Positions 1 to 64,000 of a stretch of 64,000 nt of DNA are shown piece after piece. Below the pieces are notes generated by a model, which was given only the letters and a program-made list of their open reading frames with translations, did no database searches and was not told the origin of the DNA. The stretch's first letter is position 1; every line of letters begins with the position of its first letter. A program made the translations under genes and the position numbers. Location: contig NZ_CP117835.1 of NCBI RefSeq assembly GCF_029094545.1, positions 1,158,001 to 1,222,000 on the forward strand, read 5' to 3'. The DNA is from Alkalihalophilus pseudofirmus (GTDB lineage Bacteria; Bacillota; Bacilli; Bacillales; Bacillaceae_D).

Positions 1-126
1 CAAATGCCATTGAATAAGTAAAATTCCTTTAATAAAAACAGAGGATAAAATTGGATTATTTCTATTATATCAGATCGAATCCATACGGACGTCTATCTCT
101 AATCAAGTACACCCGCAGGCAAAAGG

Positions 127-155
127 GTAGACAGATCTTTATTTTGCTTTATAAT
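127..155 (+). promoter_or_regulatory. Weak candidate promoter of the zinc operon
   Basis: A perfect TATAAT lies at 150-155, with a poor -35 (GTAGAC, 127-132) 17 bp upstream. The leader then contains an inverted repeat, CGGTTC (182-187) and GAACCG (200-205). I looked for a Zur box (AATCGTAAT-type palindrome) and did not find a convincing one. Nothing else is recognisable in bases 1-252. Confidence 0.35.
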
Positions 156-252
156 GAGAAAAGATTGCTTATAAATCGGAACGGTTCTGACTATTTAATG
201 AACCGATTATGGATAAACTGGTAATAGTACTTTTAAAGTGGGAGGGAGAACA

Positions 253-1050
253 ATGCCTGCAACGACACTTACAAAATCAGAGACACAAGTTCAGACGATC
301 GTTGAAATTAAGGATGTGTCTTTCCGTTATGGTAACCGAGTGGTCTTAGAAAATATTACACTTCCTATAAAAAAGGGAGCATTTTTAGGGTTGGTTGGTC
401 CAAATGGTTCCGGAAAATCAACCTTAATTAAAACGATATTAGGGCTGAAAAAACCTCAAAGCGGAGAAGTGTATTTATTTGGGGAGCGTGTAGATAAGTT
501 TAAGAAATGGGATAAGATCGGCTTTGTATCTCAGAAAGCAAACAGTTTTAATTCAGGTTTCCCCGCAACCGTATTTGAAGTTGTTTCTATGGGGTTATAC
601 GGAAAAGTAGGCTTATTCCGTTTTCTAAATCGTAATCATAAAGAAAAAGTTCGTCAAGCGATTGAAAGTGTAGGGATGACTGAATATTTGAACCAAAATA
701 TAGGAGAGTTGTCAGGTGGGCAGCAGCAGCGCGTATTTATTGCACGTGCACTTGTAAGTGATCCAGAACTTCTCATTCTTGATGAGCCTACAGTCGGGGT
801 AGATGCGAAAAGCGTCAAATCTTTTTATGATATGTTGAGTCATTTAAATCGTGAAAAAGGGATCACCCTTTTAATGGTTACTCATGATATTGGTGCAATG
901 ACAGATCATGTTACAAATGTAGCTTGCTTAAATAAAAACTTGCATTTTCATGGCGGACCTAAAGAATTTGAAGAAAATCAAGATCTTTCTGCTATCTACG
1001 GCCATGATGTTCATTTGTTGACACATAATCATAGTCATGGAGGTCATTAA
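253..1050 (+). CDS. znuC: Zinc (Zn/Mn-type) ABC transporter ATP-binding protein ZnuC/AdcC
   Basis: Cytoplasmic ATPase of a metal-uptake ABC transporter, expected to drive zinc import. Seen: Walker A GPNGSGKST near residues 49-57, signature LSGGQ near 153-157, Walker B LLILDEP near 173-179 and H-loop histidine near 211. The C-terminus is His-rich (six His in about 15 residues), common in metal-related ATPases. An in-frame GTG exists at 238, but the GGGAGGGAG just after it is the ribosome binding site for ATG 253. The permease starts 3 bp after the stop and zur is the last gene of the cluster, which points to zinc rather than manganese. No solute-binding protein gene is visible in the window. 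Confidence 0.9.
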   Translation: MPATTLTKSETQVQTIVEIKDVSFRYGNRVVLENITLPIKKGAFLGLVGPNGSGKSTLIKTILGLKKPQSGEVYLFGERVDKFKKWDKIGFVSQKANSFNSGFPATVFEVVSMGLYGKVGLFRFLNRNHKEKVRQAIESVGMTEYLNQNIGELSGGQQQRVFIARALVSDPELLILDEPTVGVDAKSVKSFYDMLSHLNREKGITLLMVTHDIGAMTDHVTNVACLNKNLHFHGGPKEFEENQDLSAIYGHDVHLLTHNHSHGGH

Positions 1051-1053
1051 TCA

Positions 1054-1923
1054 ATGCTTGAGGCGTTTTTTCGGTATGAATTTTTACAGAACGCTTTCTT
1101 TACTGGAGTGATGATAGGGCTCTTAGCACCCATGCTAGGTGTTTTTTTGGTTGTTAGAAGATTATCACTGATCGCTGATGCCCTGAGCCATATTACTCTT
1201 TCCGGTATTGCAGCGAGTTTGTTGCTCGGAAAGCATGTTGTGTTCTTTCAAGGGCTAAACCCTCTTTACATGGGAATGGTTTTCTCAGTTGGGGGAGCTT
1301 TGTTAATCGAGCAATTAAGAAGCGTTTATCAATATTATAAAGAAATTGCTATTCCTATTATTTTATCTGGAGGGATTGGGTTAGGGGTAGTGTTTATTTC
1401 GCTTGCAGATGGGTTTAATAATGATTTATTTAATTACCTGTTTGGGAGTGTTATTGCTGTTACTCGTTCTGATTTGTGGACGATTTTAGGTGTGACTATT
1501 GTTGTTTTAGTTGTGTTAACACTATTTTATAAGGAATTATTTTTCTTGTCCTTTGATGAAGAACAAGCTGTCGTATCTGGTTTGAACCGGAAGCTGGTTC
1601 ATTTTATTTTTATTGTCATGGTTGCACTTGTGATCGCTGCATCTATGAGAATTGTTGGAATTTTGCTTGTCTCCTCCTTAATGACTCTTCCGGTGGCCGC
1701 TGCTATGCGTTTTGCCAAAGGGTTTAAGCAGATGTTCGTTTATTCGATTTTATTTGGGCAAATCTCTGTCATTGGCGGCTTAATTTTAGCTTATCAGCTA
1801 GACTTAGCGCCAGGCGGTACGATCGTTATATTAGCTGTCCTGATTTTAATCGGCTCAATAGCAGTTGATAAGATGATGGGAGGACGCCAGATTAATTGGA
1901 AGCGAGCGTATGGGAAGAAATAA
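1054..1923 (+). CDS. znuB: Zinc ABC transporter permease, ZnuB/ABC-3 family (copy 1)
   Basis: Integral membrane permease (289 aa, about 8-9 hydrophobic segments) of the ABC-3 family that moves Zn or Mn. The conserved SLIADALSH-type segment near residue 40 and the LLLVSSLMTLPVAAA-type C-terminal motif are typical. Its ribosome binding site (GGAGGT at 1039-1044) lies inside the end of the ATPase gene, so the two are probably coupled in translation. A second permease of the same family follows 471 bp downstream, separated by repeat elements. The two may form a heterodimer or serve alternative transporters; that is inference. Confidence 0.88.
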   Translation: MLEAFFRYEFLQNAFFTGVMIGLLAPMLGVFLVVRRLSLIADALSHITLSGIAASLLLGKHVVFFQGLNPLYMGMVFSVGGALLIEQLRSVYQYYKEIAIPIILSGGIGLGVVFISLADGFNNDLFNYLFGSVIAVTRSDLWTILGVTIVVLVVLTLFYKELFFLSFDEEQAVVSGLNRKLVHFIFIVMVALVIAASMRIVGILLVSSLMTLPVAAAMRFAKGFKQMFVYSILFGQISVIGGLILAYQLDLAPGGTIVILAVLILIGSIAVDKMMGGRQINWKRAYGKK

Positions 1924-2394
1924 AGCTGGGTTATAGCTTCTTTCAGAAATGTAGTGGAATGATGTAGTAATAAATTCAAAACTAAACTCTTCAAACATGG
2001 GGTATAGCGGATTCGTCGCTTCTGAACTATACTACGCTTTCCGTGTGGAGCTGGTGAGCTTCTTCGGGCTTGGGCCCTGTGGGATCTCACTCCTGCTCTA
2101 GTCCACACAGGAGTCTCCGTATAATTCATCCGCTAGGTTATTTGCTTTATGGATATATTTAGTGGAATGATTTAATTTGGAGTCACTTCATTCATAAATA
2201 TCATTACTTTTACCTCTGTTTCATTTGAAAAGGTTCCTAATAAGCCATTCTCAATGAGAGGAACCACTTATTAATCTACTCGCTCCGTTGATTGGAGTGG
2301 AAAGCGAGTACCTGCAGCAGAAATCAACAAATTCTTTAAGTGGAGACTTTTTCAGTGGTGTTGCAGGGCATTCGATAAAGGTAGGAGATGCATC
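1924..2394. repeat. 471-bp intergenic stretch built from two small repeat elements
   Basis: No gene is visible. Element A (about 2005-2135) has 8-bp terminal inverted repeats, TAGCGGAT at 2005-2012 and ATCCGCTA at 2128-2135. It is bracketed by an exact 12-bp direct repeat TAGTGGAATGAT (1952-1963 and 2160-2171). Its reverse complement matches 53809-53930. Element B (about 2258-2328) begins GTTGATTGG (2287) and ends AAATCAAC (2328), and is an internally deleted relative of 53546-53700. These interrupt what should be a continuous zinc operon. Whether transcription reads through is unknown. Confidence 0.75.
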
Positions 2395-3255
2395 ATGCAG
2401 GAATTATTAATGAATTTAACATTTATAGAACGCGGAGTACTGGCAGGAGTTTTGATTGCTCTTATTTGTCCGATTGTGGGTGCTTTTTTGATGGTCAGAA
2501 GAGTTTCGATCATTTCTGAATCACTATCTCATATCACCCTAACAGGAATCTCTGCTGGAGTTTTATTAGGATCGACAACGATGATTTTTAGTGATTTAAA
2601 CCCTATGTATGCAGGACTTATCTTCGCTGTTGCCGGCTCTTTGCTTATTGAAAAGCTGCGTGATCTTTATAAACACTTTCAAGAGCTTGCTATTCCTATT
2701 ATTTTATCTGCTGGTGTAGGGTTAAGTGCTATTTTTATGAGCCTGTCTCAATCAGGGTATAATGAATGGTATGCGTATTTATTTGGAAGTATTGTTAGTG
2801 TAAGCCGCGAAGATTTACAATTTATTATTTATACAGCACTCATTGTGATTGGTATCGTTATTTTATTTTATAAAGAGTTTATTTCCATTTCTTTTGATCA
2901 AGAATATGCTACGGTCTCAGGGATCTCAGTTCGTTTTATGAATCAAGTATTCGCGATACTCGTCGCGTTTATTATTGCAATGTCAATGAAGGTTGTAGGG
3001 ATTTTACTTGTAGGTGCGATGATTGTATTGCCTGTGGCTACAAGCATTCATCTCTCTAAAAGCTTTAAACAAGTGATTGGGTTTGGAATCCTATTTGCTC
3101 AGATTGCCATGTTATCTGGAGTCTATTTTTCTTATCAATTTAATATTGCCACTGGCGGGATGATTGTTGTAATGGGTATGTTACAGCTTGTGATCGTAAT
3201 GGGTGTTAAAAAGATCATCAATGAGTGGCAAAGGAGGGCTAAACGTGAATATTGA
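2395..3255 (+). CDS. znuB: Zinc ABC transporter permease, ZnuB/ABC-3 family (copy 2)
   Basis: Second ABC-3 permease (286 aa), clearly paralogous to the one at 1054: both share the VRRxSxIxxxLSHITL block near the N-terminus and the VGILLVxxxxxLPVA block near residue 210, and both are polytopic. The start is ATG 2395 with AGGAGAT upstream. The end overlaps the zur coding region by 11 bp, so zur translation is probably coupled to this gene. The ATPase at 253 is the only one in the window that could serve it. Zinc as substrate is inferred from zur linkage. Confidence 0.87.
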   Translation: MQELLMNLTFIERGVLAGVLIALICPIVGAFLMVRRVSIISESLSHITLTGISAGVLLGSTTMIFSDLNPMYAGLIFAVAGSLLIEKLRDLYKHFQELAIPIILSAGVGLSAIFMSLSQSGYNEWYAYLFGSIVSVSREDLQFIIYTALIVIGIVILFYKEFISISFDQEYATVSGISVRFMNQVFAILVAFIIAMSMKVVGILLVGAMIVLPVATSIHLSKSFKQVIGFGILFAQIAMLSGVYFSYQFNIATGGMIVVMGMLQLVIVMGVKKIINEWQRRAKREY

Positions 3256-3658
3256 TCAAGCAATGACGGTATTAAAAAATAAAGGATATAAGCATACAGA
3301 TAAGCGGGCGGATATGCTGAAGCTTTTTGCAGACCAAAAAAGGTACTTATCGGCAAAAGATGTATTAGAAAGTCTTCAAGATGAGTATCCTGGTTTAAGC
3401 TTTGATACCATTTACCGTAACCTTTCGTTGTTTAGTGACTTAAATATATTAGAAGCTACGGAACTTGAAGGAGAAAAACGCTTCCGCTTTAGCTGTGCCA
3501 CAAGTGAACATCATCATCACCTTATTTGTCTTGATTGTGGTAAAACAAAGCACATTCATAGCTGTCCGATGGATTCACTTGATACAATGTATCCTGATTT
3601 TGAAGTGACCGGTCATAAATTTGAGATCTATGGAAAATGTGAGGAGTGCAGATCGTAG
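3245..3658 (+). CDS. zur: Zinc uptake regulator Zur (Fur family repressor)
   Basis: Fur-family dimeric DNA-binding repressor that senses zinc and shuts off zinc uptake genes. I chose GTG 3245 because AAGGAGGG sits at 3231-3238 and the upstream extension (to 3203) lies inside the permease gene. Seen in the 137-aa product: N-terminal winged helix with SFDTIYRNLSLF (residues 52-63), HHHH at 89-92, and two structural zinc CxxC pairs at 95/98 and 132/135. It overlaps the permease by 11 bp. The direct link with znuC and znuB genes, rather than iron or peroxide genes, supports Zur over Fur or PerR. Confidence 0.92.
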   Translation: MNIDQAMTVLKNKGYKHTDKRADMLKLFADQKRYLSAKDVLESLQDEYPGLSFDTIYRNLSLFSDLNILEATELEGEKRFRFSCATSEHHHHLICLDCGKTKHIHSCPMDSLDTMYPDFEVTGHKFEIYGKCEECRS

Positions 3659-3690
3659 CATTGGAATTAAATATAATGAAACACAATGAA

Positions 3691-3716
3691 GCCCTCGCTT
3701 TAAGCGGGGTTTTTTT
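3691..3716 (+). terminator. Rho-independent terminator after zur
   Basis: GC-rich stem CCC-T-CGC / GCGGGG (one bulged T) with a TTTAA loop, followed by seven T. It ends the zinc operon. Confidence 0.85.
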
Positions 3717-3792
3717 CATGGGAAGAGCCCCATCAACTTACAGGTTTCTTTATTTGGTTTGTGAAACATGCTAGTAGCAGGAGGGATGCTTA

Positions 3793-4011
3793 ATGGCAAA
3801 TCCAATTGTAAAATGCAATGTAGCAAACTGTGCGTTTTGGGGAGAAGGGAATCGGTGTCAGGCAGAATCAATCCTAGTGGAGATCGACAGCCATGCAGAT
3901 AGGAATTATCACATGGAAGCTAGTGATGAGCCTTATGCGGATGCACTGCATCGAGATGCAGCAGATAAAAGCGCTGAAACCTGCTGTCATACATTCCGTC
4001 CGAAAAAGTAA
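3793..4011 (+). CDS. DUF1540 domain protein
   Basis: Small 72-aa protein of the DUF1540 family, function unknown. Conserved Cys at 8, 13 and 22 and a CCHTF motif near the C-terminus suggest a small metal-binding fold. The family often carries two such modules; this copy has one. The start ATG follows GGAGGGAT at 3780-3787. It is monocistronic: a terminator precedes it (3691-3716) and a long bidirectional hairpin follows. Its place next to the zinc operon is suggestive but not proof of a zinc role. Confidence 0.8.
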   Translation: MANPIVKCNVANCAFWGEGNRCQAESILVEIDSHADRNYHMEASDEPYADALHRDAADKSAETCCHTFRPKK

Positions 4012-4048
4012 GACAAAAAGACGAAACGATGCGTTTCGTCTTTTTGTC
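4012..4048. terminator. Bidirectional terminator between DUF1540 gene and yqfW
   Basis: Perfect 16-bp inverted repeat (4012-4027 and 4033-4048) with a 5-nt loop. Each arm ends in an A/T run, so it can stop transcription from both convergent genes. Confidence 0.9.
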
Positions 4049-4060
4049 ATGGAGTTCTTA

Positions 4061-4645
4061 TTAGTTTTCTGCAGTCTCAAGCATCCATTGATCAACCCAA
4101 TCCTTTGCTTCCTGCCAAGTGTGGGCGCGAATCACATTTTTAGGAGCGCTTAATCGGTTATATGGGGTATCCATTAAAATAACAGGAATATTAAATTCTT
4201 CTGCAATCATGACCGCATTATCATGCTTGTCTTCAAAGAAAATATCTAATTTATGTTCTCTGACTGCATCTAATTTATCGTGTTTCCCGACAAGTTCAAT
4301 GTGATCGAAGGGAACTTGATTAGAGACAAACCAATCCTTTGTAATTTCATCAAGGTGTTGTCTTCTTGCAGTGATATAAATCAAATCATGCTGTCTAGAC
4401 CAATTATGAAGAATATTTTCAGCATAAGGTGCAAGCTTTGCTTCACTATAAATGGTTCCTTCATGTTTAGTCATCCAGTCCCAAAATTCTTTTTCCGAGA
4501 TCTTAAGAATAGATGTTAAATCGTATTGTGTAAGGTCGTCTAAAGTGAGTGACTGCTTAAAATGTTTATTTAAGTGTGGAACAAACGTATTAGGATCTGT
4601 GACTGTTCCATCTATATCCAATCCAAATCTCTTCTTAGTTGTCAT
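4061..4645 (-). CDS. yqfW: HAD-superfamily nucleotidase-like protein YqfW
   Basis: Putative 5'(3')-deoxyribonucleotidase-type HAD phosphatase (194 aa). Seen: catalytic LDIDGTV near residues 9-15 (nucleophile D10, general acid D12), an ITAR motif mid-protein, and an FFEDKHDNA-like motif IV. The start was set at 4645 because GAGGTG lies just upstream on the minus strand; the in-frame extension to 4687 has no ribosome binding site. The zur-yqfW-yqfX-ispG order recalls B. subtilis. The substrate is not known from the sequence. Confidence 0.82.
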   Translation of the reverse strand: MTTKKRFGLDIDGTVTDPNTFVPHLNKHFKQSLTLDDLTQYDLTSILKISEKEFWDWMTKHEGTIYSEAKLAPYAENILHNWSRQHDLIYITARRQHLDEITKDWFVSNQVPFDHIELVGKHDKLDAVREHKLDIFFEDKHDNAVMIAEEFNIPVILMDTPYNRLSAPKNVIRAHTWQEAKDWVDQWMLETAEN

Positions 4646-4833
4646 TTGGTTCACCTCATAGCTCAGTATTCGTAAAGATTTATTCAAACTTCTTTATTCT
4701 ATACCTACCTTACACGAAAGAGGGGAGGGAAGTCTAGATCATTTCCTGCACTTGTAAAGATTAACTCCGATAATTTTACGTGCTGGCGTCATACTATTAC
4801 TGCTCCCACAAAATTTGAAAGTGAGGGATTCGT

Positions 4834-5370
4834 ATGGCAGATGATAAGCATCCAAAAGATGAACCCATTCGCTTGTTGGATGAGGATGATCGTTCTTTAA
4901 CTTTGGTAAATAACCATGTTGAAGGACGAGATGATGACCGTGACCTTTCACTAGCGTTATCAGAAGAAGAACGAGAGGCAGAAAATCATGCTGAGGTAGA
5001 AGAGGAACCTGTTAACTCAGAATATCCACTTCAACCGAGCTTCCAAGAAGAAAGCGCAGCTGAGTATGCAGCGGTAAATGGAATGGCTGGTGCGCGTCCT
5101 TTTGACGAAGACCAAACGGTTGAGTCAGCAGAACGCAGAGATACAGCTTACAGCAATGAAGATGATGTCACGGCTGGCCGTGGTGTTGGAACCTTTGCGA
5201 TTGTTCTTTCCATCTTATCGTTATTCTTCTTACCAGTATTGCTTGGAGCAGCTGGGATTGTTATTGGTTTTGTATCACGTCGTATCGGCTCTACCTCGCT
5301 CGGTAACTGGGCTATTGGTATCGGGGCTGTGTCGATTTTAATGACCGTCTTTTTCTCGCCGTTTTTTTAG
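4834..5370 (+). CDS. yqfX: YqfX-like membrane protein
   Basis: 178-aa protein of unknown function. The first ~105 residues are strongly acidic and low-complexity. Two hydrophobic helices follow, the first around residues 127-150 rich in Leu/Val/Gly, separated by a short SRRIGSTSLG loop. This suggests a cytoplasmic acidic domain attached to a two-helix membrane anchor. The start has GTGAGGG upstream. The name rests on its position between yqfW and ispG, as I recall in B. subtilis, and on the Gly-rich C-terminal helices. It is divergent from yqfW. Confidence 0.7.
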   Translation: MADDKHPKDEPIRLLDEDDRSLTLVNNHVEGRDDDRDLSLALSEEEREAENHAEVEEEPVNSEYPLQPSFQEESAAEYAAVNGMAGARPFDEDQTVESAERRDTAYSNEDDVTAGRGVGTFAIVLSILSLFFLPVLLGAAGIVIGFVSRRIGSTSLGNWAIGIGAVSILMTVFFSPFF

Positions 5371-5419
5371 CGGTAGGAGATGTGGGAGCAGGAGTATAAC
5401 TAATTATCACTCCATAATG

Positions 5420-5450
5420 AAAAAGCATAAGCCTGGTGGCTTATGCTTTT
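5420..5450. terminator. Bidirectional terminator, overlapping the ispG stop codon
   Basis: Stem AAAAGCATAAGCC / GGCTTATGCTTTT with a TGGT loop. The right arm contains the stop codon and last codons of ispG (minus strand, stop at 5441-5443). Confidence 0.88.
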
Positions 5451-6544
5451 TCTAATTGACGTTGTGCTTCAAAATATTCTTCAGCAATTTTATCAATTTC
5501 ACGCTTTAATTCCTCGACCATAGTTTCTTCCGGTACTTTACGCACGATTTCACCTTTCATAAACAGCAGTCCTTCACCACGTGCCCCTGCAATGCCGATG
5601 TCGGCTTCACGGGCTTCCCCAGGACCATTTACAGCACATCCAAGAACGGCCACTTTAATCGGTGCTTTAATCGTTGAAATATAGTCTTCAACCTCATTTG
5701 CAATACTGATAAGGTCAATCTCAATTCGTCCGCAAGTAGGACAAGAGATAAGAGTGGCTGCATTTGACGCTAGTCCAAACGACTTTAACAGCTCTCTGGC
5801 AACTTTTACTTCTTCTACAGGGTCTGCACTTAATGAAATACGCACAGTGTTACCAATGCCCATGTTTAAGATGGCTCCGAGGCCAGCAGCACTTTTAATT
5901 GTACCAGCAAACAATGTACCTGATTCGGTAATACCTAAGTGAAGCGGGTAGTCAAAAGCTTTCGCTGCTTTTTCATATGCTTCAATAGCAAGATTCACAT
6001 CAGAGGCTTTCATTGAAACGATGATGTCATGGAAATCCAGGTCTTCTAAAATTTTAATATGATGAAGAGCACTTTCAACCATCCCATCAGCCGTTGGGTA
6101 ACCGTATTTTTCTAGGATGCGCTTTTCAAGCGATCCAGCATTTACACCGATACGAATCGGAATACCTTTTTCTTTAGCAGCCTTAACAACAGCTTCAACT
6201 TTCTCGCGGCGGCCGATATTACCCGGGTTAATACGGATTTTATCTGCTCCGCCTTCAATAGCTTTTAAAGCTAATTTGTAATCAAAATGAATATCAACTA
6301 CTAGTGGAATAGAGATTTGTGCTTTAATGTCAGCGATAGCTTCCGCTGCACGCATGTCTGGACAAGCGACACGAACAACCTGACAGCCCGCTTCTTCTAA
6401 TCGTTTAATTTCTGCAACAGTTGCTTCAACGTCATGTGTTTTGGTCGTAGTCATACTTTGAACAACTACTTCATTGTTTCCACCAATCGTCAAATTACCG
6501 ACCTTAACTGGACGAGTTTTTGTACGATGTGTTAATTCGGTCAT
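5441..6544 (-). CDS. ispG: (E)-4-hydroxy-3-methylbut-2-enyl-diphosphate synthase (flavodoxin) IspG/GcpE
   Basis: Penultimate enzyme of the methylerythritol phosphate isoprenoid pathway: a 4Fe-4S enzyme converting methylerythritol cyclodiphosphate to HMBPP in the cytoplasm. The 367-aa length is normal for the bacterial short form. Seen: N-terminal TIM barrel with [14 protein letters not shown], then the iron-sulfur ligands SCPTCGR (two Cys) and [11 protein letters not shown] (third Cys). AAAGGAG lies upstream of ATG 6544. Monocistronic. Confidence 0.96.
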
Positions 6545-6654
6545 TGACCAATCGCTCCTTTTATAACAAAAATGGTTTCAGCCATTTTTGCCTAGTCACT
6601 CATGAGATACGTATTCATTCTATCAATGAGCGTTTCGATTTGGCAAGAAGAAAG

Positions 6655-7026
6655 TCATTGATTGCCGTAATAAGGAAACTTATACGTTTCTCCTATTTGA
6701 ATGTTTTCAGGCTCAATCCCTTGATTCAAGTGTTTGAAATCAAAAATGACTTCTTGAATGGAGGCAGGGAAGGGAACAATTCCTTCATGTAAATGTTCAA
6801 CAATTGAGAGAACGGTATACCCAGGTTCAACGACCACTTCAACAAATGGTTCTGTAATCACTGGTTCTTCGCTTACTTCATTGGTCATGACAGACTCCGC
6901 TTCTTCAATTTCAACCGTTTCCTCAGGTGCTGCTGTAAGGCCATTGGGTAAAGTGCCAATCGTTAGATCATAATAAACACTATAAAGGATGATCAGGATA
7001 ATAAGTCCGAATCCAATCCGTTTCAT
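6655..7026 (-). CDS. yqfZ: YqfZ-like single-pass protein with LysM-like C-terminus
   Basis: 123-aa protein: an N-terminal membrane segment (about residues 5-20, IGFGLIILIILYSVYY), an acidic linker, then a LysM-like domain (EPGYTVLSIVEHLHE... IQIGETYKFP) that in other proteins binds peptidoglycan. It is probably anchored outside the membrane facing the wall. The start at 7026 has GGAGGGAC upstream; the longer frame to 7056 is not supported. YqfZ occupies the same place next to ispG in B. subtilis, as I recall. Function unknown. Confidence 0.72.
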   Translation of the reverse strand: MKRIGFGLIILIILYSVYYDLTIGTLPNGLTAAPEETVEIEEAESVMTNEVSEEPVITEPFVEVVVEPGYTVLSIVEHLHEGIVPFPASIQEVIFDFKHLNQGIEPENIQIGETYKFPYYGNQ

Positions 7027-7173
7027 GCTTGTCCCTCCCTCAGGATCTCCTGCCATTTAGATGAAATATCACACGACAGACAATCGTTCTTTCTATAAGT
7101 GTATGTTGATCTTGGAAAAGTATGACAAGCTATTTAAAAATGAATGGACATAAAAAAAGGCGTGGTGAATACA

Positions 7174-8394
7174 TTGAAACAAACAGAGAATGCTCGTCCG
7201 TTGTTAGTGCTTACTATAATTGGACTTCTGCCTATTGTGATGGTTCTTGGCAACTCCATGTTCATACCGGTCCTCCCATTTATGCAAGCTGAACTTGGGG
7301 TATCGACCGCGCAAGCTGGATTAATCTTAACGATCTTTTCTGTTCCTTCTGCACTGTTTATTCCTGTTAGCGGCCTATTGAGTGATCGTTATGGCAGACG
7401 AAATATAGTGATGGTTTCATTGCTGATTGTCATGTTAGGATGCATCATTTCTGGGGCTGGCTCTGTTTTTCAATCGTTTGAAGCGATTCTTGCCGGAAGA
7501 TTCATTCAAGGGATTGGAGCAGGAGGAGTGACGCCGATTGCGATGGTGCTTGCAGCGGAATTGTTTCAAGGAGATAAACGGAATCAAGCGCTAGCATCAA
7601 TTGAAAGTTTTAATGGGGTTGGAAAAGTGATCAGTCCTGTCATAGGAGGAGCGGTATTACTTGGAGTATGGTATTACAGTTTTGTTGTGTATTTAGCGGC
7701 AGCCCTTTTAGCATTTATGGGCTTTTATTTAGTTATTCCGAAAAATGAAGCTGTGCGCCAAGAAAAAGGCAAGGGGATGATCAGAGAAGCAATTCAGTTT
7801 ATTAAAAGTGAAAGAAATGTTCTGATGCCTATTTTTTTAGCAAGCGGTGCCGGAATGTTTTTGTTGTTCGGATTTCTCTTTTTACTTTCTTATGAATGGG
7901 AAGGAATGTATTCTTCTAATGGGTTAATCAAAGGTCTTGTATTAGCGGTACCATTACTTCTTTTAACAGTTTGTTCCCTTTTGACAGGTAAGTATGCTTT
8001 GAAAAATGCAGATCAAATTAAAAGGTGTATTTTGACAGGTTTATTGCTTTTCATTTTGGTGGCATTGGTTTTTATTTTTACAAGCGGCTTCTTAAGTGAT
8101 TTACTGCTAACCAGCCTTCTTTCAATCGGACTTGGCTTTCTGTTGCCGGGATGCAGTGCGGCTGTGGCTGCTGTTGTCAATCAGCAGATAAAAGGAATGA
8201 TCTTTTCCATTTATTCTATGGTCCGTTTTCTTGGCGTTGCTTTTGGACCGTACTTTTTTGGTGTATGGTTAGATGACCGTATGCAAATGAGCTTTAACAT
8301 CCTACTTTTAGCAGGTGTGACATGTGTGGTTTTAGTATGGAATTGGACGTGTCTGCCAATTGGGAAAACATGTGAAACCCATCAAACTTCATGA
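7174..8394 (+). CDS. MFS transporter (drug efflux type)
   Basis: Major facilitator superfamily permease, about 406 aa with 12 predicted helices. Motif A (GLLSDRYGRRN) lies after helix 2 and the MFIPVLPFMQAELGVS segment in helix 1 is typical of the Bmr/TetA-like drug:proton antiporter branch. I prefer TTG 7174: the sequence GTGGTGAATACAT before it matches the ribosome binding site layout at 57406-57420, while ATG 7144 has none. Substrate unknown. It is transcribed alone, divergent from yqfZ. Confidence 0.8.
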   Translation: MKQTENARPLLVLTIIGLLPIVMVLGNSMFIPVLPFMQAELGVSTAQAGLILTIFSVPSALFIPVSGLLSDRYGRRNIVMVSLLIVMLGCIISGAGSVFQSFEAILAGRFIQGIGAGGVTPIAMVLAAELFQGDKRNQALASIESFNGVGKVISPVIGGAVLLGVWYYSFVVYLAAALLAFMGFYLVIPKNEAVRQEKGKGMIREAIQFIKSERNVLMPIFLASGAGMFLLFGFLFLLSYEWEGMYSSNGLIKGLVLAVPLLLLTVCSLLTGKYALKNADQIKRCILTGLLLFILVALVFIFTSGFLSDLLLTSLLSIGLGFLLPGCSAAVAAVVNQQIKGMIFSIYSMVRFLGVAFGPYFFGVWLDDRMQMSFNILLLAGVTCVVLVWNWTCLPIGKTCETHQTS

Positions 8395-8545
8395 GAATGA
8401 ATAAAAGATAGATCTAAAGTCCCTTTTCTTTTTTCTGTAAAAACTGTTTCCTAATGAGTAGAGCATTCGTTATATAGTTGCTAATAGTTGGTAAATGATG
8501 AATGCCGTATGGCCGGTAAGTGGTCAGAATAAAGGAGAGATTAAT

Positions 8546-9439
8546 TTGAAACACTCATGGAAGAAACTGCTGTCGCTTGTTCTCGTGTTTACGTTATTGT
8601 ATCCAATGCTCTTGCCAGCAGCTGCTTTAGCAGACGCTGCACCTGGAGACGTGATTGTCACATTGGGGGAAAATCTATCACCAGCTGATCGAGAAAAGAT
8701 TTTAGCTGAAATGAATGAGACTGAAGAGACAGAGATTATTACAGTCAGTAACCAAGAAGAAAGAGAATACTTGGGTGATTATATTAGCTCCTCACAAATT
8801 GGTACGCGTGCCTTATCTTCTACAAAGATCACTTTGGCGGAGCAAGGGGCTGGAATCAATGTAGAAACGAATAATATTACATGGGTATCTGAAGGCATGT
8901 ATGCGAACGCATTAGTAACTGCAGGTGTGGAAGATGCTGAAATTTATGTCACAGCTCCATTCCCTGTTTCAGGGACAGCTGCTTTAACAGGTCTGATTAA
9001 AGCGTATGAAATTGCAGCTGAAATTGAGATTCCTGAAGAGCAAAAGCAAGTAGCGAACGAAGAAATGGTCCGTACGGCAGAGCTTGCCGAGTCGATCGGG
9101 GTAGAAGAAGCTACTGAACTTATGAACCGAATTAAAGAAGAAATTGCAAATAATCCGGTAGAATCTGAAGAGGATCTTAGAGAACTTATCAGACGGATTG
9201 CAGCAGAACTTGGGATTGAACTGACAGAGCAAGAACTTGATGGACTGGTTTCATTATTCATGCGAATGAAGGACTTAAATATTAACTGGGATCAGGTACA
9301 AGATCAAATCTCTAAAGTCCGCGATAACTTAGGTGAATTTTTAGCACGTGAAGACACGCAGAACTTTATTAGTCGTTTTCTAGAAGTGATCGCTCAGTTA
9401 ATTGAAGCACTTAAAGGACTATTTACATCTGAGGCATAA
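8546..9439 (+). CDS. ypuA: Exported DUF1002 protein, YpuA-like
   Basis: Secreted or wall-associated protein of the DUF1002 family (YpuA of B. subtilis), function unknown. TTG 8546 is chosen because AAAGGAGAG precedes it and it places a clean signal peptide at the N-terminus: KHSWKK, then a Leu/Val core, cleaved near ALA-DAAPGD (residues 32-35). The mature part starts with the DUF1002-type GDVIVTLGENLSP and is predicted mostly alpha/beta with acidic helices. 297 aa. Monocistronic with its own terminator. Confidence 0.8.
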   Translation: MKHSWKKLLSLVLVFTLLYPMLLPAAALADAAPGDVIVTLGENLSPADREKILAEMNETEETEIITVSNQEEREYLGDYISSSQIGTRALSSTKITLAEQGAGINVETNNITWVSEGMYANALVTAGVEDAEIYVTAPFPVSGTAALTGLIKAYEIAAEIEIPEEQKQVANEEMVRTAELAESIGVEEATELMNRIKEEIANNPVESEEDLRELIRRIAAELGIELTEQELDGLVSLFMRMKDLNINWDQVQDQISKVRDNLGEFLAREDTQNFISRFLEVIAQLIEALKGLFTSEA

Positions 9440-9468
9440 GAGAGGGAGAGGGTTCCCTCTCTTTTTCT
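9438..9468. terminator. Terminator after ypuA, shared with a convergent small ORF
   Basis: Stem AGAGAGGGA / TCCCTCTCT with a GAGGGT loop and a T-rich tail (TTTTTCTTTT). The minus-strand 37-aa ORF stops 2 bp away at 9470. Confidence 0.85.
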
Positions 9469-9469
9469 T

Positions 9470-9583
9470 TTACACAGAACGATAAGGTGTAGTACGATGT
9501 ATGTATGCAGGGACTGTCTTTTCGAAGGGTTTGACTGACTGTTTTTTCGCTTTTTCAATCATCTTTTTTCCTGCTTTTTTCAT
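9470..9583 (-). CDS. Predicted 37-aa basic small protein
   Basis: Not recognised. The frame reads MKKAGKKMIEKAKKQSVK, then PFEKTVPAYIHRTTPYRSV and stop. A perfect AGGAGGT lies six bases before the ATG (minus strand 9590-9596), as strong as any in the window. The N-terminal half is a Lys-rich amphipathic stretch and the C-terminal half has Pro/Tyr/Arg. No signal peptide or membrane segment. It converges on ypuA and uses the same hairpin. The strong ribosome binding site and the tidy stop at the terminator favour a real gene; the short length leaves doubt. Confidence 0.6.
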   Translation of the reverse strand: MKKAGKKMIEKAKKQSVKPFEKTVPAYIHRTTPYRSV

Positions 9584-9737
9584 TTCAATACCTCCTGAAT
9601 TGATCTGTATTATCATGTAGTTGTATGATTATCTTGACCAAGGGAACGATTTAACTATTCATCGTTATATATAACCAAAAAATTGAAACAATTTTTATTT
9701 CTTTTCGTATATACATAAAAAGAGGAGGGACGTTTAT

Positions 9738-10391
9738 ATGGAATGGCTAGATTCCGCAACAATCGGCTTTTTTGTAGTCTTTTTAGGCACATTATTCTTA
9801 TTTGGTGAACTTCTTGTTAGAATGAGAGGGATTTTCGCGATACTCGGTGTGGCCATTATGGCTATGTATTTCTCTTATCACCTAGCGGGTGACGTAGGAT
9901 TTTGGGTCGTCATTCTTTATGTCGTTGGTTTAGCACTGATTATTGTAGATGGTAAAGTAATTACTGATGGGACAGTCGCCTTATTAGGTGTGCTTCTTAT
10001 GATTACAGGTCTAGCTTTGCCTGCACCAGATTTAATTTATGGTATTTTAGTATCAATGGGCTTTTTAGTAGGTGGATTTAGTTCTGGTTTATTTTTGAAA
10101 GTATTTCCATCTCGTGATCTCTGGGCTCGTCTTACGTTAAAAGACCGTTTGACAGGAGATATGGGATATAACTCTTTAAGAGAAGATTACCGAGAGCTGG
10201 TAGGTAAAGAAGGTAGAACCCTTAGTGCGTTCAGGCCTACGGGAACGGTCGAAATTGAAGATAAACATTATAGTGCAACAAGCGGGGGACAATGGCTTGA
10301 GGCAAATATGACGGTGAAAGTCACAGATGTTGATGGGACACGAATTGTGGTAAAGAAGATTAACGAAGAAAAACCAAGCGATGAGGCCTGA
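9738..10391 (+). CDS. NfeD-family membrane protein
   Basis: 217-aa NfeD-like protein: four to five hydrophobic helices (residues ~8-125) followed by a soluble C-terminal OB-fold domain (about 150-210, LVGKEGRTLSAFRPTGTVEIEDK). Such proteins usually work with flotillin/stomatin partners in membrane microdomains. No flotillin gene lies next to it here, so it is an orphan member. GAGGAGGGACG precedes the ATG. It ends at a bidirectional terminator. Confidence 0.83.
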   Translation: MEWLDSATIGFFVVFLGTLFLFGELLVRMRGIFAILGVAIMAMYFSYHLAGDVGFWVVILYVVGLALIIVDGKVITDGTVALLGVLLMITGLALPAPDLIYGILVSMGFLVGGFSSGLFLKVFPSRDLWARLTLKDRLTGDMGYNSLREDYRELVGKEGRTLSAFRPTGTVEIEDKHYSATSGGQWLEANMTVKVTDVDGTRIVVKKINEEKPSDEA

Positions 10392-10414
10392 TCAGGCTCA
10401 TCACTTGGTTTTTT
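10374..10414. terminator. Bidirectional terminator between nfeD-type gene and DUF1189 gene
   Basis: Long stem CCAAG-GATGAG-CCTGA / TCAGG-CTCATC-CTTGG followed by T-rich sequence. Both arms overlap the ends of the two convergent coding regions. Confidence 0.85.
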
Positions 10415-11171
10415 GTTTTGGTTTTGGAATAGCGCTTAGCGCATAGACAATCATACAAAGTACAGCCAAAACTAAGAAGTATCCAGGGATGCCTCCTATA
10501 AAAACGTCTGCCCAAGCAAATAAGATCACAGGAAGGGTCATCGCATAAGCTGTAATTAACCACATATGACGATACTGAATGTTTTTTCTGGTACCTCTAA
10601 ATAATAAAGCAACAAAGGCCAAGATTGTTATCCCGAGAAAAGCAAGTCCTAATACGCCGCTGTACATAAGCAATGATATGATAGCGAGCAATAACGGGAG
10701 GAATCCTTTAATATCAGTTAGCCGCTCGTTAAGCTCTGTGTCACTGACCTCTTGGAGCCCTATTAAAGAATAATTAACAGAATGTGTTGAACCATATCTG
10801 AATAGGAGCGCTTCATTCTGTTGAAAAATAATTCCTTCGCCAAGCTGTTCAAGGTCTTGGGTAGTTAATTGATTATTTGGGTCAAGGACAAAGACACCTT
10901 CAGACAGGGATTCATTTACATAGGGTTCATCCACCTCTGCTTGCAGCTCGCCGTCCCTTAGTGAAAAGGCTGGCATGTCGTTTTCAAGGCTCTCTTCTAG
11001 CTGGTTTATGCTGGATACATACGTCATTATTAAAGAGACAATAAAAGGTATACATGCAATAAACACAACCATCAAAACATGCAGCAGTGCTTTTGTGATA
11101 GGCTGAAACCGGCTGTATGCTATTACTTTTTTATCAAATAGGCTTTTATAGAAAAATTGGAAAGCGTTCAT
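10401..11171 (-). CDS. DUF1189 membrane protein (YqgB-like)
   Basis: 256-aa integral membrane protein. One helix lies at about residues 29-51. An extracytoplasmic domain follows (about 52-155, acidic), then three or four helices (about 155-250). This layout and the N-terminal FFYKSLFDKKVIAYSRFQPI motif fit DUF1189, which includes YqgB of B. subtilis as I recall. Function unknown; a sensor-like extracellular domain is possible. GAGAGGAG lies upstream of the ATG at 11171. Confidence 0.68.
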   Translation of the reverse strand: MNAFQFFYKSLFDKKVIAYSRFQPITKALLHVLMVVFIACIPFIVSLIMTYVSSINQLEESLENDMPAFSLRDGELQAEVDEPYVNESLSEGVFVLDPNNQLTTQDLEQLGEGIIFQQNEALLFRYGSTHSVNYSLIGLQEVSDTELNERLTDIKGFLPLLLAIISLLMYSGVLGLAFLGITILAFVALLFRGTRKNIQYRHMWLITAYAMTLPVILFAWADVFIGGIPGYFLVLAVLCMIVYALSAIPKPKQKTK

Positions 11172-11408
11172 TTTATTCTCCTCTCATATCAACACATATT
11201 CTATCTGAAGCCGTTAAAATCAACAAGTTTCAAATACGTGAACAAGCATTATTTGGCGAATGTTCAAGATGCTTTAAAATTTTTTAAAAAATCATATTTA
11301 CAAAATGTTTATAAATGCTTAATAATAGATGGGGTGTCATTGTTGAGGTTTGTCGAAAGTCGAAAAATTAAATAGGAATGACTTTCTAAAATGAGGGGAT
11401 GAGATTAA

Positions 11409-13034
11409 GTGGATTTACAGACACTTTTGTTCATGTTTTTTGGAGGTCTCGGAATATTCCTTTTTGGGATCAAATTCATGGGGGACGGCCTTCAAAAAGT
11501 AGCAGGGGAGAGACTGCGTGACTTATTGGACAAGTTTACGACGAACCCTGTTATGGGGGTTTTTGCCGGGATATTTGTTACTGTATTGCTTCAAACAAGT
11601 ACCGGTACAACGGTTTTAACGATTGGGCTTGTTAATGCTGGTTTTATGACATTGAAGCAAGCGATCGGTGTAATAATGGGTGCTAATATTGGAACGACGG
11701 TAACAGCGTTCATTATCGGTATTAAAATCTCAGCCTACTCACTGCCAATCATTGCTGTAGGGGCGGCCTTGATCTTCTTTATTAAACAGAAGAAAGTGAA
11801 TAATTACGGCCAAGTTATCTTTGGATTTGGTGCATTATTCTACGGGTTAGACCTTATGGGAGAAGGGTTAAAGCCATTGCGAGAACTGCAAGCATTTGCT
11901 GATTTAACGGTTCAAATGGCAGATAATCCGCTGCTTGGTGTGTTGATCGGTACTATTTTTACAGTTGCCGTACAAAGTTCCAGCGCATCAATTGGACTCT
12001 TGCAGCAGCTATACGATCAAGGGGCGATGACCTTAGATGCTGTGCTTCCGGTATTGTTTGGAGATAATATCGGGACAACGATTACAGCTATTTTAGCTGC
12101 GATTGGCGCATCTGTTGCGGCAAAACGTGCAGCATTAACACATGTAATTTTTAATTTGATCGGTACAGTTATTGTTTTAATTGTATTTCCGCTGTTCTAC
12201 AACTTAGTAAGTTTCTTAGCGGTAGAACTAGGGTTGAACCGTCCGATGACAATTGCTTTTGCACATGGGATATTCAACGTATCAAACACGCTGATTCAGC
12301 TTCCGTTTGTAGCCTTGTTGGCTGTTATTGTGACAAAGCTTGTGCCTGGTGATGAGTACAACATTGAATATAAAGCGAAGCACTTAGATCCTCGCTTTAT
12401 CGGAAGATCACCTGCTATTGCATTAGGACAAGCCAAGCAAGAGGTTATTCGAATGGCCGATTTCTCTGAGAAAGGACTTATTGAAGTAAGTCAATACTTA
12501 GAGAATGGACAGAAACGTCATGCCGAAATGGCGACACAGTTTGAAAGTGCGATCAATAACTTAGACCGTAAAATCACAGAATACCTTATTCAAATTTCAT
12601 CACGTTCGTTATCTGATCAAGATTCTAAGATGCATTCCATGCTTATGGATACTGTCCGTGATATTGAACGTATTGGTGATCACATAGAAAATATTGTAGA
12701 GCTAAAGGATTATCAAAAGACTCATAAAGTAGTCATGTCAGATACAGCGATTAGTGACTTACGTGAGATGTTTGATTTGACGATCTCTACTTTGCAAGAA
12801 GCTATCTCCTCCCTAGATAACGGAGATACTGATCAAGCCCGTTCTGTTCTTGAGAAGGAAGATCTTATTGATAAGATGGAGCGCAAACTCCGTAAACAGC
12901 ATATTGCCCGCGTCAATGAAGGAAGATGTTCAGGCGCAGCAGGCATTGTGTTTGTAGATATTGTTAGTAACTTAGAACGTATTGGTGACCACTCAGTGAA
13001 TATTGCTGAAGCAGTGATTGGAGAAGTTCGCTAA
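11409..13034 (+). CDS. Na/Pi cotransporter family protein with C-terminal PhoU-like domain
   Basis: 541-aa protein related to NptA/YjbB: sodium-coupled phosphate transport across the membrane. Seen: two inverted Na_Pi_cotrans repeats with signature motifs QTSTGTT (near residues 58-64) and QSSSASIG (near 193-200), each followed by GANIGTT or GDNIGTT. From about residue 340 onward is a helical PhoU-like domain (DIERIGDHIENI and NLERIGDHSVNI), two PhoU repeats that probably regulate flux. The start is GTG 11409 after GAGGGGATGAG. Phosphate versus another anion is not proven. Confidence 0.85.
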   Translation: MDLQTLLFMFFGGLGIFLFGIKFMGDGLQKVAGERLRDLLDKFTTNPVMGVFAGIFVTVLLQTSTGTTVLTIGLVNAGFMTLKQAIGVIMGANIGTTVTAFIIGIKISAYSLPIIAVGAALIFFIKQKKVNNYGQVIFGFGALFYGLDLMGEGLKPLRELQAFADLTVQMADNPLLGVLIGTIFTVAVQSSSASIGLLQQLYDQGAMTLDAVLPVLFGDNIGTTITAILAAIGASVAAKRAALTHVIFNLIGTVIVLIVFPLFYNLVSFLAVELGLNRPMTIAFAHGIFNVSNTLIQLPFVALLAVIVTKLVPGDEYNIEYKAKHLDPRFIGRSPAIALGQAKQEVIRMADFSEKGLIEVSQYLENGQKRHAEMATQFESAINNLDRKITEYLIQISSRSLSDQDSKMHSMLMDTVRDIERIGDHIENIVELKDYQKTHKVVMSDTAISDLREMFDLTISTLQEAISSLDNGDTDQARSVLEKEDLIDKMERKLRKQHIARVNEGRCSGAAGIVFVDIVSNLERIGDHSVNIAEAVIGEVR

Positions 13035-13041
13035 CATTTGG

Positions 13042-13072
13042 AGCTGTCCTAGCGGGGCAGCTTCTTTTTTTT
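13042..13072 (+). terminator. Terminator after the Na/Pi cotransporter gene
   Basis: Stem AGCTGTCC / GGGGCAGCT (one G-T pair) with a TAGC loop, then CTTCTTTTTTTT. Confidence 0.85.
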
Positions 13073-13236
13073 GTGTGATAGGAATTGGTTAACAGGATTG
13101 ATTTAAAGCAGCCAATTCATTAATGGAATGTGAGTGGAACTGGAACTTTTTAAAGGTGAGTTATGCTATAATGAACAAGCGTCTAATAAGTGTTGTACCT
13201 CTTTGAAATATAAGCGTACAAAAATAAAAAAACATA

Positions 13237-13265
13237 TTGACTTTATCTCCGTTGGTTGGTATTAT
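13237..13265 (+). promoter_or_regulatory. Promoter of the tRNA cluster
   Basis: TTGACT (13237-13242), 17-bp spacer, TATTAT (13260-13265), about 40 bp upstream of the first tRNA: a good vegetative sigma-A promoter. A second isolated TATAAT lies at 13167-13172 but lacks a good -35. Confidence 0.65.
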
Positions 13266-13306
13266 AATTCTTGTCTTCAACAAAAGACGGATGATACATA
13301 ACATAT

Positions 13307-13381
13307 TCCACAGTAGCTCAGTGGTAGAGCAATCGGCTGTTAACCGATCGGTCGTAGGTTCGAGTCCTACCTGTGGAGCCA
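13307..13381 (+). tRNA. tRNA-Asn (GTT)
   Basis: Full cloverleaf: acceptor TCCACAG/CTGTGGA, anticodon loop CTGTTAA (anticodon GTT), T-arm GTAGG-TTCGAGT-CCTAC, discriminator G and encoded CCA. First of five tRNAs. Confidence 0.97.
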
Positions 13382-13385
13382 TTAT

Positions 13386-13459
13386 GGCGGTGTAGCTCAG
13401 CTGGCTAGAGCGTACGGTTCATACCCGTGAGGTCGGGGGTTCGATCCCCTCCGCCGCTA
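13386..13459 (+). tRNA. tRNA-Met (CAT), elongator; CCA not encoded
   Basis: Matches the elongator tRNA-Met type (GGCGGTGTAGCTCAG start, anticodon loop TTCATAC). The acceptor GGCGGTG pairs with CGCCGCT, discriminator A. The next bases are TCC, so the CCA end is not encoded, unlike its four neighbours; it must be added by the CCA-adding enzyme. Confidence 0.94.
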
Positions 13460-13484
13460 TCCTTATTACTTATCATAAACAAAT

Positions 13485-13561
13485 GGCGATTGTGGCGAAG
13501 TGGTTAACGCACCGGATTGTGGTTCCGGCATTCGTGGGTTCGATTCCCATCAGTCGCCCCA
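13485..13561 (+). tRNA. tRNA-His (GTG)
   Basis: Anticodon loop ATTGTGG (anticodon GTG). The extra 5' G (13485) opposite discriminator C (13558) is encoded, as usual for tRNA-His. CCA encoded at 13559-13561. Confidence 0.96.
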
Positions 13562-13566
13562 TACGA

Positions 13567-13643
13567 GGACCCTTAGCTCAGTTGGTTAGAGCAGTCGGCT
13601 CATAACCGATCGGTCGTAGGTTCGAGTCCTACAGGGTCCACCA
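13567..13643 (+). tRNA. tRNA-Ile (CAT anticodon, lysidine-modified type)
   Basis: Acceptor GGACCCT/AGGGTCC, anticodon CAT, CCA encoded. The body resembles Bacillus tRNA-Ile2 rather than initiator tRNA (which starts CGCGGGG) or elongator Met (13386). The anticodon C would be changed to lysidine by TilS to read AUA. The Ile versus Met call is from memory of the Bacillus sequences. Confidence 0.88.
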
Positions 13644-13657
13644 TAGTTTTATATTGC

Positions 13658-13750
13658 GGAGGAATACCCAAGTCCGGCTGAAGGGATCGGTCTTGAAAAC
13701 CGACAGGCGGGTTAAACCGCGCGGGGGTTCGAATCCCTCTTCCTCCGCCA
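13658..13750 (+). tRNA. tRNA-Ser (TGA)
   Basis: 93-nt class II tRNA with acceptor GGAGGAA/TTCCTCC, anticodon loop CTTGAAA (anticodon TGA), a long variable arm (CAGGCGGGTTAAACCGCGC) and encoded CCA. Confidence 0.96.
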
Positions 13751-13776
13751 TACATAATGATAATTGATTTACATAG

Positions 13777-13807
13777 AAAAAGAGCTGCCCCCTCGGGCAG
13801 CTCTTTT
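13777..13807 (+). terminator. Terminator of the tRNA operon
   Basis: Stem AAAAGAGCTGCCC / GGGCAGCTCTTTT with a CCTC loop, 26 bp after tRNA-Ser. Confidence 0.9.
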
Positions 13808-13840
13808 GTGTTGAATAACTATATTAGGCGAGGGCAAATG

Positions 13841-14016
13841 GAAGCGATTCAGCTCTGAAACGATACAATTTGGTGTAAGAGTGACGCAATTGGAGTTTGA
13901 ACCGCCGCAATAAAAGCAGAGTGACGCAATTAAGCGATCAATCGATTCAATTCTGTGATCCACCCGCGCAATCACTTCTCTAATTAGCGCATAAACTGAT
14001 TGAAAACATACAATTA
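13841..14016. repeat. CGCAAT array 1: degenerate motif repeated every 21 bp
   Basis: A non-coding stretch in which a CGCAAT-like hexamer recurs in phase. The C of the motif falls at 13845 (CGATT), 13866, 13887, 13908, 13927, 13948, 13969, 13990 (CATAA) and 14011. Every step is 21 bp except 13908 to 13927, which is 19 bp. Bases between motifs are not repeated. The same layout, including the 19-bp step and the flanking ATAAAAG.AGAGTGACGCAAT, occurs at 30802-31005. It lies between the tRNA terminator and the end of uppP. Function unknown; 21 bp is two DNA turns, so the motifs face one side of the helix. Confidence 0.7.
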
Positions 14017-14093
14017 AATTTCCGGCCGCTGGGTGACATAACCATGCCCGCTTTATTCACGTGCGGCTCTGAATTATGACGATTTCTTAATGT

Positions 14094-14906
14094 TTAGGTT
14101 AAGAATATCCAAGTGATAAGACCAAGTGAAATACAGTACACGGCGAAATAACTTAATTTTGCTTTTTGAACCATGGCAATCAACCACTTAATACTAATTA
14201 TGGCAAACAAAAAGGAAGAAATAAAGGCTAGCCATAATTCAAGGCCCACACCGTCTGTAAATTGCCCGATAATCTCAGGAAGTTTTAAAAGGGTGATTCC
14301 AGATATAATCGGAATGGAGAGTAAAAAGGAGTAGCGAAGAGCTGTCTCTTTGTTCAAACCGCACCACAGGGCCACAACGAGAGTACTTCCCGCACGTGAT
14401 ATGCCTGGTATGACTGCTAATGCCTGCCCGAGCCCGATTAATACCGCATGCCCCCATGTTATTTCCTTTGGTCCCCTCAATCCCTCATTTACACCATGTT
14501 CAATTAAGATTAAAAAGATCCCGGTGATAATCAGAGCAGCGCCGATCGTCGCTGTATTGGTGATGGAGTCTCCAAACCAACCTTCCATCAGCTTACCGAC
14601 AATCATTGTAATAAGAGTAGAGGCGGCCATTAAAGCAGTAAATCTGAAATCGCCTTCGCTTCGTTGGTCTTTCTTAAAAAGATATTGATAAGAACCCTGT
14701 AAAAGCTTCAACACATCTTTTCTAAAATACAATAAAACGGCAAGCAAAGATGCTAAATGCAGAAACACTTCAAATGTTAAGGGGCTATCACTCATATTTA
14801 TCTTAAGCAGTTTTTCAAAAATGAGGAGATGAGCACTGCTTGAGATGGGAAGAAATTCTGAAATTCCTTGTATAAACCCTATGAATAAAGCTTCAATCCA
14901 CGACAT
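14094..14906 (-). CDS. uppP: Undecaprenyl-diphosphatase UppP (BacA)
   Basis: Membrane phosphatase that recycles undecaprenyl pyrophosphate to the carrier lipid for peptidoglycan and teichoic acid synthesis; also linked to bacitracin resistance. 270 aa, about 8 helices. Seen: the first signature QGISEFLPISSSAHL (residues 14-28) and the second PGISRAGSTL (about 165-175), which hold the catalytic Glu/Ser/Arg residues. AAAGGAGG precedes ATG 14906. Monocistronic. Confidence 0.95.
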   Translation of the reverse strand: MSWIEALFIGFIQGISEFLPISSSAHLLIFEKLLKINMSDSPLTFEVFLHLASLLAVLLYFRKDVLKLLQGSYQYLFKKDQRSEGDFRFTALMAASTLITMIVGKLMEGWFGDSITNTATIGAALIITGIFLILIEHGVNEGLRGPKEITWGHAVLIGLGQALAVIPGISRAGSTLVVALWCGLNKETALRYSFLLSIPIISGITLLKLPEIIGQFTDGVGLELWLAFISSFLFAIISIKWLIAMVQKAKLSYFAVYCISLGLITWIFLT

Positions 14907-15040
14907 TAGATCCTCCTTTAAAGCTAAGTTATTACATTCTTATGGGACAAGAAATGAATTTATGATCCATCTTGTTTAAAGGGGTTAGGTAGTGGGAAAT
15001 GTATAAAGGTGTGCGAAATCGAAAGAATAGTGCATTATCG

Positions 15041-15110
15041 TTGCAACAAAGAGAAGATTTTGGTAATGTAGAAGCGGAAAGACTTAAGAAACATAACTGT
15101 TGATTAAGTC
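15041..15110 (+). promoter_or_regulatory. Probable sodA promoter and leader inverted repeat
   Basis: TTGCAA (15041-15046), 17 bp, TAATGT (15064-15069) is a plausible sigma-A promoter. Just downstream an inverted repeat GACTTAA (15081-15087) / TTAAGTC (15104-15110) falls in the would-be 5' leader and could be an operator or a leader hairpin. Confidence 0.4.
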
Positions 15111-15175
15111 ATTTGCCTTTTGGGAAAAGACGTCCCAAGTTACACATGTATTCATTATAAGGAGGAGATTTTGAA

Positions 15176-15784
15176 ATGGCTTACGAATTACCACAATTAC
15201 CTTACGCAGCAAACGCTCTAGAACCTCATATTGATGAGCAAACAATGAATATTCACCACGGGAAGCATCACAACACTTACATCACTAAATTAAATGCAGC
15301 ACTTGAAGGACATGATGATCTTCAAAGCAAAAGCATTGAAGAGCTTGTAAGTAACCTTGATGCAGTACCTGAGAACATTCGTGGTGCAGTACGTAACAAT
15401 GGTGGCGGACATGCTAACCACACATTCTTCTGGCAAATCCTTAGCCCGAATGGTGGCGGTGCACCAACTGGCGAATTAGCAGATGCAATTAATTCTGAAT
15501 TTGGCAGCTTTGAAGCATTCAAAGAAAAATTTGCTGATGCAGGAGCTAACCGTTTCGGTTCTGGTTGGGCATGGCTAATTGTTGATGGCGGAAAGCTTGC
15601 TGTTACAAGCACTCCAAACCAAGATACGCCTCTTATGGAAGGTAAAACACCAATCCTAGGATTAGATGTTTGGGAGCATGCTTACTACTTAAACTACCAA
15701 AACCGTCGTCCCGACTACATCAACGCATTCTGGAATGTAGTTAACTGGGAAGAGGTTTCAAAACGTTACGCAGAAGCTAAATAA
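15176..15784 (+). CDS. sodA: Superoxide dismutase [Mn/Fe] SodA
   Basis: Cytoplasmic enzyme dismutating superoxide to hydrogen peroxide and oxygen. 202 aa, normal length. Metal ligands are visible: His in [11 protein letters not shown] (about residue 27), His in [11 protein letters not shown] (about 82), Asp and His in [18 protein letters not shown] (about 164 and 168). Manganese is likely from family type ([10 protein letters not shown], and the GGGAPTGEL region) but Fe or cambialistic use cannot be excluded. AAGGAGGAG precedes the ATG. sodA-yqgE-pbpA order matches B. subtilis. Confidence 0.96.
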
Positions 15785-15807
15785 TAAGCAAAAGCTAAAT
15801 GATAATA

Positions 15808-15845
15808 GGAAAAGCAAAGTCCAAGCGGGCTTTGCTTTTTTTTTA
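15808..15845 (+). terminator. Terminator after sodA
   Basis: Stem AAAGCAAAG-TCC / GGG-CTTTGCTTT with an AAGC loop and a run of nine T. Confidence 0.88.
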
Positions 15846-15862
15846 TTGGCAAAGCTAAACAT

Positions 15863-16136
15863 CCCTTTCCGCTATTATTTTGTCCAGCTTCAAGGGCTAT
15901 TCGCTCGAGGTTCCTTCTTACCGTTAAACGAGGTAAAAAAAGCGACCTCTTATTACCGGCCGTCCAGGACTTGTCGCTCATAAACAAGCCCTTTCCGCTT
16001 TTATTTATCCAGCTTCAATGGGCAGCGGCTCGAGGTCTTTTCATTCAAAAACTGTTTGGCAATGGCGGCCAAGCCAGTTTCTGCCTGAAAAGCTTGACGC
16101 CGCAAAACGCCCCTTTCCGCTTTTATTTTGTATAAC
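15863..16136. repeat. Intergenic repeat block with CCCTTTCCGCTTTTAT units
   Basis: About 395 bp between sodA and yqgE hold no gene. The unit CCCTTTCCGCT.TTATTT...CCAGCTTCAA.GGC....GCTCGAGGT occurs at 15863-15912 and 15989-16036, and its beginning again at 16111-16130. Between the first two lies a hairpin, GAGGT (15930-15934) and ACCTC (15945-15949), around an A-rich loop ending AAAAAAGCG. The core TCCGCTTTT..TTGTC.AGCTTC resembles sequence at 31190-31215, so this belongs to the repeat family described there. Confidence 0.7.
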
Positions 16137-16180
16137 GGGTTTTTGTTAAGACACACTACTGAGTAAGGGTGGTGGAGTCG

Positions 16181-17476
16181 GTGAAGAAGTCTGTTATTCA
16201 AAAATTGCTTGGAGATGTAGAGGTAACGAGAGATTTAGTGCTTCTCCTAACGATTGGGGGGTTATATGCCCTAAGTATTGCGCTTTCTAATACGTTTGTT
16301 AACGTTTATTTGTGGAAGCAGTCAGGGGAGTTTATTGATTTAGCCTTATATAATTTAACGGCTGTTATCTTTCAGCCATTAACATTTATATTAGCCGGAA
16401 GGTGGGCGAAGAAAATTGACCGTGTGATTGTGCTTAGGTTAGGGGTCATTTTCCTAGCTGGATTTTATACGACAGTGCTTTTATTAGGTGATGTTGCGAA
16501 TCATTATTTAGTGATATTAGGTGCGCTGCTCGGTATAGGGTTTGGATTTTACTGGCTTGCCTTTAATGTACTCACATTTGAGATCACTGAACCGGAAACG
16601 CGTGATTTCTTTAATGGATTTTTAGGCTTGCTTACGTCCTTTGCAGGCATGATTGGACCGATTGTTTCAGGATATATTATTACAAGGATGGAGCAGTTTA
16701 CAGGGTATTCCGTCATATTTGGAATATCACTAACTCTTTTTGTAGTAGCTGTATTAATGAGTTTTCTTTTAAAGAGAAGAGCTGCAGAGGGCAAATTCTT
16801 TTTTAGACAAATTCTAGCGGAACGAAAAAATAATGCAAATTGGCGTCATATCCTCCATGCTCACTTTTTTCAAGGGCTTAGAGAAGGGACTTTTATCTTT
16901 GTCATTGTTGTTTGGGTATACATTGCAACAGGCAGTGAGTTGGCAATCGGTACGTATGGGCTTGTTGCTTCTGCTGTTCAATTTATAGCCTATTATACTG
17001 TTACCAGGTTGATGAAGCCGAGTTTTCGGAAGAAGTCCATTTTAATTGGCGGATCCATTCTCTATGCTGCGATTTACCTGATTGTCTTTGATTTATCCTT
17101 TGCGAAATTAATCATGTATGGAATCGTCATTTCTATTGCGTACCCAATGTTATTAGTACCATATATTTCGCTTACTTATGATGTAATCGGTAAAGGGTGG
17201 AAGGCTGCCGAAATGAGGATCGAGTATATTGTCGTCAGGGAAGTGTTTTTAAATAGCGGCCGTATTGTATCTGTGCTGACGTTTATAGGTGCCATACTTT
17301 TATTCCCTGAAGAGAAAAGTATTCCTGTTGTACTAGCTATTCTTGGAATCGGTCACTTTATCATTTATTTCTTTGTAAGACATGTTCGCTTTTCAAAGCC
17401 TGGAGGGGGAGAAAGCTACAGTTTTGCAAGACAGAAAAACGGCGACGGGGGAAGTACAGGAGGCACGAGTGTATAA
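16181..17476 (+). CDS. yqgE: MFS-type membrane transporter YqgE
   Basis: Major facilitator-like permease, 431 aa, 12 hydrophobic helices. It lacks a strict motif A; the loop after helix 2 reads AGRWAKKIDRVIV. GTG 16181 is preferred because GGTGGAG (16170-16176) precedes it at normal spacing; an in-frame GTG at 16169 overlaps that site. Located between sodA and pbpA exactly as yqgE in B. subtilis. Substrate unknown. The charged C-terminal tail is Gly-rich. Confidence 0.82.
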   Translation: MKKSVIQKLLGDVEVTRDLVLLLTIGGLYALSIALSNTFVNVYLWKQSGEFIDLALYNLTAVIFQPLTFILAGRWAKKIDRVIVLRLGVIFLAGFYTTVLLLGDVANHYLVILGALLGIGFGFYWLAFNVLTFEITEPETRDFFNGFLGLLTSFAGMIGPIVSGYIITRMEQFTGYSVIFGISLTLFVVAVLMSFLLKRRAAEGKFFFRQILAERKNNANWRHILHAHFFQGLREGTFIFVIVVWVYIATGSELAIGTYGLVASAVQFIAYYTVTRLMKPSFRKKSILIGGSILYAAIYLIVFDLSFAKLIMYGIVISIAYPMLLVPYISLTYDVIGKGWKAAEMRIEYIVVREVFLNSGRIVSVLTFIGAILLFPEEKSIPVVLAILGIGHFIIYFFVRHVRFSKPGGGESYSFARQKNGDGGSTGGTSV

Positions 17477-17519
17477 TGTTGCTAATTTGTGAAAGCTTCT
17501 ATAGTGGCAGTGAATTCCT

Positions 17520-17547
17520 TTGACAATAAGTAGGGATATGCTATAAT
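17520..17547 (+). promoter_or_regulatory. Strong sigma-A promoter of the 6S-like RNA
   Basis: TTGACA (17520-17525), 16-bp spacer, TATAAT (17542-17547) with an extended TG three bases before. It starts transcription near 17554, not at pbpA, whose start is 290 bp away. Confidence 0.8.
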
Positions 17548-17554
17548 AAATTTA

Positions 17555-17760
17555 CAAATTAAACAGCTTTGCCTGCCGTGTTAGTGAGCTTCTTCTTGTT
17601 TCGAACCTTGCGTTTTAAAAGGGAGTTCTACATCGAGCTAATGCCAGCAAGCCAGTTTATGCTGGACGCTGAAATTAGTTCTGCGAACACCCACCTACTT
17701 GAGTAGGTTCATGAAACAACTGAAGCAACGGCATTCGCGGGTATATACTTTAGAATGAAT
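17555..17760 (+). ncRNA. ssrS: Probable 6S RNA (SsrS)
   Basis: Regulatory RNA that mimics an open promoter and binds sigma-A RNA polymerase. There is no reading frame between 17477 and 17844, but a near-consensus promoter points into it. The transcript has a closing stem (TGCCGT near 17574 / ACGGCA near 17730), an internal asymmetric region with TTCGAACCTTGCG and GGGAGTT, and a CACCCACCTACTTGAGTAGGTT hairpin-type segment near 17690-17711, which I recognise from Bacillus 6S RNAs. Ends are approximate. A stem TAGACACC/GGTGTCTA at 17763-17786 follows and may terminate or process it. Family assignment is by recall of motifs, not by a covariance search. Confidence 0.72.
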
Positions 17761-17762
17761 TT

Positions 17763-17786
17763 TAGACACCTTGCTTTAGGTGTCTA
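17763..17786 (+). terminator. Hairpin between 6S-like RNA and pbpA
   Basis: TAGACACC / GGTGTCTA stem with a short T-rich loop. It lacks a long T run (TATTGTC follows), so it may be a weak terminator or processing hairpin. Confidence 0.5.
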
Positions 17787-17844
17787 TTGTCATGTATACA
17801 GATAATTGTGTTTTTATTATATAGATTAATGAGGGGACTTGCGG

Positions 17845-19911
17845 ATGGGGAAAAATAAACCAAGAAAAAAAGGACATGTGCCAGCAAGACTGAATATGCT
17901 GTTCTTTGCTGTATTTATTCTTTTTTCAGCATTAATATTACGGTTAGGTATGGTTCAAATCGTTCAAGGTGAAGATTTTGAAAGAGTATTAGATCGTACG
18001 AGTAACACGACAGCAAGAATTGATGCTCCTCGCGGTCTTATGTTAGATCGCTACGGTACACCGGTTGTAGAAAATCAGCTTGAATTATCCGTTACATATA
18101 CAAACCCTTCAAGACAGACCTCATCTGAGGCGATCTTAGAGGTGGCGCGTGATCTTGAAAAATTAATTGAAGTGGATACAAGCCGGATTACTGAGCGTGA
18201 CCGTAAAGACTTTTGGCTGCTAATAAACAGTGACAGGCGTTTTGAGCTTGTAACAAAAGAAGAAAGAGCAGAGCTTGAGGGTCCGACAGAAGAATATCAA
18301 TTAGAACTTGATCGTCTAACGGAGGAACACTTAGCTGAATTAACAGCGGAAGACGAAAGAGTGATGGCGATCTTTCGTGAGATGTCACGAGGGTATGCGA
18401 ATACACCTCAACGTATAAAACGAGGCATAACCGAGGAAGAGGCAAATATTATCAGCGAAAACCTCGATCAGCTTCCGGGGGTAGATATTCTGCGTGACTC
18501 ACGTCGTAATTACGTTTTCGGTGAGGCATTTAGAACGATTTTTGGCTCAACGGGATCTATTCCGCGTGAGAAGTTAGACTATTATTTATCACGAGGCTAT
18601 GACCGCTCTGACATCGTTGGGACGAGTTATTTAGAGTTAGAATATGAAGATGTTCTTCGCGGTCAAAAGGCTGTGGTAGAAAGTATTACGACGTCAACTG
18701 GTGGTGAAATTGAGCGCTCGGTTAATGAAAAGCCGGGACAGCGCGGCAATGACCTAGTGTTGACACTTGATATGGAAATGCAGCAAAAGCTTGATGATAT
18801 TATTTCACAAGAGATTAACAGCAAGGGTGGATCATTCATCAGTCAGCGGACAGCCTATGCCGTGATGATGGACCCAAAAACGGGCGACATTTTAGCAATG
18901 TCCGGCTACAGTAACGGTGAGCCGAATGACCAAATTGGAAATGTGACGAAAGCATTTGAAATGGGGTCTTCCGTGAAAGGTGCTTCGGTCTTGGCCGGCT
19001 ATCAAACAGGTGCTATCAGCCACGGCCAAACGCTTTATGACCGACCGATTGATTTGCCAGGAACACCGCTCAAGCGTTCCTATGTGAATATGGGGTATGT
19101 CAATGACATTAAGGCATTAGAGCGTTCATCAAACGTATATATGTTTGAAATTGCGATGCGGATGATGGGTTATAATTATGGCAGCAGCAGAAGCTTTGAT
19201 ACACAAAGAGTAGCAGAAGCATATGATGAAACACGCTATATTTTCAGCCAGTTTGGTCTTGGTGCTGATACAGGCATTGACTTGCCTGGAAGCTCCCGAG
19301 GATTAACTGGTCAGAATCGAAACCCTGGTAACCTGCTCGATTTAATGATCGGCCAGTATGATACGTATACGCCGCTACAGCTTGTACAATATGTTGCAAC
19401 GATTGCAAACGATGGATACCGTGTGAAACCACGTCTTGTATCAGAAATCCGCGAGCCAAGCTTATCACCGGATGAACCAGGGGCGATCCTGCATAAATTT
19501 GAACCGCAGATCTTAAATCGTGTTGATGTATCGGATGCCGATTTAAATCGTGTTCAGCAAGGGTTTTATGCAGTAATGAATGGTTCACAAGGTACTGGTG
19601 CAGGCATGTTCAGAAGTGCTTCGTATAACCCAGCAGGAAAAACGGGAACAGCGCAGGTTTCTGTACGAGTCGGAGAAGGTCAAAACCGTCGTTCGATCAG
19701 CGGTAATAACCAAGTACTTGTGGGGTATGCACCTTATGATAATCCTGAAGTCGCCTTTGCGATTATTGTACCTTACACCGTGCGAGATAATAGTGCAAAC
19801 TTTGCTCAATCGATTGGAAAGAAAATGCTTGATGAATACTTTGATTTAAAAGAAGAACGCAATGGTCCGACTAAAGCGGATGTGCCGATTCTTGAAGAAG
19901 TAGAAGATTAA
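17845..19911 (+). CDS. pbpA: Penicillin-binding protein 2A-type transpeptidase PbpA (class B PBP)
   Basis: Membrane-anchored class B PBP that cross-links peptidoglycan during elongation with RodA-type partners. ATG 17845 fits GAGGGG at 17831-17836; the TTG at 17839 is too close. Domains: basic N-terminus, one helix (about residues 15-37), pedestal/dimerisation domain with RLVLDRYG-like DAPRGLMLDRYG, and transpeptidase domain. Catalytic motifs: SSVK (375-378), SSN (about 427-429) and KTG (about 598-600). 688 aa is normal. In B. subtilis pbpA follows yqgE. Possibly the outgrowth/elongation PBP. Confidence 0.93.
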   Translation: MGKNKPRKKGHVPARLNMLFFAVFILFSALILRLGMVQIVQGEDFERVLDRTSNTTARIDAPRGLMLDRYGTPVVENQLELSVTYTNPSRQTSSEAILEVARDLEKLIEVDTSRITERDRKDFWLLINSDRRFELVTKEERAELEGPTEEYQLELDRLTEEHLAELTAEDERVMAIFREMSRGYANTPQRIKRGITEEEANIISENLDQLPGVDILRDSRRNYVFGEAFRTIFGSTGSIPREKLDYYLSRGYDRSDIVGTSYLELEYEDVLRGQKAVVESITTSTGGEIERSVNEKPGQRGNDLVLTLDMEMQQKLDDIISQEINSKGGSFISQRTAYAVMMDPKTGDILAMSGYSNGEPNDQIGNVTKAFEMGSSVKGASVLAGYQTGAISHGQTLYDRPIDLPGTPLKRSYVNMGYVNDIKALERSSNVYMFEIAMRMMGYNYGSSRSFDTQRVAEAYDETRYIFSQFGLGADTGIDLPGSSRGLTGQNRNPGNLLDLMIGQYDTYTPLQLVQYVATIANDGYRVKPRLVSEIREPSLSPDEPGAILHKFEPQILNRVDVSDADLNRVQQGFYAVMNGSQGTGAGMFRSASYNPAGKTGTAQVSVRVGEGQNRRSISGNNQVLVGYAPYDNPEVAFAIIVPYTVRDNSANFAQSIGKKMLDEYFDLKEERNGPTKADVPILEEVED

Positions 19912-19919
19912 TAAAATGT

Positions 19920-19957
19920 AAAAAAAGCTTGCTACGTTATTCGTAGCAAGCTTTTTT
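19920..19957. terminator. Bidirectional terminator between pbpA and yqzC
   Basis: Stem AAAAAAGCTTGCTACG / CGTAGCAAGCTTTTTT with a TTATT loop; the right arm ends at the yqzC stop codon (19956). Confidence 0.93.
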
Positions 19958-20483
19958 ATGTAATGCGGTTTGCAATGTCTTGATAACTCATTGCACTGTT
20001 GACGTCAAAATCACCAGCGCGAACTTTTTCAGCTAAGTTATTGCGCTCCAAATAACGTAAAAATTCGCTGGCGCTGTCAATAATTTTTGCTTGTTCTAAT
20101 TGATTAGCTACATCATGAGAGCTAGTCCCAGATGTAATGGATAAAGTCATAGAATAGACATTGACAGTTTCTACAGTGACCGATTCCGGCAAGTTTTCGT
20201 CAATCAATGCTTCTTCTTCCGCTGCTGAGTCTTCTTCGGTTGGAGAGTCCATTTCTTCCGTTTGTGGTTCCTCTACAACAGGTTCCTCTGGAGGAGCTTC
20301 TGCTGAAACATAATATCCTGCTTCTTGTAAGGCTGTCATCATTTCTGAGATTTCAAGCTCTTCTTGTTCAACGATTGTGACAGGCTCTGCAGTTGCTTCT
20401 GGTGAGAGTGCATATGTAACCCAAATAACACCTGCACAAAGAGCAATTCCACCTGCCATGCCGCGTAATGCATGAGGAGACAT
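19956..20483 (-). CDS. yqzC: YqzC-like single-pass protein with an MltG/YceG-type LysM-like C-terminus
   Basis: 175-aa protein: a hydrophobic N-terminal helix (about residues 8-27), a Glu/Pro-rich linker (about 60-95), and a C-terminal ~60-residue domain. The pattern LSITSGTSSHDVANQL, then SEFLRYLE, then AGDFDVNSAMSYQDIANRI matches the LysM-like domain found before the catalytic part of YceG/MltG. There is no MltG catalytic domain, so enzymatic activity is unlikely. It starts 4 bp after yqzD on the minus strand, so the two are an operon. Name by synteny with B. subtilis. Confidence 0.65.
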   Translation of the reverse strand: MSPHALRGMAGGIALCAGVIWVTYALSPEATAEPVTIVEQEELEISEMMTALQEAGYYVSAEAPPEEPVVEEPQTEEMDSPTEEDSAAEEEALIDENLPESVTVETVNVYSMTLSITSGTSSHDVANQLEQAKIIDSASEFLRYLERNNLAEKVRAGDFDVNSAMSYQDIANRIT

Positions 20484-20487
20484 ATTA

Positions 20488-20847
20488 TTACCCCCTTACT
20501 GCTGGTTCTTCTCTCGAAGCTACTAATCGTTCTACTTCAAGAGGTGTTAAACCAGTTTTTTCTGCAATGATTTCAAGCGTGAAGCCTTTATCGTGTAATG
20601 ATTCTACTTCAGCCTGCAATTTTTGAGCGGAGGTTGAACGTGCTTTAGGAACATCTTGTCCGTTCACTAGAAGTTCTTCCTCAAGAATGCGGATCTTTTT
20701 CTTTAATTGGTAAATCTCTTGCATGAGCGTAATCGAAAAGTTCTCCATCTGCCGTTCCACTTCTGTTGCCTTGTCTTTTCGAAAGAAAGATAACACAAAA
20801 AGGAGGATGGCGATTACTAAGAGAATCATAATTGTCCACTCGATCAT
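20488..20847 (-). CDS. yqzD: YqzD-like protein (DUF6115 type)
   Basis: 119-aa protein with an N-terminal membrane helix (about residues 3-22), a predicted coiled coil (about 25-65), and a C-terminal helix-turn-helix-like segment (LHDKGFTLEIIAEKTGLTPLEVERLV, split by residues 85-110). That segment resembles a sigma-factor-type or DUF6115 recognition helix. First gene of a two-gene operon with yqzC. Function unknown; the helical pattern could bind protein or DNA near the membrane. Confidence 0.65.
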   Translation of the reverse strand: MIEWTIMILLVIAILLFVLSFFRKDKATEVERQMENFSITLMQEIYQLKKKIRILEEELLVNGQDVPKARSTSAQKLQAEVESLHDKGFTLEIIAEKTGLTPLEVERLVASREEPAVRG

Positions 20848-21111
20848 CTTACAACCCTTCCCTCTATAAACTAATCTATCATTCTACTCTATTATACACA
20901 TAGGTAGCTCTTAGGAAAAAGTGGTTTTCGTCCTACTTAATCGACAATTTATGAAAGAAGCGTTTACATTTCAGTGTTTATGCGCTCACCTCCCAAATCT
21001 CGACAAAAATTATCGACAAAGTCAGCTAGCGAAATAAGGCGAAAAATTTTTTTGTGGATCGATACGATAGGTGGGGCAGGCTCATGACAAAATCAGACAA
21101 ATTACCCCTGC
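20848..21111. other. Upstream intergenic region (no gene)
   Basis: Divergent spacer between yqzD and the glycan operon. It contains three TCGACAA words (about 20940, 21000 and 21013), a GCGTTTACA resembling half of a CcpA site (20952-20960), and an AT-rich AAAATTTTTTT. No coding frame with a ribosome binding site is visible. Confidence 0.5.
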
Positions 21112-21140
21112 TTGTCCCGTAATGTCACGCTCGGTATGAT
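21112..21140 (+). promoter_or_regulatory. Candidate promoter of the DUF4912-GH57/GT4 operon
   Basis: TTGTCC (21112-21117), 17-bp spacer, TATGAT (21135-21140), about 70 bp upstream of GTG 21211. Confidence 0.55.
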
Positions 21141-21210
21141 TAATATAACAAGATATGCAACGTATGAAGGGTGATGCATACTATTTTTCTACATCATTGG
21201 AGGTGTTTTA

Positions 21211-21948
21211 GTGATAAAAGATATTTTAGCTTTAAGAGAGAAAGGCTTCTCGTTTCGCAAGATTGCAAAGGAGCTTGAAACAACGGTAGGAAAAGTACAG
21301 TATTGCTTCAAGAAATATCAAGAAGAACTTCAACAGGAAGGTTCAGAGGATACTAATCAGATGGATGACGCAGCGTTGATACCAGAGATTGATGAAAAAG
21401 CAATCGAAGAGGAAGAAGGCAAAAAGATTGAAACCGAAAAGCCTGTTGAAGTGATAAAAGATGTGCCGGTTCATCCATTACCAGCTGCTTATGAACGCGA
21501 TGAAGTCATGCTGATGCCTAGAACTCCTAATAGTTTGTATGTGTATTGGGAAACACGTGAGTCGACTAGGCGTATGATTGAACATCAATTTAGAGCCCCG
21601 TGGCATGAATTAAAAAAGGCAATAAGACTCTATGATGTTACAGCTTTACTTTTTAATGGTCATAATGCTCATCGTTTTATCGATTATGATCTGCCGGAGA
21701 TGACAAACAACTGGTATTTTCATGGTCTGACTGAAAATAGGACGTTTATTGTTGATCTCGGGATTAAAACAAAAGCAGGCACTTTTTTCAGTATTCTGCG
21801 CTCTAATCCAATAGATACCCCTAGAGTGAAAGAAGGCATGGAAGGACAGTATGTAGACGCTGTTCATAAGTGGCAAACGGGGCAGTCCCAGGATCCTGAG
21901 TGGCTTGAGCATTTTAGTACGTATTCCTATTATGAATCGACAAAATAA
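21211..21948 (+). CDS. DUF4912 domain protein with N-terminal HTH
   Basis: 245-aa protein. Residues ~1-35 (IKDILALREKGFSFRKIAKE then LETTVGKVQYCFKKY) look like a helix-turn-helix. A Glu/Lys-rich linker follows (about 36-85). The DUF4912 domain (about 90-225, ERDEVMLMPRTPNSLYVYWE, then WYFHGL) is predicted beta-sandwich. DUF4912 is often found beside GH57 glucan-branching enzymes. GTG start after GGAGGTG. GH57-GT4 starts 11 bp downstream, so they form one operon. It may be a regulator or adaptor for the glucan enzymes; this is inference. Confidence 0.75.
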   Translation: MIKDILALREKGFSFRKIAKELETTVGKVQYCFKKYQEELQQEGSEDTNQMDDAALIPEIDEKAIEEEEGKKIETEKPVEVIKDVPVHPLPAAYERDEVMLMPRTPNSLYVYWETRESTRRMIEHQFRAPWHELKKAIRLYDVTALLFNGHNAHRFIDYDLPEMTNNWYFHGLTENRTFIVDLGIKTKAGTFFSILRSNPIDTPRVKEGMEGQYVDAVHKWQTGQSQDPEWLEHFSTYSYYESTK

Positions 21949-21959
21949 GGAGGAGAGTT

Positions 21960-24773
21960 GTGTTGAATAATGGTTACTTTTCATTTGTTTTACATGCCCA
22001 TTTACCATACGTAAGACATGAGGAAGAAAATCGTTTAGAAGAGAGATGGTTATTTGAGGCGATGACTGAAACATACATCCCCTTACTTTGGTCGATTGAG
22101 TCCGCCGAAGTAAAAGATGGGCTGACAATTTCCTTTACACCACCACTTATGGAGATGCTCGCAGATCCTCTCATGCAAGATAGGTACGTACACTATTTAT
22201 TAAAAACGGAGGAGTTACTACGAAAAGAAGCAACGTATATAGAAGATCATTCATCGCTTAACCCGTCCTTTAAGTCGATCATTCCATTTTATAAAAAGAG
22301 ATATCAGAAGATTCGCGAAACTTTTCTGAAATGGGACAAAAATGTGTTGAAAGCATACAAACATTTCTATGAAAAAGGATTCATTACATTAATGACATCC
22401 GCTGCTACCCATGCTTTTCTTCCTTATGTAAAAACGGAAGCTGCACTTCGTTCCCAAATAAGGGAAGGGGTTCAGGCGTTTAGCCGTCATTTTGGTTTTA
22501 ATCCTCGTGGCTTTTGGCTCCCTGAGTGCGCATATGCCCCTGGGATTGACCGGGTGCTGATGGAAGAAGGAATTCGCTACACATTTGTCGATGAACATAC
22601 TATTTTAAGTGCTGATCCAAAGCCTGAAAAAGGCTCTGGTGCACCAGTCTATTCGCCGCATGGATTAGTTTTATTCCCAAGACATACAGAGCTTTCTAGT
22701 AAAGTGTGGAGCTCTACACTAGGATATCCGGGTGACCCAGACTATCGTGAATTTTATCGTGATATAGGTTATGAAAGAGATTGGGACTACATCGAAGACT
22801 ATGTACATGAAGATGGCATACGTGTCGATACAGGGCTTAAATACTACCGAGTAACAGGTGAAACCGAACATAAGGATGCTTACAACAGAGAGTGGGCTGA
22901 AGCAAAGATTAACACTCACGCAAAGCACTATCTAAGCTCTATTAATCAATTTAGAGAACAACACGCGGATCAAGCCTATCCTCCGTATGTAATGGTCGCT
23001 CCTTTTGATGCGGAGTTATTTGGACATTGGTGGTTTGAAGGTACGGAATGGATTGGACAAGTATTGATGGGAGCGAATGAAGAGACGACGTTTATTAGTC
23101 CAGAAACGTATCTCGACCGTCACTTTCAAGACTTGGAAACGAACCATATCTCGTATGCCACCTGGGGCCGAGATGGATATGGGGACGTCTGGTTGAACCC
23201 TAAAAATGATTATATGTACAAACATCTTCACCGAATAGAGCAAGATCTAGCAGCTATTGTCGCTCTTCACAGTCAGCCGACTGAGCTTGAAAAACGAGTG
23301 ATTAAGCAGATGATTCGAGAGTGGATGCTTGCTGTAAGCAGTGATTGGGCTTTTATTGTTGATGGAGATAGTGCAGTAGATTACGCGAAAGAGAGGTTTC
23401 ATTTACATGTTGATCGGTTTGACCGATTAAAGAATCAAATGTTCACTAAACAATTAACGGATGCTTGGGTGGAAAAGCAAGAAAGCGCATTCCCGTTTCT
23501 TTCTTCGATAGACGAGAATGTATTTCTTTCTCCTCATGATTCTTATGTTCAGACAAAGTCACAAGAAGGGACAGCGAATGAGGAAAATAAGAAAGGCCGT
23601 ACGATTTTAATGTTGAGCTGGGAATTCCCGCCAATGATGGTAGGCGGTCTATCAAGACATGTATTTGATCTTTCTCGTGCATTGGTGCAGGACGGACACA
23701 CGGTTCATGTCCTAACGTCTTCTGTAAACGGCTACCCGCAGTATGAAGTCAATCAAGGAGTTCATGTGCATCGATTAAATGGATTGCAGCCTGAAGCGGA
23801 TTCTTTCTTTGATTGGGTTGGAAGCTTAAATGTAGCGATGACATTGTATGCTGAAAAGCTCAGCCGTACAGAGAAATTTGATGTGATTCATGCTCATGAT
23901 TGGCTTGTTGGAGTGGGAGCGAAAGCGTTAAAAGCATCACTCGGTGTACCATTGCTCGCAACCATCCATGCAACCGAACATGGACGAAATAACGGCATTC
24001 ATACCGAGCTTCAGTATGAAATTAACCAAAAAGAATGGGAGCTTACGTATGAAGCAGACCGAGTAGTCGTATGCAGCGATTACATGAAAGAAGAACTGAT
24101 GACGATCTTCTCGCTTCCAGAAGAAAAATTAAGCGTGATTCCTAACGGGGTCGATCTTGATCTAGTAAGATCATTGCGAGATTCAACGGTGGAACTAGAG
24201 TCAAATGAAATGTTTACCGTTTTTTCAGTAGGACGAATGGTAAAAGAAAAAGGATTTCAGACGATTATTGATGCAGCTGAAGACCTGAAGCATAAAGGAG
24301 CTCCGATCCGCTTTGTATTAGCGGGGAAAGGTCCAATGCTAAGAGAATTTCAAGAACAGGTCCAAAGGCGTCAATTAGATCACCACGTTGTATTTCTAGG
24401 GTTCATCACAGATGAAGAAAGAAATGACTGGTTTACAAAAGCTGATGCCGCTATTTTTCCAAGTCTTTACGAACCGTTTGGCATTGTGGCATTAGAAGGA
24501 ATGGCCGCAGGAAAGCCGACAATTGTTTCCGATGTAGGGGGCTTATCTTCCATTGTTCAGCACGGAGAAAACGGCTTGAAGATGATTCCTGGAGATAAAG
24601 ACAGCTTAGCGGCTCAAGTCATGTATTTATATAATCACCCGATTTTAAGAGAAGGGATCGCTACTCAAGGACTGCGAGATGTGAAAACAAAATTTGATTG
24701 GGGCGCGATTGCCAAACAAACAGAGAGAGAATTTGAAATGTGTTTAGCCAGTACGCTTGTAGTGGCCAATTAA
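21960..24773 (+). CDS. Fused GH57 (1,4-alpha-glucan branching type) and GT4 glycosyltransferase
   Basis: 937-aa bifunctional protein. Residues ~1-530 are a GH57/DUF1957 branching-enzyme-like module: HAHLPYVRH near the N-terminus, nucleophile Glu in FWLPECAYAPG (about 188), and acid/base Asp in DAELFGHWW (about 350). Residues ~545-937 are a GT4 (GT-B fold) synthase: WEFPPMMVGGLSRHV at its start and EPFGIVALEGMAAGKP near 836-851. The two activities would extend and branch an alpha-glucan in one polypeptide. GTG 21960 is used; TTG 21963 is also possible. The nucleotidyltransferase gene follows 16 bp later. The polymer made is not proven. Confidence 0.85.
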   Translation: MLNNGYFSFVLHAHLPYVRHEEENRLEERWLFEAMTETYIPLLWSIESAEVKDGLTISFTPPLMEMLADPLMQDRYVHYLLKTEELLRKEATYIEDHSSLNPSFKSIIPFYKKRYQKIRETFLKWDKNVLKAYKHFYEKGFITLMTSAATHAFLPYVKTEAALRSQIREGVQAFSRHFGFNPRGFWLPECAYAPGIDRVLMEEGIRYTFVDEHTILSADPKPEKGSGAPVYSPHGLVLFPRHTELSSKVWSSTLGYPGDPDYREFYRDIGYERDWDYIEDYVHEDGIRVDTGLKYYRVTGETEHKDAYNREWAEAKINTHAKHYLSSINQFREQHADQAYPPYVMVAPFDAELFGHWWFEGTEWIGQVLMGANEETTFISPETYLDRHFQDLETNHISYATWGRDGYGDVWLNPKNDYMYKHLHRIEQDLAAIVALHSQPTELEKRVIKQMIREWMLAVSSDWAFIVDGDSAVDYAKERFHLHVDRFDRLKNQMFTKQLTDAWVEKQESAFPFLSSIDENVFLSPHDSYVQTKSQEGTANEENKKGRTILMLSWEFPPMMVGGLSRHVFDLSRALVQDGHTVHVLTSSVNGYPQYEVNQGVHVHRLNGLQPEADSFFDWVGSLNVAMTLYAEKLSRTEKFDVIHAHDWLVGVGAKALKASLGVPLLATIHATEHGRNNGIHTELQYEINQKEWELTYEADRVVVCSDYMKEELMTIFSLPEEKLSVIPNGVDLDLVRSLRDSTVELESNEMFTVFSVGRMVKEKGFQTIIDAAEDLKHKGAPIRFVLAGKGPMLREFQEQVQRRQLDHHVVFLGFITDEERNDWFTKADAAIFPSLYEPFGIVALEGMAAGKPTIVSDVGGLSSIVQHGENGLKMIPGDKDSLAAQVMYLYNHPILREGIATQGLRDVKTKFDWGAIAKQTEREFEMCLASTLVVAN

Positions 24774-24789
24774 AAGGAGGCGGAGTTAA

Positions 24790-27216
24790 GTGAAAGGTGT
24801 CATTATGGCAGGAGGAAAGGGAACGAGATTACGTCCACTAACATGTCAATTACCAAAACCAATGGTTCCACTTTTACAGAAACCGGTTATGCAGTACAGC
24901 ATTGAGCTTTTAAAGCAACATGGAATAACAGATATTGCTGTGACCGTGCACTATTTGCCAGACGAGATTCGCGACTATTTCGGCGACGGTCAAGAATTTG
25001 GTGTTCACTTAACGTACTTTGAAGAAACAGAACCGCTAGGAACAGCAGGCAGTGTAAAGCAGGCCGAGGCATTTCTTGATGAGCCTTTTGTGGTTGTGTC
25101 AGGAGATGCGCTAACTGACTTTGACCTTGAAGCTGGCATAAACTTTCATAAAGCAAAAGATGCTCTCGTTTCCATCTTCATGAAGCAAGTGCCGTCTCCT
25201 TTAGAGTTCGGTGTCATTATGACAAATCAACAGCATGAAATTATCCGTTTTCTTGAAAAGCCGAGTGTAAGCGAAGTGTTCAGTGATACGGTTAATACAG
25301 GGATCTATGTGATGGACCCTAGTATCTTTAACTATATTGAATCTGATAAACCTGTAGACTTTAGTAAAGATGTATTCCCTAGAATTCTAGAAGATCGTGC
25401 AGGAATCTATGGTTATGCAGCTGAGGGGTATTGGTCAGATATCGGAAATCTCGAACAATACCGTCAAGCTCATATGGATCTTCTTAACCGGGATGTTAAA
25501 GCAGAAATCAGCGGCATTGAAGTTGAGCCGGGAATCTGGATGAATGAGCATGTAACGATTGAAGAAGGGGTCAAATTGGAAGCACCTGTATTTGTGGGAG
25601 CTCATTCTACGGTTCGATCAAATGCTAAGCTTGGTGCATTTTCCATTGTTGGAAAAGACTCCATTGTTTCTGAAGATGCGACGATTAAGCGCTCTGTCTT
25701 ATGGGACGGGGTATATGTCGGTCAGCAAGCAGAGCTGCGCGGGGTGACAATTTGCGGCGGAGTCCAGTTGGGATCTAAATCTACCATTTATGAACAAGCG
25801 GTGCTAGGTTCTAATTGTCAGATTGAGGATGATGTGTGCATACAGCCTGGAATGAAAATTTGGCCTCATAAACGCATTCAGGCAGGATCAGTGATTTCTC
25901 AATCTGTTATTTGGAACGATCAGGATGCAACGGTTCCTGTCCTTAAATCACACCGTGCAAGCGGTATTGCTAATGTCGAAATGACTCCTGAACACGTGAG
26001 CCGTCTCGGTGCAGGATTTGCAAGTGCAATGCCTGTTGGGAGCACTTTTTTAATCTCAGGAGATGATCAATCTTTTACCCGGCTTTTAAAGCTATCTCTT
26101 GCTCAAGGCGTCCAAGCAACGGGAGTGAATGTGACAGATTTAGAAGAAGCTGCTGTTCCAAGTTTTCGGAAGATCATTTCAGCTCATCGTTTTCAAGGGG
26201 GCGCACACCTTAGAGTAAGTGAAGGCAATCGCATTGTCATTGAATTATTTGACCAAGAAGGATTGCCGATAGCTACATCTGTGCAAAAAGAAATTGATAA
26301 GATCGTTACATTTAATTCTTACCGCCGTGTCGCTTTTGACCGTGTTGGAGAATACGAGGTTCAATCAAATTTATTACAAGAGTATACAGATACATTAAAG
26401 GACGGGATCGACTCTGTGTTAATTGAGAGTCAAGGATGGAGGGTATCTGTCCACGGAACAGATCAAGTAACAGTACAACAGTTCTCTCACGTATTACAAT
26501 CAATTGGATGTGTGGTTGAAACCTCGATTGGTAATATAAATATGGGAGACATCTCAGTAGGAATGACCCTTTCAGACTCTGAAATTGGCTTTGTTCTAGG
26601 AGAAACGGGTGAATTTTTAACGGTTCTAACAAGAGAAGGTCATATCGTAACAGATGAAGAGAAACTAGCTATGTTTGTCGATATGCATCTTCACTACAGT
26701 AAAAAAGGGCGTGTAGCTCTGCCGTTATATGCCGGTGCATCTTTAGAAGAGTATATTAGAAGTTTTCAAAAAGAAGTGATTAGAACAAAAGCCTCAGCAC
26801 GAGAGATGATGATCGCAGAAGAGAACGTACAGTTATACTGCTTTGATGCAGCCTATGCAGCCGTCCATTTAATTCAGACATTAAGCACAAGAGATGAGGA
26901 ACTGCAGCAATATTTATCTTCCCTGCCTGTTGAATCAATGTTTAAACAAGAAGTCCCGTGCCAGACAGACCAAAAGGGAATGGTTATGCGTGCATTGATG
27001 GAAGCACTTAAGGAAGAAGAAGTAGAGTTAATCGAAGGGATGAAAGTTAGACATCCAGAAGGAGGTTGGACTTACATTGTTCCAGACCAGAACGAACCAA
27101 TCTTTACGATCTACGCGCAAGCCGATGAACCAGAGGTGGCAAGAGTTCATGCAAATTACTACATTGAACAAATCCATGAGCTTCTCGCAAGAAACACAGC
27201 CGTTCACACATCATAA
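24790..27216 (+). CDS. Nucleotidyltransferase fused to degenerate phosphomannomutase-like domain
   Basis: 808 aa. Residues 1-235 are a sugar-1-phosphate nucleotidyltransferase (MAGGKGTRLRPLT at 7-19; EKP and SDIGNLEQY later). About 240-370 is a left-handed beta-helix with hexapeptide repeats. About 380-808 aligns in style with the PMM/PGM domain of the mannose-1-P guanylyltransferase/PMM fusions of other bacteria. In this domain the phosphoserine loop (TASHNP-type) is not visible; the region reads ISAHRFQGGAHLRVSEGN. The DGDGDR-type metal loop is also absent (GFVLGETGEFLTVLT). So the second half is probably non-catalytic or regulatory. GTG start after GGAGGCGGAG. Confidence 0.78.
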   Translation: MKGVIMAGGKGTRLRPLTCQLPKPMVPLLQKPVMQYSIELLKQHGITDIAVTVHYLPDEIRDYFGDGQEFGVHLTYFEETEPLGTAGSVKQAEAFLDEPFVVVSGDALTDFDLEAGINFHKAKDALVSIFMKQVPSPLEFGVIMTNQQHEIIRFLEKPSVSEVFSDTVNTGIYVMDPSIFNYIESDKPVDFSKDVFPRILEDRAGIYGYAAEGYWSDIGNLEQYRQAHMDLLNRDVKAEISGIEVEPGIWMNEHVTIEEGVKLEAPVFVGAHSTVRSNAKLGAFSIVGKDSIVSEDATIKRSVLWDGVYVGQQAELRGVTICGGVQLGSKSTIYEQAVLGSNCQIEDDVCIQPGMKIWPHKRIQAGSVISQSVIWNDQDATVPVLKSHRASGIANVEMTPEHVSRLGAGFASAMPVGSTFLISGDDQSFTRLLKLSLAQGVQATGVNVTDLEEAAVPSFRKIISAHRFQGGAHLRVSEGNRIVIELFDQEGLPIATSVQKEIDKIVTFNSYRRVAFDRVGEYEVQSNLLQEYTDTLKDGIDSVLIESQGWRVSVHGTDQVTVQQFSHVLQSIGCVVETSIGNINMGDISVGMTLSDSEIGFVLGETGEFLTVLTREGHIVTDEEKLAMFVDMHLHYSKKGRVALPLYAGASLEEYIRSFQKEVIRTKASAREMMIAEENVQLYCFDAAYAAVHLIQTLSTRDEELQQYLSSLPVESMFKQEVPCQTDQKGMVMRALMEALKEEEVELIEGMKVRHPEGGWTYIVPDQNEPIFTIYAQADEPEVARVHANYYIEQIHELLARNTAVHTS

Positions 27217-27826
27217 TCATTCGCTAAATCAGCCTAACAACAACCTCCGTTCTGAGATTGGCATTTGGAAAGAGGGACGGACGAGCTGGCTGAGAGAAGA
27301 CGTGTGGAGATTCGCGCCGCTGTATCGAAGGGCAGGAGGGATTAAATTACTTACTGCGTATCACCCTAAACTGCACCTCCATCTAACGATCATTGAACGT
27401 GACATTACAAATCGATGCGGCTATCATAGACAGGTATTTATCCGAAATGAAGAAGCAAACAGCCAGCAAATTGTATTAGTTCTGCATCAGAAACCTTTTC
27501 TCGGCAATACAAAGCGAGCAATGAGCTTTTATGCTCCTGAATCAAAAGCGTTAGTTCACTACAGCCATCCTCACTATACGACTACGTTTGTTAAAGGGAT
27601 GAAAGCAAGTGCAGTTGAATATGCTGTTGGCGGAATCGATTCAGTATGGCAAGAGGACAATGGACATACAATAGTTAGGCCATTGTGTGCCGAATCGCAT
27701 GAGAGTGTAATGGCTGTAAAGTTGAATTTAAGCAGTCATGAAGAAACGAGGGTTGATCAATGGATGGATGTCAGCCGATCAATGGTGGGCAGTGAAACAT
27801 TCATTAATGAATTTCTTCAGAAATAA
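27149..27826 (+). CDS. Isolated GH15 glucoamylase N-terminal domain (catalytic domain missing)
   Basis: About 225 aa. I recognise the N-terminal super-sandwich domain of bacterial GH15 enzymes: a GRTSWLREDVWRF region, then GGIDSVWQEDNGH and ESVMAVKLNL...QWMDVSRSM, which end that domain. The (alpha/alpha)6 catalytic barrel that should follow is absent, and the gene stops cleanly before rpmG with no barrel remnant. ATG 27149 follows AGAGGTGG and overlaps the preceding gene by 68 bp; ATG 27176 is an alternative. It may be a stand-alone carbohydrate-binding partner or a decayed glucoamylase. Confidence 0.6.
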   Translation: MQITTLNKSMSFSQETQPFTHHNHSLNQPNNNLRSEIGIWKEGRTSWLREDVWRFAPLYRRAGGIKLLTAYHPKLHLHLTIIERDITNRCGYHRQVFIRNEEANSQQIVLVLHQKPFLGNTKRAMSFYAPESKALVHYSHPHYTTTFVKGMKASAVEYAVGGIDSVWQEDNGHTIVRPLCAESHESVMAVKLNLSSHEETRVDQWMDVSRSMVGSETFINEFLQK

Positions 27827-27943
27827 AACTAAATAAAAGAGAAGAATTTCCGCTGTAAAGAAAAAACACTTGATCCCTCTCTGTAGATTTGCTATCATAT
27901 TCAAGTATGAAGTAAGCTATAGCTAAGTTTGGAGGGATAACGG

Positions 27944-28093
27944 ATGCGTGTACAAGTCACTCTTGCTTGCACTGAGACAGGCGATCGTAACTACATTACA
28001 ACAAAAAACAAACGCGAAAATCCTGAGCGTATTGAACTTAAAAAATACAGCCCACGATTAAAGCGTCACACTCTTCACCGTGAGACAAAATAA
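27944..28093 (+). CDS. rpmG: 50S ribosomal protein L33 (RpmG)
   Basis: 49-aa ribosomal protein L33, too short for many ORF cut-offs. It starts [18 protein letters not shown] and ends [11 protein letters not shown]. Only one Cys is present (residue 9): the positions that form the CxxC pairs in zinc-binding L33 are Thr/Ser here (CTETG, KKYSP). This is the zinc-free (C-minus) form. GGAGGG precedes ATG 27944. In B. subtilis an rpmG copy likewise precedes yqgN, as I recall. Confidence 0.93.
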
Positions 28094-28125
28094 GCAGCTG
28101 GATTCTTCCACTGCTTATTTTTTTG
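28092..28125 (+). terminator. Terminator after rpmG
   Basis: Stem AAGCAG-TGGA / TCCA-CTGCTT followed by ATTTTTTTT. Confidence 0.85.
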
Positions 28126-28156
28126 TTGCATCTTTTGTTTAAATGAAGAAAGAGAT

Positions 28157-28187
28157 AGGCTTTCGCTTAGATGCGAAGGCCTGTTTT
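28157..28187 (+). terminator. Second hairpin upstream of yqgN
   Basis: Stem AGGCTTTCGC / GCGAAGGCCT (one G-T pair) with a TTAGAT loop, then GTTTTTAA. It could be a backup terminator or a leader hairpin of yqgN. Confidence 0.6.
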
Positions 28188-28329
28188 TAAAGATCCCATC
28201 TATTTTTATACATAAAATTTATTTAAAATGAAACATAGGGTAGAATTTATTCGTAGATAAAGTACCTTTATAAATAAAATACATGAGTGAATTGCGTATG
28301 GTTTTGACGATATAGGGAGTGAGGGTGAC

Positions 28330-28890
28330 ATGAAATCAAAAGCTGATTATAGGCAATTGTTTAAACGAAACATGGAAGAGCTCTCAGATTCAACAGCAAA
28401 AGAAGAATCAAACAATCTTTGCGATCTTATGAAAAGACAGAGCTACTATCAGAAGGCTGAATTAATCGGTCTCTTTATTTCTAAAGGCAGAGAATTAGAT
28501 ACAACTTCATTAATTGAAGCATCTTGGTACGCGGGAAAACGTATAGCCGTACCAAAAGTAATTAAAGGGACAAGAGAGATGACTTTCTACAGCATCATTT
28601 CATTCAAAGACTTAGAACCTACTTTTTTTGGCTTATCTGAACCTAAGCCAGATCAATGTCATAAAGTAGATTCAAGTCAAATTGATCTTATGATCGTTCC
28701 TGGGTTAGGTTTTGATAAGGCTGGATACCGTATTGGTTATGGCGGCGGCTACTATGATACATATTTAAAAAGCTACGACGGGGTGACAGCTGCACTCGCA
28801 TATTTTTGTCAGCTTGTTGATAAATTGCCAACAGAAGCTCATGACCAAAAAGTGGACCACCTGCTCGCACCTAATGGAGTATTGCTGTAA
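28330..28890 (+). CDS. yqgN: 5-formyltetrahydrofolate cyclo-ligase
   Basis: Converts 5-formyl-THF to 5,10-methenyl-THF using ATP, returning stored folate to one-carbon metabolism. 186 aa. The signature GRIGYGGGYYD-like segment reads YRIGYGGGYYDTYL (about residues 136-149), with FDKAGYR before it. ATG 28330 follows GTGAGGGTG. The stop overlaps the DUF92 start (TAATG), so the two are coupled. Confidence 0.93.
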   Translation: MKSKADYRQLFKRNMEELSDSTAKEESNNLCDLMKRQSYYQKAELIGLFISKGRELDTTSLIEASWYAGKRIAVPKVIKGTREMTFYSIISFKDLEPTFFGLSEPKPDQCHKVDSSQIDLMIVPGLGFDKAGYRIGYGGGYYDTYLKSYDGVTAALAYFCQLVDKLPTEAHDQKVDHLLAPNGVLL

Positions 28891-29675
28891 TGGCAGGGTT
28901 ATATATCGGCGTCGTTCTATTGGCAGCTGCAGCTTACTATCTTAAAAAGTTGACAGTATCAGGGGCTTTGGCAGCTGTAGTGGTTGGGTGGTGCATTGCA
29001 TTTGGACTAGGGTTTTATGGACTGATGGTGCTTGCTATTTTCTTTATTACTTCGAGTATGTGGAGCTCATTGTGGAGAGGGAGAAAGGCGAGTGATGTTA
29101 TTGAAAAAGGGGATAGGCGAGATGCGTGGCAAGTTGCGGCGAACGGGGGAGTAGCTGCCTTAATGGCGCTTTTTTATGGATTCAACCCTTCACCCATCTG
29201 GATTTTTGCTTTTGTCTCAAGTCTTGCTGCAGCCAATGCAGATACGTGGGCTTCTGAGATTGGAACATTAAGCAGGCAGCGCCCTTTGCATATTCTCACT
29301 TGGAAGCGAGTAGAACCTGGTACATCAGGGGCGATAACAGCTTTAGGATCAGCTGCTGCCTTTGCTGGCAGCTTTCTCATATCTGTATTTGCTATCTTAG
29401 GATGGTGGAGTGCTTACCATAACAGTCATGTCCTATTAATTGCATTAACGGTTGTAGGCTTTTTAGGAAATATTATAGATACATTAGTTGGTGCATCTTT
29501 TCAAGTTCTGTATAAATGCAGGGAATGCGGCATTGAGACAGAAGCCACTGAGCATTGCGGGAGTCAAACAGAGTATATGTCAGGGCTTAAATGGCTTAAT
29601 AATGATGTTGTAAATATAGCATGTACAGCTTCAGGCGCCCTTTTAGGTATAGGAGTAGCCTGGCTTTTGTTGTAA
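28890..29675 (+). CDS. DUF92/TMEM19-family integral membrane protein
   Basis: 261-aa polytopic membrane protein, about 6-7 helices, of the DUF92 family related to chloroplast phytyl-phosphate kinase VTE6 and human TMEM19. Conserved features: AANADTWASEIG (about residues 111-122), GTSGAI (about 145-150), and a cytoplasmic loop with CRECG (about 210-214). Activity in bacteria is unknown; a CTP-dependent prenyl-phosphate kinase role is only an analogy. Start overlaps the stop of yqgN. Confidence 0.82.
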   Translation: MAGLYIGVVLLAAAAYYLKKLTVSGALAAVVVGWCIAFGLGFYGLMVLAIFFITSSMWSSLWRGRKASDVIEKGDRRDAWQVAANGGVAALMALFYGFNPSPIWIFAFVSSLAAANADTWASEIGTLSRQRPLHILTWKRVEPGTSGAITALGSAAAFAGSFLISVFAILGWWSAYHNSHVLLIALTVVGFLGNIIDTLVGASFQVLYKCRECGIETEATEHCGSQTEYMSGLKWLNNDVVNIACTASGALLGIGVAWLLL

Positions 29676-29687
29676 GGAGGAAAGGGA

Positions 29688-30704
29688 ATGGAAAACACCT
29701 ATGAACGTTATTCTAGACAGATGCTGTTTCAGCCGATCGGTGAGAGCGGTCAGAAGAAATTAAGTGATCAAAAAGTGCTGGTGATTGGGGTCGGTGCATT
29801 AGGGACGGTTCTTAGTAACCATCTTGTTCGTGCAGGTGTCGGCATGGTTAGAATTGTAGATCGTGATTATGTTGAACAAAGCAACCTGCAAAGACAAATG
29901 CTTTTTGATGAAGAAGATGTAGCGAAGCATCTTCCAAAAGCCATTGCTGCCAAAGAAAAACTAAAACGAATTAATTCTGATGTAGAAGTTGATGCGATTG
30001 TCTGTGATGCATCGATTGAGAATATCGACTCGTTAATGGACGGGGTAGATCTTGTATTAGATGGTACAGATAATTTTAAAACGCGCTTCTTATTAAATGA
30101 TGCATGCTTTAAAAAAGGAATTCCCTTTGCTTATGGAGGTGCTGTAAGTGCGCGCGGGATGTCGGCTCTATTTATTCCGGGTGAAACACCATGTCTTCGA
30201 TGCTTTATTGACCACGGAGAAACACAAGGCCAGACATGTGATACGATTGGCGTAATCAGCCCAGTTGTTGACATCGTAGCTTCTTATCAGGTGGTAGAAG
30301 CAATGAAATATTTAGTTGGTGATAAAAAGGCATTACGTAACACGTTACGTACCTTTGATCTTTGGGGCAACCATCAATATGATATGAAGATGACCAAAGC
30401 AAAAGAAGGCTGTCCAACATGTCAGAAAAAAGAGTATCCGGCCTTACATGCAAGTGGAGACCTTATTACAACCTTATGCGGACGTGAAACGGTACAAATC
30501 CAGCGCGAGCATAAAATAGATTTAAATGAGTGGTCAGAGAGGCTGGAACGAGTGGCAGAAGTGAAGAAGACGCCGTTTCTTCTCCGTGTCCAGTTAACTG
30601 AAGGGGAAAAGTTCGTACTCTTCCCAGATGGCCGTGTGTTAATTCAAGGAACAGAAGATATAGCCCGGGCAAAAAGCTTATACAGCAAATATATAGGCGA
30701 TTAA
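29688..30704 (+). CDS. thiF: ThiF/MoeB-family adenylyltransferase, likely ThiF
   Basis: E1-like enzyme that adenylates the C-terminal Gly-Gly of a small sulfur carrier. Seen: nucleotide site GVGALGTV (about residues 32-39), DRDYVEQSNLQRQ (about 58-70), zinc CxxC pairs (PCLRC and CPTC), and catalytic-type Cys in TCDTIGV. A ThiS gene with no thiF beside it lies at 44371, so this is the best candidate to activate it. MoeB is the alternative, but no MoaD is present in the window. AAGGAGGAAAGG precedes the ATG. Confidence 0.83.
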   Translation: MENTYERYSRQMLFQPIGESGQKKLSDQKVLVIGVGALGTVLSNHLVRAGVGMVRIVDRDYVEQSNLQRQMLFDEEDVAKHLPKAIAAKEKLKRINSDVEVDAIVCDASIENIDSLMDGVDLVLDGTDNFKTRFLLNDACFKKGIPFAYGGAVSARGMSALFIPGETPCLRCFIDHGETQGQTCDTIGVISPVVDIVASYQVVEAMKYLVGDKKALRNTLRTFDLWGNHQYDMKMTKAKEGCPTCQKKEYPALHASGDLITTLCGRETVQIQREHKIDLNEWSERLERVAEVKKTPFLLRVQLTEGEKFVLFPDGRVLIQGTEDIARAKSLYSKYIGD

Positions 30705-30709
30705 TTGCG

Positions 30710-30742
30710 AAAAGACAGAGGTGGTTGTGCCTCTGTCTTTTT
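30710..30742 (+). terminator. Terminator after thiF
   Basis: Stem AAAGACAGAGG / CCTCTGTCTTT with a TGGTTGTG loop and a T tail. Confidence 0.9.
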
Positions 30743-30801
30743 TGTGATTGATTAAAGGAGTGATAAACAGAGGACAGCGGCGATACAAAGTCATTCTTTA
30801 A

Positions 30802-31005
30802 TAGGCGCAACTAGATCAATCTCAAGTACGCGCAATAATTGTAAAAGTAGAGACATAATATAAGTATCTAGACGCGATTACAGGCTGAACTAACGCAATA
30901 AAAGTAGAGTGACGCAATAAGTGGTCACACAGGAGCAATTACGGTGGGTACCCGCGCAATTCATTTTTTAACCGACGCAATAAGTCGTCCAATGGGCGCA
31001 ATTTG
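30802..31005. repeat. CGCAAT array 2: same 21-bp periodic architecture as array 1
   Basis: Motif C positions: 30808, 30833, 30854 (CATAA), 30875 (CGATT), 30896, 30915, 30936, 30957, 30978 and 30998. Steps are 25, 21, 21, 21, 19, 21, 21, 21 and 20. The 19-bp step (30896 to 30915) coincides with ACGCAATAAAAG.AGAGTGACGCAAT, as in array 1, and the second unit after it reads ACCCGCGCAAT in both. Intermediate bases differ freely. It lies in a gene-free stretch between thiF and nhaC. No protein frame is credible. Confidence 0.7.
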
Positions 31006-31055
31006 ATGAGTCCTTATCTGACTTCTTATTGCTTCCCCTAAGTTTTCGAATGCCA

Positions 31056-31445
31056 GAACAGCCAATTCAGCCTTTCTTCCTGTCTAGCTCCGGCTCCTTG
31101 TCCTGCGGGAAATAACGGTGCATCGAATGAAGACAAAAAGCGTCTTCATATCGCTGCCCCTCATATTTCCGCATACCAGCCCAGTCACCTCCGCTTTTCT
31201 TATTGTCTAGCTTCATTGGCTAGGTCGTCGTCGGCTTCACTTTGCCAAATGAAGCAAAAAGCGCTTCTAATTGTCAAAGTTCCACCCTCCTTTGACCTGA
31301 ACAGCCAATTCAGCTTTTCTTCCTGTCTAGCTCCGGCTCCTTGTCCTGCGGGAAATACCGGTGCATCGAATGAAGTCAAAAAGCGACTTCATATCGCTGC
31401 CCCTAGTATTTCCGCATGCCAGCCCAGTCGCCTCCGCTTTTCTTA
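31056..31445. repeat. Two 147-bp direct repeats with covarying hairpins
   Basis: Copies at 31056-31202 and 31299-31445, 243 bp apart, differ at about 8 positions. Both contain a hairpin with a constant AAAAAGC loop. In copy 1 the stem is GAAGAC (31129-31134) and GTCTTC (31142-31147). In copy 2 it is GAAGTC (31372-31377) and GACTTC (31385-31390), two changes that keep pairing. Between the copies a third hairpin, GAAGC (31251-31255) and GCTTC (31263-31267), uses the same loop. An outer stem (TGCGG-GAAATA / TATTTCCGCA) encloses the first two. Related to the 15863-16136 block. Confidence 0.75.
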
Positions 31446-31466
31446 TATACTATTTCAAAAAAGTTA

Positions 31467-31495
31467 TTGACGGGTGTTGTGGTTTGGTCTACGAT
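31467..31495 (+). promoter_or_regulatory. Promoter of nhaC
   Basis: TTGACG (31467-31472), 17-bp spacer, TACGAT (31490-31495), about 90 bp upstream of the start. Short direct repeats (CGTAAAAG, AGTACGAAAG) lie in the leader at about 31517-31550. Confidence 0.6.
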
Positions 31496-31583
31496 ATGTT
31501 TATTGAACACTTAACTGCGTAAAAGCATAAAAGCGTAAAAGTACGAAAGTATTGTGATAGAAATAGAGTAGGGGAGAAGAAGG

Positions 31584-32972
31584 ATGGAGAAAAAAGCTAC
31601 CGTTGGATTTACGTTGCTATTATTAGGGGTCATGATGGCCATTATTATTACGAGTATGTTTGTGTTAAAGGTTGAACCGCATATTCCGCTAGTTGTATGT
31701 CTTCTTATTGCTGCGGTCTTTGGACGTTATTTAAAGGTTAAGTGGAATGACCTTGAGAGTGCAATGATTGATGGATTAAAAATAGGGATCAAGCCTATTT
31801 TTATTTTGGCGCTTGTTGGGATTGTCATTGCTGTATGGATGATGAGCGGAACCGTTCCTACCCTTTTATTTTACGGGTTATCCATCATTTCGCCTGAGTG
31901 GTTCGCTGTTAGTACTTTATTCATTTGCATGATTGTTTCAAGCTTTACAGGAAGCTCATTTACGACAGTTGGTACGATTGGAGTGGCAATGATGGGAATT
32001 GGTACCGCACTTGGTATTGATCCTGCTATTGCAGCTGGTGCTGTCGTTTGCGGGGCTTGTTTTGGCGATAAAATGTCTCCATTATCTGATACTACAAACT
32101 TTGCTCCGGGTATTGTCGGAGTAGACTTATTTGATCATATTCGCCACTTGCTTTGGACAACCGTTCCTAGCTTCGTCATTACGGTCATTCTTTTTCTCAT
32201 GATAGGGAGAAGTCAAACAACGAGCACGACACAAGATATCCAAGCGATGCTTACAGCGCTCGATTCTCAATTTACCCTTAGCATCCTCACGCTTTTATCA
32301 CCTCTTCTAGTTGTGATTTTAGCAATGAGACGTTTTCCGACAATACCTGTATTAGTAGTCGGGATATTGACTGGTATTATAACAGCTGCTTTTGTCCAAG
32401 GGAATGCTGATGTTGCTAGATGGTTTACTATTATCCAAAATGGTTTCTCGATGGAAACAGGGAATGAAGTCATTGACGGCATCGTGAATCGCGGTGGATT
32501 GCAGTCAATGATGTGGTCAATTTCACTTGTTATGATTGCTCTTACGCTTGGCGGAGTGATTCAACGGATAGGTGTTATTGATACACTCCTTCAATCGCTA
32601 ACAAGAAAATTATCTTCACGCGGACATTTGATTGCAGCGACTGCAACATCGTCTATCGGAGTTAATGTAGTAACAGGAGAGCAGTACTTGTCAATATTAT
32701 TGCCTGGGAAAACGTTTGAGTCATTTTATACAAAGCTTAACGTAGCAAAAAAGAATCTCTCAAGAACACTTGAGGATGCAGGGACATTAGTGAACCCCCT
32801 TATCCCTTGGGGAGTAAGCGGCGCTTTCTTTGCGAGTACATTAGGGGTAGATGTGATTGATTACCTACCGTTTGCTTTCTTCTTATTTTTGTCTCCATTT
32901 ATGACCATTTTATTTGGCTACCTAGGAATTGGGGTAGGGAAAGAGCAGTCTCTTGCAAATAAACGTGGATAA
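31584..32972 (+). CDS. nhaC: NhaC-family Na+/H+ antiporter
   Basis: Secondary transporter exchanging sodium for protons, used in sodium and alkaline-pH homeostasis. 462 aa, about 12 helices. The family hallmark GDKMSPLSDTTN lies near residues 161-172, and VVTGEQYLSI in the second half is also typical. GGGGAGAAGAAGG precedes the ATG. Monocistronic, preceded by its own promoter and a repeat block. NhaC is common in alkaliphilic Bacilli, which fits the window. Confidence 0.9.
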   Translation: MEKKATVGFTLLLLGVMMAIIITSMFVLKVEPHIPLVVCLLIAAVFGRYLKVKWNDLESAMIDGLKIGIKPIFILALVGIVIAVWMMSGTVPTLLFYGLSIISPEWFAVSTLFICMIVSSFTGSSFTTVGTIGVAMMGIGTALGIDPAIAAGAVVCGACFGDKMSPLSDTTNFAPGIVGVDLFDHIRHLLWTTVPSFVITVILFLMIGRSQTTSTTQDIQAMLTALDSQFTLSILTLLSPLLVVILAMRRFPTIPVLVVGILTGIITAAFVQGNADVARWFTIIQNGFSMETGNEVIDGIVNRGGLQSMMWSISLVMIALTLGGVIQRIGVIDTLLQSLTRKLSSRGHLIAATATSSIGVNVVTGEQYLSILLPGKTFESFYTKLNVAKKNLSRTLEDAGTLVNPLIPWGVSGAFFASTLGVDVIDYLPFAFFLFLSPFMTILFGYLGIGVGKEQSLANKRG

Positions 32973-33015
32973 AGCAAGTGGATTTGATGCAAAGTAAGGA
33001 TAAGGAGGGATGACC

Positions 33016-33216
33016 ATGTTTAGCCGTCTTATCTCAATTGTTAGTTTAATCTTGTCTTTTTACTTTGCTTACAAATATCGCTACCGTGTTATTAATGCAG
33101 TGCTCGGACGCCGTTGGCTACGGAAAGTAATTATCGGTTTTGCGATGCAGATCCCGATGATCAGAGACCGTATGCTAGGATCCGTTCTGCAGTCTAATCG
33201 ACCTCAAAATGTGTAA
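33016..33216 (+). CDS. Small membrane protein in YqgO position
   Basis: 66-aa protein with one hydrophobic segment at the N-terminus (SRLISIVSLILSFYFAY) and a basic second half. ATG 33016 is preferred over 33010 because AAGGAGGG (33002-33009) then has a 6-bp spacing. It lies 43 bp after nhaC and is followed by a terminator. Position between 5-FTHF cyclo-ligase and gluP suggests YqgO, but I do not recognise a family. Could be co-transcribed with nhaC. Confidence 0.55.
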   Translation: MFSRLISIVSLILSFYFAYKYRYRVINAVLGRRWLRKVIIGFAMQIPMIRDRMLGSVLQSNRPQNV

Positions 33217-33224
33217 CAAACAAG

Positions 33225-33275
33225 AAAGTCTGATGTTCACTTTAATGAAAGTTAAAGTATGGCATCAGACTTTTT
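33225..33275 (+). terminator. Long terminator hairpin
   Basis: Outer stem AAAGTCTGATG / CATCAGACTTT and inner stem CACTTTAA / TTAAAGT-TG, followed by TTTTT. Confidence 0.85.
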
Positions 33276-33358
33276 CGTATATATACATACTATAAGGCTT
33301 ATTAATGTCCTAACCTTTAGAGCCCTTGTTATACTATAAGGGATAGGAGGATTGTATC

Positions 33359-34129
33359 TTGAAAGTGAAGTGGAGTACGATATGTTTTGATTTAGATAAT
33401 ACGTTATATAACCATGAGTATGCTTTTAAGCGTGCGATTAAACAATGTTACTATACAAAACTTCATCAATGGAAGATATCCGTTGATCAAGCTCCTCCAT
33501 TTGAAGCATGGTTTACTACATTTAAATATTATTGCGATCATTTTTGGCCCGACCTTGAACATAAGAGGATGAGCAGGCTTGATTACAGAAGGGCTCGATA
33601 TGCTGAAGCGATGAGAGAACACCACCTTCCTGTAAAAATGGAAGAAGCAGATGACTTTCATAACGAGTATTACGAGATTGTCCATCAATTTGCAAAGCCT
33701 GACCCGATGATGGGGCCATTATTAAAATGGTTGTCGGATATTGGGGTAAAGGTTGGGATTTTGACGAACGGCCCTTCTATTACCCAGCGAAATAAGATAG
33801 AAGCTCTAGGGCTTAATCAATTTGTAGAAGAACAGCATCTCCTTATTTCTAGTGAAGCAGGGTTAGAAAAGCCTGATCCGCGTTTTTTTCATCTGATGGA
33901 ACAGACATTTCAGATGGGGAGGCATAGTCTTTTAAACACTGATACATTCTTATTTATAGGGGATTCATGGGAACAAGATGTAGAGGGCGCCGTGGCTGCC
34001 GGGTGGGATGCTGTATATTTGAATACAAGAGAGATAGAGCCTTCGAGCCATGTGAATGTAGTTACTAATGTACATTCTTTAAGCGACTTATATGTATGGC
34101 TTCAAACATATGGGAGAGGGGGCAGGTAG
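33359..34129 (+). CDS. HAD-family hydrolase (YjjG-like)
   Basis: Haloacid dehalogenase-superfamily phosphatase, 256 aa with a helical cap. Seen: motif I FDLDNTLY (residues 8-15), motif II ILTNG (about 138), motif III with EKPDPRFF (about 167-174), and motif IV FIGDSWEQDVEGAVAAGWD (about 200-218). TTG 33359 follows AGGAGG at 8 bp. GluP begins 1 bp after its stop, so the pair form an operon. Substrate unknown; YjjG-like members dephosphorylate non-canonical nucleotides. Confidence 0.83.
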   Translation: MKVKWSTICFDLDNTLYNHEYAFKRAIKQCYYTKLHQWKISVDQAPPFEAWFTTFKYYCDHFWPDLEHKRMSRLDYRRARYAEAMREHHLPVKMEEADDFHNEYYEIVHQFAKPDPMMGPLLKWLSDIGVKVGILTNGPSITQRNKIEALGLNQFVEEQHLLISSEAGLEKPDPRFFHLMEQTFQMGRHSLLNTDTFLFIGDSWEQDVEGAVAAGWDAVYLNTREIEPSSHVNVVTNVHSLSDLYVWLQTYGRGGR

Positions 34130-35668
34130 ATGTCCGTGTGGAAGCAGGATTTATATTTTTGGCAGCTTGTTCATCATTATGTAACAGAACGAGGCTTCCG
34201 CTTGTTATATGAAAAAAATAAAGAAGTGTGGCTTGAGGATGAGAACTCTAAGCCAAAACGGATCATTCGAATAGCTAGAAGAGATTTTGATTGGCAAAAT
34301 CAATTAAGAAAAGATGTCACCGAAACAGTTAAGAGAGCAGAGCTCCTTAGAAAACAATTAAAGCAAAAGAAAATAGCTGGTGAGAATATCTATATTTCGA
34401 TGTACCCTCCTGTGGATTCTTGGGATGATCTTACACGTCCTTTTTACTTGGGAAAAAAACAACAAACGATGATGAAAATGGTGTTGATTCCTAGTGGCCT
34501 AGAAGAGAAGAGAAGCGTAACGAGCGGTGAGTTGTCAAAAGATCTTATCCTCGCATTCCCTATTTATGAAGATATAGACATGGCAGAAGTCGTAATCGGC
34601 CGATTGAAGCGAGAGGTTAGACAACATACTAAGAAAAAAGAAGAGGAAGAGCGCTCTTTTTTCTTATACGGAAAACCAATTGCAACGTATGTGCTTTTAA
34701 TCATGATTGCGGTCATGTTTTATATCATAGAGCAAAATGGCGGAAGTACTCATGTACTGACTTTAATTGAGTTCGGAGCTAAGTATAATCCAGCTATTCT
34801 TGATGGGGAATGGTGGAGGTTTTTTAGCTCGATGTTTCTCCATATCGGGTTTATCCACTTATTCATGAATTCTTTAGCGCTCTTTTATTTAGGCGGAGCG
34901 GTTGAAAGAATGTATGGCACGAGCCGCTTTATTCTTATTTATTTTATTGCTGGATTAATTGGGTCGATCTCTAGTTTTGCTTTTAATGAGCAAGTAGCGG
35001 CAGGTGCTTCAGGGGCGATCTTTGGCCTCTTTGGTGCCCTTTTATACTTTGGTACAGCACAGCCTAAACTGTTTTTTAGAACGATGGGAATGAATGTCCT
35101 TGTCATTTTAGGAATTAATTTAGTTTTTGGCTTCGTGATGCCGATGATTGATAACGGTGCCCATATTGGTGGTCTTGTTGGCGGTTTTCTAGCAGCCGCG
35201 CTCGTTCAGCTGCCGAAAGAAAAAGGGCGGCCGAGGCAGATTTTTTACCTCTTAGGCACCATTATTCTTGCTCTCAGCCTTTTTTGGTTAGGTCACATAA
35301 AAGAAGACCAACAAATGTCCTCTTTATTATCATTACAGCTTGCCCAAGAGTATATGCAGGAAGGCCGGTTTGATGAAGCCTACCCATTGATTGAGACTGT
35401 TCTAGAAGAGGAGAATGATAATCCTGAGGCTTATTTCTTGATGGCTTATTTAGAGTATGAATTCGGGCAGTATGAAAAGGCGAGAGAATCGCTCTTAAAA
35501 ACCGTTGAATTAAGACCTTCTTTCCATGAGGCCCACTACAATCTAGCCCTGACTCACTCAAGGTTAGGTAATACAGAGGAAGCAATAGCCTCATTAGAAG
35601 AAGCCATTGCCCTCGCTCCGGAAGAAGAAGATTATCAAGCATTATATGATGATATAATGACTGACTAA
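34130..35668 (+). CDS. gluP: Rhomboid intramembrane serine protease GluP with TPR domain
   Basis: 512 aa. About 1-180 is a soluble N-terminal domain; 185-385 holds the rhomboid core with seven helices. Catalytic Ser is in GASGAIFG (S294) and catalytic His in GAHIGG (H345). About 400-512 carries TPR-like repeats (EYMQEGRFDEAYPLIE, then NPEAYFLMAYLEYEFGQYEK, then LALTHSRLGNTEEAIASLEE). This matches YqgP/GluP of B. subtilis, which cleaves membrane proteins such as the magnesium transporter MgtE. Directly adjacent to the HAD gene. Confidence 0.92.
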   Translation: MSVWKQDLYFWQLVHHYVTERGFRLLYEKNKEVWLEDENSKPKRIIRIARRDFDWQNQLRKDVTETVKRAELLRKQLKQKKIAGENIYISMYPPVDSWDDLTRPFYLGKKQQTMMKMVLIPSGLEEKRSVTSGELSKDLILAFPIYEDIDMAEVVIGRLKREVRQHTKKKEEEERSFFLYGKPIATYVLLIMIAVMFYIIEQNGGSTHVLTLIEFGAKYNPAILDGEWWRFFSSMFLHIGFIHLFMNSLALFYLGGAVERMYGTSRFILIYFIAGLIGSISSFAFNEQVAAGASGAIFGLFGALLYFGTAQPKLFFRTMGMNVLVILGINLVFGFVMPMIDNGAHIGGLVGGFLAAALVQLPKEKGRPRQIFYLLGTIILALSLFWLGHIKEDQQMSSLLSLQLAQEYMQEGRFDEAYPLIETVLEEENDNPEAYFLMAYLEYEFGQYEKARESLLKTVELRPSFHEAHYNLALTHSRLGNTEEAIASLEEAIALAPEEEDYQALYDDIMTD

Positions 35669-35675
35669 CTAATAA

Positions 35676-36560
35676 CTATTCGGCTGCAGGAATTGATTGC
35701 ATTAACTGAATAGGTGTATCGTCAGCTGTTCTAAATAAAATAAATACATGATCTGGATTTTCTTTTGGAATAACGATTAACGGCACGGTGCTGCCTATCG
35801 GGCTTACTGCTGTGCCGTTAAGGTCGATTCCTAATACATAGTTTTTATATAATCCTTCCCAAAGCCCCCCTAGAAATTTAGTTGTCTCCTCCATCGTTAA
35901 ACCAGGAATAGACTCTGATTGATACGTATCTATTTTCGTAAGCGGGATCCGTCGGTATTGTGATGATGGAATTTGATAGTATTCAAACAGATCATCCCAG
36001 TCATACGTTTGCTGCTGCTCTAAAATATAGTCAAGTATTCGTTTACTCTCTTTATCCTCAGCTGTTTCTGGAATCTTAAAAGCATGAAGCGGACTTAGCG
36101 GCGAGTCAATCACATAAAGCTGATCAAAGCTGATAGCTTGGGCGCTTCTAAATTCGTTATTCGGTCTTCTAAGCTCAGCATGATGGAATGTGATCACTTC
36201 ATAGTGGCCGCTATCCTCTGCTGATACTTCTTTTTGCTGTGCTAAAAGCTCCGTATTTTCTTCCCACTTAGACATCGTATCTTTTAATACCCCATCTTCA
36301 AATAAAAGAGAAACATCTTGTCTAATTGCCGCTTCTTCATTAAGTACGGACAACGTATCCCATCTTAGCTTATATTCATCTTCATCCGTCGACTGCAGAA
36401 ATTCTAAGTTTGAGCTTGCTTCGGTATAGGTTGCATTAGGATCGATCGGAAAGGTTATTAACGTTTCACGCAGGTAATTTGGCTTTCCGTAAATAGATAA
36501 AAATAAGCCGACGACAAGAGCTGCCGCACATACTGTTAGTAAGATCGTTCGTTTTCTCAT
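35676..36560 (-). CDS. Membrane-anchored protein of unknown function
   Basis: 294-aa protein with one N-terminal helix (about residues 5-24) and a long extracytoplasmic domain without motifs I recognise; a polar, acidic body with many Glu/Asp/Tyr. ATG 36560 has GGAGGGG upstream; the in-frame extension to 36671 lacks a ribosome binding site and would bury the helix. It is divergent from the SpoVAF-like gene by 125 bp and converges on gluP. It could be a sporulation or germination partner; there is no direct evidence. Confidence 0.6.
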   Translation of the reverse strand: MRKRTILLTVCAAALVVGLFLSIYGKPNYLRETLITFPIDPNATYTEASSNLEFLQSTDEDEYKLRWDTLSVLNEEAAIRQDVSLLFEDGVLKDTMSKWEENTELLAQQKEVSAEDSGHYEVITFHHAELRRPNNEFRSAQAISFDQLYVIDSPLSPLHAFKIPETAEDKESKRILDYILEQQQTYDWDDLFEYYQIPSSQYRRIPLTKIDTYQSESIPGLTMEETTKFLGGLWEGLYKNYVLGIDLNGTAVSPIGSTVPLIVIPKENPDHVFILFRTADDTPIQLMQSIPAAE

Positions 36561-36684
36561 AATAAGCCCCTCCATTTGGACAAACGGTTGCCTCATGTAT
36601 ATGAAGGTACTTATGCAATTATGAGCTAGATGCATGGTATGACCAACTTTTGCAAATAATGAGGAAGACATTGGAGGTGGTTAT

Positions 36685-38148
36685 ATGGGTGATACAGAAG
36701 TCAAACATCGAGTTTCAAATGAGTATACGAAAAATATATCTTTTTTGAAAAAAGAACTAGCAGTAGACGATAGTTTTGACATTATCTACTTGGAGCTTGA
36801 ACATGCCGGCAGGCAGATGGGACTCTTTTTAGTTGATGGCTTTGCAAAAGATTCAGCTTTAACGCAAATTCAGCGTGAGCTATCAATGACCACAGAAAGC
36901 ATGCTTAATGAAAAGCCGCTCGATAAATTAATAAAAAGCCGAATTCCTTACGTGGAGATCGAAACGACTGATGATTTAGATAATGTAGTAGACCAAGTAC
37001 TAGCAGGACCAGCAGCATTAGTAGTTGAAGGATGCGACTACGTTATCTTGCTCGATACAAGAGAGTATCCTGTACGTGGACCTGAAGAACCAGATACAGA
37101 GCAAGTCATACGAGGCTCGAAAGATGGATTTGTCGAAACGCTCGTTATGAATGCGGCACTTATCAGAAGACGTATTCGCGATCGAACAATGCGGGTTGAA
37201 TATGTGCAGGTAGGAAGACGCTCAAAAACGGATTTAGCGATTACCTATATAGCGGATATTGCTGATGACAAGTATGTAAAAGAAATTAAATCAGCATTAG
37301 AAAAAATTGATACCGACGGCCTGCCGATGGGAGACAAAACAATTGAGGAGTTTATTTTTGGGCATCATTATAACCCTTATCCACTTGTGCGTTATACCGA
37401 GCGTCCGGATGTAGCTGCCACCCATCTTTTTGAGGGGCATATTATTATCATGGTGGACGGCTCTCCTAGTGTGATGATCAGTCCGACAACATTCTGGCAT
37501 CATATGCAGCATGCAGAGGAGTACAGACAGAAGCCTTTGATTGGTCTCGGCTTGCGTTTAGTACGTTTCATTGCGGTCTGGGCTTCGATTTTCCTGCTTC
37601 CTCTATGGTACTTGCTTGCGACAAATGACAATTTCGGACCACAAGCGCTCACGTACATTGGTTCAGAGGAAGTTGGCAGCGTGCCATTATTTGCTCAATT
37701 TTTGATCGCGGAAATAGGAATTGAAATGTTGAGGATGGCGGCCATACATACCCCTAATGCCTTAGCTACAGCACTAGGGTTAGTGTCTGCTCTATTAATA
37801 GGTGAAGTGGCAATCAATGTAGGATTATTTTCACCGGAAGTCGTTCTTTATCTAGCGGTTGCTGCTGTAGGTTCATTTGCGACACCTAGTTATGAAATGA
37901 GTCTTGCTAACCGGTTTATTAGAGTAGCTCTTTTAATAAGTGCAGCTGCCTTCCACTTAGGCGGCTACTTAGTAGGAGTTACGTTATGGATCCTGCTGCT
38001 TGTCCGAACGAGAGTGCTTGATATGCCTTATCTATGGCCGTTTATCCCATTTAACGTAAGAGCGATGCGCGATGTTTTATTTAGAGCGCCCATGCCGCTT
38101 AAAAATAGACGACCGGTTTCTCTGCATCCACAGGACCCCGATCGGTAA
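36685..38148 (+). CDS. spoVAF: GerA-family spore germination protein, SpoVAF-like
   Basis: 487-aa protein: a soluble N-terminal half (about 1-280) and a membrane half with four to five helices (about 290-460). The segment RPDVAATHLFEGH, then SPSVMISPTTFWHHMQHAEEYR, then GLGLRLVRFIAVW is characteristic of SpoVAF (an inner-membrane spore protein). SpoVAF normally sits in the spoVA operon; here it stands alone, so it could be a paralog. GGAGGTGG precedes the ATG. Expected to be made in the forespore. Confidence 0.78.
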   Translation: MGDTEVKHRVSNEYTKNISFLKKELAVDDSFDIIYLELEHAGRQMGLFLVDGFAKDSALTQIQRELSMTTESMLNEKPLDKLIKSRIPYVEIETTDDLDNVVDQVLAGPAALVVEGCDYVILLDTREYPVRGPEEPDTEQVIRGSKDGFVETLVMNAALIRRRIRDRTMRVEYVQVGRRSKTDLAITYIADIADDKYVKEIKSALEKIDTDGLPMGDKTIEEFIFGHHYNPYPLVRYTERPDVAATHLFEGHIIIMVDGSPSVMISPTTFWHHMQHAEEYRQKPLIGLGLRLVRFIAVWASIFLLPLWYLLATNDNFGPQALTYIGSEEVGSVPLFAQFLIAEIGIEMLRMAAIHTPNALATALGLVSALLIGEVAINVGLFSPEVVLYLAVAAVGSFATPSYEMSLANRFIRVALLISAAAFHLGGYLVGVTLWILLLVRTRVLDMPYLWPFIPFNVRAMRDVLFRAPMPLKNRRPVSLHPQDPDR

Positions 38149-38171
38149 AAGGAATCAGAAAAAAATCTCAG

Positions 38172-38214
38172 GAAAAAGCCTCAGTCTGTCAAATAACAAG
38201 ACTGAGGCTTTTTT
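38172..38214. terminator. Bidirectional terminator between spoVAF-like gene and yueI-like gene
   Basis: Stem AAAAAGCCTCAGTCT / AGACTGAGGCTTTTT with a 10-nt loop, T runs on both strands. Confidence 0.92.
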
Positions 38215-38609
38215 TATAGTTCGTTCATATCTTGCTTGTACCAGTCATCCTCGATGACAAAAGACGTTTTGCTGATGGCAGTTGCAGCATCAGCAAGAAC
38301 AAGTCCAAATGGTGTTTCTGATGTTGGAGTAACAATTGTAAAAGGGACTGATTGTTGATTTGCTTCTTTAATGTAATTCGAATAAATGCTATAAGATAAA
38401 TTTCCATTTAAGAAAAGTTTGAGGTTTTGTTTCGTTTTCATCAGCTGAATGACTTCTGCGTATGTACCAGTTTTCATCACTTGGCTTTTTGTTAGGGCAA
38501 TATGAATTCTTTCAGCGAAATTGGAGAGGAACAATGCTTTCTCTTCAGGTTTTAATTCAGGTGTTCCGTAAATAGCGTGATCGAGTACTTCCTTCATTTT
38601 TTTGTCCAT
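38214..38609 (-). CDS. YueI-family protein (DUF1694)
   Basis: 131-aa cytoplasmic protein of the DUF1694/YueI family, function unknown. The GTPELKPEEKALFLSNFAERI N-terminus (split: residues 15-35) and FGLVLADAATAI in the C-terminal half are typical; the fold resembles a ribosomal L7Ae-like protein in some members. GAGGGATCC precedes ATG 38609 (minus strand). Monocistronic. Confidence 0.75.
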   Translation of the reverse strand: MDKKMKEVLDHAIYGTPELKPEEKALFLSNFAERIHIALTKSQVMKTGTYAEVIQLMKTKQNLKLFLNGNLSYSIYSNYIKEANQQSVPFTIVTPTSETPFGLVLADAATAISKTSFVIEDDWYKQDMNEL

Positions 38610-38825
38610 GATGGATCCCTCTTTCCTAGTTCTGACTTCCCTTTTGATGATTTCTTGTCCTTAATTTGGACAATGGACATATCATAGCATAGAGAGGTTT
38701 ACTACGTATACGAAATAAGCTTGACGTAGGTTTCATTTTCCATGCTTAGGATCATGAAATACCTTAATAAGCATTTTACATGCAGTTAATATACATTCCT
38801 TAAATAAACGAGGGGAGAGGTTGGA

Positions 38826-39338
38826 ATGTGGTTTGGAATAATGATGTTATTTTTTGTCTTTGCTTTAGGGTTCACGCTAGGCGGTCTTTTAAGTACACCT
38901 AAACAGCCGCCACAGTTAATGCACGTTATTTTATTTAGTTTTGTCTTTGGCGTATTAACTTATTTAGGCATGCTAAGCGGAATGTTTGTCACAAGCTGGT
39001 TTGCTTTTGGCTTTATTGAGATCATTATAGTTATCCTAACTTTCCTTTTCATTATTGCCTCTGTCACAAATTTTCATCCTACATTTGGTTTTTTTGGGCA
39101 CGGAAGACCGATTGTGCTTATCTTATTATCTTCGTTGTTTTTTGTGATGGGTTTTGAATGGGGAATTGTAGAACTTAGAACTTTTTTTACAGTAAGTGCG
39201 GCAATCTTATTTTTTTGTGCCATATGTCTCGGATTGTTTATTCAGCAGCAAATTCAAGCGTTGTTATGGCGTTATTCGTACATTGTTTACTTACCGCTCA
39301 TTTGGCTTCTTTTCGTAACCATCATAAAGCTGTTATAA
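38826..39338 (+). CDS. Predicted five-helix membrane protein, unknown
   Basis: 170-aa hydrophobic protein with five predicted helices separated by short loops. No conserved motif is recognised. GAGGGGAGAGG precedes ATG 38826. YqgQ starts 19 bp after its stop and glcK follows, so it heads the yqgQ-glcK operon. A TAATGAGTCC spacer joins it to yqgQ. Confidence 0.65.
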   Translation: MWFGIMMLFFVFALGFTLGGLLSTPKQPPQLMHVILFSFVFGVLTYLGMLSGMFVTSWFAFGFIEIIIVILTFLFIIASVTNFHPTFGFFGHGRPIVLILLSSLFFVMGFEWGIVELRTFFTVSAAILFFCAICLGLFIQQQIQALLWRYSYIVYLPLIWLLFVTIIKLL

Positions 39339-39357
39339 TGAGTCCGAGGTGAGCGTC

Positions 39358-39540
39358 ATGAACACATTATTTGACGTGATGCAGCTGCTTAAAAAATATG
39401 GAATTTTTATTTATACGGGAGAGCGGGCTGTTGACTTAGAGTTGATGGAAGAAGAAGTTCGTGAACTGTATGAAATGAAAATGATTGAAGCAGAAAAATT
39501 TCAAAAGGCATTGCTGCTTATTAGACGTGAAAAAACTTAA
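39358..39540 (+). CDS. yqgQ: YqgQ family protein (DUF910)
   Basis: 60-aa protein of the YqgQ family, all helical, conserved next to glucokinase in Bacilli. ATG 39358 is chosen because GAGGTGAGC lies 5-8 bp upstream. Function unknown; possibly nucleic acid binding, as suggested for the family. glcK begins 38 bp after the stop. Confidence 0.82.
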   Translation: MNTLFDVMQLLKKYGIFIYTGERAVDLELMEEEVRELYEMKMIEAEKFQKALLLIRREKT

Positions 39541-39578
39541 GCATGAAAAAACAGAATAGTAAAGGTGGAGTATAACGA

Positions 39579-40568
39579 TTGAGTACAACGACGAAAAAAT
39601 GGTATGTAGGTGTTGACCTAGGCGGGACAACAATTAAGATGGCGTTCATTACTTCATACGGTGAAATTGTATCAAAATGGGAAATTCCAACAAATACCGA
39701 GGATGGCGGAATTCATATCACGATGGATATTGCAAAATCCATTGATCATAAATTGAACGAGCTAAACCAAGAAAAAGAACATTTAGCAGCGATCGGCATG
39801 GGGGCTCCTGGCTTTATTGAAATGGAAACAGGATTTATCTATCAAGCTGTTAACATTGGGTGGAAAGACTTCCCTCTTAAAGACCGGCTTGAAGTGGAAA
39901 CAGGCCTTCCTGTGACAGTTGATAATGATGCAAATATCGCAGCATTAGGAGAGATGTGGCGCGGTGCTGGTGATGGTGCCAAAAATCTTCTTTGCGTTAC
40001 GCTTGGGACAGGTGTTGGTGGCGGTATTATCGCTAATGGACAAATCCTTCACGGTGCTAGCGGGATGGCTGGAGAGATCGGCCATATTACATCTGTTACA
40101 AAGGGCGGTGCTCCGTGTAATTGCGGGAAAACAGGCTGCTTAGAAACGATTGCTTCTGCAACAGGTATTGCCCGGCTTGCTACTGAGGCAGTTGCCGTAT
40201 CAAATGAACCTAGTTTATTAAAGGAACAGTTTGATACATTAGGTTCTTTAACTTCAAAAGATGTATTTGAAGCACTTGCTAAAGGCGATCATTTAGCAGA
40301 ACGAGTATTGGATGAAACGGCTTCTTATCTTGGCGTAGCAATCGCGAACCTTTCAAATGCACTAAATCCAGAGAAAATTGTCATTGGCGGCGGAGTATCA
40401 AAAGCTGGCGATGCATTACTTGAGCCACTAAGAACCTATTTTAATCAGTATGCATTAGAACGTGTGGCGAGCAGTGCCGAGTTTAAAATTGCGACTTTAG
40501 GTAATGATGCAGGTGTAATCGGCGGTGCTTGGCTGGCTAAACAAAAGCTGAATCAGACACATTATTAA
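39579..40568 (+). CDS. glcK: Glucokinase (ROK family)
   Basis: Phosphorylates glucose with ATP to enter glycolysis. 329 aa. N-terminal phosphate-binding GVDLGGTTIKM (residues 10-20), sugar-binding EIGH, and the ROK zinc motif CNCGKTGCLE (about 180-189). TTG start at 39579 after AAGGTGGAG. It matches B. subtilis GlcK (YqgR) in place and motifs. Cotranscribed with yqgQ. Confidence 0.93.
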   Translation: MSTTTKKWYVGVDLGGTTIKMAFITSYGEIVSKWEIPTNTEDGGIHITMDIAKSIDHKLNELNQEKEHLAAIGMGAPGFIEMETGFIYQAVNIGWKDFPLKDRLEVETGLPVTVDNDANIAALGEMWRGAGDGAKNLLCVTLGTGVGGGIIANGQILHGASGMAGEIGHITSVTKGGAPCNCGKTGCLETIASATGIARLATEAVAVSNEPSLLKEQFDTLGSLTSKDVFEALAKGDHLAERVLDETASYLGVAIANLSNALNPEKIVIGGGVSKAGDALLEPLRTYFNQYALERVASSAEFKIATLGNDAGVIGGAWLAKQKLNQTHY

Positions 40569-40605
40569 GAGCTGCTACATACTATAAAATAGGACAACTC
40601 ATATA

Positions 40606-40630
40606 CATGACCACCGTTTTGTTGGTCATG
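40606..40630 (+). terminator. Hairpin between glcK and aspartase
   Basis: Stem CATGACCA / TGGTCATG with a 9-nt loop. It lacks a T tail, so it may be a weak terminator or a regulatory hairpin of the aspA leader. Confidence 0.45.
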
Positions 40631-40706
40631 CTAAGACTAATAAGACTACAGGAAGATTATAAAAAAATAAAAAGATATGAACGGACAGAGAGGACGAATA
40701 ACAACA

Positions 40707-42122
40707 ATGACTGACTATCGAACGGAACGCGATTTATTAGGTGAAAAAGAAGTGCCAAAGGATGCTTATTACGGTATTCAAACGATGAGGGCACGTGAGA
40801 ACTTTCCTATCACAGGATATCCTCCGCACCCTGAATTAATTCGCGCTTTTGGTTATGTGAAAAAAGCTGCAGCTATGGCCAATCGTGATGTTGGAGTGCT
40901 GCAAACAAATATTGCCGATGCAATCATTACTGCAGCTGAAGATGTCATTGAAGGGAAATTAAATGATCAATTTATCGTCGATTCGATTCAAGGCGGTGCC
41001 GGTACTTCATTCAATATGAATGCAAACGAAGTCATTGCTAATCGTGCGATTGAAATTTTAGGCGGGGAAAAAGGCGAGTATATGAAAGTAAGTCCAAACA
41101 CACATGTGAATATGGCGCAATCGACAAATGATGCTTTCCCAACGGCTATTCACATTGCAAGCTTAAACTTAGCTAAAGGGCTTACGGATTCATTAAATGA
41201 GTTAATCGAAGCGATGCATGAAAAAGAGAAAGAATTTGATGACGTCTTAAAAATGGGACGAACTCATCTGCAAGACGCGGTGCCTATTCGCTTAGGACAG
41301 GAATTTGGTGCTTATAGACGAGTTCTTACAAGAGACCTAGGCCGCTTAACTCGCTCAGTCGAGCACCTGTATGAAATTAATTTAGGAGCAACTGCTGTAG
41401 GAACGGGACTTAATGCAAAAGTTGAATATATTGATAAAGTTTCTAAGTATTTAGCTGATATTACAGATCACCCATTTGAAACTGCAGAAGATTTAGTTGA
41501 TGCGACTCAGAACACCGATGCGTATACAGAATTATCAAGTGCGATGAAAATTATGGCGATTAACTTATCAAAGATTGCAAATGACCTTCGCCTAATGAGC
41601 TCTGGACCGCGGACAGGCTTGAATGAAATTAATTTGCCGCCAAGACAGCCAGGTTCATCTATTATGCCAGGAAAAGTGAATCCGGTGATGTGTGAAGTAA
41701 TGAACCAGGTGTCATTCCAAGTGATAGGAAACGATCAAACGATCAGCCTTGCTTCAGAAGCAGGTCAGCTTGAGCTAAATGTCATGGAGCCGGTGCTTGT
41801 ATTCAACCTTCTACAATCGCTGTCGATTTTACAAAATGGAATGAAAGTATTCCGTGAATATGCGATTGAAGGAATTACAGCAAACATTGAGCATTGTCGT
41901 GAGATGGTTGAGCGCAGTGTAGGGATTATTACAGCGATTAATCCGCATGTAGGATATGAAGTGGCGACACGTATTGCAAAAGAAGCCATTCAAACGGATC
42001 GTCCTGTTCGTGAAATTTGTCTGGAAAGAGGCATTTTAACAGAAGAAGAACTAAATGAAATTCTCGATCCTAAAGAAATGACGAATCCAGGAATTGCAGG
42101 AGCAAGGTTTATTTACGGCTAA
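40707..42122 (+). CDS. aspA: Aspartate ammonia-lyase (aspartase)
   Basis: Reversibly converts L-aspartate to fumarate and ammonia. 471 aa from ATG 40707. Superfamily signature [12 protein letters not shown] (about 316-327). The Asp-specific features MNMNANEVIANRA and [11 protein letters not shown] are present, distinguishing it from fumarase (54273). Another ATG at 40677 gives 10 extra residues starting MNGQ, which resembles the AnsB N-terminus. AGAGGACG (40688-40695) is at long spacing for 40707, so the start is uncertain. The terminator is at 42127-42169. Confidence 0.93.
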   Translation: MTDYRTERDLLGEKEVPKDAYYGIQTMRARENFPITGYPPHPELIRAFGYVKKAAAMANRDVGVLQTNIADAIITAAEDVIEGKLNDQFIVDSIQGGAGTSFNMNANEVIANRAIEILGGEKGEYMKVSPNTHVNMAQSTNDAFPTAIHIASLNLAKGLTDSLNELIEAMHEKEKEFDDVLKMGRTHLQDAVPIRLGQEFGAYRRVLTRDLGRLTRSVEHLYEINLGATAVGTGLNAKVEYIDKVSKYLADITDHPFETAEDLVDATQNTDAYTELSSAMKIMAINLSKIANDLRLMSSGPRTGLNEINLPPRQPGSSIMPGKVNPVMCEVMNQVSFQVIGNDQTISLASEAGQLELNVMEPVLVFNLLQSLSILQNGMKVFREYAIEGITANIEHCREMVERSVGIITAINPHVGYEVATRIAKEAIQTDRPVREICLERGILTEEELNEILDPKEMTNPGIAGARFIYG

Positions 42123-42126
42123 ATCT

Positions 42127-42169
42127 AAAAAACACATTATCCCTTTTTAGGTGGTAATGTGTTTTTTTT
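42127..42169 (+). terminator. Terminator after aspartase
   Basis: Stem AAAAACACATTA / TAATGTGTTTTT with a 15-nt loop and a T run. Confidence 0.87.
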
Positions 42170-42356
42170 ATTTCGTTAATGCGTTTTGTGAAACTTTTTA
42201 CTTGAATAAACGTCTAATTAAGTAGAGGTTAGAATTTAATTGGATAGAAAATGAAAAAAATTCCTACATAAATCACAAAATAATGCTCTAAGATTATTGT
42301 TGTTCCATCAATCCCATGCGATAATGTGAAAATACTAGAAAGAAAGGAGGGGGAAT

Positions 42357-43463
42357 ATGCGGCGTTTGATTATTATTTTGTTGTTTGTAGTTCTTTTGGC
42401 TGGTTGTTCCCGTGAAAGTCAGCCCCTGCCCGAATCCACTGTTAATTTAACACCAAAGCCCGCTGCGTCCTCCTCTTATTTTCAGAGTGATACGATAAAA
42501 CCCATCCAAGAATCAAACGGTATAGCAATGATTAGTGAGTGGTTTGATGAAGATACAATTTTATATGTTGAGGAGAAAGACCAATTATCTACCTTGAAAA
42601 AATATCATCTTTATTCTGGCCTTGAGGAACCTTTCTTTGAAACGGAAGAGTGGATTACAGAGGTGGAAGGGAACGAGGACCTTACGTTATTTTCAATTGT
42701 TACGTATGATGAATTTGACCAATCCTCAATGTATGTGATTGATGCAGAAGGAAATAGACAGCTAGAGCTTCAACACTTTGGGGATAGTTATACAGTATAT
42801 TGGAATCCTTACAAGCCTAGTGAGATGATGCTCATTACGTATTTGCCTGATTGGAATTTTGACGTGTTTCATGTCAATGTCGATGAACAGACAGTGACCG
42901 CAATAGAAATCCCGCAAACGTATTTCCAATGGGTAAATGAAACTCAAATTGCCTACTTAAATTGGGACGCTGCAGCACCTAATTATGAGGCACCGCTTGT
43001 TTTATATGATCTAGGTACAGGTGAGGCTGAAGAAATGGAAAAGCCGCTTATTACTTTTATGTCTTATAGTGATCACACTCAGCTCGAGGTTTCAGTTGAC
43101 TCCATGTATGAACTGTATACAACGTATACATTTAAATCAGAAGGTGCAGAAGAAATAAGTGAACTTGAGATGCCGATTTTAAATACGTATTCTGATTTGT
43201 GGTGGATTCCCTTTCATATGTACGACTCGGATGAAGGGGACTTTTATTATTTACGACCAAAGTACAGCGGAGACTATTTCAGTTACGAAGATGGCTACAA
43301 TTTATTGAAATACAATCCAAGAACGAATGCTGAGGTAAGCATTACCGAGCTTGAAGATCATTTGCCAATTAAGCTCTCCCCAAATGGAGGGAAAATGCTG
43401 ATTGGTAATAGGCTCGAGGAAGTGATGGAGCTTAAAAATAAGGAGAAGGTAACCCTATTTTAA
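42357..43463 (+). CDS. yqgU: YqgU-like lipoprotein
   Basis: Lipoprotein of 368 aa: lipobox LLAGC (C17) after a short hydrophobic signal. The body is acidic, with repeated short beta segments (such as FSIVTYDEFDQSSMYVID and LLKYNPRTNAEVSI) that fit a beta-propeller-like fold, as described for YqgU. AAAGGAGGGGG precedes ATG 42357. In B. subtilis YqgU lies near glcK, consistent with this order. Function unknown. Confidence 0.75.
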   Translation: MRRLIIILLFVVLLAGCSRESQPLPESTVNLTPKPAASSSYFQSDTIKPIQESNGIAMISEWFDEDTILYVEEKDQLSTLKKYHLYSGLEEPFFETEEWITEVEGNEDLTLFSIVTYDEFDQSSMYVIDAEGNRQLELQHFGDSYTVYWNPYKPSEMMLITYLPDWNFDVFHVNVDEQTVTAIEIPQTYFQWVNETQIAYLNWDAAAPNYEAPLVLYDLGTGEAEEMEKPLITFMSYSDHTQLEVSVDSMYELYTTYTFKSEGAEEISELEMPILNTYSDLWWIPFHMYDSDEGDFYYLRPKYSGDYFSYEDGYNLLKYNPRTNAEVSITELEDHLPIKLSPNGGKMLIGNRLEEVMELKNKEKVTLF

Positions 43464-43482
43464 GAAAGCTCCCGTTAAATCA

Positions 43483-43510
43483 TTGCAATTTTTATGCACT
43501 CTGTCATAAT
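43483..43510 (+). promoter_or_regulatory. Promoter of the thi operon
   Basis: TTGCAA (43483-43488), 16-bp spacer, CATAAT (43505-43510), placing the transcription start about 25-30 bp before the riboswitch. Confidence 0.55.
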
Positions 43511-43544
43511 AGGGGTGTAATCAACTAAATAAAAAGCTGTAGAA

Positions 43545-43636
43545 GGCTAGGGGTGCCCGCTTAAGCAGGCTGAGAAAAAGGTAGTTTCCTTTTACCCTTG
43601 TACCTGATCTGGTTCGTACCAGCGTAGGGAAGTCGA
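43545..43636 (+). promoter_or_regulatory. TPP (THI-element) riboswitch
   Basis: Thiamine-pyrophosphate-sensing leader. Conserved blocks: AGGGGTGCCC (43549-43558), GCTGAGA (43568-43574), ACCC (43595-43598), ACCTGATCTGG (43602-43612), TACCAGCGTAGGGAA (43617-43631). It precedes thiE and is followed by a transcription terminator (43661-43696), the OFF expression platform. Confidence 0.95.
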
Positions 43637-43660
43637 CTGCAAATGAGTGAATCATATGTA

Positions 43661-43696
43661 GCCGTGTCCCATGCGTTTTTGGGATACGGCTTTTTA
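43661..43696 (+). terminator. Riboswitch-controlled terminator
   Basis: Stem GCCGTGTCCCA / TGGGATACGGC (one G-T pair) with a loop ATGCGTTTT and a T tail. TPP binding should favour it. Confidence 0.88.
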
Positions 43697-43725
43697 TATG
43701 CTGAAATCATATAGGGGTGAATAGA

Positions 43726-44343
43726 ATGAAAGATTTTAAACTATACGCGATTACCGGAGAAGAATTTCATCAGGGACGTGACTTAATTGAAGTAATGGAA
43801 GAAGCTATTTTAGGCGGAGTCGATATTATTCAATTAAGAGATAAAAAAAGTAAAAAAATTGATGTGCTTAAAAAAGCTCAAGCATTACGTGAATTAACAA
43901 AGAAACACGATGTAACATTTATCGTAAATGACCATATAGATGTAGCGCTTGCTGTAGATGCAGACGGTATTCATGTAGGACAAGACGATCTTCCCCTGGC
44001 TGAAGCGAGAAAAGTGATGGGTCCAGACAAAATCATTGGTATTTCTACGCATAAAATCGAAGAAGCCCGTGCGGCTGAAGCAGGTGGAGCAGACTATATT
44101 GGAGTCGGTCCAATTTTTGAAACAAAAAGTAAAGAAGATGTAGTAGATCCTGTGACAACCCAATACATTCAACAAGTGGCCAATGAAATCACAATTCCGT
44201 TTGTAGCAATCGGCGGGATCAAGCTGCACAATGTCGATCAAGTATTAGCTGCAGGTGCCACGCGTGTCTGTATGATCAGTGAGATTGTCGGAGCAGATGA
44301 TGTTAAAGGGACGTGCGAAAAATTTATTGAAATCCTCAAGTAA
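43726..44343 (+). CDS. thiE: Thiamine phosphate synthase ThiE
   Basis: Joins hydroxymethylpyrimidine-PP and the thiazole phosphate to make thiamine monophosphate. 205 aa TIM barrel. Seen: QLRDKK (about 37-42), IVNDHIDVALAVDADGIHVG then QDDLP (about 71-95), and GVGPIFETKSKED (about 131-143). The VND and DGIHVGQ motifs separate it from TenI, which lacks them. ATG 43726 follows TAGGGGTG; the GTG at 43717 is inside that site. First gene of thiE-S-G-O-D. Confidence 0.93.
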   Translation: MKDFKLYAITGEEFHQGRDLIEVMEEAILGGVDIIQLRDKKSKKIDVLKKAQALRELTKKHDVTFIVNDHIDVALAVDADGIHVGQDDLPLAEARKVMGPDKIIGISTHKIEEARAAEAGGADYIGVGPIFETKSKEDVVDPVTTQYIQQVANEITIPFVAIGGIKLHNVDQVLAAGATRVCMISEIVGADDVKGTCEKFIEILK

Positions 44344-44370
44344 TCTTACAGAAAGGAAGGAGGCAGACAG

Positions 44371-44568
44371 ATGGAATTAATCATTAATGGTGAAAAGGAA
44401 ACGATTCAAGCTGACACGCTGCTTGATGTAGTAACGCATTATCAATTAGAAAAGCATCTGGTCGTAACTGAGGTTAACGGGGAGATCATTGACCGAGACA
44501 GTTGGGCCGAGACGAAAGTAGAAGAAGGTATGAAGATTGAATTAGTGCATTTTGTTGGAGGAGGATGA
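44371..44568 (+). CDS. thiS: Sulfur carrier protein ThiS
   Basis: 65-aa ubiquitin-like protein ending VGGG, whose C-terminal Gly is adenylated and thiocarboxylated for thiazole synthesis. [10 protein letters not shown] start and [17 protein letters not shown] near the end are typical. AAGGAAGGAGG precedes the ATG. Its stop overlaps the ATG cluster before thiG. The activating enzyme is probably at 29688. Confidence 0.94.
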
Positions 44569-44573
44569 TGACA

Positions 44574-45353
44574 ATGAAATCATCAAAGTTAGTCATAGCT
44601 GGTAAAGAATTATCATCAAGATTTTTTCTTGGGACGGGGCGTTATCCCAATCCATTTGTTCAAAATGAAGCAATCCGAGTATCAGAAGCGGAAGTATTAA
44701 CATTTGCGATTCGCCGTGTGAATTTAGATGCTCCGAGTGAGGATGCGATCCTGCAGCATCTAGATCAAGATTCATTTACTTATCTTCCGAACACATCAGG
44801 AGCTAGTAATGCAGAAGAAGCAATCCGCATTGCAAGACTAGCGAAGGCATCAGGGATCAGTAACTGGATCAAAGTGGAAATTAGTGCAGATGAAAAAACA
44901 TTGCTTCCTGATCCTATCGAAACACTAAAGGCGACAGAAACGTTGGCAAATGAGGGTTTTGTTGTGCTTCCTTATACATCAGATGATCCCATTTTATGCC
45001 GTAAATTAGAAGAGGCTGGGGCAGCTGCCGTTATGCCTGGAGGTGCGCCGATTGGTACAGGGCTTGGTGTATTAAATCCGTACAATATTGGCTTAATAGC
45101 AGAAGACTCTAACGTGCCGATTATTGTAGATGCTGGCTTAGGATCTGCAAAAGATATCGTTGAAGTAATGGAGCTTGGGGTTGATGGTGTCTTAATGAAT
45201 ACGCCCGTAGCAAAAGCGAAGGATCCGGTGAAAATGGCTCATGCAATGAAGCTTGCGATTGAGGCAGGACGTGCATCTTATGAAGCAGGCAGAATTCCAA
45301 AGAAGAAGTACGCGACAGCAAGCAGCGGGTATGAGTCCCTCATTTCGCGATAA
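44574..45353 (+). CDS. thiG: Thiazole synthase ThiG
   Basis: Forms the thiazole phosphate from deoxyxylulose phosphate, dehydroglycine and ThiS thiocarboxylate. About 259 aa. Seen: [10 protein letters not shown] (about 13-22), Schiff-base Lys in NWIKVEI (about residue 100), [13 protein letters not shown] and the C-terminal ASSGYESLI. Three in-frame ATGs (44565, 44568, 44574) cluster after GGAGGAGG; 44574 has the best spacing. Overlap or near-overlap with thiS implies coupled translation. Confidence 0.94.
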
Positions 45354-45377
45354 AAACAAAAGAGGATGTGAAGATCA

Positions 45378-46490
45378 ATGACTCATCGTGTGATCGTCCT
45401 CGGAGGCGGTGTGATCGGACTTGCTTCGGCATTAGAACTTTCTAGGAAAGGTCATGACGTGACTGTTCTTGAGAAAGTGCGCTGCGGGGGACAAGCGTCT
45501 GGTGCGGCAGCTGGGATGCTTGCTCCTTACTCTGAAATAGGGGAAGACCCTGATGATTTTTTTAGATTATGTCTTGCTAGTTTAAGAGAATATCCAGTTT
45601 GGCAAGAAGAAGTCAAAAAGATCAGCGGACACGATTTTGAATATACAAATAGTGGAAGTCTTCATGCTGTGTACCATGAAGCGGATCTATTAGCACTTAA
45701 AACAAGGCAGTCTTGGCAAAGGGAATGGGGGGCAGAGGCGGAGCTTGTTGATGCGACTCGGATAAAGAAGCTTGAACCTCATCTTTCTAACTCTATTATA
45801 GGAGCGATGCATTATCCGGAAGAAAGCCATGTTTTTGCTCCGGATTATGTACGAGCTCTTGAAGAAGCATGCCGGAAAAATGGTGTAACGATTGCTGAGG
45901 AACTTGAAGCAGTAAAGGTTCACAGCTGGAAGGATGAAATTGATTTAGTATCAAAGGACGGTCAGAGGTTTCAGGCTGAACGACTCGTTATCGCCTCAGG
46001 TGCTTGGTCAAAGGAACTTGAAGAAACCTTCTCCTTAAATCTCCCTGTTTATCCGATACGCGGACAAATTTGCGCTTATGAACTAGGAGATAAACAAGTG
46101 AATCATATTGTTTATACTAGCCAAGGGTATTTGGTTCCTAAGGCAAATGGGACGCTTGTAAACGGGGCTTCTGAAGATATTGCAGGTTTTAAGACGGATG
46201 TTACAGAAAAAGGAATAGCCCGTTTAACGAATTGGAACAAAAATATCTTTCCTTTCTTAACAGATCTCAAGCCGTTTCATACATGGGCTGGATTAAGACC
46301 AGCAACGCAGGATGGCTACCCTTTTATCGGTCCACACCCGAATGCAAAGCATATTATTTTTGCAACAGGGCATTATCGTAATGGAATACTTCTTAGCCCT
46401 ATTACCGCTAAAATAGTGGCTGCATTGCTTAGCGATGAAAAGACGCCTGTACCAATCGAAACGTTCGCACCGGATCGTTTTACATACTAA
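45378..46490 (+). CDS. thiO: Glycine oxidase ThiO
   Basis: FAD enzyme oxidising glycine to the imine used by ThiG. 370 aa. N-terminal FAD motif GGGVIGLASA (residues 9-18), central CGGQASGAAAGMLAPY (about 37-52), and C-terminal LRPATQDGYPFIG (about 306-318). Member of the DadA/ThiO oxidoreductases. AGAGGATGTG precedes the ATG. It sits 24 bp after thiG in the operon. Confidence 0.92.
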   Translation: MTHRVIVLGGGVIGLASALELSRKGHDVTVLEKVRCGGQASGAAAGMLAPYSEIGEDPDDFFRLCLASLREYPVWQEEVKKISGHDFEYTNSGSLHAVYHEADLLALKTRQSWQREWGAEAELVDATRIKKLEPHLSNSIIGAMHYPEESHVFAPDYVRALEEACRKNGVTIAEELEAVKVHSWKDEIDLVSKDGQRFQAERLVIASGAWSKELEETFSLNLPVYPIRGQICAYELGDKQVNHIVYTSQGYLVPKANGTLVNGASEDIAGFKTDVTEKGIARLTNWNKNIFPFLTDLKPFHTWAGLRPATQDGYPFIGPHPNAKHIIFATGHYRNGILLSPITAKIVAALLSDEKTPVPIETFAPDRFTY

Positions 46491-46549
46491 ATAATGAATG
46501 AGACAAATGTAATAACTGAAACTTAAGGTAAGAAAGAAGGAGAATAGTT

Positions 46550-47353
46550 ATGACGATGGCAAAAGTTTTAACCATAGCAGGCTCAGATTCCGGGGGGGGA
46601 GCTGGAATTCAAGCAGACCTAAAAACGTTTCAAGAACTTGATACGTTTGGAATGAGTGCAATCACTGCCCTGACAGCTCAGAACACTTTAGGTGTGCATG
46701 GTGTGTTTCCTCAATCACTTGAAGCAATTGAAGCGCAGATTGATGCTGTTCTCTCTGATATCGGAGTAGACGCTGTTAAAACGGGCATGTTATTTTCTGC
46801 AGAAATCATTACGCTTGTTGCAAAAAAATGCAAACAGTATCATGTCCAAAATATTGTCGTCGACCCGGTTATGGTTGCTAAAGGCGGAGCGGTGCTGCTT
46901 CAGGATGCAGCTACTGAAGCATTAATTAAAGAACTGCTGCCGATCGCTGCAGTTATCACACCAAATCTTCCGGAAGCGGCTAAGCTTCTTCGTACAAAAG
47001 AGATGGAGACACTTGAGGAAATGGAGACAGCAGCAAAAGAATTGCACAAACTTGGACCAAGATATGTGGTCTTAAAGGGCGGTCACCTAAAAAATGGGCC
47101 GGCAGTGGATCTTTGGTTTGACGGAGAGGAACTTCATTACTTGGAGACAGAGCGGATTGAGACGAAGCATACTCACGGTACCGGCTGCACGTATGCGGCT
47201 GCCATTGCAGCGGAACTCGCAAAAGGAAATTCAATTAAAGATTCCGTTCAAACCGCGAAGCTTTTTATTACGGAAGCCATCCGTCATTCTCTTTCAATTG
47301 GGGGAGGCATTGGACCTACGAATCATCATGCTTATAAGAATTCTCTATTATGA
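46550..47353 (+). CDS. thiD: Hydroxymethylpyrimidine/phosphomethylpyrimidine kinase ThiD
   Basis: Phosphorylates HMP to HMP-PP, feeding ThiE. 267 aa ribokinase fold. Seen: GSDSGGGAGIQADLKTF (about 11-27), VDPVMVAKGG (about 104-113), and GTGCTYAAAIAAELA (about 211-225), the ATP site with catalytic residues. GAAGGAGAATA precedes ATG 46550. Last gene of the operon; a hairpin follows at 47383. Confidence 0.93.
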   Translation: MTMAKVLTIAGSDSGGGAGIQADLKTFQELDTFGMSAITALTAQNTLGVHGVFPQSLEAIEAQIDAVLSDIGVDAVKTGMLFSAEIITLVAKKCKQYHVQNIVVDPVMVAKGGAVLLQDAATEALIKELLPIAAVITPNLPEAAKLLRTKEMETLEEMETAAKELHKLGPRYVVLKGGHLKNGPAVDLWFDGEELHYLETERIETKHTHGTGCTYAAAIAAELAKGNSIKDSVQTAKLFITEAIRHSLSIGGGIGPTNHHAYKNSLL

Positions 47354-47382
47354 TAGGATATAGTTAAAGTGAAAACTTGTTT

Positions 47383-47424
47383 AAGTCTACTCATATGATC
47401 TAATCATTTGGGTAGACTTTTTGT
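47383..47424 (+). terminator. Terminator after the thi operon
   Basis: Stem AAGTCTAC / GTAGACTT with a 21-nt loop and TTTTTG tail. Confidence 0.8.
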
Positions 47425-47502
47425 TTTATTTGTCCATCCTGTATAATATAAACATCCCAGTTCGAAATACGATCAAAATCGTCGAGGAAACCGAGGTGAG
47501 TT

Positions 47503-48213
47503 ATGGAGATTATTAAGTGGAGCAATGTAAGCAGTGAACGGCTCAATAAAATTTCATTTACTGTACTGGAAAATCAAATTGTTACATTAATCGGGCCTTC
47601 TGGAGCGGGTAAAAGCAGTCTCTTGTATTTGATGAACCGTTTAGATGATAAGAGGTCAGGTTCAATTACATTTAAAGAAAAAGAGATTGAAAGCTACCCT
47701 ATTGTTGAGCTAAGGCAGCAGATCGGAATGGTGTTTCAATCACCTGCATTATTTGATGGGACAGTTTCAGAAAATGTATCTTATGGGCCGAATCTTCATA
47801 ATAGAGATTGGTCTGATGAAAAAACCATTGAGCTTTTAGAATCGGTTCACCTTTCTCCTGAATTCATACATAAACCTATAGATGAATTATCAGGCGGAGA
47901 GCAGCAGCGCGTTGCTTTCCTGAGAACGCTAGCAAACGAGCCTGAGATTCTATTGCTGGATGAAGTGACAAGCGCACTCGATTTACGCAATGTGGAATTA
48001 ATTGAAGATTTCATCCGGACATTACAGAAGAGAGGCAAGACTATTTTCATGGTGACGCATGATGTCGAACAGGCAGAGCGCCTAGGAGATCAAACCTTTT
48101 ATTTGGAAAAAGGCGAACTGATTGAAACCGGTGAATCTAAGGAGTTTTTTAGGTCTCCACAAACAGAGCGTGCAAGGAGATTTTTGTATCGTGACGGGGA
48201 AGGGGATGAATAA
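47503..48213 (+). CDS. fetA: FetA-type ABC exporter ATP-binding protein (YbbL)
   Basis: ATPase of the FetAB (YbbLM) family, linked to iron export and oxidative-stress tolerance in E. coli. 236 aa. Walker A GPSGAGKSS (about 28-36), signature LSGGEQQRV (about 130-138), Walker B EILLLDEVTSALD (about 149-161). Partner permease starts 2 bp after the stop. Metal specificity here is inferred from the family. Confidence 0.85.
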   Translation: MEIIKWSNVSSERLNKISFTVLENQIVTLIGPSGAGKSSLLYLMNRLDDKRSGSITFKEKEIESYPIVELRQQIGMVFQSPALFDGTVSENVSYGPNLHNRDWSDEKTIELLESVHLSPEFIHKPIDELSGGEQQRVAFLRTLANEPEILLLDEVTSALDLRNVELIEDFIRTLQKRGKTIFMVTHDVEQAERLGDQTFYLEKGELIETGESKEFFRSPQTERARRFLYRDGEGDE

Positions 48214-48215
48214 AT

Positions 48216-48995
48216 ATGGCTCCAGAAATTTCAAATGTATCAATGCTATTTCTCATCATTTTTGTATTAATACCCGTTTCATTATCTTATGTCTATTCAT
48301 TGAATTTAGCAGGGAGCATCACCTGGTCCTCATTTAGAGGAGCAGCTCAATTATTCTTAATAGGGTATTTATTAACGTTTTTATTCGAGCTCCCGCCCTT
48401 AATTGGTATACCGATTATGCTGAGTGTTATGATTACAGTGGCTGGTTTTCATGCGGCTAAGAAAGGTCGTGGCATTTCTGGCGTACTGCTTTTGATTTTT
48501 GGCATTTTAGTGACTGTTGAGCTTACGGTCCTCTCTATGTGGCTTGGATTTGATATGATTGAGTTTACACCAGAACAAGTTATTCCAATGAGCGGCATGG
48601 TGATTGGGAACAGCATGGTAGCCATAGGTCTTGCAATAGAGCGAATGAAAAGTGAATTTAACGAAAATCATAATCGACTCCTTGCAGCTCTCTCACTCGG
48701 TGCTACACCTAAAGAAGCCACACAGCCGATTATCAAGCGGATTGTCCGTGCTGCAATGATTCCTAATGTAGATGGGTTAAAAACAATTGGACTTGTACAG
48801 CTTCCTGGAATGATGACGGGACTGATACTAGCGGGAGTATCACCTCATATTGCAATTCGTTACCAGATAGTCATTTCTTTAAGTATTTTTGTTGCCGTAT
48901 CAGTTAGTGCGATGCTTGTTACGGTGTTTACGTACAGAAAGTTTTTCAATCAGAACTTACAATTAAAACGGGTGAATGACGACGGATCAGTGTAG
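48216..48995 (+). CDS. fetB: FetB-type ABC permease (UPF0014, YbbM)
   Basis: 259-aa membrane permease of UPF0014, the partner of FetA. About seven helices. Conserved AGSITWSSFRGAAQLFLIG (split; about 30-48) and the cytoplasmic segment LSLGATPKEATQPIIKR (about 154-170) that couples to the ATPase. The ATG is 2 bp after fetA and has a G-rich site in fetA's end. Confidence 0.87.
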   Translation: MAPEISNVSMLFLIIFVLIPVSLSYVYSLNLAGSITWSSFRGAAQLFLIGYLLTFLFELPPLIGIPIMLSVMITVAGFHAAKKGRGISGVLLLIFGILVTVELTVLSMWLGFDMIEFTPEQVIPMSGMVIGNSMVAIGLAIERMKSEFNENHNRLLAALSLGATPKEATQPIIKRIVRAAMIPNVDGLKTIGLVQLPGMMTGLILAGVSPHIAIRYQIVISLSIFVAVSVSAMLVTVFTYRKFFNQNLQLKRVNDDGSV

Positions 48996-49040
48996 GTAAG
49001 CAGATATAAAAGAAGTAGATAAAAAGGGGAAACGACCAAC

Positions 49041-49646
49041 ATGTTTAACGGGAATAAACTAGTGTTAATTTTACCGGCTATTTTGATGGCCATTATGTTC
49101 TGGGGAGGCTATCATTTCTTAGGTGAAAATGAAACGCTGACACATGAACAACTTAAAGAGGAAACGGGTTTAGTTGCTGAGGCAGATGATACTGGGAATG
49201 GATGGTTAGTAAACATTAACTGGGAATGGTCTTCTATGCCGGATGGCGGCCTATATGGTGAAGATTATGTAAGTGTAGCCGTACTAGATGAGGAAGGTCA
49301 TGCAAGAGAAGACATTACATTTACAGATATGAAGCTTGAATTAGTTTATGGAGACGAAGTGATCTATGAAACCGAAGGCGAAGCCGTCAGTAACGGAGTC
49401 ATTTTTGCCTATCCTAATGAGATTCAGGAACATCAAAGCCTAGGAAATAATGGACAGGCTGTTGTTCGCTTGAATGGTGATGAGATAAATAAAGAGGATA
49501 TTTCAATCCGCATGCTCCATACGTGGGTTAACCATAGTCCTTTAACAAAAGAAGATGCATTATTTTCAAATCCTGACTTTAGTGGGGCTGCCAATGTTCC
49601 GTTCTGGATAAAAGAAGAGACACCTGCACAGCAATCTAGCCAATAA
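49041..49646 (+). CDS. Membrane-anchored protein of unknown function
   Basis: 201-aa protein with one N-terminal helix (LVLILPAILMAIMFWGGYHF, about residues 7-26) and an acidic extracellular domain rich in Glu/Asn that I do not recognise. AAAAGGGGAAACG precedes ATG 49041. It is followed after 18 bp by the DUF1385-YqgV fusion gene, suggesting an operon. No catalytic motif is visible. Confidence 0.62.
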   Translation: MFNGNKLVLILPAILMAIMFWGGYHFLGENETLTHEQLKEETGLVAEADDTGNGWLVNINWEWSSMPDGGLYGEDYVSVAVLDEEGHAREDITFTDMKLELVYGDEVIYETEGEAVSNGVIFAYPNEIQEHQSLGNNGQAVVRLNGDEINKEDISIRMLHTWVNHSPLTKEDALFSNPDFSGAANVPFWIKEETPAQQSSQ

Positions 49647-49664
49647 AGAGAGGGGATAAGCTAG

Positions 49665-50750
49665 ATGATGATTCGGGGATTGTCTTATCAGCGAGGAATT
49701 TTCTTTATGGGTAAGACACATATAGCCTGTTCCTATCACGATAAAGGCCGGCTTGTGACATGGATTAAGCCTTATGAGACAAAAACAGTCCTTATAATGG
49801 CAAAGCAGATCATTTTGTCAATGCCCTTATGGTTCAAGGCTGTTGTACTAGCATGGATAGCTCTAGTATTCGTCCCTATACTGCCATTGGCAATAGGGTT
49901 GAATGAACTTCCGTTTTACACGCTGCTCTATCTAATGTTTGGCACGCATTTCATGTTCCCGAACAGTTTAAGAAAATACCACGGAGCGGAGCATAAGGTG
50001 TTTAGTGATCGGGGAGTTAAGCGCCGGGGGAGGTTATACCGAATAAAAAAAGCAGCCATAACAAATCGCTTTTGTTCAACAAATATTGTAGTGATCTACT
50101 TTTTAAGTGTGATAAGTTTATGTATCATTTTCCTGGCAGCTGGATTACAGGTAACGGATGCACTTATGTACAGCTCGTATGCAGCGCTTCTTTTCATTCC
50201 GCTTCTTCAGTTCGTGATGAGAGGAAAGATAGCAGGGTTTAAATGGCTTCAACAATTCATTTTAACCATCTCTTATTGGCTGCAAGAGAAAATTACCACA
50301 GCAGAACCAGAACATAAGCATTTAATATGTGCGATACAGTCTTACAGGACGCTCGCTAAAGAAGAGTTTCCAGAACATCTAGCAGCGCGGAAAGTGATGA
50401 AAAAGAAGGAGGAAAAACATATGGCAATTGTTGATGTTACGGTTATACCAATTGGAACGGAGACACCGAGTGTGAGTCAATATGTAGCTGAAATTCAGAA
50501 CGTGTTATCATCATACGAAGATAAAATCACCTATGAATTAACACCAATGAGTACATTGATTGAAGGAGAGCTGCCAGTCTTATTTGAAGTTATCCAAGCT
50601 ATTCATGAGGTGCCGTTTAAGCATGGATTAAAGCGTGTAGCAACGAATATTCGTATTGATGACCGCAGGGATAAAGAGTCAACGATGCAAAGCAAACGTG
50701 CATCAGTAGAAGCTCGCATGAAACAGCAACCGAATGATTCTATTGAATAA
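49665..50750 (+). CDS. In-frame fusion: DUF1385 membrane domain plus thiamine-binding MTH1187/YqgV domain
   Basis: 361 aa. Residues ~1-240 form a DUF1385 (YqhQ-like) membrane domain with four or five helices and the signature KYHGAEHKV (about 105-113). Residues ~253-361 form a small MTH1187/YqgV ferredoxin-like domain, beginning MAIVDVTVIPIGTETPSVSQ; relatives bind thiamine. The two are joined by KVMKKKEEKH with no stop. A strong AAGGAGG (50406-50412) and ATG 50421 inside suggest the second domain may also be made alone. YqgV is normally a separate 104-110 aa protein. Start ATG 49665 follows GAGAGGGG. Confidence 0.75.
   Translation: MMIRGLSYQRGIFFMGKTHIACSYHDKGRLVTWIKPYETKTVLIMAKQIILSMPLWFKAVVLAWIALVFVPILPLAIGLNELPFYTLLYLMFGTHFMFPNSLRKYHGAEHKVFSDRGVKRRGRLYRIKKAAITNRFCSTNIVVIYFLSVISLCIIFLAAGLQVTDALMYSSYAALLFIPLLQFVMRGKIAGFKWLQQFILTISYWLQEKITTAEPEHKHLICAIQSYRTLAKEEFPEHLAARKVMKKKEEKHMAIVDVTVIPIGTETPSVSQYVAEIQNVLSSYEDKITYELTPMSTLIEGELPVLFEVIQAIHEVPFKHGLKRVATNIRIDDRRDKESTMQSKRASVEARMKQQPNDSIE
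50421..50750 (+). other. yqgV: Probable internal translation start for free YqgV-like protein
   Basis: ATG 50421 has a near-perfect ribosome binding site (AAGGAGG, 50406-50412) in the linker of the fusion gene. Its product would be 109 aa, the normal size of a stand-alone MTH1187/YqgV thiamine-binding protein. This predicts two products from one gene: the long fusion and the short soluble domain. Confidence 0.55.
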
Positions 50751-50818
50751 CTCAGTCGAATAATTCAATCAAATAATCCAATCAAATAAATCTATAGAGA
50801 ATAGGCAATAAACTCACA

Positions 50819-50848
50819 AAAAAAACGAACCGATTGGTTCGTTTTTTT
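50819..50848. terminator. Bidirectional terminator after the fusion gene
   Basis: Stem AAAAAAACGAACC / GGTTCGTTTTTTT with a GATT loop. The preceding 50755-50790 contains short AAT-rich repeats (AATTCAATC, AATCCAATCAAATAA). Confidence 0.9.
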
Positions 50849-50856
50849 GTAAGAAG

Positions 50857-51309
50857 TTATAATGTTTTCACCATCGACACATGCGGGATACCCGCATCAA
50901 GAAATTCATCCGAAGTGATTTCATAACCTAACTTCGAGTAAAAGGGTTCTGCATGAGTTTGAGCATTCAGCTTTACCTTTGAAACACCAAGATTCAGCGC
51001 CTCTTTTTCCATTTCATTCATTAAAAAACGTCCTGCACCAGTGCCGCGTGCATCTTTTGCCACACATATACGTTCAGCTTTAGCGTACCCATCAACCAAG
51101 CGTAAGCGTCCTGCACCGATTGGTTTTGAATAGATATCTTCTGAACCAATTGTACGGTCGTTTTCATACATGACAAAATGAATGCTTTGATCTTCTAAAT
51201 CATCTACTTCTTCCTCTTTAGGTACGTTTTGTTCTTCTACAAATACCTTCGTTCGAATGGAATAAGCATCTTTTAACTGTTGATCATTCATAACTTTAAC
51301 TACATTCAT
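50857..51309 (-). CDS. yjcF: GNAT acetyltransferase, YjcF-like
   Basis: 150-aa GCN5-related N-acetyltransferase. AERICVAKDARGTGAGRFLM (about 80-99) is the acetyl-CoA-binding motif A; FYSKLGYE (about 125-132) is motif B. The yjcF-yjcG-yjcH cluster order here (from 50857, minus strand) matches B. subtilis. The ribosome binding site AGGAG lies within the end of yjcG. Acceptor unknown. Confidence 0.83.
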   Translation of the reverse strand: MNVVKVMNDQQLKDAYSIRTKVFVEEQNVPKEEEVDDLEDQSIHFVMYENDRTIGSEDIYSKPIGAGRLRLVDGYAKAERICVAKDARGTGAGRFLMNEMEKEALNLGVSKVKLNAQTHAEPFYSKLGYEITSDEFLDAGIPHVSMVKTL

Positions 51310-51316
51310 CTGTTCG

Positions 51317-51826
51317 TTATTCTCCTAAGCGATAGGTTTCATAAACGGTCCAAGAACCATTTTCTAATTGATACAGCAGCTGCATGCGATCAATCACTTC
51401 ATGGTGTTCAATTTTTTTCATTTTTAAACGTCCTACAACATCTGCCACTTCGTCATTTGATAGGTCTTGACCAATCGTCACATGAGGAATGAACTTATAT
51501 TTTGTGTTTTCTTCAAAAGGTTCTTGATGAAGCTTAGCATATAATTCAGAAAGCGTTTCGTGCTCTTTAATTTTAAAGAAAATCGTATTTGATTGTGGAG
51601 AAAAAGTATCTACTTTATACACATCAATTTCTACAGGTGATGAGCTTTTAGCAATGTCCCTTAATTTAGATGTAATGTAGGGAAGATTATCATCGCTAAT
51701 TTCAAAGGGCTCTTTAACTGTAATATGCGGTGGAATTAAAGCATAATGGGAATCATAGCGCATACGGAATGAATTCGCTAAATCTTGCAATTTCTTAGTT
51801 GGAAATAATGCAATACCATATTTCAT
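51317..51826 (-). CDS. yjcG: 2H phosphoesterase-family protein YjcG
   Basis: 169 aa of the 2'-5' RNA ligase/2H phosphoesterase superfamily. Two HxT motifs, PHITV (about 37) and PHVTIG (about 117), build the active site. GAGGAGGATGAGG precedes the ATG at 51826; the longer frame to 51862 has no support. It is followed by yjcF in the same orientation, 7 bp from its stop. The RNA substrate, if any, is unknown. Confidence 0.85.
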   Translation of the reverse strand: MKYGIALFPTKKLQDLANSFRMRYDSHYALIPPHITVKEPFEISDDNLPYITSKLRDIAKSSSPVEIDVYKVDTFSPQSNTIFFKIKEHETLSELYAKLHQEPFEENTKYKFIPHVTIGQDLSNDEVADVVGRLKMKKIEHHEVIDRMQLLYQLENGSWTVYETYRLGE

Positions 51827-51948
51827 TGACCTCATCCTCCTCAATCTCGTTTTATTTATCATACAGATACTTACTAAAAATGTCTATTGGCTCTTAGTCC
51901 TTTTTGTAAAAAACAGCAGTCGCATCAGTTTAATCAATCATAGTTCAA

Positions 51949-52683
51949 TCAATCATACGGAAGGAGAGTAGTGAGGGCGCGCGGTAAATCTTTTTGCCAG
52001 TAAGTCCACGTGTGATCTCCTTCAAATTCAAAGTAAGTGTACGGAAATTTCTTCTCTGTTAATAATTCATTTAATTCACGATTTGGAGAGAGGAAATCTA
52101 GCACCTTTCCATCGGTGGTTTTGACTTCCGTTTCTTTTGTACCAATGACATGATAGATCGCAATTGATTCAGTTTTAGTACAATTTGAAACGGCATCAAG
52201 CACCGTTTTATTAACGTATGGAGAATGCATCATTACTTGTCCAAACAGGCTCGGATATTCGATTGCTGCCATTAAAGAGATCGTAGCTGCAAGTGAATCA
52301 CCAGCTAATGTTCTGCTTGCTGCAAGTTGATGAGTTGGGAATTTTTCATCGAGATAAGGGACTAATTCATGTGCCAAAAATCGAATATAAGCTTCAGCTT
52401 TTTCACCATCAGGGTGATAGCGCTTTCTTCTTTCATCAACGCTTGGATAAGGGACACCGACAATAATGACATCTCGAAGTTCAGCCTCTTCAATTAATTC
52501 CTCAACTTGTCTTGGAATACGCCCCAATTGAAAATAATCATTCCCATCTTGACAAATAAGCACATCATACGATTTTAGTGGAGTGAAATTTGGTGGAGTA
52601 TAATAAAGTATTTTTTGCTCTGTTTGTAGATACTCACTGTTAAATGTTTCTTCAAAAAGAGTACCTTCATAAGGTCTTGCCAT
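51949..52683 (-). CDS. yjcH: Esterase-family protein YjcH
   Basis: 244-aa alpha/beta-hydrolase of the esterase D/enterochelin-esterase type. Nucleophile Ser is in LAGDSLAA (about 125-132), with HPDGE earlier and a terminal His in EFEGDHTWTYW. AAAGGATTGG precedes the ATG at 52683. Probably transcribed with yjcG and yjcF. Substrate unknown. Confidence 0.82.
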   Translation of the reverse strand: MARPYEGTLFEETFNSEYLQTEQKILYYTPPNFTPLKSYDVLICQDGNDYFQLGRIPRQVEELIEEAELRDVIIVGVPYPSVDERRKRYHPDGEKAEAYIRFLAHELVPYLDEKFPTHQLAASRTLAGDSLAATISLMAAIEYPSLFGQVMMHSPYVNKTVLDAVSNCTKTESIAIYHVIGTKETEVKTTDGKVLDFLSPNRELNELLTEKKFPYTYFEFEGDHTWTYWQKDLPRALTTLLPYD

Positions 52684-52887
52684 CTGTGCCAATCCTTTCT
52701 TATTACTAAATTTAATGAAGTGTTTTTATTTACCGTATATCAGGGTACATATTCATTACGTAATGGTTTTATTTTAACATAATTCATGTCTAAAAGCCTT
52801 TTTGAAAGCTGCATCAAAGGAATGATGCACGAGGAATGACTATTCAGTAAATTATGATAAAATAGAGAAAAAAGAGGGGGATGTAAC

Positions 52888-53439
52888 ATGAAGACACCTG
52901 TACATTGTGAAGTAGTAGAACAGGCAGCTAGAGAAAAATTAAAAAATAGAGGTGTGTCCATTGATGACATTGCATCGATCGTTTATGATCTGCAACGTCC
53001 GTATAATGCGCATGTCACACATGAGCAATGCTATGAGAGTGTGGATGCTGTATTATGTAAGCGTGAAATCCAGCACGCCATCTTAGTTGGAATTGAACTA
53101 GATGAATTAGCAGAAAAAAAGCAGCTGTCAGAACCGCTGCAGTCTTTAATTGATACAGATGAAGGGTTATTTGGTGTAGATGAAACGATTGCACTAGGCT
53201 CTGTTTTTGGGTTTGGAAGTATAGCTGTAACGTCATTTGGCTATCTTGATAAACAAAAAGTCGGGATTATTAATGAGCTGGACAAACGTAAATCAGAAGT
53301 ACATACTTTCCTAGATGATCTTGTGGCTAGTATCGCAGCAAGTGCAGCAGCAAGACTTGCACATCGGCTGCGTGACATTGAAGAAAACCGCCGTCTTGAA
53401 GATATTAAAAAGCGAGAAGATGAAGAGTTGATCGGTTAA
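52888..53439 (+). CDS. yutG: Phosphatidylglycerophosphatase A family protein, YutG-like
   Basis: 183 aa. The segment EKKQLSEPLQSLIDTDEGL (about 75-93), then FGVDETIALG (about 94-103) and HTFLDDLVASIAA (about 140-152) match the PgpA/YutG family, which dephosphorylates phosphatidylglycerophosphate or a related lipid. The C-terminal tail (about 165-183, KK/RE-rich) is extra. GAGGGGGATG precedes ATG 52888. Followed by a repeat block. Confidence 0.85.
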   Translation: MKTPVHCEVVEQAAREKLKNRGVSIDDIASIVYDLQRPYNAHVTHEQCYESVDAVLCKREIQHAILVGIELDELAEKKQLSEPLQSLIDTDEGLFGVDETIALGSVFGFGSIAVTSFGYLDKQKVGIINELDKRKSEVHTFLDDLVASIAASAAARLAHRLRDIEENRRLEDIKKREDEELIG

Positions 53440-54016
53440 ATAAGGCTTCCGCTGCATGTACTCCCTTTCCACGGAGAGTCCCGAAGCCTCCTTATCGTTC
53501 CGCTCTTGTGAGTTACCTATCAGTAAAAATCGCCCTGCCATAGTTGTTGATTTCCGCTGCAGGCACACGCTTTCCGCGGGCGGCTCGGGAGCTTCCTCGT
53601 CGCTACGCTCCTGTGGGATCTCCCTGGTTACGCGCATCCCGCTGGAGTCGGTGCCTTCCGCTACAATCAACGGAGCGAGCAGGTTAATAAGTGGTTCCTA
53701 TCATTTAAAGCAGGTGTTCAGTGATTTATCTTTTATAGTGAAGATAATATAATTTTGGTCCGCTCTAAATAGAAATCATCCCACTAAATCCGTTTCATGG
53801 ACAGTACTTAGCGGATGAAATATGTGGAGACTTCTGTGGGGCCTAGAGCAGGAGTGAGATCCCACAGGGCTTTAGCCCGAGGAAGCTCACTGGCTCCCCA
53901 CGAAAAGCGAAGCATATTTCAGGAGCGGCGAGCTTGCACTGTCCAGGCCTCTTCGTTGCCTGAGCAGACAGAATTCAGTATAATAGAAGATATTGGATGA
54001 AAGAAGGTTTGCTCTA
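53440..54016. repeat. Intergenic repeat block with two element families
   Basis: Roughly 575 bp without a gene. An element from GTTGATTTCCGCTGCAGGC (53546) to GCCTTCCGCTACAATCAAC (end 53671), flanked by GGAGCGAGCAGGTTAATAAG (53672-53691), is the full-length partner of 2258-2328. A second unit, TAGCGGAT (53809-53816) through CTAGAGCAGGAGTGAGATCC (53842-53861) and CCCGAGGAAGCTCAC, is about 80% like the reverse complement of 2005-2135. An upstream ATCATCCCACTA (53776-53787) also has a counterpart near 2160. Related CTTTCC-GGA segments lie at 53467-53500. Confidence 0.75.
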
Positions 54017-54205
54017 GTGATGAAATCGTTGCCGAAGTGGATCTACTATAAACAAACGTTTCGTACGAAATTTCAAGCAGGGTGCATTAAAGCAAAGCTT
54101 GAAGATAATTGGATGAACGGCTATGAAGTTGGGCCATTAGTTGAGGTCCGCAAACTCAAGACGAATAAGTACATCGTTCGTTACACATATGATGAAACGG
54201 TATAA
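54017..54205 (+). CDS. Small basic protein, unknown
   Basis: 62-aa basic protein (KSLPKWIYYKQTFRTKFQAG). No family recognised. GTG 54017 (or ATG 54020) follows AAAGAAGG (53999-54006) at 9-12 bp. A terminator follows at 54231. Composition with many Lys/Tyr is compatible with a real small protein; coding status is likely but not certain. Confidence 0.5.
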   Translation: MMKSLPKWIYYKQTFRTKFQAGCIKAKLEDNWMNGYEVGPLVEVRKLKTNKYIVRYTYDETV

Positions 54206-54230
54206 AAAAGTCTTAAATAATTATATACCA

Positions 54231-54270
54231 AAAAAAGAGCTGAGACGGCATGGCCGTTTCAGCTCTTTTG
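54231..54270. terminator. Bidirectional terminator before fumC
   Basis: Stem AAAAGAGCTGA-GACGGC / GCCGTT-TCAGCTCTTTT with an ATG loop. Confidence 0.92.
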
Positions 54271-54272
54271 CT

Positions 54273-55643
54273 TTACTTCTCATTAACCATATTTTCAGGG
54301 CGAACGAATGTATCAAATTCTTCGGGTGTTATATAGCCGGTCTTCTCCGCTGCTTCACGTAATGTTAAATTTTCGTCAAAGGCGAGTTTTGCAATCTTTG
54401 CTGCTTTTTCATAACCAATGTGCGGATTAAGAGCAGTCACAAGCATTAACGAATTATTTAAGTGATCTTTCATTTTCTCCTCGTTAATTTCTAAGCCCGC
54501 TAGACAGCGGTCATGGAAGCTGGCCATGCCATCACGAAGTAATTCGATTGATTGAAGCACATTGTATATGATGACAGGCTTAAATACATTTAATTGAAAG
54601 TGTCCCTGACTAGCAGCAAAGCCGACGGTTGCATCATTTCCAAACACCTGAGCGCATACCATCGTCAGTGCCTCTGCTTGAGTAGGGTTTACCTTTCCAG
54701 GCATAATGGAACTACCAGGTTCATTAATAGGAAGTTGATATTCGCCAATTCCTGATCTCGGACCAGAGGCTAAGAGACGAATATCATTTGCGATTTTAAA
54801 TAAATTTGCTGCAAGTCCTTTTAAGTTTCCATGCAGGCCTACTAAAGCATCATGACTGGTAAGCCCATGAAAATAATTCGTAGAAGAGGTGAATGTTGTA
54901 CCTAATTGAGTAGATAGCTGCTTACTCACGGCTTCGCCAAAACCCTTAGGAGCATTAAGACCTGTCCCGACAGCAGTTCCGCCGATTGTTAGAATTCTCA
55001 CATGTTCAAGGCTTTCTTCAATCATTTTTTTACTTGTCTCAAGCATATGTCTAAAGCCGCTGATTTCTTGTGCTACTGTTAAAGGAGTAGCATCTTGCAA
55101 GTGAGTACGGCCGATCTTCACCACATCTTGAAATGCTTGTTCTTTCTCTTTACATGTCTCAATCATTCGATCAATTTCTTTATAAAGAGTTTTTTCAACA
55201 GCAAAGACTGTAGCCACATGCATGGCTGTTGGAAAGGTATCATTTGAACTTTGTGAACGGTTCACGTCATCATTAGGATGAATGAATCCTTCTTTTGATT
55301 CGTTAGCTAATCTAGCGACTACTTCATTAACATTCATATTTGATTGAGTACCGCTTCCTGTCTGCCATACAACCAGAGGGAAGTGCTTTCTTGCATCTTG
55401 TTCTAGAAGCCGCTGAATGGAATCAATAATGGCTGCTGCTTTTTCTTCTTCTATTGCTCCCAATTCTTTATTTGCAATTGCGCACGCTTTTTTAAGGTGA
55501 AGAAATGCTGTTATAACCTCATTTGGAATTTTTTCTTTTCCAATTGGGAAATTCTCTAAGCTTCGCTGCGTCTGTGCACCCCAAAGTTTATCATCTTCCA
55601 CATACATTTCACCTAAAGTATCTCTTTCTATCCGTTTACTCAT
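54273..55643 (-). CDS. fumC: Fumarase class II (FumC)
   Basis: TCA-cycle hydratase interconverting fumarate and L-malate. 456 aa, oxygen-stable homotetramer. The superfamily signature [16 protein letters not shown] (about 313-328), [14 protein letters not shown] (about 95-108) and TSHDALVG (about 235) are present, the last pointing to fumarase rather than aspartase. AAGGGAG precedes the ATG. Monocistronic. Confidence 0.95.
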
Positions 55644-55863
55644 CTAGAAAACTCCCTTCTCATTACTAAGATGTTCAAAAGTAACCCTACTTCATACATA
55701 CCCTAAAATGTGAAAATTATTGATTCGATTTTACCAGGGATTCCTATTTACAAGTTCGGCCGTAATTGATATAGTAAGGGAGAAGTTCGGACGTCTGACA
55801 TCTAGACAAGCGTTTACAAATTTCGACACCGCTTTCAAGAGCCATTCATTTTTTTAAATGGCA

Positions 55864-55909
55864 AGTAAGCGTTTTCAGTTTGACTTTATGAATGATGGGT
55901 ACATATAGG
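55864..55909 (+). promoter_or_regulatory. CcpA-type cre site and promoter upstream of nupC
   Basis: AGTAAGCGTTTTCA (55864-55877) matches a catabolite-responsive element (TGWAANCGNTNWCA) at 13 of 14 positions. Immediately after is TTGACT (55880-55885) and TATAGG (55904-55909, 18-bp spacer) or CATATA (55902-55907, 16-bp spacer). The cre abuts the -35, so CcpA could repress or activate. Partial cre-like GCGTTTACA at 55810-55818 lacks its left half. Confidence 0.5.
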
Positions 55910-56042
55910 TAGTGTTCATGAAGCATCCTAAAGACGTTGATTCATTGGTTTCTTGTGAAGGCGTTTTCTTAAACGAGTAATGCAGGTGATCTGGCGATTT
56001 GAGCAAGTGACTCGCTAATAAATGAAAAAGAGGTGCGGTATC

Positions 56043-57260
56043 ATGAATTTTTTATGGGGAATTGTTGGGATCATTACGGTTTTTGCTGTTGCATATCTGC
56101 TCTCAGCTAACCGAAAAGCTATTCGCCCTAGAACAATTCTAGGAGGATTAGCTATCCAAATTGGTTTTGCTTTATTGGTCTTAAAGACAACAATTGGGCA
56201 GCAAGCCTTACAAAAGCTAACAGAAGGGGTTCAATGGATCATCAGTGCTGCAAATGAAGGAATTGATTTTGTATTTGGTGGTTTCTTTGATGGGACTGGA
56301 GTAGAATTTGTATTTGCTATTAACGTATTATCTGTTGTTATCTTCTTCTCAGCTCTCATTTCTGTTTTATACTACCTTGGTGTTATGCAGTTAATCATCA
56401 AATTTATTGGTGGAGGACTTGCAAAATTACTTGGTACATCGAAGACTGAGTCAATGTCTGCAGCTGCAAACATTTTCGTAGGACAAACAGAAGCACCTTT
56501 AATTGTAAAACCTTACTTAAACAAAATGTCACAATCAGAACTTTTTGCTGTTATGACAGGGGGACTTGCCTCTGTAGCGGGTTCAGTATTGATTGGTTAT
56601 GCGCTGCTTGGAGTTCCGCTTGAATACCTGCTTGCAGCTAGTTTCATGGCAGCTCCAGCTGGTCTGATTATGGCAAAAATGATTGTACCTGAAACAGAGC
56701 GTACAACAAATGATGTGGATGACTTTAAGCTTGCTAAAGATGAGGATACAGTAAACATTATTGATGCAGCTGCTAAAGGGGCTAGTACTGGTTTAACTCT
56801 TGCGCTGAATATTGCAGCGATGTTAATTGCCTTTGTTGCGTTAATTGCTTTAATTAATGGGCTCCTTTCATTCCTAGGTGGTTTTGCAGGACTTGAGAAT
56901 TTAACGCTTGAACTGATCTTAGGATATGTATTTGCACCCCTTGCTTTCCTTATTGGTGTACCTTGGGATGAGGCAGTAATGGCAGGAAGCTTCATCGGTC
57001 AAAAGCTAGTAGTTAACGAATTCGTAGCTTATTTATCTTTTGCACCGGAAATTGAAAATTTAAGTGAAAAAGCAGTTATTGTTATTAGTTTCGCACTTTG
57101 TGGTTTTGCTAACCTTTCTTCACTTGGTATTTTACTTGGTGGTCTTGGGAAGCTTGCTCCTGAACGCCGCGGAGACATTGCACGCTTAGGTCTTCGTGCA
57201 GTAGCTGCTGGTATGCTTGCATCATTATTAAGTGCAGCAATCGCGGGTATGTTAATTTAA
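56043..57260 (+). CDS. nupC: NupC-type concentrative nucleoside transporter
   Basis: 405-aa nucleoside permease of the CNT family, moving nucleosides by cation symport. Seen: GGLAIQIGFALLVLKT (early repeat), VGQTEAPLIVKPYL (about 153-166), and CGFANLSSLGILLGGL toward the C-terminus. ATG 56043 follows AGAGGTGCGG, better than 56022. Divergent from fumC and carrying a cre, consistent with use of nucleosides as carbon sources. Specificity cannot be read. Confidence 0.9.
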   Translation: MNFLWGIVGIITVFAVAYLLSANRKAIRPRTILGGLAIQIGFALLVLKTTIGQQALQKLTEGVQWIISAANEGIDFVFGGFFDGTGVEFVFAINVLSVVIFFSALISVLYYLGVMQLIIKFIGGGLAKLLGTSKTESMSAAANIFVGQTEAPLIVKPYLNKMSQSELFAVMTGGLASVAGSVLIGYALLGVPLEYLLAASFMAAPAGLIMAKMIVPETERTTNDVDDFKLAKDEDTVNIIDAAAKGASTGLTLALNIAAMLIAFVALIALINGLLSFLGGFAGLENLTLELILGYVFAPLAFLIGVPWDEAVMAGSFIGQKLVVNEFVAYLSFAPEIENLSEKAVIVISFALCGFANLSSLGILLGGLGKLAPERRGDIARLGLRAVAAGMLASLLSAAIAGMLI

Positions 57261-57331
57261 TAAATTACGTGAATCTGCATATGTGCCTCATAGCGCATAT
57301 GCAGATTTTTTTGTTATCTAAAAAAGTGATA

Positions 57332-57360
57332 TTGACAATTTCCAAACATATACATATACT
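57332..57360 (+). promoter_or_regulatory. Promoter of the GntR-ABC operon
   Basis: TTGACA (57332-57337), 17-bp spacer, TATACT (57355-57360). One of the best sigma-A promoters in the window, 60 bp before the GntR start. Confidence 0.8.
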
Positions 57361-57371
57361 AACTGTATTAG

Positions 57372-57394
57372 GTGTACTACTTTAAATAGTACAC
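57372..57394 (+). promoter_or_regulatory. Operator palindrome for the GntR/YtrA-type regulator
   Basis: Inverted repeat GTGTACTA (57372-57379) and TAGTACAC (57387-57394) with a 7-bp spacer, starting 12 bp after the -10. Position right at the transcription start suggests autorepression by the product of the next gene; YtrA-family proteins bind such GTGTA-TACAC type palindromes. Confidence 0.75.
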
Positions 57395-57418
57395 TATAGA
57401 CACCGAGGTGGTGAATAC

Positions 57419-57814
57419 ATGCTTATAACGATTAATCCTAAAAGTCAAAAGCCGCTCTATGAGCAAATCGTTCAACAAATTAAAGAGCTGGTAGCAAAAG
57501 GAATTTTAGAAGAGGAGGAGCAGCTGCCGTCTGTTCGAGATTTAGCTGCGCAAATAGTGATGAATCCAAACACTGTAAGTAAGGCATACAAAGAACTAGA
57601 GCGACAGGGTGTGATTGTCACCATAAGAGGCAAGGGAACCTTTGTAGCCGAGCAGTCGTTGAGAGAAGTTGATCCAAAAGAACGTCAGAAGATCCAAGAA
57701 CAACTTCGTCAGCTTGTTATTGAAGCTAATTATGCAAACGTAGGAAGGACAGAAATGATCGAATGGATTGAAAAAGAATTTGAAGCATTGGGAGGATCAC
57801 GTGATGCAGATTAA
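57419..57814 (+). CDS. GntR-family regulator, YtrA subfamily
   Basis: 131-aa short GntR regulator: winged helix (about residues 10-75; LYEQIVQQIKELVAKGILEE then LPSVRDLAAQIVMNPNTVSKAY) plus a ~45-residue helical tail, without a large effector domain. Such YtrA-type proteins control adjacent ABC transporters, often in response to cell-wall antibiotics. GAGGTG precedes ATG 57419. The ABC ATPase start overlaps its end by 11 bp. Confidence 0.88.
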   Translation: MLITINPKSQKPLYEQIVQQIKELVAKGILEEEEQLPSVRDLAAQIVMNPNTVSKAYKELERQGVIVTIRGKGTFVAEQSLREVDPKERQKIQEQLRQLVIEANYANVGRTEMIEWIEKEFEALGGSRDAD

Positions 57815-58679
57815 ACAAGTGGGGAAAAACATTAAGCAACGATCGATATTAAATGAAATTACATTTGATATTGAACCAGGAAAAGTGACTGGTTTAATTG
57901 GGCGGAACGGTGCGGGGAAAACAACTCTGCTGCAGTTAATGGTAGGTATTCTTAAGCCTGAAGCCGGTGATATTTTAGTTGGAGAAAAAAGCATTTATAC
58001 TCATCCTGAAGTAAAGCAGGATATCGTCTTTGTACCAGATTCCCCGGAGGCGCTCAAGTCATATTCAATCAAAGAAATATGTCTGCTCTATAAAGAAATC
58101 TATCCGAAGTTTGATGAAGAACTATTTAATTCCTTATTAGACCGCTTTACTCTCCCAAAGAGCGGAAAGGTGGGGTCCTTCTCTAAAGGTATGAAAGCTT
58201 TGTTTGCACTTATTTTAGCTTTTTCGACGAAAGCGACCTATATTTTACTAGATGAACCAACAGATGGACTTGATGTCATTGTAAAAAAACGAATTCTGCA
58301 ATTTATAGTAGAGGCTGTAGCAGATTTTGAGGTTGCGGTTGTCATTTCTTCTCATCGTCTAGATGAATTGGAGTACTTAGCAGACAGCATTATTATGTTA
58401 AAGGAAGGCAAAGTGTCACGTACTTATTCGCTTGATTCAATTAAAGAATCATACAAAAAGGTTCAAACTGTTTTTCCTCATGGTATGCCTGAATCAATCT
58501 CAAAGCTTGGCACAGTTATTAATGAAACAGGAAAAGTGTATATTCTTGTCTTTGAAGACACGGAGAATAATGGAATTGAAAAAATAAAAGAAGCTCACCC
58601 ACTATATATGGAAGAGCTGCCGATGACATTAGAAGATTTATTTGTCGCTAAACTTGGAGGTGAGCAGTTTGTCGGTTAA
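57804..58679 (+). CDS. ABC transporter ATP-binding protein (YtrB-like)
   Basis: 291 aa. Walker A GRNGAGKTT (about 36-44), Walker B YILLDEPTDGLD (about 150-161). The signature is degenerate: GSFSKGMKALFAL replaces LSGGQ. Such variants are usual in YtrB-type partners. ATG 57804 follows GGAGG (57791-57795). The permease starts (58669) before its stop, so the three genes are one operon. Substrate unknown; a cell-wall antibiotic or lipid role is inferred from the GntR context. Confidence 0.83.
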   Translation: MQIKQVGKNIKQRSILNEITFDIEPGKVTGLIGRNGAGKTTLLQLMVGILKPEAGDILVGEKSIYTHPEVKQDIVFVPDSPEALKSYSIKEICLLYKEIYPKFDEELFNSLLDRFTLPKSGKVGSFSKGMKALFALILAFSTKATYILLDEPTDGLDVIVKKRILQFIVEAVADFEVAVVISSHRLDELEYLADSIIMLKEGKVSRTYSLDSIKESYKKVQTVFPHGMPESISKLGTVINETGKVYILVFEDTENNGIEKIKEAHPLYMEELPMTLEDLFVAKLGGEQFVG

Positions 58680-59703
58680 AGGATTACTGCGAAAAGAATG
58701 GAAACAGTCAAGAGCCATTTTATTTCTCATCACACTATTATTTCTTTTCCATTTTCCGATCAGAGCAATGGTGAGCATAGAAAACTGGAGGGAAGAAGTT
58801 CGTTCAGCCCCTGCAGAAGCAATGAATTATTTAGAATGGTCGGTGCACAGTGCACTTGGAATGAGTGTATTTTCACTCGTAATTATTGTCCTTCTCGTAA
58901 CTCTTGCCGTACAGTTGATCGGTTCAGAAAGAAGCACAAGACGTCAGGACTTTGCTTTTGCCTTGCCTTACAGGAGGCGTACGATGTTTTTAGTGAAATG
59001 GTTGATGGGTGTAGTACCCGTTCTCGTTCTCTATCCAATTACCTTTCTTTCAGCTTACTTTATGATCGTATCATCAGAATTTGGATTCCATTTAGATGGG
59101 GTAAACTTTCTTGAGGCGTTCATGCTCCCATTATTAGGTTTTATTGCAACCTACAGCTTTACGCTGTTTATTGGAACCATTACAGGCGAGATGATTTCAC
59201 AAATTGCCTTAACCTTTATTTTCACTATTTTCCCTGTAGGTATTTTGGTATTAGTAGGGTACTTTTTTGAAGTAAACTTTAATAATGGTTACTTTTTTGG
59301 CAGGATTTCAGAAGAGGCTTCCCGCTTTATCTGGCCGATCTATACGGTTTATAACCCGACATCTGCGATGGGGGATGGGGAATTTATGAATCTATGGATT
59401 CCGCTTGCAGCTACACTCCTGTTTGTTGGCGCAGGTCAATGGCTATATGAGCAAAATCATAGTGAATTTAATGGGGAGTTTCTTATCTTTAAGCAACTCG
59501 AACCTATTTTCCGAGCAGGGATCATTGTTTGTTTTGCTTTACTTGGCGGAATGGTCGGTTCGGGTCTTGTACCATGGAGCTTAAAAAATGGAAGTATCTT
59601 AGAGCTTGTTTTTTACTGGGTTGGTGCTGCTATCTTTACGTACTTGAGCATTTTATTAACGAAGCGCCTATTTTCCATGAATATTACGATTAAAGGAAAG
59701 TAA
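58669..59703 (+). CDS. ABC-2-type permease
   Basis: 344 aa, about six helices with a large polar first loop, partner of the preceding ATPase. TTG 58669 is preferred because GGAGGTGAG (58656-58664) precedes it at 8 bp; the ORF extension to 58642 lies inside the ATPase gene. The segment KGLLRKEWKQSR is typical of ABC-2 permeases. Function inferred from the operon. Confidence 0.78.
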   Translation: MSVKGLLRKEWKQSRAILFLITLLFLFHFPIRAMVSIENWREEVRSAPAEAMNYLEWSVHSALGMSVFSLVIIVLLVTLAVQLIGSERSTRRQDFAFALPYRRRTMFLVKWLMGVVPVLVLYPITFLSAYFMIVSSEFGFHLDGVNFLEAFMLPLLGFIATYSFTLFIGTITGEMISQIALTFIFTIFPVGILVLVGYFFEVNFNNGYFFGRISEEASRFIWPIYTVYNPTSAMGDGEFMNLWIPLAATLLFVGAGQWLYEQNHSEFNGEFLIFKQLEPIFRAGIIVCFALLGGMVGSGLVPWSLKNGSILELVFYWVGAAIFTYLSILLTKRLFSMNITIKGK

Positions 59704-59708
59704 AAACG

Positions 59709-59741
59709 AAAACAAGCTGCCCATTTTGGCAGCTTGTTTTA
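59709..59741. terminator. Bidirectional terminator between ABC permease and msrB
   Basis: Stem AAAACAAGCTGCC / GGCAGCTTGTTTT with a CATTTT loop. Adjacent to the msrB stop (59743). Confidence 0.92.
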
Positions 59742-59742
59742 T

Positions 59743-60177
59743 TTACGCCTGAAATAATTTTAAATACGCACCGTAGCCTTCTTTTTCAAGATCTTCTTTT
59801 GGAACAAAGCGAAGGGCAGCTGAGTTGATGCAATAACGCAGACCATTTGGACCAGGGCCGTCATTAAACACATGGCCTAAATGAGAGTCGGCGTCTTTGC
59901 TTCTGACTTCTGTACGAATCATAAAATGCGAACGGTCTTCTTTTTCAATGATTTCTTCATCTACGATCGGTTTAGTAAAACTAGGCCAGCCGCAGCCCGC
60001 ATCATATTTATCTAAAGAGCTGAATAATGGTTTACCAGACACTATATCCACATAGATTCCATCATCATCTACATTATAATACTCGTTGCGAAACGGAGGC
60101 TCTGTCCCGTTATTTTGAGTCACTTCATACTGCATTGGCGTTAATCTCTCTTTTAATTCTTCTTTGTTACGACTCAT
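59743..60177 (-). CDS. msrB: Methionine-R-sulfoxide reductase MsrB
   Basis: Repairs methionine-R-sulfoxide in proteins. 144 aa. Catalytic Cys in RYCINSAAL (C116), resolving-type Cys in GCGWPSF (C62). No zinc CxxC pairs are visible, as in other Bacillus MsrB. Overlaps msrA by 11 bp, so both are cotranscribed. Together they handle R and S isomers. Confidence 0.94.
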
Positions 60178-60712
60178 CTTTTTTAGCCCCCCAGTTGTTT
60201 TTAATAAATGCTGCTCGTCCTGAGCCTTTATGATACATCATGTAATGAAATGGATTTTTCTTATAATAGTCCTGATGGTAATCTTCTGCAGGGTAAAAGG
60301 TTTGTGCAGGAAGAATTTCTACTGCAATGGGTTTAGTAAACCTGCTGCTCGCTTGCAGTTCAGTTTTTGATTTTTCTGCGATTTCTTTTTGCTCGTGGTC
60401 ATGATAAAAAACAGCCGGCCTGTATGAGTCTCCGCGGTCATGAAATTGTCCGCCTGCATCAGTTGGGTCGATTTGCTGCCAAAAAATCTCCACTAACTGT
60501 TTATAAGAGAAGATCTCAGGATTGTATGTGATTTGAACCGCTTCATAATGACCAGTCGTCTCAGAGCAGACTTCTTTATACGTTGGATTTTCTGTATGCC
60601 CGCCTGTATACCCTGAGACGACAGATTCAATCCCCTCATAGGAGTCAAAAGGCTTTACCATACACCAAAAGCAGCCTCCTGCAAATGTTGCTTTTCTAAA
60701 AGCTTCTGCCAT
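60167..60712 (-). CDS. msrA: Methionine-S-sulfoxide reductase MsrA
   Basis: 181 aa. Catalytic motif GGCFWC at residues 12-17 (C14), with [15 protein letters not shown] (about 48-62) typical of the family. Upstream of msrB on the minus strand. Start at 60712. Repairs S-epimer methionine sulfoxide after oxidative damage. Confidence 0.94.
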
Positions 60713-60889
60713 GCTGCAACACTCCTTACTTAGTATAGTGCTTAGTATATCATGATAGGCACATACATGACTTAAGATACGCTTATGTAATGAATTAGTA
60801 AGGTTTAGAAAAGCGAATATTCTACTTCTCCTACAAGAAAGTTCGTGCTATGATAGATTCTTGGCGCAGTTTTTAAGACTGACGCTGGG

Positions 60890-60927
60890 TGGGAGAGGGA
60901 TTCAACGAAAAGAGTTGAATGATACAC
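60890..60927 (+). promoter_or_regulatory. Unusual leader of pbuG: ribosome binding site separated from start by a hairpin
   Basis: GGGAGAGGG (60890-60898) is a strong Shine-Dalgarno but lies about 20-29 bp before the possible starts (60919 and 60928). A perfect 7-bp stem, ATTCAAC (60900-60906) and GTTGAAT (60914-60920), with a GAAAAGA loop, lies between. Folding it would bring the site to 7 bp from ATG 60928. A TGA at 60916 blocks any earlier in-frame start. Confidence 0.5.
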
Positions 60928-62223
60928 ATGAAAGGGGTATTTGAACGGTTTGATTTAGATGGTCACGATACGACCATCAAGCGAGAGGTGACAGCAGGAC
61001 TTGTTTCCTTTTTGACGATTGTTTATATCGTTGCTGTCAACGGCGTCATTTTGGCTGACGCAGGAATTCCATTAGAGGCTGCCATTGTGGCTACCATTGT
61101 CACATCACTAGTAGGCTGTATTTTAATGGGCTTTTGGAGCAATGCACCGATCATCTTGGTGCCAGGTATGGGCGTTAATGCCTTGTTTACCTATACGTTT
61201 GTCCATGCATTGGGACTGACTTGGCAAGAAGCACTTGCAGCTGTATTTGTGTCAGGATTGATTTTTATTGCGATAGCTTTTACAAAGCTTGCACCTATTT
61301 TAAGTGCTGCAATTCCTCAATCATTAAAAGATGCGATTACAGTCGGTATAGGATTATTTTTAACCTTTATCGGACTGCAGAAAGGCGGATTGATCCAAGC
61401 AAATGAAGAGACCTTTATCCAGGTAGCACACTTAGGCGACCCGCTGCCGTTTGCAACGATTCTCACATTGCTCATAGCAGTCGTCTTATTCATTCGCAAT
61501 GTGCCTGGGAATTTCTTGATTACGATGGTGGCAGGAACGATTCTTGCTGTCTTTATCGGCGTAAAGCCGAGCCAAGGTACATCAGAAGGTTTCTCTCTAG
61601 CTAGTTATGGATCGTTATTCGGAGAATTATCCTTTGGCGGTATTGCTACTCTTGCCTTTTGGATAGCTGTATTTTCAATGACTATGGTATTAGTATTTGA
61701 AAATCTCGGGCTGATTCATGGTCACTTGCAAATGACAGGGCATCCTGAGAAAGGTAATAAAGCATTAAGAGCGAACGCATTTTCTGCATTATCCTCTGGT
61801 ATCTTTGGTACAAGTCCAACAGTTGCTACAGTCGAGACTGCAGCGGGGATTTCAGCAGGAGGGAGAACTGGCTTGACCGCTATTGTGACAGGATTGTTAT
61901 TTGGGGTTACGTTATTTATGATTCCTCTTATAACGGCGGTGCCTGATAGTGCAATTGCCCCTATCTTACTTGTCGTTGGCGGATTGATGGTACAAAACAT
62001 TAAGTCAATTCCGTTTCATGATTTCTCAGAAGGGTTTCCGGCCTTTTTAGTGCTGGCGCTGATTCCTTTAACATATAGCATTGCTGAAGGCATGGCATTT
62101 GGATTTATTGCTTATCCAATTTTAAAAATGGCGATCGGAAAAGCAAAAGAAGTCCCTGTACCGTTGTACTTCATTGCGAGTTTGTTTTTAGTTCACATGA
62201 TCCTTCATTCAGTAGGGGGATAA
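60928..62223 (+). CDS. pbuG: NCS2/AzgA purine permease, PbuG-like
   Basis: Hypoxanthine/guanine permease of the AzgA-like branch, about 431 aa from ATG 60928 (ATG 60919 also possible). Seen: PGMGVNALFTYTFVHALGLTW (split; about 76-96), GTSPTVATVETAAGI (about 290-304). About 12-14 helices. No purine riboswitch was found upstream, unlike the B. subtilis pbuG. A terminator follows at 62228. Takes up nucleobases. Confidence 0.87.
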   Translation: MKGVFERFDLDGHDTTIKREVTAGLVSFLTIVYIVAVNGVILADAGIPLEAAIVATIVTSLVGCILMGFWSNAPIILVPGMGVNALFTYTFVHALGLTWQEALAAVFVSGLIFIAIAFTKLAPILSAAIPQSLKDAITVGIGLFLTFIGLQKGGLIQANEETFIQVAHLGDPLPFATILTLLIAVVLFIRNVPGNFLITMVAGTILAVFIGVKPSQGTSEGFSLASYGSLFGELSFGGIATLAFWIAVFSMTMVLVFENLGLIHGHLQMTGHPEKGNKALRANAFSALSSGIFGTSPTVATVETAAGISAGGRTGLTAIVTGLLFGVTLFMIPLITAVPDSAIAPILLVVGGLMVQNIKSIPFHDFSEGFPAFLVLALIPLTYSIAEGMAFGFIAYPILKMAIGKAKEVPVPLYFIASLFLVHMILHSVGG

Positions 62224-62227
62224 AAGA

Positions 62228-62262
62228 AGAAGCTGGTTCCTAAATCCGGAACTGGCTTTTTT
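62228..62262 (+). terminator. Terminator after pbuG
   Basis: Stem AAGC-GGTTCC / GGAAC-GCTT with a TAAATCC loop and a T run. Confidence 0.8.
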
Positions 62263-62310
62263 GATATGAGTAAATTAAACTTGTTGTAATAAAAAGCAGG
62301 GGGAAGATGA

Positions 62311-62820
62311 ATGAATAGGTGTAAATGGGCAAAGGATGATCCGTTGATGATCGATTATCATGACCATGAATGGGGACGTATAATAAGAGAGAACGAATTA
62401 TTGTTTGAAGCTCTGAGCCTTGAAGTCTTTCAAGCAGGCCTCAGCTGGAGAACGGTATTACATAAGCGTGAGCGGTTCCGAATCCAATTTCATAGCTTTA
62501 ACATCGAAAAGGTTGCTTCTATGACTCCCGTTGATGTGGACAGGCTGCTTAATGATGCAACGATCATTAGGCACAGAAGGAAGATAGAAGCGACAATTGT
62601 AAATGCAGAGATTCTATGTAACCTTTTAGAAGAAGAAAATAGTTTCTATGAGTGGATTCAGAAGCTGCCGAAAGAAAAGGAAGCAGCTTGTAAGGCATTA
62701 AGCAAGCTATTCAAGCATGTGGGTCCCACGACAGCAGAAAGTTTTTTTATGGCAATAGGGTATTTTAAGCCCGTTCATGACACAGACTGTTTTCTGCATC
62801 AAAAAGGGAGCATGGTTTAA
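62311..62820 (+). CDS. tag: DNA-3-methyladenine glycosylase I (Tag)
   Basis: Base-excision repair glycosylase that removes 3-methyladenine. 169 aa. Zinc-site residues match E. coli Tag: C4, H17, H156 and C160 (HDTDC). The VFQAGLSWRTVL segment (about 40-51) and HRRKIEATIVNA (about 90-101) are conserved. Somewhat shorter than the usual ~185. GGGGGAAGATG precedes the ATG. The last codons form part of the terminator arm. Confidence 0.93.
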   Translation: MNRCKWAKDDPLMIDYHDHEWGRIIRENELLFEALSLEVFQAGLSWRTVLHKRERFRIQFHSFNIEKVASMTPVDVDRLLNDATIIRHRRKIEATIVNAEILCNLLEEENSFYEWIQKLPKEKEAACKALSKLFKHVGPTTAESFFMAIGYFKPVHDTDCFLHQKGSMV

Positions 62821-62841
62821 GTTAATAAACCATGCTCCCTT
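62803..62841. terminator. Bidirectional terminator between tag and gerC
   Basis: Stem AGGGAGCATGGTTTA / TAAACCATGCTCCCT with a short AGTTAA-type loop. The left arm includes the last codons and stop of tag; the gerC stop is 4 bp beyond. Confidence 0.92.
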
Positions 62842-62844
62842 ATA

Positions 62845-63921
62845 TTATTCTCTCACTCCTGTTTCTGTAATAACGACTTCAGCTTTCACATTAATGTTGG
62901 CGTTAGGATAATAACTTTCCCATTCCTCTAAGTTAAAGTGATAGGTTTTTCCCTTCACTCGACTCCCCATTCCGATCGGATCTATATTATTTTCTTGAAA
63001 TAAAGAGATAAGCCGGCTGGCATCTGATTCAAGCTTTTCAGTTACTTTCACGGTAATCTCCTTTAATTTTTCTGGGCTAATTTCTTCACCTGAATATTCA
63101 TTAACTTTTCCTTTGAATTTTATAAGGAGATCGATATCAGGCGTGTTCGTCCCTTTTTCAATGGTATATTTAGTTTTTGAATGAATATTTCTTAACACAG
63201 CAAATTCATTTTTCTCACCCAGCTCAATTTCATAAGTGCCATTTGCAAAAGGTTCTAACAATATTTTCATTACAAAGGAATCAGTTAAATTAAGTTTACC
63301 TACATAACGATCCCCTTTAAATAAGGCAACACCGTCTACTTGCAGATGTTCTTCTGACTGTTTAAGATAAGGCATAAACGGATCTCTTCCATCTTCATAA
63401 TAATACTTCATAAACAAATGGAAGTTTGCCTGAGGTATATTTTGTCTTTCCATATTTTGTTCAATTAACTCAGCAATATACGATGCCACTTCCATTTCAA
63501 GGGGATACGTGGTTTCTAAAATTTCTTTTGTTGAGCCTGCCGTTAAAGCAACGAAGTTTCTCATTCCAATCGTAGCATCGCGGGAAAAGGTATCAAGAAT
63601 AGGCATGATTCCCGTCTTCTCTGCGAGTTCTTCATTAAATAAGATGGTTGTTATCTTGCCGCTGTGAAGAGGTCTAGAGGCTTGGGCGTTTAATTCGAGC
63701 CTTGCATCACGGCTCGTCTTCGCTACAGCTGAAATGATTTCACTTTCTATTGCACCCTCCATATTATAGACGGGTAAGCTGACCGTCCCTTCAACCCGGT
63801 CTTCGTCATAATAATCATAACCAATTGAATGAATCAGCTGAACTTCATCTAAAATCATAGTTTGTACACATCCATTTAAAAACAGAATACTTAAACACAT
63901 AATTAGTACTAATCTTTTCAT
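62845..63921 (-). CDS. Ger(x)C-family spore germination lipoprotein
   Basis: Lipoprotein component of a GerA-type nutrient germinant receptor in the spore inner membrane. 358 aa. Lipobox LFLNGC with C18. IHSIGYDYYDEDRVEGTV near the N-terminus, LHSGKITTILF (about 86-96) and the C-terminal ITVKVTEKLESDASRLI are typical of GerC proteins. AAGGAGG lies upstream of the ATG (63936-63942 on the minus strand). The preceding gene overlaps by ATGA. It is the last gene of the operon. Confidence 0.88.
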   Translation of the reverse strand: MKRLVLIMCLSILFLNGCVQTMILDEVQLIHSIGYDYYDEDRVEGTVSLPVYNMEGAIESEIISAVAKTSRDARLELNAQASRPLHSGKITTILFNEELAEKTGIMPILDTFSRDATIGMRNFVALTAGSTKEILETTYPLEMEVASYIAELIEQNMERQNIPQANFHLFMKYYYEDGRDPFMPYLKQSEEHLQVDGVALFKGDRYVGKLNLTDSFVMKILLEPFANGTYEIELGEKNEFAVLRNIHSKTKYTIEKGTNTPDIDLLIKFKGKVNEYSGEEISPEKLKEITVKVTEKLESDASRLISLFQENNIDPIGMGSRVKGKTYHFNLEEWESYYPNANINVKAEVVITETGVRE

Positions 63922-64000
63922 TTTCTAAGTTTCCTCCTTAACGTTAATATGAGGAATAGGAAGGGGATGTATAAGTAGACAATATAAGTCCCAGTGAAAG
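63918..64000 (-). CDS. Partial GerB-family germination permease (C-terminal end only)
   Basis: Runs off the right edge. The last 26 residues read FTGTYIVYLYIPFLFLIL, then TLRRKLRK, a final membrane helix and basic tail typical of GerAB/GerKB-type APC permeases. The stop TGA overlaps the gerC ATG (ATGA), supporting a coupled gerA-gerB-gerC operon extending beyond the window. Confidence 0.65.
   Translation of the reverse strand, partial: FTGTYIVYLYIPFLFLILTLRRKLRK

Follow-up and report, generated by a model that had tools for sequence, protein, structure and literature searches.

A nine-slot array of short motifs in the genome of Alkalihalophilus pseudofirmus (array 1) belongs to a chromosomal element that is present in many copies and is found in scattered Bacillales. 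The element is characterized by its architecture, by the joint conservation of motif and spacing, by its position and orientation behind genes, and by an empty site in a congener. It is probably a DNA site on which a protein assembles cooperatively, head to tail, so as to wrap or coat the DNA, and could likely serve as a local boundary, a reading in which binding, wrapping and the boundary role are inferred from these features. The window, that is, the whole 64,000-nucleotide stretch of DNA that was analysed, contains the following relevant features:

13843..14014, + strand: array 1, nine motif slots at steps of 21, 21, 21, 19, 21, 21, 21 and 21 bp, 172 bp in all (sequence, shuffles and model match)
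30831..31002, + strand: array 2, nine-slot plan as in array 1, with a weak slot 2 (CATAAT, 2 bp late) (sequence and shuffles)
13307..13747, + strand: five tRNA genes upstream of array 1 (Rfam tRNA matches)
13777..13807, + strand: hairpin and T-run 3' of the tRNA cluster, resembling an intrinsic terminator (read from the sequence)
13819..14099, + strand: stretch missing from the congener G002, comprising the entire element and its flanks, 281 bp (BLASTN)
14094..14906, - strand: convergent gene of 270 aa downstream of array 1 (ORF list)
30710..30743, + strand: hairpin with T-run, in the interval from the upstream ThiF-family gene to array 2 (sequence)

The motifs of array 1 start at 13843, 13864, 13885, 13906, 13925, 13946, 13967, 13988 and 14009 and read, in order, AGCGAT, TACAAT, CGCAAT, CGCAAT, CGCAAT, TTCAAT, CGCAAT, CGCATA and TACAAT, so that four of the nine are exact CGCAAT and 44 of 54 bases match it over the nine slots. 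The sequence-only reading had described nine units with a motif C at positions from 13845 to 14011, which are the third bases of these motifs, and its steps of 21 bp with one of 19 bp are exact. In 500 dinucleotide-preserving shuffles of the window, scored on both strands, the maxima averaged 28.9 (sd 1.0) and the largest was 32, and among all starts in the window array 2 alone (30831, 48/54) scored higher than array 1. The single 19-bp step of array 2 fits best at slot 4. The pair CGCAAT-N15-CGCAAT, with up to two mismatches, matched 21 times in the window versus 6.1 expected and a largest value of 12 among 100 shuffles. Neither array is listed by Tandem Repeats Finder at score 30, as expected where the motif alone recurs. 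The location had been described as non-coding, and indeed no ORF of 80 aa or more spans array 1 in the ORF list; since, in addition, the 19-bp step shifts the frame, a protein-coding repeat was rejected.

In the congener G002, the window positions 13226-13818 and 14100-15840 match 1420-1988 and 1986-3715 of locus L282 by BLASTN, the two segments abutting one another. The missing 281 bp correspond to the interval from the terminator to the convergent gene, whose product is a putative undecaprenyl-diphosphatase. No clear target-site duplication, such as a short transposable element (MITE) would leave, was visible at this single site, judged by eye. The locus of array 2 measures 120 bp in G002 versus 802 bp in the window.

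A sequence-only model was built from 28 elements, array 1 being one of its input rows (matched at G000:C1:1171838-1172015, E 6.9e-29), and was applied at a cut-off of E 0.01 to 150 of 809 candidates in A. pseudofirmus and to 150 per genome elsewhere. At least 83 elements were matched at E 0.01 or better in the A. pseudofirmus genome and at least 86 in Alkalihalophilus marmarensis DSM 21297 (G001). In G002, the third congener, it gave at least one match, a weak one (E 2.9e-4). CGCAAT-N15-CGCAAT occurs 83 times in the A. pseudofirmus genome, whereas the pattern read backwards occurs 0 times. Among the 76 matches listed for this genome, all 76 lie on the main contig, at many places, and 49 would be on the leading strand with the origin placed at the start of the contig. 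Against the earlier argument that the array is unlike copies of a mobile sequence, the whole element is dispersed like a repeat family (at least 83 copies) and is missing at the G002 empty site; what sets it apart from ordinary repeats is that its spacers have drifted to near chance.

The step plan was derived from a sample of 464 kb, consisting of the window and 20 stretches picked for holding matches. Same-strand distances between CGCAAT motifs in this sample were 21 bp (63 times), 42 (47), 63 (35), 82 (34), 124 (26), 61 and 103 (23 each), and 40 and 19 (18 each), while 126 occurred once and 105 never, which indicates one 19-bp step per element. Nothing comparable to these autocorrelation peaks (19, 21, 40, 42, 61, 63, 82, 103 and 124) was seen for five other hexamers. 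The 464 kb hold 35 chains, of which 30 have the 19-bp step and 12 carry all nine motifs at exact steps without help; in the 30 elements that were aligned, the nine slots were placed by reference to the 19-bp step. In this alignment the conserved site is longer than the hexamer, approximately A-n4-CGCAAT-WA: the A at -5, CAAT and WA are kept, the A at -5 and CAAT being least variable, and bases 9-14 are almost free. The motif is asymmetric, and the slots within an element all face one way. The slots are not equivalent, since CGCAAT counts differ among them (P 7e-6), 15 of the 30 second slots begin with TA (bases 1-2) versus 8 of 240 other slots, slot 2 is mostly TACAAT-like, and slots 3, 6 and 8 are often CGCATA. 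Spacer identity among the 30 copies is 29%, where pooled composition predicts 26% and column composition 32%; spacers are thus near chance between copies, yet slot-specific deviations persist.

Conservation in place was assessed in 19 of the 30 elements by comparison with A. marmarensis orthologs; the other 11 comprised four without an ortholog in the stretches compared, two with less than 150 bp between the A. marmarensis anchors and five with a length difference above 80 bp. Of 1014 bases at motif positions 1-6, 43 differ (4.2%), compared with 271 of 2142 elsewhere in the unit (12.7%; Fisher P 5e-15). The claim that the motif alone is conserved and the spacers are free is borne out by this comparison, and conservation of the whole unit in relatives, which would have spoken against an array of sites, was not what was found. 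By base, substitution amounts to 0.6% at C3, 1.8% at T6, 2.0% at A17 (equivalent to -5) and 14-19% at bases 9-14, and in the flanks to 19% before the array and 11% behind it. Four indels were found in 3,363 bp of these elements (one 21-bp unit, one 19-bp unit and two single-base insertions) versus 25 in about 1,900 bp of flanks, so that indels are about 11 times rarer inside.

The elements were intergenic in the context scan of chains. The upstream gene is on the same strand for 29 of the 34 chains with a called upstream gene; 15 of these 29 lie ahead of a gene on that strand and 14 ahead of a convergent gene, while five of the 34 are not behind a same-strand gene and two of the 34 are divergent. 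In a strict search, with a terminator density of 0.14 per kb per strand, 17 of 30 elements had a terminator no more than 130 bp upstream. GC skew runs from +0.28 to +0.41 in the 60 bp before the array and from -0.29 to -0.46 in the 60 bp behind it, so that a G-rich flank is followed by a C-rich one, the two being inverted in composition only. This flank skew was seen again in other species groups, Lederbergia excepted. A general skew behind terminators was rejected as the source of the G-rich flank, because 104 control terminators gave 0.04 and 0.01, and an effect of convergent genes on the C-rich flank was rejected likewise, because 16 tandem contexts and 14 convergent ones showed the same skew (-0.38). 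The upstream genes share no functional theme: 20 proteins were mixed, three of them subtilases, and 10 more came from other species.

Seven or more pair matches were found in 25 of 397 genomes of the order; one of the 25, G064 (15 pair matches), was left out as a period-7 simple repeat (L251, L261). Control patterns reached that level or a comparable one in two of the other 396 genomes, among them G274 with 10 control versus five pair matches, and exceeded five in none of the rest. Outside the order, 272 genomes of the class had six pair matches at most, and 21 genomes of other members of the source family had 0-2. Nineteen genomes, which belong to 10 families (f1, f2, f3, f13, f14, f19, f25, f27, f41 and f47), had loci with chains of at least three motifs, in a chain scan that covered loci other than L139-L176, which include Alkalihalophilus pseudofirmus OF4 and Robertmurraya massiliosenegalensis; G340 has pairs only, without a chain in its four loci. 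Among the matches listed, arrays occur in Gracilibacillus suaedae, Lentibacillus saliphilus, Lederbergia galactosidilytica, Robertmurraya siralis and Bacillus methanolicus, and shorter runs in Evansella and Psychrobacillus; many of the matches listed outside Bacillales are whole-unit or simple repeats. Carriage by phages was rejected, as the 55 and 4 pattern matches in viral contigs were whole-unit repeats wherever they looked non-coding.

Step plans differ by family, for example [21,20,20,21] and [21,20,21,20,21]. In f27 the former was found in four of 13 chains, the others being varied, with one all-21 chain. Spacers of the 20-bp units in f27 are 74% AT (21 units) versus 40% in the 21-bp units (28 units), which is what twist compensation would predict; in Lederbergia, however, the 19-bp spacers are 25% AT (seven units), and the rule of A-rich short spacers fails there. 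All-21 arrays occur in Gracilibacillus and Lentibacillus. In Lentibacillus saliphilus (L126, L127 and L072) they run to 38-46 motifs with ORFs of up to 405 aa, which probably stem from the periodicity. In other species the upstream gene is on the same strand for 29 of 38 chains, a few all-21 arrays having been counted on both strands.

Conservation of motif and spacing while the intervening bases drift points to a candidate DNA-binding protein, and the combination of one-way sites, set slots and steps close to whole helical turns speaks for a protein assembled on the DNA. Over its two helical turns, each 21-bp unit could provide a single contact with a direction (A-n4-CGCAAT-WA), which would set successive protomers on nearly the same DNA face. 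The helical spacing that had been noted in array 1 holds more widely, since mean steps of 20.5-21 bp in several families keep the motifs near one face. The 19- and 20-bp steps lower the mean to roughly 10.3 bp per turn, a value that a wrapped path of the DNA would predict; by arithmetic from the steps, the mean contact period is 166/16 = 10.4 bp for the A. pseudofirmus plan, 82/8 = 10.25 for [21,20,20,21] and 103/10 = 10.3 bp for [21,20,21,20,21]. Against wrapping, the all-21 arrays of Gracilibacillus and Lentibacillus average 10.5 bp, so that spacing does not force a wrapped path. The two 1-bp insertions inside orthologous elements also count against a phased assembly. Elements directly behind gene ends, mostly past intrinsic terminators and oriented along transcription, would most likely act as local boundaries at the ends of transcription units, where read-through could be stopped or supercoiling absorbed. 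Against this role count the five of 34 elements that are not behind a same-strand gene and the figure of only 17 of 30 with a terminator in the strict search. Two array-free stretches among the matches listed, G000:C1 1.26-1.83 Mb (0.57 Mb) and 2.38-3.41 Mb (1.04 Mb), are not explained by a simple gene-end role; the longer one was exceeded in 0 of 20,000 uniform draws with the 76 matches.

The dispersal of the element would also be expected of a selfish or neutral repeat that spread behind terminators without a host function, a reading for which the 83 or more copies, the empty site in G002, the 0-2 pair matches in other family members and the greater likeness of neighbouring copies all speak. 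We consider it improbable, since motif bases evolve three times more slowly than spacers in place, indels are rare inside, and spacers near chance in most copies imply that the plan has outlived any copying event. Slightly less probable still is an RNA-level element, in which CGCAAU sites in read-through transcripts would be bound by an RNA-binding protein that trims or terminates them. The strict orientation along transcription, the position behind gene ends and transcript flanks that are G-rich and then C-rich are compatible with it, but the clustering of spacings at 19-21 bp, in multiples of about 10.3, is needless for RNA. RNA structure was rejected as an explanation because folding was at chance level relative to shuffles on both strands (z +0.07 and +0.13), and an RNA stem between the flanks because cognate arms pair no better than swapped arms (P 0.08). 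A known RNA family was rejected as well, the Rfam search of the window having given tRNA, 6S and TPP only.

BIMEs of E. coli are linked to gyrase, and a topoisomerase or gyrase site behind transcription units that functions like them would agree with gene-end position, orientation and helical phasing. However, gyrase wraps DNA positively, whereas mean contact periods under 10.5 bp are better matched by a left-handed path; gyrase is universal and the elements are patchy; and the elements contain no palindromes. There is accordingly a small chance of this reading, below that of an RNA-level element. Direct repeats at two helical turns also resemble iterons, so that plasmid-type iterons or centromere sites might have been captured by the chromosome for replication control or segregation. 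This is very improbable, since the 76 matches listed all lie on the main contig at many places and no protein resembling a replication initiator or a partition factor is among the 20 that were scanned upstream.

The cooperative assembly could be extended to a new Bacillales class of directional, slot-numbered, helically phased arrays behind transcription units that a ring- or filament-forming protein would wrap, RemA perhaps, at 82-84 bp per turn, giving a sequence-programmed, nucleosome-like boundary with a lineage-specific step plan; we regard this fuller picture as possible but doubtful. RemA itself would be a candidate binder by geometry only, and an unlikely one. As described in PMC8481266, RemA forms rings of eight with an outer dimension of about 71 A as well as 16-mers, DNA runs on the outer rim, the subunit pair resembles the AgrA LytTR domain, and known footprints are AT-rich 7-bp sites with a 10-bp period. 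With a DNA radius of 10 A and 3.4 A per bp, DNA round this rim was calculated at about 84 bp per turn, which would equal four 21-bp steps, and two stacked rings could accommodate eight steps and nine motifs. This size match was noticed after the fact and fits any particle of that size, LrpC octamers too. A RemA-family gene was present in 26 of 26 genomes tested, array-less ones included, so RemA does not explain the patchy distribution. Co-adaptation of RemA to the arrays was rejected by comparing array-bearing and array-less genomes, RemA being equally conserved in array-less G002 and in G000. The source contig has, at 4286, a further RemA-family gene that is likely remB; RemB as sole binder was rejected, as G264 (51 pair matches) has one RemA-family match only.

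REP and BIME sequences are dispersed, extragenic, present in high copy and often 3' of genes, and have been proposed as protein-binding sites. The CGCAAT elements share with them dispersal, extragenic location, many copies and arrays of short units behind genes; in contrast to palindromic REPs with conserved units, they are non-palindromic, lie in one orientation and have free spacers and a fixed slot number. LytTR/AgrA sites are two direct repeats about 21 bp apart, but they are pairs at promoters with another sequence, whereas the CGCAAT elements have nine slots. Plasmid iterons are direct repeats near two helical turns; unlike the present elements, they conserve about 20 bp and lie at an origin. 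RemA-bound regions of Bacillus, according to PMC8481266, lie upstream of promoters, are weakly conserved and involve a ring thought to wrap DNA. They resemble the CGCAAT elements in having direct repeats in helical register and a protein common to the order, but are AT-rich with a 10-bp period on the promoter side, in contrast to a 21-bp period at gene ends. The TAACTGA repeats of Beggiatoaceae, according to PMC4679880, are abundant intergenic direct repeats of a fixed short motif without RNA structure; unlike the CGCAAT elements, they consist of 7-bp units head to tail without spacers, mostly ahead of start codons. A tandem repeat or VNTR was rejected because the whole unit is not conserved, Tandem Repeats Finder lists neither array and spacer identity is near chance, and a CRISPR array was rejected because about 8-13 bp are conserved per unit versus repeats of 20 bp or more. 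No description of CGCAAT arrays was found in the open-access full-text literature, to which the search was confined, subscription papers lying outside it; the statement of the sequence-only reading that it knew of no named element with this architecture agrees with this. As no family considered fits, we regard the element as a new class by its structure, the mechanism not being part of that claim.

If a protein wraps these sites, Bacillales would have, at gene ends, dozens of DNA-protein particles defined in sequence and stoichiometry and recognizable in the genome from spacing alone, and bacterial chromatin boundaries, RemA-type wrapping and end-of-gene insulation would become directly testable on a 172-bp fragment. 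CGCAAT at 19-21 bp offers a simple search signature for such elements.

Several smaller observations concern copying and the surroundings of the arrays. Three elements within 3 kb at L188 (G000:C1:3672230-3675253) have 61-67% of spacer bases in common, which indicates that local copying occurs, and two of the three have 54-62 bp between anchors in A. marmarensis. Four near-identical units stand in a row at G001:C20:6234-6323, so single units can duplicate. Array 2 is followed, at window 31036-31500, by two copies of a different dispersed repeat in which TTCTTCCTGTCTAGCTCCGGCTCCTTGTCCTGCGGGAAATA occurs, and similar stretches also adjoin arrays in L193 and L177. The window further contains a 6S RNA at 17567-17747, a TPP riboswitch at 43539-43647 and an imperfect 13-bp tandem repeat, CAATCGAATAACT, with 4.8 copies at 50727-50789, just 3' of a gene and ahead of a terminator.
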